From positions 1 to 27,655 of the IMG/VR virus record IMGVR_UViG_3300042885_000641: 27,655 nucleotides of DNA; one strand, given 5' to 3'. Under the pieces are notes generated by a model. The model ran no database searches. It saw nothing but the letters and a program-made list of their open reading frames with translations, and had not been told where the DNA came from. A program made the translations under genes and the position numbers. Source of the DNA: a virus. Positions 1 through 27,655 of this stretch are shown in pieces (positions within the stretch are counted from its first letter, which is position 1; the number at the start of each line of letters is the position of its first letter).

Positions 1-210
1 ATCCATTATCTCTTCCATACAAGCCTCGGGGATATCGCTTGGCAATGCCCCATCAGCAACCGCACGAGCCGTGTAGGCATCATATACAGCGTTGCTAAAC
101 TCGAACAAAAGTGGAGCGCAGTATTCGTGCTTATCACATCCGCATTCGTCAGTAGGAATTGTAGCGCTCCATCCGAGAGGCTGGTTAGGGACTATGGTGT
201 ATGTACTCAT
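1..210 (-). CDS. Partial tail-region protein, N-terminal 70 residues
   Basis: The reading frame starts with ATG at 210 and stays open to the window edge, so only the N-terminus is visible. The start overlaps the stop of the preceding gene by four bases (ATGA), typical of translational coupling. The product begins MSTYTIVPNQPLGWSA and has a cysteine/histidine cluster (CGCDKHEYC, about residues 23-31) that might bind metal. I do not recognise the family. Its place after the tape measure and a distal tail protein suggests a tail or baseplate component; that is inference from position only. Confidence 0.75.
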   Translation of the reverse strand, partial: MSTYTIVPNQPLGWSATIPTDECGCDKHEYCAPLLFEFSNAVYDAYTARAVADGALPSDIPEACMEEIMD

Positions 211-1883
211 TCTGATATAAGTTGAAAGGTTGTCATGCCGTTCTTTATTTTATATTGAACATTTAGGACGTATGCATCAATGTCCAAAGATACGTTGCTA
301 AAAGCATTAACCTTTAAGTACCCTTCAAGATTAGAAGAAAGCGTATTGTATTCAGATATCGTTAACGGATGACTAAAGCTTAGTTCATTATTTAACAAAA
401 GAGCATTTGGATTTTTCATTTCATTACCTCTGTAAGTAAGAGTATTTGCCCTAAACGCCCATTGTCTTGCTACTAAATAGTGAGACATTTGAATAACGCC
501 ACCTATAAGCGCACTTGAAACAGACCCTCCTGCTCTCCAAGAAATTGTATATGTTCCGTCAAAAGGAGTGGAAGAGAAAAAATTTGTTACATAAACATAA
601 TCTTCTGAAGAACCTGAGCCAGCTTGGTTAAATCTTCCAAAATTTGCAGTATAGTCTGAGTTTCCGCATATCTCACCAACATATCCATTGCTATTGAATA
701 TATTCCATATATCACTCGCAGAAGAAGACACCTCTAATTCAGATATACCCCATTGGTCGTATGGTCTTTTAATTAAATCCTTTACTTCTCTTACAGATAT
801 AGAAAGAGAAGAAGAATTAAAAAAGTCTTCCTCAGGCTCTATTTTAAGAAAACTTGAGCTTCCTGACCTATAAAATTTCATAGCCACATTTGCCATTGAA
901 TTTATAGGAGTAAATACATCCAAGAAAGAAAGTCCGGTTGTATTTGTGGCTGGAGTAGCTGGAGATACTGCTCTATAAATTATATCGGGCGAAATCAGCA
1001 CGTTAGCCAATCCATAAGAATAAGACTGCTGCTGAGTTATGGTGAACACAACCCCCGGCATTCCCGAAGAGTTTATAGAAAAATTAGATGTATTCCAAAA
1101 TTCTAACCTTAATCCAGTAGGTAAATTAAACTCTGTTGAGATAGGGAAAGTAAAGTCTATACCACCAAGATTGCTTAATGATACTACGTTTTGATTTAAA
1201 GCTATTCGAAGCTCTTGCTCTAATGTAAGAGTTGCGGTGTATGTAAAATTAATTGTTTGCAGCTTACCATAAATGTCCACATAAGAAATAACCAATGTCT
1301 GCCCAGCAGTTGGGATTGCTCCCGATATAGCAATAATTAAGACCTGTTGCCTAAAAACATTTGTGTTTATTAAAGAAGAGTCAATAGATACAGATGAGTC
1401 TGTAATGTAGCTTACTATATACTGAAGCACGTCTTTTAAATACCAATACTGCCTTCCAGCAAGAGTTGTTGTCGTTAGATTTGCAAGAGCCAATCCATTT
1501 AAAGTCTTTCCGCCATTTATCGTAACGGACAAGTCTTTTAACCTAACTATTCGAGACTCAAGATCATCATCTTCTATGGTAGCCTTTATTGTGCATTTAG
1601 TAAGATTCTCTTCTATATCAGAAGGAAATATAACGCCATTAAACTCAAAGCCATTTGCGCAATCTTCCACTATGCTTATTGGAACTGCATCGCAAATATT
1701 GCTTAATAATGCTATTTGTGACTTTAGAACAGAATAGCCATCTCCCCAAAAAACTAAATCAGATATGAACTTACTGAAAACCATTTTCATATCTTGGTCT
1801 CTCGACATCTCTACGGAAGCATCAACGAGTCCCATAGGCTCGTCATTTATCTGTATGCTGTTAATAGATACTATGTATCCCAT
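207..1883 (-). CDS. Distal tail / baseplate structural protein (putative)
   Basis: This 558-residue protein is the first gene after the tape measure, the usual place for distal tail or tail-tip proteins. It is rich in Ser, Thr, Asn and aromatic residues with alternating beta-type patterns, no signal peptide and no membrane segment, as expected for a beta-rich virion protein. I chose ATG at 1883, which shares one base with the tape-measure stop (TAATG); a GTG at 1889 is also in frame. An AGGAGG eight bases upstream favours the ATG, though that purine run also encodes the last Arg-Arg-Arg-Lys of the tape measure and may be coincidence. No catalytic motif is visible; the exact tail role is inferred. 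Confidence 0.7.
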   Translation of the reverse strand: MGYIVSINSIQINDEPMGLVDASVEMSRDQDMKMVFSKFISDLVFWGDGYSVLKSQIALLSNICDAVPISIVEDCANGFEFNGVIFPSDIEENLTKCTIKATIEDDDLESRIVRLKDLSVTINGGKTLNGLALANLTTTTLAGRQYWYLKDVLQYIVSYITDSSVSIDSSLINTNVFRQQVLIIAISGAIPTAGQTLVISYVDIYGKLQTINFTYTATLTLEQELRIALNQNVVSLSNLGGIDFTFPISTEFNLPTGLRLEFWNTSNFSINSSGMPGVVFTITQQQSYSYGLANVLISPDIIYRAVSPATPATNTTGLSFLDVFTPINSMANVAMKFYRSGSSSFLKIEPEEDFFNSSSLSISVREVKDLIKRPYDQWGISELEVSSSASDIWNIFNSNGYVGEICGNSDYTANFGRFNQAGSGSSEDYVYVTNFFSSTPFDGTYTISWRAGGSVSSALIGGVIQMSHYLVARQWAFRANTLTYRGNEMKNPNALLLNNELSFSHPLTISEYNTLSSNLEGYLKVNAFSNVSLDIDAYVLNVQYKIKNGMTTFQLISE

Positions 1884-4438
1884 TACCACTTCCTCCTTCT
1901 TGCCATATATTCAGATGTGCTTTTTGAATTAATTGCACGAGAAAACTCGTCAACATTCGCTATTTTTATTTTCTTATTACCCTTTATAGCTTGAACAAGC
2001 TCTGCTGTTTGAAAAGCAGCCTCCATGCTTGTGGCATCAGAAGCAGCCTTTCTTGGCTTATCCATAGAATCTTTATATGCAGGTATAATATACTTTTCTG
2101 CTATTAGGCTTGGAAGCCTATCATGTCTAATTGCCTCAAGCACATCCTTGTGCTTCCTTGTTTCAGCAGCAGTCATTACAGACTCTCCTTTAGACAATCT
2201 TGCCAATATACTATCCGAAGTTTCAGTTCCTGGGCCATTTAGTCCAATAACGCCCTCCTTAAATCCTGGAGTTTGTGATTCAATAATGGAAAGCTGGGTA
2301 GCCGTTGTGCCTAAAGCCAATGGAATTAATACTGGAGCAAGAGCAGCGGTTGTTGGATTGCCTATAATAGATAAAATAGCATTAGCTCCCGACATAATAG
2401 CCCTTGCTATCTGAAGGCTCTTCTCTCTTTCAAAAGCTTCTTTTTGTAATTTAAGCTTTTGCTCTTCATATTGCTTTTCTGATATAAGCCCTTTATTAAA
2501 TCTTTGCTCAAGATTGTCTAATGCAGACTTAGCAGTTTCAGATTCCAATTCAAGTCTTGAGCTAAAAAACTCAGAAAATGCATTTGTAATTATCTGCACT
2601 TCTCTCACCTGTTCTTGAAATAAATCTCTTCTTTCAGCCTTCTCTTTATCCGCAGATTTTTTCCTTATAGCATCTATTGCAGCATATTTTGCTTTTTCTA
2701 ATGCAACTGTATCCCCCCCAATCTTTTCAGCTTCGTCTATAAGGTCATTATAGTAATCTATCGTCTTTTCAATCTCTAATTGCATTGGGTCAGTTATGGT
2801 AGCATACAGCCCCTCTCTAAAGGTCTTCCTTAAGTCTTTAGCAAACTTTTCTCCTGATTTTATAGCATTTTGATATTCTTTGAATATTCTATCGTTGTAT
2901 CCTTTAGTTAATTCCTCAGCCTCTCTATAAGACTGCTCCATTATAGCTTTTCTCTCTTTGGCGGTTAATTTTTCTCCCTCAGCCCTCAATTGTGCTTCAG
3001 CAACTATAAGGGTTTGCTTTATAGACAACTCTTCCTCGCTGCCTTTTACTGCCTCTGCTAATCTTATTTTTTGCAAAGCAATAAAGTCTCGTAGCCCTTG
3101 GTTTTCTATTTTTGTAGCCTTGGAAGATGCGTTTGCTCTTTCTTCGTCAAGATTATAATATTCCATCCTAAGGGCAGAAAGAAATTCATTTCTTGATTTT
3201 GCATCAGTTATTTCTTTATTCCTTCTAATTCGCTCAGAGACATTCATTTTGTCTGCCTCTTTAATTAGTTTTTTGTTTTTGTCAAATTCAGATTCAAGTT
3301 GTTGTTTTGTCAGACTTCTTTGATTTTCTGACATTTTTTTATACTTATCTGTTTGTTTGTCTAATTGCTTGCCAAAGACATTGTTTGTAATTATTGCTTG
3401 TTCTGTATTTTTATTCTGCTCATTAATAGCAGTATTAATCATATCAAAAGCACCAACCGCTCTTTTTGTTTTTTCGGGGTCACCCACAAATAGAGATGCA
3501 TATATCTTATCTAACGTGCTAAGGCTTTCAGAAGAGAGTACTGCATTTAATTCATATAAAGAGTCTGATATAACTTTTGCGGCAGCCTTAAACCAATCGG
3601 CATTACCTATGTTTAGCTTCAGCTTTAGAATCTCGTTATTAACCCTATTTAATGAAGCGTCTAAAGAGTTTGACTTTCCTGATAGAGCAGGAGCAAATGT
3701 CTCTTCAATAACCATCGCAAACTCAGGCAATATGTCTTTAGAAATTATTTTACCGCTTTCAAGAAGCTTGGTAAACTCAAGGCTTGTTAAATTAGCGGCA
3801 GGATGCAGTCTATTGTAAGCCTTAGTCATTAAGTCAGATGCGCCAGGCAAAGATTCACCCAACTGCCTTCTTAATTCTTCCGCAGCAACCACCCCCTTAG
3901 ACATCATCTGCTGTAATGCGTAGAAGGCTCTTTGGGTCTGTAATGAAGAAGCACCAGCGGCTCGTAAACCCGATGCTACTTGAACGAATATTTTTTCTGA
4001 TTTTTGAGCGGAGAACCCAGCTTGCTGTGCAGCGATACCGAAAGAAGCCAATCCTTCAGCAGTATCCTCTAAGCTCAATCCAAGCCTTCTGCTAATTGCC
4101 TCAAGCCTTGTAAACATCTGTTCCCCCGAGGAGGCAGACCCAGCAAGAAAATTTAATCTGTTTTGAAGTAGTTCTATCTTTCTCTCTGCTTCGATTAAGG
4201 TTTTTGTAAACTCTATAACCTTAGATGCCGCAAATGCAGAAGTGATTGCTGCGGTTAGCCTTGCTATTCCAGAATCAAGCTTATCTGTTTCGGATTTGGC
4301 TTTTTTGGCAGCATCAGACAAATCATCCCCAAGCTTTTTGGCAGAGGAGGAGGCTTGTTCTTGCTTTTTAATTATCTCAGATAAACCATTGTTTAAATTA
4401 GATATATCTGCGGTATACTGAATATTAACTTGAGCCAT
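1883..4438 (-). CDS. Tape-measure protein
   Basis: This 851-residue, strongly helical protein is the longest gene here and follows the tail-assembly chaperone pair, the standard place for a siphovirus tape measure, which sets tail length and threads the tail tube. The N-terminal 60 residues are Lys/Ser/Ala-rich coiled coil. Residues about 90-250 resemble the conserved TMP domain (RLGLSLEDTAEGLASFGIA, then GVVAAEELRRQLGESLPGA). A long charged coiled-coil region follows, and near residues 685-725 there is a hydrophobic Ala/Leu/Ile stretch, the usual membrane-interacting segment. By the general rule of about 0.15 nm per residue the tail would be near 130 nm. The start overlaps the end of the chaperone extension frame by 14 bases. 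Confidence 0.92.
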   Translation of the reverse strand: MAQVNIQYTADISNLNNGLSEIIKKQEQASSSAKKLGDDLSDAAKKAKSETDKLDSGIARLTAAITSAFAASKVIEFTKTLIEAERKIELLQNRLNFLAGSASSGEQMFTRLEAISRRLGLSLEDTAEGLASFGIAAQQAGFSAQKSEKIFVQVASGLRAAGASSLQTQRAFYALQQMMSKGVVAAEELRRQLGESLPGASDLMTKAYNRLHPAANLTSLEFTKLLESGKIISKDILPEFAMVIEETFAPALSGKSNSLDASLNRVNNEILKLKLNIGNADWFKAAAKVISDSLYELNAVLSSESLSTLDKIYASLFVGDPEKTKRAVGAFDMINTAINEQNKNTEQAIITNNVFGKQLDKQTDKYKKMSENQRSLTKQQLESEFDKNKKLIKEADKMNVSERIRRNKEITDAKSRNEFLSALRMEYYNLDEERANASSKATKIENQGLRDFIALQKIRLAEAVKGSEEELSIKQTLIVAEAQLRAEGEKLTAKERKAIMEQSYREAEELTKGYNDRIFKEYQNAIKSGEKFAKDLRKTFREGLYATITDPMQLEIEKTIDYYNDLIDEAEKIGGDTVALEKAKYAAIDAIRKKSADKEKAERRDLFQEQVREVQIITNAFSEFFSSRLELESETAKSALDNLEQRFNKGLISEKQYEEQKLKLQKEAFEREKSLQIARAIMSGANAILSIIGNPTTAALAPVLIPLALGTTATQLSIIESQTPGFKEGVIGLNGPGTETSDSILARLSKGESVMTAAETRKHKDVLEAIRHDRLPSLIAEKYIIPAYKDSMDKPRKAASDATSMEAAFQTAELVQAIKGNKKIKIANVDEFSRAINSKSTSEYMARRRKW

Positions 4439-5203
4439 CCTTAGATTTCTTTTTTACATTGTATGCAAACAAAGTTAAGGCTTTCTCCAATGAAGATTTC
4501 ATGTACTCGTTGTACGCAAGTATATCGCCCTTAGCCATGGAGACGAATAGTTCTCTCCAATTGACATCGTTCATGTATAGTTCTGCCCCTAAAGAGAGGA
4601 TTTCAACATCTCCTGCATCGCCTGAAGCCGGGCTGTCGATTGCTCCCACAATATCATCCAGTCTTTTTCTAAAGACTCGAAGTTGGGAAAGAATTGACTC
4701 AACCCGGCTGTAACGAAAAAATCGTACAACTGACCGCTATTGTAGTTGTTGCGGAACATTTCTACCTTCTTATGCTCGAACTCATCGTTCCACTCAGCAG
4801 GGTTTTGGTCTTCACGGATGTAAAGCGCACCAGCAAGCTCCATCATAATCTCGGGATGCAGGAGCATTTCTTTTCTTGCCTTTAGTTCGCCAATAAGGAA
4901 GCCAATCTTCGCAAGGTCTTTTACTTTGTCTCCTGCCGTAGCAGCGAATAGAGCCTTCTCCATTTGGTCCACAAAGTTCTCTAACTCACCATTGCTAACA
5001 ACTCGGTTAAGTTGGATGATAAAGTCTTGAACTCTACCCATTCTTTCAATAGGCACATCGAACAAATTGCTGTAAACGTAGAAGCGGTGTCCTTCGCAGA
5101 CCATGGCGAACTTTAAGCCACGCATGGTGTCGGGCTTGTAGGTTTCATCCCAAACCAATTGGGTTAGCTCTTTCTTGAAAAGCTTATAAAGTAATTTGTA
5201 CAT
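4425..5203 (-). CDS. Tail-assembly chaperone, long form made by -1 frameshift (GT-like)
   Basis: Predicted 259-residue fusion: 163 residues of the short chaperone from ATG 5203 up to the heptamer T TTT TTC at 4721-4715, then 96 residues read in the -1 frame to the stop at 4425. The -1 frame has no stop codon from the heptamer to 4425. In lambda and many other siphoviruses a G/GT pair made by ribosomal slippage lies directly before the tape measure and helps polymerise tail tube around it; position and frame geometry match exactly here. The extension contains a Gly/Ala/Asp-rich patch and a C-terminal helix ending in a Lys-rich tail. A separate start for the second frame (GTG 4649) is possible but less likely. 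Slippage itself is inferred. Confidence 0.72.
4589..5203 (-). CDS. Tail-assembly chaperone, short form (G-like)
   Basis: This 204-residue, mostly helical, acidic protein lies immediately upstream of the tape measure in transcription order. No catalytic motif is visible. The start overlaps the stop of the preceding gene by one base (TGATG). The family is assigned from synteny, and from the slippery heptamer inside its last quarter which would extend a fraction of the product into the next frame. Residues 1-60 contain beta-type segments (GLKFAMVCEGHRFYVYS) and the rest is helical. In lambda the short form is made in excess over the long form. Confidence 0.75.
   Translation of the reverse strand: MYKLLYKLFKKELTQLVWDETYKPDTMRGLKFAMVCEGHRFYVYSNLFDVPIERMGRVQDFIIQLNRVVSNGELENFVDQMEKALFAATAGDKVKDLAKIGFLIGELKARKEMLLHPEIMMELAGALYIREDQNPAEWNDEFEHKKVEMFRNNYNSGQLYDFFVTAGLSQFFPNFESLEKDWMILWEQSTARLQAMQEMLKSSL
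4715..4721 (-). promoter_or_regulatory. Slippery heptamer T TTT TTC for -1 frameshifting
   Basis: On the minus strand the codons read GAT TTT TTC GTT, giving the canonical X XXY YYZ heptamer T TTT TTC in the zero frame. A slip of one base back re-pairs both tRNAs with TTT and continues at CGT TAC AGC in the frame that ends at 4425. I could not identify a convincing downstream stem or pseudoknot by eye. Confidence 0.72.
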
Positions 5204-5493
5204 CAGGCAAGCTTAGTGAAAATGAAATTTAGTGGTATGCATACTATGCACACAAATATCATCTCTATTAAGCTAAAATCAAAATATGGCAGCAAAGAAG
5301 TTGCTGAATAATAAATAGACCCCCATATGGAAGCCATGCATCCTACGCAAGAGTGTGTAGGCTTATTAAGGATATGTCCCTCAGGGAATAGCTTAGACAG
5401 CGTTTTAGCGAACTTGTGCAAAATCATCTCGGGTTCAAATGAGATGCTTGTCGCAACTATCAGCAGGCTAACTATTATTGCTCGTTCTATCAT
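5203..5493 (-). CDS. Small membrane protein with CxxCM motif, unknown function
   Basis: This 96-residue protein has a hydrophobic N-terminal segment (residues about 4-20) and a second one at the C-terminus (about 74-95), with a conserved-looking loop HSCVGCMASIWG at residues 48-59 between them. The Cys pair followed by Met-Ala-Ser-x-Trp-Gly recalls small membrane proteins in other Bacteroidota phages, but I cannot name a function. It starts inside the stop of the upstream gene (ATGA overlap) and its stop overlaps the chaperone start, so it is translated within the packaging/tail operon. A role in head-tail assembly or host-membrane interaction is only a guess. Confidence 0.7.
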   Translation of the reverse strand: MIERAIIVSLLIVATSISFEPEMILHKFAKTLSKLFPEGHILNKPTHSCVGCMASIWGSIYYSATSLLPYFDFSLIEMIFVCIVCIPLNFIFTKLA

Positions 5494-5828
5494 TCGGAAT
5501 AGAAAAAATCCAACGAAACACAGCTTTGAGGGTCCTCAGAGATATCCGTATCAATATCAAGGGGATCGTCAAAATTGCAAGCATCAGCAGGGTAAATTCT
5601 GACTTCATATGTTCTATTTACAGCAAATTTAGTTTGGTTAGGGATGAGGTAAACGTCTCCTTGATCGGAAGACTCATACACCTGCCTAATAATTGAATTA
5701 AGAGACAAATCTTTAATCAGTAACAAATACTCGGTTTCTTCTTCGGGCATCCTTCCGATAAAGACTTCTTCACAGCAGATATCGTAAGTTCCCAAATCAA
5801 GACAATCGGTACATTCAAGGCAGCTCAT
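5490..5828 (-). CDS. Hypothetical protein in packaging/tail operon
   Basis: This 112-residue acidic protein has a cysteine-rich N-terminus (MSCLECTDCLDLGTYDICC, five cysteines in 19 residues) followed by a beta-type sequence (YLLLIKDL, VYLIPNQTKFAVNRTYEVRIYP). No family is recognised. It lies 12 bases after the large terminase and overlaps the next gene by four bases, so it is co-transcribed with them. The cysteines suggest metal binding or disulfides, and the beta-rich part would fit a small virion component or tail-tube-associated protein. These are inferences from composition and position. Confidence 0.65.
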   Translation of the reverse strand: MSCLECTDCLDLGTYDICCEEVFIGRMPEEETEYLLLIKDLSLNSIIRQVYESSDQGDVYLIPNQTKFAVNRTYEVRIYPADACNFDDPLDIDTDISEDPQSCVSLDFFYSE

Positions 5829-5840
5829 AACTTTACTATT

Positions 5841-7178
5841 TTATTGTAAAGGTAAAGTTTTGTATTTACTTTTTTTAAGGTGGGTAATATACCAATCACC
5901 TAAAAACGTGTTGAATGCATATCGTACAGCATCACCATGGTCAGCGAGTTGCGTTATAATATTACGATTCTTCTTTATGATATTGCCTGCTGCATCACAA
6001 CTAAGCTGTTTGAAGTCCCTTGCCGTATTAGGGCATTTCTTAGCATTCACCTTAAAGTCGGGGTGGTTGCGAAGGATGTAATTACATTGCGCTCGGCTAT
6101 TCTCGTGCTTAGGGTTTGGCTGCACTCTTATCTGATTCGTGCGGAGGTTCAATCCCCTTGCGAGCTGTTCGTAGTAGTTGGCGTTATCTCTCTGAGACAA
6201 ATCTCCACGCTTACCCATGGCATCACCGGTAATTAGGCACATCGGCAGGTAAGGTTCGTATCTGTCCCTAATCACATCTATCATCTTAGGTATGCTACCA
6301 TCCACCACATTGAACTCATCAATAATGTGGAAGTGGTCCCCCATGTTGTCGCTCCATTTCTGAGCAACTATTCCTGCGAATGGCTGCAAGTTAAAATCAA
6401 GCGATATAAGCAACGGAATATTTGGGTTGAAGGAAATGTCCATGCTCTCATGAGTTCGTCCGTCAAAGGCGATAAAAAATGGGTTCTCAGGCTTCTCATT
6501 AACTTCCCAATCACCCTCAACGAATCGGAGGTATTCATACTCGGGCATATTGGCTTGAAGCGACTTGAGATAGTCGGCAGGGATGTAAGGGTTGTCTGTA
6601 ATCTTGGATGGGATGTAGGCCCAAGTCTCGGGTAGAGTTTTCTTTACCCACTTGTCGTAGATTTCTTCCTTCACCCAGTTATTGGCAGGGTTGCAAGTAG
6701 CAAGTACTACGATTGGAGGTCTGCCGACAGAGTTGTTCCAAGAGCCTGATCGTTCAAGGAGTTTGTAGAGCGTTTGTTCTTGGCACTCGTTAATCTCGTC
6801 AATGCCACCACCATTTATCTCAAGGCCTTTAAAGCGGTCAAGGTCTTTGTCGGTTTCGTAGTTCTCACCCATGAAGAGTATCTCGCTGCCGTTAGTGAAT
6901 GTGACAGTCTGAGTCTTCTTGTCCCAGGTAGAGATATACTGCGAGAGACCTTCGTTCAGTATAGAATTGAAAGTAACAAGGGTAGTGCGCTCAAGGGTTG
7001 GCATATTCGCACGGATAATCACCCATCGGCTCTTAGGGAATTTAGAGCATAGGGAGATGAAGGTTAGAAGCAGCCAATAAGTTTTTCCACCACGGATAGC
7101 TCCCCCAAAGAGAATGAACTGTTTCTCTCCAGCAATAGCCATCCGATAGGCTTCGGTTTGTCTCTTAGTCAGTTTCAT
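5841..7178 (-). CDS. terL: Terminase large subunit (packaging ATPase and nuclease)
   Basis: This 445-residue protein is the DNA-packaging motor. The ATPase half shows Walker A GGAIRGGKT (residues 25-33), Walker B ending in Asp127-Glu128 (GGGIDEIN) and coupling motif LATCNPANN (159-167). The RNase H-like nuclease half has three acidic positions in the expected order: Asp261 in LISLDFN, Asp319 in ITGDAMGK, and Asp413/Asp416 in LADHGDAVRYAF. Length is normal for the family. The start overlaps the end of the small-subunit gene by 14 bases. No portal gene follows, which is unusual. The packaging strategy (cos or pac) cannot be read from the sequence. Confidence 0.96.
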   Translation of the reverse strand: MKLTKRQTEAYRMAIAGEKQFILFGGAIRGGKTYWLLLTFISLCSKFPKSRWVIIRANMPTLERTTLVTFNSILNEGLSQYISTWDKKTQTVTFTNGSEILFMGENYETDKDLDRFKGLEINGGGIDEINECQEQTLYKLLERSGSWNNSVGRPPIVVLATCNPANNWVKEEIYDKWVKKTLPETWAYIPSKITDNPYIPADYLKSLQANMPEYEYLRFVEGDWEVNEKPENPFFIAFDGRTHESMDISFNPNIPLLISLDFNLQPFAGIVAQKWSDNMGDHFHIIDEFNVVDGSIPKMIDVIRDRYEPYLPMCLITGDAMGKRGDLSQRDNANYYEQLARGLNLRTNQIRVQPNPKHENSRAQCNYILRNHPDFKVNAKKCPNTARDFKQLSCDAAGNIIKKNRNIITQLADHGDAVRYAFNTFLGDWYITHLKKSKYKTLPLQ

Positions 7179-7575
7179 CTTCTTCTGCCTCTATCTCAAT
7201 AATATTAGGCATAGCGTCTCCCTTTACTACTGCTTTATCTTCTCCATCGCTAAGTTCAAGCACGAATGGCTTGTCGTTATTAGGCTGTACAGCGTTCTGT
7301 GGCTTTCCATAGATGTAGGCAAGGATAAGCTCTATGGCTCTCATGTTGCCTCTAATGCCTTCGGAGACCATTCTCGCAATTAAGCCTTCCATACGAGTGA
7401 CTCCGTTAATGCTTTTGTTGAGTTCCCTCTCAAGCATATTCTTCAAGTCCTTCTTCTTGGTTTCAGCTATTTGCTTACGCAGTAAGATGCGTGGGTCGCT
7501 TGGGCCGGTAATAGGCTTTATCTGTGACCTGCGCTTCTCAATATTTTGAAGCTTTATCTTTTCCTCTTCAGACAT
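7165..7575 (-). CDS. terS: Terminase small subunit (putative)
   Basis: This 136-residue protein directly precedes terL with a 14-base overlap, the usual place for the DNA-recognising small subunit. The central part (MLERELNKSINGVTRMEGL, then EGIRGNMRAIELILAYIYG) resembles the helical core of small terminase-like phage proteins in which a 'GN..AiklildyiyGKP' segment recurs. The N-terminus is Lys/Arg/Gln-rich and the C-terminus very acidic (EAEEDETD). A 220-bp gene-free stretch lies upstream, carrying a hairpin and a TATATTTG element (minus strand, 7689-7682) that could serve as its -7 promoter box, although no matching -33 box is seen. Confidence 0.75.
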   Translation of the reverse strand: MSEEEKIKLQNIEKRRSQIKPITGPSDPRILLRKQIAETKKKDLKNMLERELNKSINGVTRMEGLIARMVSEGIRGNMRAIELILAYIYGKPQNAVQPNNDKPFVLELSDGEDKAVVKGDAMPNIIEIEAEEDETD

Positions 7576-7611
7576 GGTGCAAATTTATTGGTTTTGCCCT
7601 TAGAATGCAAA

Positions 7612-7639
7612 AATAGGACTCCCTCTCAGAAGCCCTATT
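7612..7639 (-). terminator. Terminator-like hairpin before terS
   Basis: On the minus strand a 9-bp stem (AATAGGGCT with AGTCCTATT, one G-T pair) encloses a 10-nt loop and is followed by TTTTTGC. It could end leftward transcripts arriving from the 7.8-9.1 kb operon, or act as an attenuator in the terS leader if transcription starts at the TATATTTG element near 7685. Confidence 0.55.
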
Positions 7640-7690
7640 CACAAAACAACCAATTAAACCACTAAAAACCAAATCGGCAAACAAATATAA

Positions 7691-7721
7691 TTGTAAAAAA
7701 TGAATCATATTCGTAGATTTA
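7691..7721 (+). promoter_or_regulatory. Possible Bacteroidota-type promoter, rightward
   Basis: TTG at 7691-7693 is followed after 20 bases by TAGATTTA at 7714-7721, one base off the TAnnTTTG box. No plus-strand gene lies downstream; the transcript would run about 70 nt into the hairpin at 7767-7795. It overlaps a minus-strand TATATTTG element, so the two directions may compete. Confidence 0.35.
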
Positions 7722-7766
7722 CAACTTCTTATCCATCGTTTTGGTGTGATGTTTCTTGTTGTTTTG

Positions 7767-7795
7767 AAACCCTGGGCTGTGATAGCTCGGGGTTT
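7767..7795 (+). terminator. Strong intrinsic terminator hairpin
   Basis: A 12-bp stem (AAACCCTGGGCT with AGCTCGGGGTTT, two G-T pairs) closes a 5-nt loop GTGAT and is followed by a TTTTT run on the plus strand. It begins one base after the stop of the 57-codon minus-strand gene, so it may also protect the 3' end of that leftward operon, although its minus-strand 3' flank (CAAAAC) lacks a U tract. Confidence 0.65.
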
Positions 7796-7969
7796 TTACA
7801 TTATCCAAGAGTATAGGGCGGTTAAGTATAGGGAAGCTATTGCTATATTCTTAAACTTAAAATCAATCCATATAGACCTACCTCTGCTAAATACATAGTA
7901 GACTTTCCAGGCGAATGCATTAGTCTGAATTACGGAATAGACCTTCAGAAAAAATATTAGTACTTCCAT
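7796..7969 (-). CDS. Small membrane-like protein, 57 aa
   Basis: ATG at 7969 lies three bases after the stop of the preceding gene, and the frame runs 57 codons to TAA at 7796. The product is aromatic and hydrophobic (MEVLIFFLKVYSVIQ, WKVYYVF, IASLYLTALYSWIM), suggesting two short membrane-associated helices around a basic middle (SRGRS). No family is recognised. It would be the last gene of the leftward small-gene operon, and its stop codon abuts the hairpin at 7767-7795. Coding is supported by tight spacing rather than by homology. Confidence 0.55.
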   Translation of the reverse strand: MEVLIFFLKVYSVIQTNAFAWKVYYVFSRGRSIWIDFKFKNIAIASLYLTALYSWIM

Positions 7970-7972
7970 AGC

Positions 7973-8194
7973 TTAAAAATTAGATGTATCAGTAGTGTGG
8001 TCGATAGTAGGCACAAGCTTCTCCTTTATCCATTGTAGGTAGAGCAGTCCATCCATAAGTTCTTCTTCGAGGTGAGTAAGGCGTTCAAGGATTTCTGCTT
8101 CATTGCGACATAGGGTAGTGCCATACTTTTCAATGCCAACTCGGGAGCGACTCTTGAATTTCTCAGTAACTACCTGCACGATTCTATCGGTCAT
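7973..8194 (-). CDS. Small phage protein with KYGTTL...EELMDGLLYL motif
   Basis: This 73-residue protein has the pattern RxGIEKYGTTL (about residues 18-28), then LERLTHLEEELMDGLLYLQWIKEKL (36-60). This combination recurs in small phage proteins resembling the N-terminal helical part of dATP/dGTP pyrophosphohydrolase or MazG-like proteins, where the E-E-x-x-D acidic helix binds metal. The protein is short and may be only an accessory version of that fold. It ends three bases before the next start. The enzymatic role is unproven. Confidence 0.65.
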   Translation of the reverse strand: MTDRIVQVVTEKFKSRSRVGIEKYGTTLCRNEAEILERLTHLEEELMDGLLYLQWIKEKLVPTIDHTTDTSNF

Positions 8195-8212
8195 AATTTC
8201 TTTTTTTATCGG

Positions 8213-8365
8213 TCATGACTTCTTCCTCTCTACATATCCATAGCTACCGTTAGGAAACTGAGTCTTTACGAGTTCGTAATCGGATGGATTGAACTTGCGG
8301 ACCTTGTATTTGTCGGGGTTCTTGTTAAGATCAGCCTTCTCGGGTTTCTTCTTCTCTTCAGTCAT
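8213..8365 (-). CDS. Small basic hypothetical protein, 50 aa
   Basis: An ATG at 8365 opens 50 codons to TGA at 8213. The product starts MTEEKKKPEKADLNKNPDKY and ends in a compact segment VKTQFPNGSYGYVERKKS. The start overlaps the end of the upstream gene by eight bases, as elsewhere in this run of small genes. The N-terminal half is low-complexity Lys/Glu. No function is recognised. The sequence ATGACCGATA at its 3' end recurs a few bases later as the start of the next gene. Confidence 0.6.
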   Translation of the reverse strand: MTEEKKKPEKADLNKNPDKYKVRKFNPSDYELVKTQFPNGSYGYVERKKS

Positions 8366-8564
8366 TCTCTTTAGTTTGGTACTCGTTAGCTTCTACATAC
8401 TCCTTACAAAATTCGAGCAGCCATTCCTTGCTGTACCCGGCTGAAATCATTAATCCGTTAAAAGCATCCATCACTTGCGTATAGTCGGATGATGCTGGCA
8501 TTTCTGCAGATAGCGTTATGTCGTAGTGTTCTAAGGATATCTTAGTCTTCTGATTCTTGAACAT
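8358..8564 (-). CDS. Hypothetical protein, 68 aa
   Basis: This acidic 68-residue protein (MFKNQKTKISLEHYDITLSAEMPASSDY, then MDAFNGLMISAGYSKEWLLEFCKEYVE) has a beta-type N-terminus and an amphipathic C-terminal helix. Small phage proteins with a 'GYSxExVxexf' helix near the end are common, but their function is unknown to me. It overlaps the upstream gene by 23 bases and the downstream gene by 8, so the set is very likely one operon. Confidence 0.65.
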   Translation of the reverse strand: MFKNQKTKISLEHYDITLSAEMPASSDYTQVMDAFNGLMISAGYSKEWLLEFCKEYVEANEYQTKEND

Positions 8565-8760
8565 CTTCTTTACTTTTAAGTTCTGATATGTACTTCTTAT
8601 AATTCGATACTTGTAGCCTCATAGAGACCATCTCTGCCCTTAGCTGCCCAATCATCTTGGTAGCTATCTCAAGCTCTTGCTCAAGCTGCTTCTTGCCCTT
8701 CTTAATAGGCTCTGTTATCTGAGTGGGGTAGTAACCCTGCTCGTCCATCTCTTCGCTCAT
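8542..8760 (-). CDS. Coiled-coil hypothetical protein, 72 aa
   Basis: After a short N-terminal region (MSEEMDEQGYYPTQITEPIK) the 72-residue product is one long heptad-like helix (QLEQELEIATKMIGQLRAEMVSMRLQ), which suggests a dimeric coiled coil. It starts in a four-base ATGA overlap with the previous gene and overlaps the next by 23 bases. No family or function is recognised. Confidence 0.65.
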   Translation of the reverse strand: MSEEMDEQGYYPTQITEPIKKGKKQLEQELEIATKMIGQLRAEMVSMRLQVSNYKKYISELKSKEDVQESED

Positions 8761-8939
8761 TTTTCGTCATTTACGGTGTTAAGGTATTCGAGTCCTGCTG
8801 CCTGGACTATTCTATCTATGTCATCATGCTTGCCGTAGTTACCCAGCTTTTGGATGGCAATCACTAAGGCATCGTGCAGTTTGTTGGCTACCTCCTTGTA
8901 TCCGAGTAGCTCGGTCTCTAAGCGTTCCATTTCGCTCAT
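8757..8939 (-). CDS. Small helical hypothetical protein, 60 aa
   Basis: I place the start at the ATG at 8939, which forms an ATGA overlap with the stop of the upstream gene; an in-frame ATG at 8960 would add seven residues but would lie well inside that gene. The product (MSEMERLETELLGYKEVANKLHDALVIAI, then AAGLEYL) is helical and acidic. Similar small phage proteins with a 'Y..va..L..al..a...lg' helix are common and uncharacterised. Confidence 0.65.
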   Translation of the reverse strand: MSEMERLETELLGYKEVANKLHDALVIAIQKLGNYGKHDDIDRIVQAAGLEYLNTVNDEK

Positions 8940-9103
8940 AGCTCGAAAGGTTGTGGGCATGGAACATCGATTGTCTCGGAAACAATCTTCTTAATAGATT
9001 CTACTATCTCTTCATTAGCGGTTTCGGCAGGAAGCTCGACAGAGACTCTTATGCCGTTTGCTCGCATGGTAATGCGGATAGGTTGCTTTTCCTGATCTGA
9101 CAT
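8936..9103 (-). CDS. Hypothetical protein, 55 aa, first gene of small-gene operon
   Basis: ATG at 9103 opens 55 codons ending at TGA 8936, where ATGA couples it to the next gene. The product (MSDQEKQPIRITMRANGIRVSVELPAE, then ANEEIVESIKKIVSETIDVP) has a beta-hairpin-like start and one helix. No function is recognised. It is the first gene of a seven-gene leftward operon. A weak -7-like TACCTTGC lies on the minus strand about 40 bases upstream, without a matching -33 box. Confidence 0.6.
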   Translation of the reverse strand: MSDQEKQPIRITMRANGIRVSVELPAETANEEIVESIKKIVSETIDVPCPQPFEL

Positions 9104-9240
9104 CTTATTGGTTGTTAGTGGTTTGAAGGCGCAAGGTACAAACTTTCCATAAAAGTTGAGTTAGTCACTTAAAAAAAAATATGGGGTATGCCCTACTTTT
9201 AGAAAAAAGCATTTCTTATCAACAAAGCTAATGTAGTACT
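9104..9240. other. Gene-free leader region of the small-gene operon
   Basis: No reading frame of substance is present. On the minus strand a short GGGCATACCC dyad is followed by a run of nine Ts near 9173-9181, which could be a weak terminator separating the operon from upstream DNA. Confidence 0.4.
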
Positions 9241-9345
9241 ATGACTGGATACGCATTGGATGCGCATTGTGCGCTGACCCCTCCATAGCCTCTGTAAATC
9301 AATACGTTGTCCGTGTAAAATCCGTGTAAACTTCGTGTAAACCTT
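9241..9345 (-). pseudogene. Decayed inverted copy of part of the replication-initiator gene
   Basis: Read on the minus strand, this stretch aligns with about 17370-17460 of the initiator gene on the plus strand. An 18-base block (9264-9281, reverse complement of 17421-17438) is identical, and flanking parts match with small gaps: the doubled TTACACG motif, GAGGnTAT, and the repeated CATCCAAT. The frame is broken by an inserted stretch and a single-base shift, so it no longer encodes protein. It may be the relic of an older initiator locus from another phage, or a duplicated origin segment. Confidence 0.65.
9311..9343 (+). repeat. Three tandem 11-bp iteron-like repeats
   Basis: CCGTGTAAAAT, CCGTGTAAACT and TCGTGTAAACC follow one another without gaps. 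The reverse complement of the same motif occurs twice at 11-bp spacing inside the initiator gene (TTACACG at 17373 and 17384). The helical period and link to an initiator gene suggest protein-binding iterons. Confidence 0.6.
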
Positions 9346-9481
9346 AAAAAACTTATACTCTATGCAGATTATAAATAGCCTCTAATCACTATATCCTACT
9401 TGTACAATCCCTATTTCTGCGGAAAACTACTAAAGAAAAAGTTTGGAAAGTTGTTTCCACCTCCTATATTGAACATTATAA

Positions 9482-9772
9482 TGTTATATACTTATTATCA
9501 GTTATAACTTAGTTAATAAAAAGAAAAAAACTAAAAAAAAAGAAAATCCCGAAGGCAATCGGATAAAGCTCTCTCTAAGCAACTATCTGCAATTAGGTAT
9601 GTCCATATACCAACCAAGGGGAGAAAGTCTCTTAGAATCGCTAAAAACTACCTTAGGCGAGAAGATAGCAGTCAGCCAGCATCAAGCTAATGGCTATACC
9701 CCAACTAAACACCCAACCTTAGCTGAGATAAGAGAAACATTTCGCTTTATCGCAATATTACGATGGATGTAG
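9482..9772 (+). pseudogene. Orphan reading frame, probably a gene remnant
   Basis: The plus-strand frame is open from 9482 to TAG at 9772. It has a Lys-rich low-complexity lead-in, then a protein-like sequence (RIKLSLSNYLQLGMSIYQP, ESLLESLKTTLGEKIAVSQ, HPTLAEIRETFRFIAILRWM). The only ATG start in the body is at 9599, giving 57 codons; most of the ordered sequence begins before it, suggesting a lost 5' end. It is isolated between gene-poor stretches, has no promoter I can see, and no family is recognised. It could be a short expressed gene. Confidence 0.4.
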
Positions 9773-10278
9773 TATACTCTTAGTGTATGCTGTGTTAAGT
9801 GATGTGGTGTAATGGAGATGGGGGAACTCCCACCCCACACCTCAAAAATGCGCGGGTCTTATGCTTGCATATCATATGCTCACATAGTAGTGCCAAAACG
9901 TCACGGCTTGGCGTTAACGTGGTTTCTATGATAGTTGAGTTTTGTAGGAAGTTAGGCGCGTAAGGGAACTCAAAACCCATACCCATACCCATACATAACC
10001 CTATAAACCCATAAATAACCCACTAAACCCTATAAACCCAAAACGAAAAATGCCAAAACGAAAATAAAAAAGCGCGCTAATTTGCCCATATTTCGGACTA
10101 TACTTAAAAGTATAACCACACAAAGAAACCAAACATACACGATAAGCCTATTTTAAGACGTTTTAAGCCACGTTAACCCTATCAACTATACATAGATATA
10201 CCAACGTGAAAGATAATCGATTGTAGGCCCGTAGTATTGCCCACAACAAATGTAGTCGTATTGGTATAAAACAATAAA
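9773..10278. other. Gene-free region with palindromes and C-rich tract
   Basis: No convincing gene is present. It holds a GCATAT-C-ATATGC palindrome at 9867-9879, an inverted repeat TATACTT-AA-AAGTATA at 10099-10114 that looks like an operator half-site pair, a TGGGG/CCCCA dyad near 9817-9835, and the C-rich repeats at 9976-10039. Together with the iterons to its left it is a candidate origin or regulatory region. Confidence 0.45.
9976..10039 (-). repeat. Degenerate CCCATA/CCCTATAAA repeats, G-quadruplex-forming on minus strand
   Basis: Eight CCC runs (starting at 9976, 9982, 9988, 9999, 10008, 10019, 10028, 10037) are separated by AT-rich spacers of 3-8 bases. The minus strand is thus a series of GGG runs, including GGGTATGGGTATGGG, that fits a G-quadruplex pattern. 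The right half contains two copies of AACCCTATAAACCC-like units. Confidence 0.65.
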
Positions 10279-10302
10279 GCCCTGGTAACTTAATACCAGG
10301 GC
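10279..10302 (-). terminator. Intrinsic terminator of the five-gene cassette
   Basis: A perfect 9-bp stem GCCCTGGTA/TACCAGGGC with a 6-nt loop lies 22 bases after the stop of the GP88-like gene. On the minus strand it is followed by TTTATTGTTTT, a good U-rich tail. Confidence 0.8.
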
Positions 10303-10324
10303 CTATAAACTTAAGCTAATAAGG

Positions 10325-11053
10325 TCAAGCAATAACGAAACCCGAAACGTCTTTTTTGGCGCGGCCCTTTGCCTTAAGCCCTAAAATAGTGGATCTATTT
10401 TCAAGCATTACAATATCTGAGGCGTCCCCGTCCACTACAGGACGATCCATATAAACGGCCGGTAAATTATTTTTGAACACGGCTGCAACGTTGGCGCCGT
10501 ATTGTAGCGCTTCGATACAGTCAAGCTCGTTATTTTCGGAACGGCTAAAAGTTAAAATATATTTAGAGTCCGCGTACTTTTTTACTTTGCCTAAAGTTTT
10601 GGTATAATCGTAAAAAATTAAGCCAGGCAATTCTAATACGTCTATATCGGTCCTATTTTTAATAATTGCTATAAAATCGAGGTCACTGGTACCGTTTAAA
10701 CGTATGGCTATTTTCGTCCCGTTCCTTTGCGCGCGCTTGCTTAAGCTTATTATTTCGTTGGTTAACTTATTAATGAAGCCGGCCCGGTCAAATAAATAAA
10801 AATCGGTCTTAAGTATACGGGCTTGAATGATCGAGCTATAAACGCCGGCTAATCCGGCCGTATTCAAACAAGCAATAATACAGGCCGCGGAGGCGTTCGG
10901 GCATACGTTTATACCTTTACTATTTTGGTCCGCCGGGCTTAAGTATAAAATATACGACTCAAGCTCATTTTTTGCAAGCTTCGCGTTGGTAGTTCCAGGG
11001 CTTAATAATTTACGGCCCTTAAAAATTGTACTGTAGTTTACATTGGTATTCAT
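10325..11053 (-). CDS. GP88-family phage protein
   Basis: This 242-residue protein resembles the 'gene product 88' family first seen in mycobacteriophages, whose function is unknown. The hallmark is the N-terminal cysteine cluster C51-x6-C58-x3-C62 in INVCPNASAACIIACLNTAG, after TNAKLAKNELESYILYLSP. The rest alternates strands and helices (KIAIRLNGTSDLDF, VLELPGLIFYDYTK, YILTFSRSENN, NVAAVFK), reminiscent of a barrel fold. The cysteines could bind a metal or iron-sulfur cluster, but no such activity is demonstrated. It is the last gene of a leftward cassette and is preceded by the leader AACCTATAAA...ACGATATGA shared with two upstream genes. Confidence 0.8.
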   Translation of the reverse strand: MNTNVNYSTIFKGRKLLSPGTTNAKLAKNELESYILYLSPADQNSKGINVCPNASAACIIACLNTAGLAGVYSSIIQARILKTDFYLFDRAGFINKLTNEIISLSKRAQRNGTKIAIRLNGTSDLDFIAIIKNRTDIDVLELPGLIFYDYTKTLGKVKKYADSKYILTFSRSENNELDCIEALQYGANVAAVFKNNLPAVYMDRPVVDGDASDIVMLENRSTILGLKAKGRAKKDVSGFVIA

Positions 11054-11077
11054 ATCGTTTTTAGTTTATAGGTTGAA

Positions 11078-11263
11078 TTAGTTATATAAAATTTTAGAGT
11101 CAACTATTTTAGATCCAGAATTTTGAATATATAAAATGTAGTTTTTAAAATGATCTTCGCTATTAAAGTGCTTTAAAATAGTTTTATATATACCGTAACT
11201 ATTTAAAATAGTTAATTGCGCTAAAATTATAGTTTTGGTCGGTTCGAGTATTATTGAATTCAT
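11078..11263 (-). CDS. Hypothetical cassette protein, 61 aa
   Basis: This 61-residue protein (MNSIILEPTKTIILAQLTIL, then YGIYKTILKHFNSEDHFKNYILYIQNSG) is Ile/Leu/Lys/Asn-rich and probably helical. No family is recognised. Its leader carries AACCTATAAACGAT before the ATG, the same element seen before two other cassette genes. Codon use (many ATA, TTA, AAA, GGC, GCC) differs from the replication genes to the right. Confidence 0.65.
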   Translation of the reverse strand: MNSIILEPTKTIILAQLTILNSYGIYKTILKHFNSEDHFKNYILYIQNSGSKIVDSKILYN

Positions 11264-11287
11264 TTTTTTTTTATCGTTTATAGGTTA

Positions 11288-11491
11288 TTAAATAGAATAT
11301 ACATTTAAAACATTTTTACAACGGCGGCGGCTAGCCCTTACTGTAAAATTGCCGCTATATTTTAGACTCCAAACACGAACGGCTATATATAAAGCCTGGC
11401 AATAATCGTCGTAATTACTATATTCATTGCGGGTTATAGCGTCTATAGTATATTTTTGGCCGCTAATAGTTGCATTTATGTACGTTATCAT
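11288..11491 (-). CDS. Hypothetical cassette protein, 67 aa
   Basis: This 67-residue protein starts MITYINATISGQKYTIDAITRNEYSNYDDY and has a basic C-terminus (RASRRRCKNV). The arrangement 'itkneysnyddycqalyiavrvw' suggests one amphipathic helix after a beta hairpin. I do not recognise it; it could bind nucleic acid because of the RASRRRCK patch. The leader AACCTATAAAATATAAACGATATGA precedes it (shared element), and spacing to its neighbours is about 25 bases. Confidence 0.65.
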   Translation of the reverse strand: MITYINATISGQKYTIDAITRNEYSNYDDYCQALYIAVRVWSLKYSGNFTVRASRRRCKNVLNVYSI

Positions 11492-11516
11492 ATCGTTTAT
11501 ATTTTATAGGTTAAAA

Positions 11517-11876
11517 TTATTTACAGTAGTTGTCGTATTTATACCCGGCCCTGTATACGTTACCGGCCTTATCTTCCTTATAAATAGGGCTAATTTTACC
11601 CAAAAAATCCCCGGTTCCTGTAGGCCCGCTAATTAATAAATACCCGTTATGATCTTGAAAAAATAGCCCGCTATCTTTTTTAATCTTATTAAATTGGATA
11701 TTCATTTGAACGCGCTTATTAAATTGACTTTCTTTTTGCGCGGCCCTGTGGTGCTTAAATAGATCGTTAATTACTTTTTTCATATCGTTGCTTTCTTTAA
11801 TAGTGTTTTTTACAGTTGCAGCCGGGTTAACATAGTAGCCAGGCATTACGGTTATAAAATCTTTGAAAATATTCAT
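11517..11876 (-). CDS. Hypothetical cassette protein, 119 aa
   Basis: This 119-residue basic protein has a helical, Lys/Arg/Gln-rich centre (KKVINDLFKHHRAAQKES, NKRVQMNIQFNKIKKDSG) and a beta-type C-terminal region (YLLISGPTGTGDFLGKISPIY, VYRAGYKYDNYC). SGPTGTGD resembles but does not match a Walker A loop, as it lacks GK[S/T] at the right place. No family is recognised. The start is four bases after the stop of the upstream 37-residue membrane protein. Confidence 0.65.
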   Translation of the reverse strand: MNIFKDFITVMPGYYVNPAATVKNTIKESNDMKKVINDLFKHHRAAQKESQFNKRVQMNIQFNKIKKDSGLFFQDHNGYLLISGPTGTGDFLGKISPIYKEDKAGNVYRAGYKYDNYCK

Positions 11877-11880
11877 AGCC

Positions 11881-11994
11881 TTAAAATTTAAAATTTGAAA
11901 ATTCTAATAAGATAGCCGCAATAAGCGGCAAAATGAATAGGGCCGCAAAAACTATATTTTCGGCGGTCCTTTGTTTGGTTGGTTGTGTTTTCAT
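11881..11994 (-). CDS. Small single-pass membrane protein, 37 aa
   Basis: First gene of the leftward cassette: ATG at 11994 lies about 20 bases after the -7 box TACCTTTG. The 37-residue product has a basic N-terminus (MKTQPTKQRTAEN) and then one hydrophobic segment (IVFAALFILPLIAAILLEF), typical of a one-pass inner-membrane peptide with N-in topology. It may be a phage-encoded membrane effector such as an exclusion or inhibitor peptide, but this is speculation. Support comes from its position after a good promoter and the amphipathic order of residues. Confidence 0.6.
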   Translation of the reverse strand: MKTQPTKQRTAENIVFAALFILPLIAAILLEFSNFKF

Positions 11995-12014
11995 GTTTTG
12001 TCGTTTTGTTTATG

Positions 12015-12044
12015 CAAAGGTATAACCGTTTTTTAAACTACAAA
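12015..12044 (-). promoter_or_regulatory. Leftward promoter of the GP88 cassette
   Basis: On the minus strand TTTG (12044-12041), an 18-base spacer and TACCTTTG (12022-12015) match the Bacteroidota housekeeping promoter pattern; the -7 box is perfect. Transcription would start near 12010, about 15 bases before the ATG at 11994. Confidence 0.75.
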
Positions 12045-12116
12045 ACTTTTTTCAAAAATTTTTCAAAAACTTTTTTTAGTCGTTTCGTTTCGAACTTTGC
12101 GGCATGCATGTACGCA

Positions 12117-12144
12117 ACACACACACACACACACACACACACAT
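12117..12144. repeat. (AC)14 dinucleotide microsatellite
   Basis: Fourteen uninterrupted AC units lie in the gene-free gap between divergent promoters. The surrounding 12045-12217 has no gene. Such a long dinucleotide tract is rare in phage DNA and would be prone to length change by slippage. Confidence 0.9.
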
Positions 12145-12217
12145 GAGTAACACAAGCCAACACCAATGCCTGGGAACAGCCTAAACACAGCACAAAACAA
12201 ATGGATCTTTTGCCAGG

Positions 12218-12377
12218 TTGACGAGCTGCTGACGATTGACGATTGACGATTGACGATTGACGAGCGGTTGACGATAAGTTGACGATATCTTGACGACTGA
12301 CGAAAAAAAAAGTTGACGAGCAAAAACAGCCTTGACGATACCAAATTGAGGATTTCTTGACGATTGACGACTGACGA
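12218..12377 (+). repeat. Array of 15 TTGACGA/CTGACGA heptamers
   Basis: Copies start at 12218, 12229, 12236, 12243, 12250, 12257, 12268, 12279, 12290, 12297, 12313, 12332, 12357, 12364 and 12371; five (12229-12263) are in perfect tandem. Start-to-start distances are mostly 7 or 11 bases. All are in the same orientation and the array ends 23 bases before the -33 box of the early promoter. Eight further copies lie in the next three genes (12466-13012). Candidate roles are binding sites for a regulator or initiator, or a self-spreading short repeat. Confidence 0.92.
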
Positions 12378-12399
12378 GAAAAAATATTTTTAAAAAAGA

Positions 12400-12431
12400 T
12401 TTGGTAGATAATTCAAAACCAGTTAGTATTG
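12400..12431 (+). promoter_or_regulatory. Early rightward promoter
   Basis: TTTG (12400-12403), a 20-base spacer and TAGTATTG (12424-12431) fit the Bacteroidota pattern with one change in the -7 box. The start would be near 12437, 17 bases before ATG 12454. The segment TATTGCAG and the CAAA[AC]AAC leader are shared with the promoter at 19183-19213. Confidence 0.7.
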
Positions 12432-12453
12432 CAGCATCAAACAACGAAACAAC

Positions 12454-12627
12454 ATGACAAACACATTGACGATTGACGAAATCAAAAGCATCCTTGCTTC
12501 TTTTGACTATGAGGAATGCCCATACGCTGAATGCAAGCGTATCAAAGCAGAGCTGAACGCCAATGGCTGGGACTGCGAATATGGTCTTGACGGATCTATC
12601 CATAGCGTTAAACCATTGACGATATGA
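12454..12627 (+). CDS. Hypothetical early protein containing heptamer-encoded LTIDE, 57 aa
   Basis: The first gene after the early promoter encodes 57 residues: MTNTLTIDEIKSILASFDYEE, then CPYAECKRIKAELNANGWDCE. Two tandem heptamers (12466-12479) encode Leu-Thr-Ile-Asp-Glu at the N-terminus, and one more encodes the last Leu-Thr-Ile before the stop. The protein looks like a small helical fold with three cysteines. The stop overlaps the next start (ATGA). No family is recognised. Because the heptamer sits at both termini, the gene ends may have been extended or overwritten by the repeat. Confidence 0.65.
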   Translation: MTNTLTIDEIKSILASFDYEECPYAECKRIKAELNANGWDCEYGLDGSIHSVKPLTI

Positions 12628-12785
12628 TAAGCAAACCCATCCACGCTGTGTTGACGATGTTAACCCCATGGGGCAAATACATCCTCGCTGACAAGCAATT
12701 TGTTGACGATAACCACTTGACGAACTACTCGTTGATGATGATTAAAAAAGGCTACAAAATAGTATCTACCGAAATCTTTAAATAA
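12624..12785 (+). CDS. Hypothetical early protein, 53 aa
   Basis: ATG at 12624 overlaps the preceding stop by four bases and opens 53 codons to TAA 12785. The product (MISKPIHAVLTMLTPWGKYI, then LADKQFVDDNHLTNYSLMMI and KKGYKIVSTEIFK) is a short mixed alpha/beta sequence, unrecognised. Three heptamers lie within it in different codon phases (12651, 12703, 12717), encoding VLTM, VDD and LTN, so the repeat is not confined to one frame. Coupled translation with the upstream gene is likely. Confidence 0.6.
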   Translation: MISKPIHAVLTMLTPWGKYILADKQFVDDNHLTNYSLMMIKKGYKIVSTEIFK

Positions 12786-12791
12786 AACCAC

Positions 12792-13064
12792 ATGAACACT
12801 TTACCTAAAAATTGGCTCGTGCCACGCTGTCGAGAAGCTATCGATCTTCTCAACTACTACAACCCTGATGCTGCCTTTATGCTGGAGCTTATGTACAAGG
12901 ATAGTGACGATGGGAGAGTTAAGCCCCTATATGACCATATAGGCGTTCTTGAGGGCGAGATATGGCCTTGGGTCTTAAAGCCACCAATGTGCGAGCTGCT
13001 GACGATTGACGAATTTAAAGAAAAAATCTACGATCCGTTTGTATTTGATTTCGATTTACCTTAA
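12792..13064 (+). CDS. Hypothetical early protein, 90 aa
   Basis: This 90-residue acidic protein (MNTLPKNWLVPRCREAIDLLNYYNPDA, then GRVKPLYDHIGVLEGEIWPW) has no family I recognise. Near its C-terminus two tandem heptamers (12999-13012) encode LLTIDEF, inside a 21-base block identical to 12222-12242 in the noncoding array. The end VFDFDLP is rich in aromatic and acidic residues, like an SSB-type tail or docking peptide, but this may be chance. It lies seven bases after the previous stop. Confidence 0.65.
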   Translation: MNTLPKNWLVPRCREAIDLLNYYNPDAAFMLELMYKDSDDGRVKPLYDHIGVLEGEIWPWVLKPPMCELLTIDEFKEKIYDPFVFDFDLP

Positions 13065-13113
13065 TATTACTAACTTTTTGAAAAAACAAGTCTCAATACT
13101 AACCCCTAAAAAA

Positions 13114-13353
13114 ATGAAGAAAAAGACCGTTTATGACTTCCTGATGCAGATGCCGCAGGATATCTCCTCAAAAGCATTGATAAATGCTAATAAGGAAGTT
13201 TTGGCTGAAGAAGCCGACAGTGTATGTGATGCCCTCGCCCAGGCTTTTGTATGGGAAAAAAGCCCTCAGGGCCATGATTATTGGGAGTCTATCTTCAATG
13301 CCTATGAGGATGACATCTCCGCTGACAATATGTTTGGCTCATCTCTAAATTGA
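13114..13353 (+). CDS. Hypothetical early protein, 79 aa
   Basis: I chose ATG 13114, preceded by an A-rich stretch (CTAAAAAAA) and matching where protein-like sequence begins (MKKKTVYDFLMQMPQDISSKAL). The upstream in-frame extension would overlap the previous gene and looks non-coding. The 79-residue product is acidic and helical (EEADSVCDALAQAFVW, then DYWESIFNAYEDDI). No family is recognised. It ends just before the next gene. Confidence 0.65.
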   Translation: MKKKTVYDFLMQMPQDISSKALINANKEVLAEEADSVCDALAQAFVWEKSPQGHDYWESIFNAYEDDISADNMFGSSLN

Positions 13354-13356
13354 TTG

Positions 13357-13749
13357 ATGATGATTAAGAGACGATGGGAAGAAAGAAAGCAGCACGAAAT
13401 CCAGCTGATTACATTTATGTGGCCACTGCCTATGGATGCTGTTGAGCAAGTGAAGAGCCACTTAAGATATGGTGATGTGAGCGAGATAGCCGAGCAGCTT
13501 GGAGTAAAAATCCTTAAAGTGTGGGACTACTTGAATAGAGAGCGCAGCAAGTATGATGTGAGGATTATGCTGGCTATCTTGAGGAAGGCAGAGCAGAACA
13601 TCGAGATGGAGCTGATGATGATTCCCGAGGAAGAGCATCCGCCAAGATTGATGATGAGAAAGTACCTTGACAAAATTTTTAAATTCTATAAAACCAAAGA
13701 ACAACCAAAAGTAAGACCCTATGTACGACCTGGACAAAAAAAGGATTAG
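13357..13749 (+). CDS. Helix-turn-helix DNA-binding protein (putative)
   Basis: This protein of about 131 residues has a likely HTH in the centre, roughly residues 41-60: GDVSEIAEQLGVKILKVWDYL, with the Ala-x3-Gly-Val spacing of phage repressor-like helices, followed by RERSKYDVRIMLAILRKAEQNIE. In related phage proteins an HTH is followed by this 'vleALl..Ae.n' helix. The C-terminus is basic (VRPYVRPGQKKD) and would suit DNA contact. Two adjacent ATGs (13357, 13360) could start it. Position at the front of the early region suggests a regulator, perhaps of the nearby promoter or heptamer array; that link is speculative. Confidence 0.65.
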   Translation: MMIKRRWEERKQHEIQLITFMWPLPMDAVEQVKSHLRYGDVSEIAEQLGVKILKVWDYLNRERSKYDVRIMLAILRKAEQNIEMELMMIPEEEHPPRLMMRKYLDKIFKFYKTKEQPKVRPYVRPGQKKD

Positions 13750-13900
13750 GCAGTCACAGATGCCTACCCTTGCAAAGCAACAAGGATGGACGATCAAGGT
13801 GAGCAGCACTATCGAACCTGACGTTAACCCATCATCTGCGGAGGCAGAGCTTGAAAGAAGAAAAATCATTAACCACTATTTTAAAAACAACTTAATCTAA
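13721..13900 (+). CDS. Small basic hypothetical protein, 59 aa
   Basis: ATG 13721 overlaps the end of the HTH gene by 29 bases; the frame runs 59 codons to TAA 13900, five bases before the erf start. The product (MYDLDKKRIRQSQMPTLAKQ, then QGWTIKVSSTIEPDVNPSSA) is basic at the N-terminus, with a C-terminal helix ERRKIINHYFKNNL. No family is recognised. Coding is supported by the tight packing and by amphipathic sequence. Confidence 0.55.
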   Translation: MYDLDKKRIRQSQMPTLAKQQGWTIKVSSTIEPDVNPSSAEAELERRKIINHYFKNNLI

Positions 13901-13905
13901 TTACC

Positions 13906-14487
13906 ATGAACAACTTAATCAAAGCCTTATTCGAGGCAAAAAAGGAAATCGGCAAAATCAAGAAGGACATGAAGAATCCTTTCTTTAAGAAAAACTATGC
14001 CGACATCAACAGCATCATCGACCAAGTAGAGCCAATCTTTGAGAAGCACGGTTTGCTTTTACTGCAACCTATTGAGGATGGAATGGTGAAGAGCGTTATC
14101 TACCACGTTGAGAGCGGAGAGAACGTAGAGAGCAGCATGAGGCTTACCGGTAGTAACAACCCCCAGGCTGTCGGGTCTGAAATAACCTACTACCGAAGGT
14201 ACACTTTACAGAGCTTGTGCGCCTTGCAAGCCGAGGATGATGATGCCAACTTAGCTTCGGGAAGAGTTGCTCCTACTTATGCTCCTACACAGCCACAAGC
14301 AAAGCCAGCGAGTGATGCTCAGGTGAAGATGGCTAAGGACCTATGGGAGAATGGCAAGAGTGTTGATGCTGGTAAGCTCGTGCCTTTAGCGATGAAATAC
14401 AAGTTCTCGCAGACTCGTAGGATTGAGAACCTCAATGCGGTAGAGATAAATCTTTTGATCGTAGACCTTCAAGCCTTTGTAAAATGA
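13906..14487 (+). CDS. erf: ERF-family single-strand annealing recombinase
   Basis: This 193-residue protein belongs to the ERF superfamily of phage single-strand annealing proteins (P22 Erf type), which promote recombination and circularisation of phage DNA. Diagnostic segments are NPFFKKNYADINSIIDQVEPI (about residues 24-44), HGLLLLQPI (49-57), ESSMRLTGSNNPQAVGSEIT (76-95), and YYRRYTLQSLCALQAEDDDAN (96-116). A Pro/Gln/Ala-rich linker then leads to a C-terminal helical domain (about 135-193) resembling the variable protein-interaction part. The stop overlaps the methyltransferase start by four bases. Annealing activity is inferred from family. Confidence 0.93.
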   Translation: MNNLIKALFEAKKEIGKIKKDMKNPFFKKNYADINSIIDQVEPIFEKHGLLLLQPIEDGMVKSVIYHVESGENVESSMRLTGSNNPQAVGSEITYYRRYTLQSLCALQAEDDDANLASGRVAPTYAPTQPQAKPASDAQVKMAKDLWENGKSVDAGKLVPLAMKYKFSQTRRIENLNAVEINLLIVDLQAFVK

Positions 14488-16115
14488 AGTATGGCTCTTG
14501 CTTTAGTGGGATAGAGGCAGCCTCTGTTGCTTGGCATCCACTTGGCTGGGAGGGGCAATGGTTCTCAGAGATAGAGCCATTCCCTTCTGCTGTGATGGCG
14601 CATAGATTCCCTAACGTACCTAACCTCGGTGACATAACTCAAATACACAATGACGAAAGATTTGAAAAATCAACAATTGACCTTTTGGTCGGAGGAAGCC
14701 CATGTCAATCCTTCTCAGTCGCAGGACTTAGAAAAGGACTTTCTGACCCTCGGGGAAACCTCATGCTCACATTTCTTAGTGTGGCTGAAAGAAAGAAGCC
14801 ACGCTGGATTGTTTGGGAAAACGTCCCCGGTGTGTTGTCATCGAACGGAGGACGGGATTTTGCTTCCTTCCTCACAGCGTTGGCAGAACTCGGGTATGGG
14901 TTCTCCTACCGGGTTCTTGACGCTCAGTACTTCGGAGTCGCACAGCGCAGAAGACGTGTGTTTGTTGTCGGATACCTTGGAGACTGGAGACCTACCGCAG
15001 CGGTATTATTTGAGTCCCACAGCTTGCAAGGGAATCCTAAACCGAGCAGAAAAAAGAGGGAAGAAGCTACCGCAGGTTCTGAAGGAAGCACTGGAGAGAG
15101 TCGTAAACCAATAGTGATGGCGAGCGGTCAAGCCAATGCTGAAATCAGAGAAGATGATGGATGCACTACGCTTAACTGCATACATGAAGCACCTATTGTC
15201 ATTGATAGGGCAGCCTTTAATCAGGGTGTGAATGCTCAGTATGAGAGTCGCATTGAAGAGGGCGAGACAATGTCTCCCCTTGTAGCTAAAGGCCCGCACG
15301 CTGTTGCTTTCGATGTCTACAATAGCAATCTAACTGGAGACAAGGTTGGCGTTATAAGAGAGCAGCATGGAACTAATACGAATGCTGTAATTCTTCCTGC
15401 CCACGCATTTAAAGTAAGAGGTGGCTCAAGTGTAGAAACTGGCGAGCAGGGCGGAAAGCCTGGTAGAGTAGCCGGCAAGGGATACCTCGGTCAAGATGAA
15501 TGTGTATTTACCATCCAAGCTACGCAAGATCAGATGATAGCGCAGCCAATATGTTTTGAAGACAGCCGTAGGGATAGTGTTAGGATTAATGGAGAGATAA
15601 GCAATACTCTATCTGCACAAATGGGAACTGGCGGAAATAATACACCTATGATAGCGCAGCCGATTCCAATCACTATTTGTTCAAATGATGCTAATGGGAC
15701 AAGAAAGGATAGACCAAATGGAGGTTTTTATGTTACCGAAAATCCTGATGTTATCGGTTCGCTTACATTAGCAGAGAATGACACAAAAGTTTTGCAGCCG
15801 TTAGCCGTAGACTGCTACAATCAGACAGTCAATGAGAAGACATCACAAACAATTGGTAGTTCTGCCAGCGATGTTAATCACTATGGTGCTGTGCTTCATT
15901 CAATGGCTATCCGTAGATTGACTCCAACGGAATGTGAAAGATTGCAGGGATTTCCTGACTCTTGGACACAAATCCCCTACCGCAACAAACCTGCCAACCT
16001 ATGCCCCGATGGACCACGATACAAGGCTTGTGGCAACTCAATGGCTGTGCCGGTTATGCGGTGGATAGGAGAAAGAATTAACTTAGTAGAAAACCTTTTA
16101 AACCAAAACAAATGA
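14484..16115 (+). CDS. DNA (cytosine-5) methyltransferase
   Basis: This 543-residue enzyme transfers a methyl group from S-adenosylmethionine to carbon 5 of cytosine. Motifs are in standard order: I CFSGIEAAS (6-14), IV GGSPCQSF with catalytic Cys74, VI WENVPG (111-116), VIII QRRRRVF (154-160), a long variable target-recognition region (about 180-470), then TPTECERLQGFPDSW and X GNSMAVPV (517-524). The variable region contains phage-typical stretches (RAAFNQGVNAQYESRIEEGE; SAQMGTGGNNTPMIAQP), making the enzyme longer than usual. It probably protects phage DNA from host restriction. Start ATGA overlaps erf. A long second frame lies inside (14650-15114). Confidence 0.95.
   Translation: MKYGSCFSGIEAASVAWHPLGWEGQWFSEIEPFPSAVMAHRFPNVPNLGDITQIHNDERFEKSTIDLLVGGSPCQSFSVAGLRKGLSDPRGNLMLTFLSVAERKKPRWIVWENVPGVLSSNGGRDFASFLTALAELGYGFSYRVLDAQYFGVAQRRRRVFVVGYLGDWRPTAAVLFESHSLQGNPKPSRKKREEATAGSEGSTGESRKPIVMASGQANAEIREDDGCTTLNCIHEAPIVIDRAAFNQGVNAQYESRIEEGETMSPLVAKGPHAVAFDVYNSNLTGDKVGVIREQHGTNTNAVILPAHAFKVRGGSSVETGEQGGKPGRVAGKGYLGQDECVFTIQATQDQMIAQPICFEDSRRDSVRINGEISNTLSAQMGTGGNNTPMIAQPIPITICSNDANGTRKDRPNGGFYVTENPDVIGSLTLAENDTKVLQPLAVDCYNQTVNEKTSQTIGSSASDVNHYGAVLHSMAIRRLTPTECERLQGFPDSWTQIPYRNKPANLCPDGPRYKACGNSMAVPVMRWIGERINLVENLLNQNK
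14650..15114 (+). CDS. Overlapping +1-frame gene within the methyltransferase (putative)
   Basis: In the +1 frame of the methyltransferase, ATG 14650 opens 154 codons without a stop. The product (MTKDLKNQQLTFWSEEA...; FGKTSPVC; RWQNSGMGSPTGFLTLSTSE; LETGDLPQRYYLSPTACKGI; AEKRGKKLPQVL) resembles small hypothetical proteins I recall being annotated in many phages and prophages near cytosine methylase genes, including the N-terminal ATG position. Conserved methyltransferase motifs underneath would also make the alternative frame look conserved, so similarity alone is not proof. No catalytic motif is seen. The two readings are separable by codon-level selection tests or peptide evidence. Confidence 0.42.
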   Translation: MTKDLKNQQLTFWSEEAHVNPSQSQDLEKDFLTLGETSCSHFLVWLKERSHAGLFGKTSPVCCHRTEDGILLPSSQRWQNSGMGSPTGFLTLSTSESHSAEDVCLLSDTLETGDLPQRYYLSPTACKGILNRAEKRGKKLPQVLKEALERVVNQ

Positions 16116-16555
16116 ACTTAATAGAAATCCCACGCAGTAACGTAGGCAAGGAAGACATCGCTATCTACGCTGCAAACATGATTAGCCTCGTAGAAGAAGG
16201 CGAGGTAAACCCATTAGAGTTTCACATCAAAGCTAAGGCACTTTCTAAGGCTTTAGCGGACGTAATTGCTAAGACAGAGGAGCTGACAAGGGAAGAGGCA
16301 ATGAAGTACTCTCAGAAGCAATTTGAAGCCTTTGGAGCGACTATCCAACTCAAGGAGGGTGCAGACACCCCCGACCTGGACATCGACCCTATCCTGCGAG
16401 AATTAAAGGCTAAGGTGAAGGATAGAGAAGAGCTGCTCAAGCAAGCCTACAAGATGAAAGGCAAGGGAGAGATAGTAGACCCCTCTACCGGGGAGTTCGT
16501 TCCTGCTCTCCCTCCGAAGCCAACGAAGTCATCCATCGCAATCACTTTTAAATAA
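16112..16555 (+). CDS. Hypothetical replication-region protein, 147 aa
   Basis: This 147-residue, mostly helical protein starts in an ATGA overlap with the methyltransferase. The N-terminal half (IAIYAANMISLVEEGEVNPL, EFHIKAKALSKALADVIAKTEELTREEA) and a Gly/Ala/Pro-containing C-terminal tail are typical of uncharacterised phage proteins that accompany ERF or RecT genes in Bacteroidota phages. I cannot assign a function; a Gp157-like accessory role is possible from helical layout and position, but no signature is visible. Confidence 0.7.
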   Translation: MNLIEIPRSNVGKEDIAIYAANMISLVEEGEVNPLEFHIKAKALSKALADVIAKTEELTREEAMKYSQKQFEAFGATIQLKEGADTPDLDIDPILRELKAKVKDREELLKQAYKMKGKGEIVDPSTGEFVPALPPKPTKSSIAITFK

Positions 16556-16561
16556 GCAGCG

Positions 16562-16957
16562 ATGAGCAACAAGATTCCATACACAGCCACAAAAGATGGC
16601 TATAACGAAGTAGGCGAGATATGGCAGGGCAACGAGTATGTTGCCTTCGCCTTCGCTACTGCCGACTACAGCTCACAAGAGAACGCACAGCGCATTGCTG
16701 ACTGCCTCAATGAAGTAGACAAGCTCCGTGAAGAAGTTAAGAGGCTCAGAGGCGAGTATGGTCCGAAGCAGGACTACTCCAATGCGCCAAGCTGGGACAT
16801 TAGAGAACTCGACATCATCTTTGCTATAAGAGAGCAAGAAGGCACTAACTTCCTCTACAAGAGCGAATCAGGCTACCATGGCTTTAAGGATAAGCTATCT
16901 GATAAAGATATGGACATGGGAGGCTTTCGCTTAATTTGGTCAAGAGATGAAGAGTAG
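16562..16957 (+). CDS. Hypothetical protein, 131 aa
   Basis: The 131-residue product begins MSNKIPYTATKDGYNEVGEIWQG and contains the common phage pattern NAQRIADCLNEVDKLREEVKRLR (residues 39-61), an N-terminal small domain followed by a short coiled coil. The C-terminal half (ELDIIFAIREQEGTNFLYK, GYHGFKDKLSDKDMDMGGF) is unrecognised. It lies six bases after the upstream stop and overlaps the next gene by 11 bases. Confidence 0.65.
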   Translation: MSNKIPYTATKDGYNEVGEIWQGNEYVAFAFATADYSSQENAQRIADCLNEVDKLREEVKRLRGEYGPKQDYSNAPSWDIRELDIIFAIREQEGTNFLYKSESGYHGFKDKLSDKDMDMGGFRLIWSRDEE

Positions 16958-17123
16958 CGACAATTACATCCAAGAGAGGACAGCATACATTAAGATGCTG
17001 AAGGCTTCTAAGGCTGTGTCTAAGGCTGCCATCAAGCACATGGCATCCGAAGCAGACGAGAGAGCAATGCAGATGATTACAGCAGAGAGAATTAAAGCAA
17101 ACAAAGATGCAAGGCTGGATTAA
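16947..17123 (+). CDS. Small helical protein, 58 aa
   Basis: ATG 16947 overlaps the previous gene by 11 bases and the stop at 17123 overlaps the initiator gene by 17. The product (MKSSDNYIQERTAYIKMLKA, then SKAVSKAAIKHMASEADERA, then MQMITAERIKANKDARLD) is Lys/Ala-rich and likely one or two helices, with a basic face. It may bind DNA or a replication protein, judged only from charge and position immediately before the initiator. Confidence 0.55.
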   Translation: MKSSDNYIQERTAYIKMLKASKAVSKAAIKHMASEADERAMQMITAERIKANKDARLD

Positions 17124-17814
17124 AATAGACCGCTCTATCCAAGATCATTGGATATGGCAAGACCCTATAAAGATGAGGTGTTGGGTGGCTATGCTGCTCA
17201 ACGCCTCTCACTCCCATCAGAAGGTTCTTATAGGAGGTGAACTCGTAGAATGCCATAGGGGACAAATAGTAGCAAGCCTTAGGCAGCTATCGGAAACCTT
17301 CATGATAAACAAAGATTCCTTCCGCCACTTTTTATCCATTCTCATCAAGGAAGAAATGATTTCGCTCGAAAGTTACACGAAATTTACACGGATAACTATC
17401 TGTAACTATGAGGGTTATCAGGGGTCAGCGCACAATGCACATCCAATCGACATCCAATCGGCAGACAGTTACAAGAATGAAAAGAATGAGAAGAAAAATG
17501 TAATTGATAAAAAAGGGAAAGTTTTGACTCTCGCAATAGGTGTTGATAAATTTAACACTTTTTGGGAAAAGTATGGCAAGAAGGAGGGCAGAGCAACTGC
17601 ACTAAAGGCTTGGGAGAAACTTTCCGATGAAGAGCAAGAGAAGGTCCTCAGCACAGTAGATGCATACGTTGCATGGAAGAGCGATGTGCAATTCAGAAAG
17701 CTCCCAGCAACTTATTTGAATCAGAAGTGCTTCAACGATGAAATTCCTCCTATATTCGCAACCCCAAACAAAGAGACAACAAGATACCAACCACCTGCCA
17801 ATGCAATATACTGA
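17107..17814 (+). CDS. Phage replication initiator / replisome organiser (HTH)
   Basis: This 235-residue protein has two parts. Residues 1-105 form the helix-turn-helix module found in phage replisome organisers (MQGWIKIDRSI, DHWIW, RGQIVASLRQLSETFMINKD, and the wing-like TRITICNYEGYQ). After a Lys/Glu/Asn linker, residues 145-215 (FNTFWEKYGKKEGRATALKA, WEKLSDEEQEKV, FRKLPATYLNQKCFNDEI) match a conserved C-terminal domain of Bacteroidota phage replication proteins. It precedes a DnaB-type helicase with a 14-base overlap, so it probably binds the origin and loads helicase. Two TTACACG motifs 11 bp apart lie inside the gene, and part of it recurs inverted near 9.3 kb. Confidence 0.85.
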   Translation: MQGWIKIDRSIQDHWIWQDPIKMRCWVAMLLNASHSHQKVLIGGELVECHRGQIVASLRQLSETFMINKDSFRHFLSILIKEEMISLESYTKFTRITICNYEGYQGSAHNAHPIDIQSADSYKNEKNEKKNVIDKKGKVLTLAIGVDKFNTFWEKYGKKEGRATALKAWEKLSDEEQEKVLSTVDAYVAWKSDVQFRKLPATYLNQKCFNDEIPPIFATPNKETTRYQPPANAIY

Positions 17815-19165
17815 CGCAATACAAGAGAAAGTGCTATCGATGCTTCTTTCTCCCGATGTAAGCAAGTCTTCCGTAATCAGCCTGCTTAGACCTGAGTACT
17901 TTACAGACTACAACCAGGACATCTACACTACCTGCCAAATCCTTTATCGGGAAGGCAAGCCGATAGATACCCTAAGTGTATTCAAGAAGCTAAAGGACTT
18001 AGGCAAGAAAGCAGATCCATTAAAGCTGGCGGAGTTAAGCGCATCAGGAGTGTACGAGACCGCTCATCTTAGGCACTACGTTTCTGAATTGCATTCAGTC
18101 TATAAGAGTAAGAAGCTTGAACAGATTAAGCATGGCTTAATGAAGGACTTCGACATACCGAAGGCTTTTGATGAGTTTACAAGGCTTAACTCGGACGATG
18201 TGGAGTCAGCTACCCAAGACATCCATAGCGCAGCCGTAAACTACGCTGTGAAGCTCGCAAGGATGAAGGATGGCTCTCAGGTCATAGACTCTACCAAGAC
18301 TCACCTACGAGCCTTAGATGCCGTGGTAAATGGATTCACCGCTCCCGACTTTATCATCCTTGGAGGCAGACCTGCTCATGGCAAGACAACCCTCGCTATG
18401 CAGATGGCATTGAACCAAGCGCAGAATGGCGCACCCATAGGATTCATCACGATGGAGATGTCGGCAGAACAACTTACCGGGAGACTGCTATCCAACCTAT
18501 CAGAAGTGGATGGTAAGAAGTTCATCAATGTGAGGGACAACCTATCGGTCCAAGAGATAAACGTATTAGCTGCCCAGGCAGATAAGCTAAAGAATACCCA
18601 TCTCTACATTGCAGACCTTCCCGATGCAGACCCTACTAAGATAGAGGCGGAGATTTCAAGGATGATTCGACAGTATAACATCAAGGGAGTGTACATCGAT
18701 TACTTACAGCTTGTCAGCCCTATGCACGAGGATAAGAACAAAGGCAAGACCGAGCAGATGACTAACATCTCGAAGCAATTTAAGGCGATATGCAAGCGTC
18801 AAAACATTTGGATATGTCTTATCTCATCTTTGAGTAGGAAAGTCGAGGAGAGGACAGATAAACGCCCATTCATGGCAGACCTACGAGAGAGCGGTCAGCT
18901 GGAATATGATGCAGACAAAGTAATGTTTGCCTACCGCCCTGCTGCTTACATGGAAGAGAACGACCCTGCACTCGAAGACGCTAAGGATGTGATGGAGGTA
19001 TTGGTCCGAAAGAATAGGAATGGAGAGCTGGGGGTAGCAGTTGTAAGCACTATGCTTAAATATACCAAGGTTATGGATTACAGACCTAAGGCAATGGACT
19101 TCCCTAAAAACCCCTCTAACGAGCCTCAAATGAGGATTATTAAAAAAGATTGGAATAATGATTAA
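17801..19165 (+). CDS. dnaB: Replicative DNA helicase, DnaB family
   Basis: This 454-residue protein is the hexameric fork helicase. The N-terminal domain (AIQEKVLSMLLSPDVSKSSV, PEYFTDYNQDIYTTCQIL) is the DnaB N-terminal fold; the RecA-like domain has Walker A GGRPAHGKTT (188-197), the TMEMSAEQL segment (217-225), Walker B GVYIDYLQLV (296-305), and ADLRESGQLEYDAD (359-372) with KNRNGE (404-409). I prefer ATG 17801 over an in-frame ATG at 17738, since 17801 begins the conserved N-domain and gives the usual 14-base overlap with the initiator gene. Terminal residues are basic. A gap with a new promoter follows. Confidence 0.95.
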   Translation: MQYTDAIQEKVLSMLLSPDVSKSSVISLLRPEYFTDYNQDIYTTCQILYREGKPIDTLSVFKKLKDLGKKADPLKLAELSASGVYETAHLRHYVSELHSVYKSKKLEQIKHGLMKDFDIPKAFDEFTRLNSDDVESATQDIHSAAVNYAVKLARMKDGSQVIDSTKTHLRALDAVVNGFTAPDFIILGGRPAHGKTTLAMQMALNQAQNGAPIGFITMEMSAEQLTGRLLSNLSEVDGKKFINVRDNLSVQEINVLAAQADKLKNTHLYIADLPDADPTKIEAEISRMIRQYNIKGVYIDYLQLVSPMHEDKNKGKTEQMTNISKQFKAICKRQNIWICLISSLSRKVEERTDKRPFMADLRESGQLEYDADKVMFAYRPAAYMEENDPALEDAKDVMEVLVRKNRNGELGVAVVSTMLKYTKVMDYRPKAMDFPKNPSNEPQMRIIKKDWNND

Positions 19166-19182
19166 AAAAAGTAAGAAAAAGC

Positions 19183-19213
19183 TTTGCGGATAACTTTGCG
19201 GATATTAATATTG
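19183..19213 (+). promoter_or_regulatory. Rightward promoter of second early operon
   Basis: TTTG (19183-19186), a 19-base spacer and TAATATTG (19206-19213). Transcription would start near 19218, 16 bases before ATG 19234. The -7 region and leader resemble those at 12424-12453. Confidence 0.7.
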
Positions 19214-19233
19214 CAGTACAAAACAACAACATT

Positions 19234-19410
19234 ATGGAACAGATAAAATTAGCCTTAGAGCAATATGCCAAGGCGCACCCCGAAATCAAAGATCATATAT
19301 TAGGTATTCAGTTTGCTCTTTATGATACTATCAACTGCATCTACAAGGAAGGATTAGACCATGGCTTAGGAATAGCCGATAGAGTGAAGGAGGCTAAGGA
19401 AAATGTATAG
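19234..19410 (+). CDS. Small helical protein, 58 aa
   Basis: ATG 19234 follows the promoter at 19183-19213 and opens 58 codons to TAG 19410, overlapping the next start by eight bases. The product (MEQIKLALEQYAKAHPEIKD, then GIQFALYDTINCIYKEGLDH) is helical. Its proximity to the promoter and the coupled DnaA-IV gene supports coding, but no function is recognised. Confidence 0.6.
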   Translation: MEQIKLALEQYAKAHPEIKDHILGIQFALYDTINCIYKEGLDHGLGIADRVKEAKENV

Positions 19411-19816
19411 TAAGGATAGAGCAGAAGACATCATCGAGTATGTCTCAATGAAGACGCAGATAAGCGTTGAAGGAATGAAGTCATCCTCAAGGAAGAGAGA
19501 GATAGTCACAGCAAGGCAATGTGCCATTTGGATTATCAAAAAGGATATGAAGGAGATAACACTATCTCAGCTTGCATCGCACTTCGGTGATAGACATCAC
19601 TCTACAATCATTCACTCCTTAGATGCGGTGGAAGATCAGCTATTTTGCAACAACTCAGAATACACCTGGGTAAAGAGAGCAAGAGTAAAATACAGCAGAA
19701 CCTCAGGCATGAAAGAGATTTGCGTCTACATCCCTCGTAGCTTAGAGCAGGAGTGTTTAGATGGATTTAATAAGGTTATACAAAAGCTCTTAATTCAAGA
19801 AAATGGAAGCATTTGA
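19403..19816 (+). CDS. Free-standing DnaA domain IV protein
   Basis: This 137-residue protein carries the DNA-binding domain IV of DnaA without the AAA+ part. Residues about 28-80 show SSSRKREIVTARQCAIWIIKK, ITLSQLASHFGDRHHSTIIH and SLDAVEDQL, matching the DnaA basic loop and HTH signature. In bacteria this domain binds 9-mer DnaA boxes. Here it probably binds phage or host origin boxes, either helping phage replication or competing with host DnaA. The C-terminal 50 residues (YSRTSGMKEICVYIPRSLEQ) are extra. It overlaps its neighbours at both ends. Confidence 0.9.
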   Translation: MYSKDRAEDIIEYVSMKTQISVEGMKSSSRKREIVTARQCAIWIIKKDMKEITLSQLASHFGDRHHSTIIHSLDAVEDQLFCNNSEYTWVKRARVKYSRTSGMKEICVYIPRSLEQECLDGFNKVIQKLLIQENGSI

Positions 19817-19940
19817 CTACGAGCTGAACACTTATCTGCGGAGGCAGGATAAGCAAGAGGATGCAGAGGAGGAAGGCTTTGAGAGCGAAGAGGATTACGA
19901 TGATTGGCTGGAGAGTAGGAAAGAGGATGAGCAGGAGTAA
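19803..19940 (+). CDS. Small very acidic protein, 45 aa
   Basis: ATG 19803 overlaps the DnaA-IV gene end by 14 bases, with 45 codons to TAA 19940. The product (MEAFDYELNTYLRRQDKQED, then GFESEEDYDDWLESRKEDEQ) is extremely acidic. Such small acidic proteins can mimic DNA or bind basic partners; an interaction with the preceding DnaA-IV protein is imaginable but has no direct support. Tight coupling supports coding. Confidence 0.6.
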   Translation: MEAFDYELNTYLRRQDKQEDAEEEGFESEEDYDDWLESRKEDEQE

Positions 19941-19941
19941 A

Positions 19942-19973
19942 TTTGGTAAACGACAAGCACTTACATATATTTG
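19942..19973 (+). promoter_or_regulatory. Consensus promoter giving a near-leaderless mRNA
   Basis: TTTG (19942-19945), a 20-base spacer and TATATTTG (19966-19973) match the pattern perfectly. The start would be near 19977-19980, coinciding with ATG 19977. Confidence 0.72.
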
Positions 19974-19976
19974 CAT

Positions 19977-20276
19977 ATGCCAAAAACAACCGTAGAACGC
20001 ATTTTAGAATGGCTAAATGAGCAACCCCAGCTAATATCGAAGGGGATGCTGAAGAAGAGAATCAAGAAGATGAAGTCTATTGAAAAGGCTATCATTAAGA
20101 GATGCTACGTCTTAGGATGGGAGAACTACGCTCACCCTACCAATTACAAAATGAAGGCAGAGACATTCTACCAGCGTAGATATGGCCCTAAAGCCAGTAA
20201 GAAACCTCTTCTAAAAGAGAGAAATAAGTTAAAAGGAATCAATTCAATTAAACCAAAAAAAGATGAATCAGAGTGA
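19977..20276 (+). CDS. Basic hypothetical protein, 99 aa
   Basis: I place the start at ATG 19977, a few bases after a perfect -7 box; the TTG at 19971 lies inside the promoter. The product (MPKTTVERILEWLNEQPQLIS, then MLKKRIKKMKSIEKAIIKRC and YVLGWENYAHPTNYKMKAET) is strongly basic with a Lys-rich tail, probably DNA-binding. No family is recognised. Its stop overlaps the SSB-like gene by 14 bases. Confidence 0.7.
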   Translation: MPKTTVERILEWLNEQPQLISKGMLKKRIKKMKSIEKAIIKRCYVLGWENYAHPTNYKMKAETFYQRRYGPKASKKPLLKERNKLKGINSIKPKKDESE

Positions 20277-20544
20277 AACAAAGTGGGCAAAAGGCATCTA
20301 TGTAGCCTCTCGCCAGGTTAATGGCAAGCAAGTCATTGAAACCAAACTCAAAGTGCAGGAAGCAATCGCATTCTTGCTCGAAAGCCAAGATGCTAAAGGG
20401 GAAGTATGGCTCTCCTCATGGCCTAAGAAGGTCGATGATGGCAAAGGCAACCTCGTAACCTTTATCAACGATTGGAGACCTACTCCTAAGGGAGAGGTGG
20501 AAGCAGAGAATCTCACTCCGCAATCTGACGGGCTTCCCTTTTGA
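20263..20544 (+). CDS. Possible phage single-stranded DNA-binding protein
   Basis: This 93-residue protein (WAKGIYVASRQVNGKQVIET, LKVQEAIAFLLESQDAKGEV, LSSWPKKVDDGKGNLVTFIN, DWRP) resembles small phage proteins with a beta-rich core and the pattern 'kGiy...LsikveeaieFL...', found in replication modules. The C-terminus after a disordered Pro/Glu linker is SDGLPF, similar to the acidic-LPF/IPF tip by which SSB recruits partners. It is much shorter than bacterial SSB and the OB fold is not proven. Position among replication genes supports the idea. Confidence 0.5.
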   Translation: MNQSETKWAKGIYVASRQVNGKQVIETKLKVQEAIAFLLESQDAKGEVWLSSWPKKVDDGKGNLVTFINDWRPTPKGEVEAENLTPQSDGLPF

Positions 20545-20915
20545 TGCAGTTCAGAGCTAAGTACGGAAACAAGAAAGTAATAGAGTCGGATGGTACAAAG
20601 TCCGACTCTAAACTTGAATCCTATCTTAAAGGACAGCTAACGCTTCATAAGATACCCTACGAGCAGCAGGTGAAGCACGTCCTAATGGAAGGCTTCAAGC
20701 ATGAAGGCAAGGCTGTAAGAGAGATAGCCTACAAGCTGGATTTCGTAGTAAACAACGAGATAGCAGTAGAAACAAAAGGATTCTTCACTCCCGATGGCAA
20801 GATGAAGTGGAAGATGTTTCTAAACTTATATAGGAATAACTACAAAGAGTGCGCTATCATCCGTAATCAGAAGGAGTGTAACGCATTTATTTTACGATAT
20901 TTGGGGATAAATTAA
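20544..20915 (+). CDS. DUF1064-family nuclease (PD-(D/E)XK-like)
   Basis: This protein of about 123 residues matches DUF1064: KVIESDGTKSDSKLESYLKGQL (residues about 11-32), IPYEQQVKHVLMEGFKHEG, IAYKLDFVVNNEIAVETKGF (62-81), and a basic KMKWKMFLNLYRN region. The E of SKLES, the D of LDFV and the E-x-K of VETKG form the expected catalytic set. The family is thought to act as a phage endonuclease or resolvase-like enzyme. ATG 20544 shares one base with the upstream stop (TGATG). Confidence 0.88.
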   Translation: MQFRAKYGNKKVIESDGTKSDSKLESYLKGQLTLHKIPYEQQVKHVLMEGFKHEGKAVREIAYKLDFVVNNEIAVETKGFFTPDGKMKWKMFLNLYRNNYKECAIIRNQKECNAFILRYLGIN

Positions 20916-20920
20916 TCACC

Positions 20921-21190
20921 ATGGCAGAATTTAGAGGGTGGAATATCACCCGAAGCACAGCAAAAGGAAAGAAGTACACAGCAACCAAGGGAGACAAGTC
21001 TGTTCACTTTGGGGCGCAAGGCTATACAATCTCTCCCGGTACACCTAAAGGAGACAACTACTGCGCTCGCTCTAATGGCATCAAGTCAGAGACACATAGC
21101 CCTAATTGGTTCGCAAGAGCCTTATGGTCATGCAGAGCAGGTAAAAGCACAGACAAACGACCATTCTTCGGAGAAACAGAACTACCATGA
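20921..21190 (+). CDS. Hypothetical protein, 89 aa
   Basis: This 89-residue protein (MAEFRGWNITRSTAKGKKYT, VHFGAQGYTISPGTPKGDNY, CARSNGIKSETHSPNWFARA) recalls small phage proteins with 'k.i.FGa.gy....pgt.kgd.y..R..gi', of unknown function and predicted beta structure. It lies five bases after the nuclease stop and overlaps the next start by four bases. A nucleic-acid-associated role is possible from the basic charge. Confidence 0.7.
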   Translation: MAEFRGWNITRSTAKGKKYTATKGDKSVHFGAQGYTISPGTPKGDNYCARSNGIKSETHSPNWFARALWSCRAGKSTDKRPFFGETELP

Positions 21191-21354
21191 AAAAAGGATA
21201 TATCGGCAACTGCCCAAAGCATGGCTTAGTAGCACATGACCCTAAGCAGCTATACATAGACTTAAAAGGCGGAGCATTCTGCCCTTACTGCCTATCAATG
21301 CTTACAGAAGTGAAGTGGGAAGGCAAAAAGAAAACCAATGATAGCGGAAACTAA
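21187..21354 (+). CDS. Small zinc-ribbon-like protein, 55 aa
   Basis: ATG 21187 (ATGA overlap with the previous gene) opens 55 codons to TAA 21354. The product MKKGYIGNCPKHG...GGAFCPYCLSML has C9-x2-H12 and C32-x2-C35, a plausible zinc-ribbon or treble-clef ligand set. No family is recognised. It overlaps the ParB-like gene by 17 bases. Small zinc proteins are common in phage early regions and often bind nucleic acid or host proteins. Confidence 0.65.
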   Translation: MKKGYIGNCPKHGLVAHDPKQLYIDLKGGAFCPYCLSMLTEVKWEGKKKTNDSGN

Positions 21355-21952
21355 AACACTAAAGCTTTACCAGCTAAAGAATAACCTCGGTCAAATCGAA
21401 GGACTACCGAAGAACCCTCGTCTCATTAAAGATGGCAGGTTCGCAAAGCTAAAGCAATCTATCATAGATGACCCCGAGATGATTTATCTTAGGGAGTTAA
21501 TCGTATATCCCTACAAGCCTACTCTGAAGGCTAAGTATGAGTCTCAGATGGAGTACATCATTATAGCTGGAAATATGCGATTTCACGCCATTAAAGACTT
21601 AGGATGGGCGGAAGTACCCTGCAAGGTTTTGGATGCGTCTACGAGCTTAGAAACGCTTAAAGCGATTACGATTAAGGATAACGTAGCCTTCGGTGAAAAC
21701 GACTACGATGCCTTAGCCAATGATTGGGAGCAGGAGCTGTTGGAAGCTATGGGTATGGAGATTATGCTCGGCATGGATGAGATGATGGAAGAGGCAGAAA
21801 AGCCTAAGAACGATGACAAGGCGAAGAAGATTACTTTGCGTTATAGCAATGAGGCCTATGCAGATGTAACAGACTATCTCTTATCCATCGGCACTACGCT
21901 GGAGGAGGGATTAATGAATCTTATAGAAGAGCATAAACTATCGAACCAATGA
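21338..21952 (+). CDS. ParB-like N-terminal domain protein
   Basis: This 204-residue protein has a ParB/Srx-like fold in the first 130 residues: NPRLIKDGRFAKLKQSIIDD (26-45), PEMIYLRELIVYPY, YIIIAGNMRFHAIKDLGWAE (73-92), VPCKVLD. Phage proteins of this type often act as nucleases or as co-activators near replication or methylase genes rather than in partition. The C-terminal part (EMMEEAEKPKNDDKAKKITLRYSNEAYADV) is helical and acidic, with an extra small domain. The stop overlaps the next start by four bases. Confidence 0.85.
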   Translation: MIAETKTLKLYQLKNNLGQIEGLPKNPRLIKDGRFAKLKQSIIDDPEMIYLRELIVYPYKPTLKAKYESQMEYIIIAGNMRFHAIKDLGWAEVPCKVLDASTSLETLKAITIKDNVAFGENDYDALANDWEQELLEAMGMEIMLGMDEMMEEAEKPKNDDKAKKITLRYSNEAYADVTDYLLSIGTTLEEGLMNLIEEHKLSNQ

Positions 21953-22233
21953 GCAATATGATTCTACTGCTGGGTGAGCAGGAAAAAAGAGCAGCCAAGA
22001 GGAAGCAGGAGGCAGAGGCAGAGAAGCTTCTACAAACAATGAATGCTTGTGAGATGCTATTTTATAAGTCTCTATTCGAGGAATCTACGAATAGCTACGA
22101 TGAAATTTACAACCACTACCTTAGAGAGTGGCAGGAAGCAGTAAAGTACTGTGCTAAGGTGTATAAACCTAAGTATGCAATCGTTAATCCCATCTACTTT
22201 GAGCAGATGTACAAGCCTTTAGAAAATGCCTAA
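21949..22233 (+). CDS. Hypothetical helical protein, 94 aa
   Basis: This 94-residue protein starts in an ATGA overlap with the ParB-like gene. A charged helix (EQEKRAAKRKQEAEAEKLLQ) is followed by aromatic-rich sequence (YDEIYNHYLREWQEAVKYCA, KVYKPKYAIVNPIYFEQMYK). It looks like a helical DNA- or protein-binding factor, unrecognised. It overlaps the next gene by eight bases. Confidence 0.65.
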   Translation: MSNMILLLGEQEKRAAKRKQEAEAEKLLQTMNACEMLFYKSLFEESTNSYDEIYNHYLREWQEAVKYCAKVYKPKYAIVNPIYFEQMYKPLENA

Positions 22234-22432
22234 AGCTATATTAGAATTTAACCTCGAAGATGAGCAGGATGCCTTAGAGTTTAGAAGGTGTCAGAATGCC
22301 TATAAGATGGCTCTCGTGCTTCAAGAGATAGAACAGTATATTATGCCCCATGCAGATGGAGAAACGCAGTTAGCGTTCTTCTCCTTGCTCGAAGAGCATA
22401 AGATTAATATTTCAGAACTTACACTTGGATAA
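22226..22432 (+). CDS. Small phage protein with MPKAILEFNL start, 68 aa
   Basis: The N-terminal sequence MPKAILEFNLEDEQDALEFR belongs to a widely seen type of small phage protein ('LeFnLPedq.e...a..g'), followed by a helix ending in 'l.eieqyi'. Function is unknown to me. It overlaps the upstream gene by eight bases and is the last tightly packed gene before the methyltransferase at 22444. Confidence 0.75.
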   Translation: MPKAILEFNLEDEQDALEFRRCQNAYKMALVLQEIEQYIMPHADGETQLAFFSLLEEHKINISELTLG

Positions 22433-22443
22433 AAATAAAAAAA

Positions 22444-22977
22444 ATGAACTACGAAAAAATCCCCGGCTGGTTTGACTTCCCATCAATCTACGATCAAGCA
22501 GTAGCAAATGCTTCCAACAAAAGCATCCTTATAGAAATAGGCGTTGCCTATGGAAAGTCCATTAACTACCTTGCATCTAAATGCAAAGAGAGTGGAATTG
22601 CTCCTAAAATCTATGCCGTAGACCTATTTTTAGGCACTAAGGGAGAGCGCAGAGGCACATATGCAAACGATATGTTTGAACAGTTTGTCCATAACGTACA
22701 CGCCTGCAAAAACAATGACCTTATCGAGACAATCATAAAAGACAGCTCAGAGGCAGCGAGTGATTTTAAAAATGGCTCTATTGATTTTGTATTCATAGAT
22801 GCTGCCCATGACTACGAAAGCGTTAAGAAAGACTTAATCGCTTGGCTTCCTAAAGTAAAGAAGACCGGTATGATTGCAGGTCATGACATAGACGCTGCTG
22901 GAGTCTATAAAGCAGTAGAGGAAGTAATTGGCAAAGGTAAATTCGAGATAGTCGGAAGGTCTTGGGTTAAGCTATAA
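22444..22977 (+). CDS. Class I SAM-dependent methyltransferase
   Basis: This 177-residue protein has the Rossmann-type methyltransferase core: motif I ILIEIGVAYGKS (residues about 29-40), the acidic end of strand two YAVDLF, and the DFVFIDAAHDYESVKKDL segment (113-130), then LPKVKKTGMIAGHDID. The IDAAHDYE and GHD motifs are typical of the Methyltransf_24 group that modifies small molecules or glycans. In phages these may modify nucleotides, lipids or surface sugars; the substrate is not visible. It is the last plus-strand gene and ends nine bases from a convergent gene, with no obvious terminator. Confidence 0.9.
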   Translation: MNYEKIPGWFDFPSIYDQAVANASNKSILIEIGVAYGKSINYLASKCKESGIAPKIYAVDLFLGTKGERRGTYANDMFEQFVHNVHACKNNDLIETIIKDSSEAASDFKNGSIDFVFIDAAHDYESVKKDLIAWLPKVKKTGMIAGHDIDAAGVYKAVEEVIGKGKFEIVGRSWVKL

Positions 22978-22986
22978 TCAATGAGC

Positions 22987-24108
22987 TTAGAAGATGTGGG
23001 TAACCCTACTGACCTGTCCATGGATAGGGTGGTGTAGGAATCCCTCAATAGCCTTAGGAGCGTGTTGGTAGCCATTACGACTATGCCAGCCATCAGCAGA
23101 AGAAGGAGAGCGCATAGACTCGAAGGTAACTCCGATGTAGTCTTTACTTACCTTATGATGTATGTGATGCCCATAGATGTATCTGTGCTTTGCCATCCAG
23201 CCCTCTCCAGCCTCAGAAGCCATCAGTAAAGGCAAGTCTGCTTGCTTTGCTCCATCACCATGCGTGGTCCCTATAAGGTTGTCATGGTATCGGAAATACT
23301 TTCTGTGGCACATATCAGAATCCCAGGTTATATTCTCGCTATTCCTAAACCAACTCCTTACAGAGTCAATAAGGAAGAATCCCGACATGAAATCATGGTT
23401 GGAAGGGTTGAATACCACATGGACATCTGCAATCGTTAGAAGGCTCTCTATGACCTCTACAAGTAGCTTCTTAGCTATGATGAAAGCCTCATGCCATGTG
23501 CCATCCGTATCCTGCGGAGTTCCCATGGTGGTAGTGCGCTTAATAGTATCTATGTGAAGGATGTCATTGCCTACAACGAGTAGTACTTTGTCTACCTTAT
23601 AGGGAGCAGCCTTACAGATAATTCCATTAACACCATCCCTTACCCTTTGGACAGCTATGCTATTGTTATACTCTTCCCTCGTCTCTACGATAGAAGCAAG
23701 CTTGCCTATGTGAACATCACAAGGATCTACTATAAGCAAATGCCCATCTTCATGAGGTGGGCGTTCTATCTTTGGGTATGATGGTGAATATTGCTTTACA
23801 AATTCGAGGAAGTCTTCTTTTAAGGAACTGAACTCCTCCTCCTTCGGGATTTCATTCTTAATGTAAACAGATGCCTCTTTAGTCTTCAGCCAGCCATATG
23901 ACCATTTGTTTGCAAACTCGAATCCATTCTGTTCTAAGGCAACAGAGAACTTATTCTGCTTCTGAAGGAATATGGTAATGTGTTTTCTGCTTGTCTCTAA
24001 GCCATGCTCTAAAAGAAGTCTTTCCTTTATTTTTGAGGATGAAATGCCTTGTTTACTCAGCTCTAATATATAATCTTTGTGAGGACTAAGCTTGTTATAT
24101 AATGGCAT
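22987..24108 (-). CDS. Calcineurin-like metallophosphoesterase with N-terminal HTH
   Basis: This 373-residue protein has the metallophosphoesterase motif set: DPCDVH (128-133), VGNDILH (179-185), NPSNHD (234-239), TTHGDG (281-286), GHHIHHK (313-319). These supply the di-metal site. Residues 1-50 resemble a HTH segment (ILELSKQGISSSKIKERLLL). Phage homologues are common in Bacteroidota phages and may act on DNA ends or nucleotides; the substrate is unknown. A TATACTTG element at 24142-24135 may be its -7 box, overlapping a rightward promoter. Confidence 0.88.
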   Translation of the reverse strand: MPLYNKLSPHKDYILELSKQGISSSKIKERLLLEHGLETSRKHITIFLQKQNKFSVALEQNGFEFANKWSYGWLKTKEASVYIKNEIPKEEEFSSLKEDFLEFVKQYSPSYPKIERPPHEDGHLLIVDPCDVHIGKLASIVETREEYNNSIAVQRVRDGVNGIICKAAPYKVDKVLLVVGNDILHIDTIKRTTTMGTPQDTDGTWHEAFIIAKKLLVEVIESLLTIADVHVVFNPSNHDFMSGFFLIDSVRSWFRNSENITWDSDMCHRKYFRYHDNLIGTTHGDGAKQADLPLLMASEAGEGWMAKHRYIYGHHIHHKVSKDYIGVTFESMRSPSSADGWHSRNGYQHAPKAIEGFLHHPIHGQVSRVTHIF

Positions 24109-24132
24109 TATGCTGGTTTTTAGTTAATTGTG

Positions 24133-24163
24133 TTGCAAGTATATAAAATGTTTTATAACTTTG
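24133..24163 (+). promoter_or_regulatory. Rightward promoter for a short transcript
   Basis: TTG (24133-24135), a 20-base spacer and TAACTTTG (24156-24163, a perfect -7 box) point right into a 70-nt gene-free stretch ending in a terminator. It overlaps the start region of the leftward phosphoesterase gene. Confidence 0.6.
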
Positions 24164-24167
24164 CATA

Positions 24168-24235
24168 AGTTCTCTTGAAAAAGAGCGGTCAGCAGCCGAA
24201 AAAATGCAAGGGGGTGAGAAACCCCCATTTTTATT
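24168..24235 (+). ncRNA. Candidate small RNA of about 68 nt
   Basis: Between the promoter at 24133-24163 and the terminator at 24210-24226 there is no open reading frame longer than 11 codons. The 5' part can form a CTCTT-GAAA-AAGAG tetraloop hairpin at 24172-24185, followed by an A-rich single-stranded segment and the GC terminator stem. It would be antisense to nothing annotated on the minus strand. Confidence 0.35.
24210..24226. terminator. Bidirectional terminator hairpin
   Basis: GGGGG and CCCCC enclose a 7-nt loop. The plus strand continues ATTTTTATT and the minus strand TTGCATTTTTT, so it can end both the candidate small RNA and the leftward lysis operon, whose last gene stops eight bases away. 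Confidence 0.75.
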
Positions 24236-24746
24236 ATAAGGCTACTATAACGCCAAAAACTACTACCGCAGCAGTAGCAATATGAGCCAAGCGACCTCGG
24301 TTCTTAGACTTTCTAATCTCTTCATCTTGCTCCTTTATCACTACCTCCATAATGCCCACTTGCATTATAGCTGCCTCTGTCTGCTTCTTCTGTGATTCGA
24401 GCATAACCTCACCTATCTCTATTCGCTCCATAAGGGCAATACCTACCTCCATACAAGAGTCTAATTCCATGGGGAGAGTAGAAGGGACTCGTATCGTGTC
24501 GATAGAGCCACTTTTCCTCGCTTCTAAGAGCTTATCTCTCCATTTGACTTGTATGGACACCACTCTCTCAATTATCGTGTCTCTACGAGCCTCTAAATGA
24601 GTCATCTCTTTTTCAAGAGAATCTATGGTTTGCTCATAGTGGTGGAGAGTGCCTTCGCTAATCTGCGGATGGCGCACCTCGTAGTTCATAAGCAGTAGCC
24701 ATAGAACTATACCAGCAAGAGCAATATAGTTAAGAAGGTTTTTCAT
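24234..24746 (-). CDS. Spanin-like coiled-coil membrane protein (putative)
   Basis: This 170-residue protein has an N-terminal membrane helix (NYIALAGIVLWLLLMNYEV, about 5-23), a long periplasm-type coiled coil (HHYEQTIDSLEKEMTHLEAR; KWRDKLLEARKSGSIDTIRV) and a second hydrophobic segment at the C-terminus (IATAAVVVFGVIVAL). Lying at the end of a holin/DUF5675 lysis cluster, it resembles an inner-membrane spanin or unimolecular spanin, which bridges inner and outer membranes in lysis. No lipobox is present, so it is not a canonical u-spanin. The stop of the preceding gene overlaps its start. Confidence 0.6.
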   Translation of the reverse strand: MKNLLNYIALAGIVLWLLLMNYEVRHPQISEGTLHHYEQTIDSLEKEMTHLEARRDTIIERVVSIQVKWRDKLLEARKSGSIDTIRVPSTLPMELDSCMEVGIALMERIEIGEVMLESQKKQTEAAIMQVGIMEVVIKEQDEEIRKSKNRGRLAHIATAAVVVFGVIVAL

Positions 24747-24904
24747 TTCTTAGCAGCAGAATAAGCAATAGCAACAATCTGCTTAGTGCTTCTCTTCTTA
24801 CCTTTAGGCTTACTCTTATTGGCAGCCTTTAACTCAGATACATTATAGGCAACGGCTTTGTTAATAGCCTTACTACCCATTCCTTTAGCTTTCTTTAGTG
24901 GCAT
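24743..24904 (-). CDS. Small basic protein (DUF6496-like), 53 aa
   Basis: ATG 24904 opens 53 codons to TGA 24743. The product (MPLKKAKGMGSKAINKAVAY, then NVSELKAANKSKPKGKKRST, then KQIVAIAYSAAKK) resembles a common small phage or bacterial protein type 'mPlkkGks...is.Ni.el...g.....kqavAIAls.a.k' of unknown function. It is strongly basic. The start overlaps the DUF5675 gene by 20 bases, and the stop overlaps the spanin-like start (ATGA). Confidence 0.7.
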   Translation of the reverse strand: MPLKKAKGMGSKAINKAVAYNVSELKAANKSKPKGKKRSTKQIVAIAYSAAKK

Positions 24905-25310
24905 TGTTTGTAATATTTAAAGTGAATCCTTTAGGTGCAGCAGCCATTAGGCGAGACATAGTAGCTTTGCTATTAGTCACATCCAATAAGCCATCTTTGT
25001 TAATATCGGAAAAGGCAGAGCCTACCAGGATACAGCCTAAAATGTCTGTATGGTAGTTGCCATGGTGAATGAGTATTAGGTCCCTATTAGGCACATTGCT
25101 AACATGGAGATGCTTCTTATACTTAGCAGATGTACGAGGGATTACATTGTAATTGCCCAAAGGGATACAGCTTACTTTACGCTCGTTATCCTTCCAAGGA
25201 AGCTCTAAGGTAAGGCAAGAGAAGATTAGCTTCCCCTCTGCATCAAATACCTCTAATTTACCCCTTGTCTGCTTAGACTCGTGGTGAATCCTATTCAGAA
25301 TCGCTTTCAT
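24885..25310 (-). CDS. DUF5675-family lysis-cluster protein
   Basis: This 141-residue protein matches DUF5675, found beside phage holins: TLELPWKDNERKVSCIPLGN (33-52), VIPRTSAKYKKHLHVSNVPN, RDLILIHHGNYHTDILGCIL (76-95). The conserved SCIPxGxY and HxGNYxxDxxGC motifs carry possible catalytic His and Cys residues, as in L,D-transpeptidase-like folds, so a role in cell-wall processing during lysis is plausible. FSDINKDGLLDVTNS (about 99-113) looks like an EF-hand or dockerin calcium loop. The start overlaps the holin gene by 20 bases. Confidence 0.82.
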   Translation of the reverse strand: MKAILNRIHHESKQTRGKLEVFDAEGKLIFSCLTLELPWKDNERKVSCIPLGNYNVIPRTSAKYKKHLHVSNVPNRDLILIHHGNYHTDILGCILVGSAFSDINKDGLLDVTNSKATMSRLMAAAPKGFTLNITNNATKES

Positions 25311-25605
25311 CCTTCTTGCTCGGGGTTATGTATTTGATATGCATATACTCCACTACCTTCAAGCCACCAAAGCCTACTAAGAATGCAATAGCAAACTGAG
25401 CAGACTGCATCTGAAGGTTAGTAACATCCACAATAAGCGGAGTGATGTAATTCGCACTAAGCGTTCCTGCTACAACTGAAAACAACTGCGTTCTAATGTC
25501 GGCATCTTTCTGCTTGCCAACTAATAGAAGGCTTCCAAAGAAACCACTTAACGCCATTCCGATGTTTATTCCAACTTCTAAGAGGAACTGCTTAAATTGA
25601 ATCAT
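25291..25605 (-). CDS. Holin (putative)
   Basis: This 104-residue membrane protein has three hydrophobic stretches (LLEVGINIGMALSGFFGSLLLVG; FSVVAGTLSANYITPLIV; AQFAIAFLVGFGGLKVVEYM) and a charged, highly hydrophilic C-terminus (PSKKDESDSE), the general form of a class I holin. It is followed by the DUF5675 protein and a spanin-like protein, so the order fits a lysis cassette. Holins vary too much in sequence for a firm family call. Confidence 0.75.
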   Translation of the reverse strand: MIQFKQFLLEVGINIGMALSGFFGSLLLVGKQKDADIRTQLFSVVAGTLSANYITPLIVDVTNLQMQSAQFAIAFLVGFGGLKVVEYMHIKYITPSKKDESDSE

Positions 25606-25606
25606 A

Positions 25607-25864
25607 TCACAAGTTCGAATTAAGGGTACTTACAAATGCTGTGTAGGTAGTGCCTAAGGCTACAAGGTCGGTATTGCTAACAAAGATAGAATTGCCTACC
25701 TCTCCTGATAGATATACTCTAACGATGTATTCGCCAGTTGTAGGGTCAATTTGAACAGATACAATATCCTTGTAGTTAAGGAAATACTGCGTTCCATCAG
25801 AGTAGTCTAATTCCAATTGGTTTGCACCAAAGGTATAGCTGGTAAGTGTAGGTAAGGCTGACAT
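25607..25864 (-). CDS. Small beta-rich hypothetical protein, 85 aa
   Basis: This 85-residue protein (MSALPTLTSYTFGANQLELD, YSDGTQYFLNYKDIVSVQID, PTTGEYIVRVYLSGEVGNSI) is beta-type with many aromatic residues and no signal peptide; a virion or tail-fibre accessory protein is possible. It lies just before the holin. The 122-base gap upstream contains a -7-like TATCTTAG without a clear -33 box. Confidence 0.65.
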   Translation of the reverse strand: MSALPTLTSYTFGANQLELDYSDGTQYFLNYKDIVSVQIDPTTGEYIVRVYLSGEVGNSIFVSNTDLVALGTTYTAFVSTLNSNL

Positions 25865-25986
25865 TGTTTACAATTTAGTGCTAAGATAATACATTGATTA
25901 CTTATGATTTTTGTATTTTGACTGATAAATCTTTTCCTATAATTCGAATATATGAATGCTATGTAAGCTTGATTCTTTTCTTATAA

Positions 25987-26685
25987 TTAAATCTTATGCA
26001 GATTGTATTTATTATGATACCTGCCGCTTAAGATATTGGAAATATAAGATGCACTTTTGCCAAAAAATTCGGCAGTTTCATTTATTGAATTGAAAGTGAT
26101 ATCATTTGATTCACAATAAATTTTTTTCTTATTTGCATTATGTAACGAATCCATAATATGCTTCGGCATACGCTTGCCTTTATTTGAATCAGAAATCTTT
26201 TTCCTTGAATCAGCAGAATGTTTTTTGCCAAAAAACGGATTTCCTTCACCAGTTAAACTTTGAGATATTTTTTTACAAACCTCAATAGGCACTCTTCTCC
26301 CTTTTAGGCTATTACTTATTTTTTTACGATGTTCAATAGATACCGTTCTCTTCCCTTTTGTAGCCTTAGCTGCTTCGGACATCTTCCTTCTTGACTCTTC
26401 TGTAAAGTTCATAGAGGAGTCTCCGCCTATTGAAGAATTCTTGAGGTTGTAAGAACATCTATCTGCTGCTGCATTAAGAGATTTAAGAATTGATTCTTCA
26501 AACTCTCTAAAATCAGTCCCTATATAAAGTATTTCACGACTAAAAAAACATGGGTTTTTCTTGTATGAAGCCAAAAAGGCTTTTCCACTACCGATATATG
26601 AATCGGTAATTTCACCGCAATGACTTCCAATATACCACTTTTCATTTGACACGTTAGTCCAGCGATATACAAAGCCTAATTTCAT
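25987..26685 (-). CDS. GIY-YIG homing endonuclease
   Basis: This 232-residue protein is a free-standing mobile endonuclease. The GIY-YIG domain is at the N-terminus (FVYRWTN, KWYIGS about 17-22, YIGSG, EESIL). Four NUMOD3-type DNA-binding repeats follow (ESRRKMSEAAKATKGKR; EHRKKISNSLKGRR; KKISQSLTGEGNPFFGKKHS; SRKKISDSNKGKRM), then a C-terminal NUMOD1/IENR1-like HTH (NSINETAEFFGKSASYISNI). It starts within the stop of its upstream neighbour. The gene is more A+T-rich than its neighbours, indicating recent arrival; it probably cuts a nearby cognate sequence in related phages. Confidence 0.95.
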   Translation of the reverse strand: MKLGFVYRWTNVSNEKWYIGSHCGEITDSYIGSGKAFLASYKKNPCFFSREILYIGTDFREFEESILKSLNAAADRCSYNLKNSSIGGDSSMNFTEESRRKMSEAAKATKGKRTVSIEHRKKISNSLKGRRVPIEVCKKISQSLTGEGNPFFGKKHSADSRKKISDSNKGKRMPKHIMDSLHNANKKKIYCESNDITFNSINETAEFFGKSASYISNILSGRYHNKYNLHKI

Positions 26686-27074
26686 TGCTCAAAGATAGGA
26701 GGTTTTGGCGGCTTGCAATACTCGGACTCTGGATTCATAGCACAATATTGTTGTGCATATACCTGCTCCCAGCCAGCAAACAAATGGAGGCATTGGGGTT
26801 TCGGCCACACAACGTATTGAGCGAACTGACTCAAAGGCTCGCTTGCCCAAATAATATCCACCGCCCACTTCGGAGATAAGACAGCAGGGGTAACGATTTC
26901 GCCATCTTCGATAACCGCAGGGGTTAAGACGATGTGTCCGATTTCGTGTACGGCTGTTATCAAGTCGCTCCAAGTCGTTGACTTCGTGCCGTCAGGCATT
27001 ACACTCTCGACTTCGATTAGCTTGCGAAGCGTTGCCCATTGTGAGGGGGTGCATTCTATTTTTAGGTATTTCAT
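26682..27074 (-). CDS. Hypothetical tail-fibre-associated protein, 130 aa
   Basis: This 130-residue protein (MKYLKIECTPSQWATLRKLI, MPDGTKSTTWSDLITAVHEI, VLSPKWAVDIIWASEPLSQF) is a type I associate with Bacteroidota phage tail-end regions, with Trp-rich and beta-type segments. It includes HEIGH, which fits HExxH of zinc proteases by pattern only. It lies directly after the lectin-fold fibre gene. Its C-terminus is Cys/Pro-rich (YCKPPKPPIFEQ). Confidence 0.65.
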   Translation of the reverse strand: MKYLKIECTPSQWATLRKLIEVESVMPDGTKSTTWSDLITAVHEIGHIVLTPAVIEDGEIVTPAVLSPKWAVDIIWASEPLSQFAQYVVWPKPQCLHLFAGWEQVYAQQYCAMNPESEYCKPPKPPIFEQ

Positions 27075-27075
27075 A

Positions 27076-27655
27076 TTATAAGCTGGTTAACGAGGCGAGT
27101 TCAGCGTTGGTTAAACGGGTTGTGAATAGTGCGACTTGCGAGTAAGCCATATTTGCTCCAACTACATCGTACAAATTAAGGACACTTGTCGCTGGGACTG
27201 TTGCTGAAGTATCGCTGCCAACTTGAACGCCATCAACATAAAAAACGTAATCGTTTAATTTGTACGATAAAGCAAATTTATGATTTCCAGTAGTTAAAGC
27301 GAAAGCGGGGAGGTCAATGTTCACTAATAAAGAACCGCCTACAAATGCTACGGCTTGAATACGACCATTTTGGTAATATCCAAACGCTAAAATATTTGAA
27401 CTTGTCCCGTTATTAAGAGCAATTCCCGCATAACTTGATGCGTTACCCGTTATGGTAGCATCAAACTCCACAAACAAAGTCCCCTCCGTCTGCCCAATCA
27501 ACGAACTTATCCCCGTCTTGCTCGCAGTATCCGCCAAGCGTGTTACTGATGAGCCAAGGGTGGGGATGTAGGATGTCGGATAACTTCCAACTTCAAACTG
27601 AACGCCATAAATAAATAAGCCACTTGTTCCGTTGCCAGTATAACCCTCAACGCCA
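27076..27655 (-). CDS. Tail fibre or head-spike with concanavalin-like domain, C-terminal part
   Basis: The frame is open at the right edge, so only the last 192 or so codons are seen. An internal TTG at 27537 is not the start: conserved sequence continues upstream (GVQFEVGSYPTSYIPTLGSS, then VTRLAD), a motif typical of phage tail-fibre and head-fibre proteins. The rest is a jellyroll/LamG-type domain (EGTLFVEFDATI, YYQNGRIQAVAFV, HKFALSYKLNDYVFYVDGVQ, SVLNLYDVVG, and the LTNAELASL end). It is likely a surface adhesin that binds host polysaccharide. Confidence 0.85.
   Translation of the reverse strand, partial: GVEGYTGNGTSGLFIYGVQFEVGSYPTSYIPTLGSSVTRLADTASKTGISSLIGQTEGTLFVEFDATITGNASSYAGIALNNGTSSNILAFGYYQNGRIQAVAFVGGSLLVNIDLPAFALTTGNHKFALSYKLNDYVFYVDGVQVGSDTSATVPATSVLNLYDVVGANMAYSQVALFTTRLTNAELASLTSL

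Follow-up and report, generated by a model that had tools for sequence, protein, structure and literature searches.

The dense heptamer array beside the early promoter of this virus and the same heptamers dispersed in its early genes may together form one cis-acting element for the control of early transcription, each site serving a helix-turn-helix (HTH)-type reader that shuts the early gene cluster off. Judged from the sequence, the balance for and against this tentative reading is nearly even. The element is conserved in related phages in its place and orientation, its intragenic sites are under constraint, and it ends at, and co-occurs with, the gene of a small phage HTH protein, the candidate by which it is probably read. 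Because of this co-occurrence we infer that the HTH protein binds the heptamers; its effect would be negative and would also reach elongation. The features are collected in Table 1, with positions in the window, which is the whole stretch of 27,655 nucleotides analysed.

Table 1. Position and basis of the heptamer sites, promoters and early genes in the window.
Feature	Position	Strand	Basis or remark
Predicted leftward promoter: TACCTTTG at 12022-12015, TTTG at 12044-12041, 18 bp upstream	12015-12044	-	By eye, window only
Dense YTGACGA array, 15 units, steps mainly 7 and 11 bp	12218-12377	+	Sequence; kept in about 45 related contigs
Predicted rightward early promoter, Bacteroidota-type: TTTG at 12400-12403, 20 bp, TAGTATTG at 12424-12431	12400-12431	+	Sequence; kept in relatives
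Four small early genes: 12454-12627, 12624-12785, 12792-13064, 13114-13353	12454-13353	+	First three hold dispersed sites
Tandem heptamer pair in early gene 12454-12627, encoding LTIDE	12466-12479	+	Sequence; clade A relatives at same positions
Four dispersed heptamers in early genes: 12616, 12651, 12703, 12717	12616-12723	+	
Tandem heptamer pair in early gene 12792-13064; last of the territory	12999-13012	+	
Small HTH protein gene, candidate heptamer reader	13357-13749	+	No + strand heptamer past its start in the window

All 15 same-orientation heptamers that the initial annotation had placed within 160 bp were found on the + strand, 12 as TTGACGA and three as CTGACGA. The perfect tandem of five that it had described lies at 12229-12263, and its 11-bp steps run on from there (12257, 12268, 12279, 12290) with four-nucleotide spacers that vary (GCTG, GCGG, TAAG, TATC). 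The extent of the array had been given correctly, but eight further same-strand sites downstream had been missed. Since the TTTG of the -33-like element sits at 12400-12403, the array ends 22 bp before it, so that the earlier value of 23 bp to the early promoter was nearly right. YTGACGA occurs 28 times on both strands of the window, compared with 3.84 expected (sd 1.89; 100 shuffles of the whole window, maximum 9), and 23 of these 28 lie on the + strand between 12218 and 13012.

A search for clustered TTGACGA in related phages, which the initial annotation had suggested, yielded arrays in about 45 related viral contigs of three clades; with respect to the early genes, these arrays keep one position. 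The contigs came from pattern scans of viral contigs and were admitted as relatives by a terminase, portal-region or replication protein match to the window. Clade A comprises the window, L016, L160, L055, L139, L116 and L172; clade B, with its subgroup B', comprises L115, L042, L086, L138, L125, L146 and others; clade C comprises L047, L142, L176, L181 and L436. The arrays hold 8-20 same-direction units across the phage family, and the heptamers are exact while the spacers vary. In 27 arrays we counted 281 TTGACGA, 21 CTGACGA and 12 one-mismatch neighbours, a tally that understates variation because the units were chosen by pattern. Steps of 7 and 11 bp predominate in A, B and B' (for the second spacing, 111 at 11 bp versus 5 at 10 bp) and steps of 7 and 10 bp in C (15 at 10 bp versus 1 at 11 bp). 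A spacing that tracks the clade in this way is as expected if the reader evolves together with the phage.

In the viral scan, arrays with 7/11-bp steps turned up in this phage group alone, and most other long arrays were different simple tandem repeats (L128, L166, L208, L287). The reversed heptamer AGCAGTT, used as control, gave many matches, most of them in codon repeats with a 9-bp period; three units by themselves are therefore no specific signal, and only long 7/11 arrays were counted. No near-identical phages were found in INPHARED, and a literature search for the heptamer motif returned unrelated sequence matches only. Some relatives carry a second array (L115, 4001-4079; L122, reverse strand, 13328-13402; L181, 2325-2409; G017, that is L354/L355, 23969-24155). 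These second arrays occur in two clades and lie about 1.5 kb leftward of the promoter array, next to a terminator-like hairpin at which leftward genes end. They keep the genome orientation of the promoter array and are antisense to the surrounding leftward genes, which by eye we take to be beta-clamp-like and RadC-like.

The array is linked to a promoter throughout. In all 29 arrays checked, the last heptamer was followed at 3-74 bp by a TAnn[TA]TTG box, with the first early gene starting a short way beyond; these arrays come from related contigs and are not 29 independent cases. The box was a perfect TAnnTTTG, the consensus of the Bacteroidota primary promoter -7 element (PMC7366714), in 26 of them; the other three, all of clade A and including the window, have TAGTATTG, with one mismatch. 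The distance from array to promoter varies from clade to clade (3 to 74 bp), which counts against the proposed reading. Clades A and C have the array upstream of the promoter, and in clade B the last two heptamers directly adjoin the -7 box, 3-17 bp upstream of it. From their position, the last clade B heptamers appear to fall within the stretch covered by RNA polymerase, and a protein bound there should exclude the polymerase.

Beyond the promoter of the window, all eight + strand heptamers (12466-13012) lie within the small early genes. Under synonymous recoding, 0.70 (sd 0.81) sites would be expected in the early coding genes of the window, and 1.2-3.6 in those of clade B, where 8-17 were observed. 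For genes within about 2.2 kb of the array, the observed and recoded counts were 16 and 2.6 in G006, 17 and 3.6 in L115, 17 and 2.2 in L138, and 7 and 1.5 in G015. Altogether the excess over the synonymous-codon null is about 3-12 fold, and genes more than 2.2 kb away showed none (0-2 sites versus 0-2.2 under recoding). The 120 coding sites, with orthologous sites tallied once per contig, occur in both of the frames in which TGA is not read as a codon (87 and 33 cases) and encode 18 tripeptides. The constraint is therefore not on a peptide, and a peptide-motif reading of LTIDE was ruled out on the same grounds. Between diverged pairs about 40% of the sites keep their position, compared with 6-19% of other 7-mers, so that sites turn over with their density held. 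All 23 clustered sites of the window are on the early sense strand, and likewise in the relatives; the heptamer territory spans 0.8-2.5 kb, and its downstream sites are nearly all intragenic. Of the earlier interpretation, the proposal of a cluster of binding sites (operator, enhancer or origin) gains support: conservation in relatives, the kept motif, the varied spacers, the place next to a promoter and the sites beyond codon expectation all fit it.

In contigs that have the HTH gene, the sites stop at its start. A 44.5-kb contig contains 19 sites before the gene, one at +43 nt and none in the following 40 kb. In clade B the last two sites lie 92-95 bp before and 43 nt after the HTH start codon, and almost no sites follow in up to 40 kb. 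Where array-bearing contigs extend as far as its place, the HTH gene was present in 18 of 18; in array-less relatives it was present in 0 of 17. Searching for relatives of the neighbouring protein 16112-16555 had also brought in an array-less lineage whose gene order differs. This co-occurrence is at the level of clades, with few independent events behind it. HTH relatives were sought by single-protein searches, the alignment being insufficiently conserved for a profile search of viral contigs. All HTH-encoding contigs with the early cluster upstream have sites there; L444 and L445 have HTH genes with other genes upstream and no upstream sites, and retain the +43 site.

In the structural model of the window HTH protein, the HTH core is predicted with confidence (mean pLDDT 88 or more, residues 21-80). 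The model resembles phage HTH proteins in BFVD, with probability 1.0 but E 0.05-0.1; fold searches gave no significant PDB match, and nothing above cut-off was found in Pfam and NCBIfam. Homology to Mor or C, the activators of phage Mu, was suggested by a weak fold match but found no support in sequence, where hhalign gave probabilities of 0.5% and 0.15%. The clade B model suggests, at low confidence, an added wing and extra domains. Among the binders named in the initial annotation, the HTH protein appears to be the best candidate reader, favoured by co-occurrence and by the end of the territory at its gene; the DnaA domain IV protein and the DnaD-like initiator, which differ between clades, were poor candidates. 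The main weakness of the HTH reading, as judged from the protein sequences, is that the recognition helices vary between clades while the motif is fixed: the HTH proteins share about 20-31% identity between clades, their recognition helices differ, and TGACGA is constant. L5-type stoperator motifs drift along with their repressors (PMC6550527). The motif may be frozen by the number of its sites while the HTH protein changes.

On this basis the following course can be proposed. Each YTGACGA would bind a small protein that recognises this sequence, the phage HTH protein being the likeliest one. Soon after infection, transcription would start from the rightward promoter, with expression of the small genes first and of the HTH gene after them. 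As the HTH protein accumulates, it would fill the array head-to-tail over the 7-bp and 11-bp neighbours and block the promoter, and molecules on the oriented intragenic sites would hinder RNA polymerase elongation. The early cluster would thus be shut off after a delay, by feedback from the HTH gene at its end. An elongation block of the rightward operon leaves the second arrays among leftward genes unaccounted for, and this leaves room for an origin or another function tied to genome orientation.

A replication origin is accordingly the first rival to be weighed. The heptamers would be initiator iterons, the A/T-rich stretch after the array the melting region and the dispersed sites extra initiator sites. 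The direct repeats do adjoin an A/T-rich tract, the phage proteins include DnaB, a DnaA domain IV protein and a helicase loader of DnaD type, and one genome orientation is kept even in the second arrays among leftward genes. The possible readers fit poorly, however. The DnaD-like protein was rejected as reader since its N-terminal, DNA-binding part varies from clade to clade, or is absent, against a motif that does not change. The DnaA domain IV protein, a stand-alone protein encoded at 19403-19813 of the window, was rejected as well: it occurs in seven array-less contigs, and its recognition motif changes, with HHST in clade A in place of the DHST kept in clades B and C. The GC-skew minimum lies near the array in two contigs and elsewhere in two others, and no cluster of TTATNCACA DnaA boxes was present near the arrays in 12 contigs, so that DnaA-box iterons were not supported. 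The array, moreover, is always linked to a promoter. We therefore consider an origin possible but unlikely, and less supported than transcriptional control. It is quite unlikely that the array binds a phage or host activator that recruits RNA polymerase from upstream of the early promoter, with the dispersed sites loading or storing it. The upstream position in clades A and C and the 7+4 bp direct repeats, a SARP-type activator layout (PMC5930380), agree with such a role, but the clade B heptamers directly upstream of the -7 box occupy the core promoter, a location typical of repression; the sites across genes are left unexplained, and none of the phage proteins scanned could be recognised as SARP or OmpR-like.

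That a conserved host protein, for example one with a Chi-like or nucleoid function, reads TTGACGA and is exploited by the phage would explain why the motif is identical across clades despite diverged phage proteins. We regard this as very unlikely, since the 7/11-bp arrays of the viral scan are restricted to one phage group, the spacing varies by phage clade, the sites are local to one operon, and the 11-bp pair is not in excess in 148 Bacteroidota genomes (4 matches versus 13 for the reversed control). Binding of a protein to UUGACGA in the early mRNA, as by TRAP or antitermination proteins, agrees with the sense-strand location of all early-gene sites but is highly improbable: the early mRNA does not include the densest part, which precedes the promoter, the second arrays are antisense to the surrounding genes, and the array RNA folds only weakly better than shuffles (z -2.3). 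Equally little credence can be given to the view that the heptamers are a short tandem repeat, selfish or neutral, propagated by slippage. Perfect tandems are frequent, the spacer is repeated in some arrays and array length is variable, yet exact heptamers with diverse spacers, the fixed promoter-side place in three clades, the single orientation and the stop at one gene speak against it. The likeness to the short tandem heptamers of cyanobacteria, seen in the initial annotation, was not supported, for related reasons: spacers differ, heptamers are exact, the place is homologous, and the comparable 7/11-bp arrays found are all in this phage group. Cyanobacterial STRRs occupy many unrelated genomic places, in contrast to the one homologous promoter-linked place of the phage array (plus the second array in some relatives).

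Among known systems, the element would work most like the operators and stoperators of L5, yet it stands outside that family. As in L5 and the cluster A mycobacteriophages, whose repressor is gp71, many short asymmetric sites in one orientation to transcription lie at and after an early promoter (PMC9283540, PMC6550527). Both have a small phage HTH protein as reader, here a candidate, the present element being known from its sequence. The L5 system has a 13-bp motif and more than 20 sites genome-wide, mostly intergenic, in temperate phages (PMC9283540, PMC6550527); the present one, unlike it, has a 7-bp motif, a dense 7/11-bp array, intragenic sites within about 2 kb and no integrase family match. 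The L5-type repressor consists of an N-terminal HTH and a Stoperator domain; for the phage protein, an HTH is predicted and no PDB entry matched significantly. Omega/parS systems pair a ribbon-helix-helix ParB with a ParA. The ribbon-helix-helix protein omega of plasmid pSM19035 binds contiguous 7-bp non-palindromic units over promoters, 7-10 per site (PMC9499535). Contiguous heptads over promoters are thus common to omega/parS and the phage, but omega units are WATCACW in mixed orientation, unlike the single orientation, 10/11-bp steps, frequent 3-4 bp gaps and intragenic sites of the phage, and no ribbon-helix-helix protein was recognised among the scanned phage proteins. SARP/PhoB-type sites have 2-3 units and OmpR-type readers. 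Their repeats (7 bp + 4 bp) resemble the heptamers at 11-bp steps upstream of the promoter, but the phage array has 8-20 units, which also stand end to end. The binding sites of Aca proteins are inverted repeats, one or two of them, located at the promoter. The small early genes without assigned function, the early promoter and the cluster-terminal HTH gene recall anti-CRISPR operons with Aca autorepressors (e.g. Aca2, PMC8434428), from which the phage differs in its long direct-repeat array and its sites in genes.

The array-bearing uncultured phages probably infect Bacteroidota. No Phage_integrase was found in 21 family records, most of them fragments and with serine integrases left out, and no close terminase relative was found in 395 Bacteroidota genomes; both results point to a phage that does not integrate, without proving it. 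A prophage or host origin was rejected on the terminase result and on the lack of excess of the 11-bp pair described above. Of partition functions, only a ParB N-domain protein was found. It is possible, though doubtful, that the element is novel as a dense promoter array with oriented intragenic sites up to a regulator gene, by which Bacteroidota phages that seem not to integrate control the start of transcription as well as its elongation, the motif being frozen by site number and the regulator changing. Early-gene control in Bacteroidota phages has been little studied. If the reading is true, this compact element, with regulatory sites that lie within coding sequence, would extend stoperator-like systems beyond the temperate phages of actinobacteria, and the small genes it controls would be well worth considering for roles in host takeover or anti-defence.

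Some minor features of these genomes were also observed. The window encodes a homing-endonuclease-like protein (25987-26685, PHROG 314), for which the relatives compared gave no match, and a DNA cytosine methyltransferase-like protein (14484-16115), present in some relatives and mostly missing in the close relative L016. The array-less lineage L397-L439 shares the 16112-16555 protein and some replication genes, has another gene order and lacks the HTH gene. Low-complexity C-rich sequence precedes many arrays (12117-12143 in the window; L125 and L009, for example, among relatives) in the form of CA, TCCCA or GGACCTTT repeats, the opposite strand being G-rich in some. Repeated copies of the inverted repeat TGTCCA-N6-TGGACA immediately precede the heptamer array in clade B (L023, L033, L195) and are possibly operators of a second regulator.
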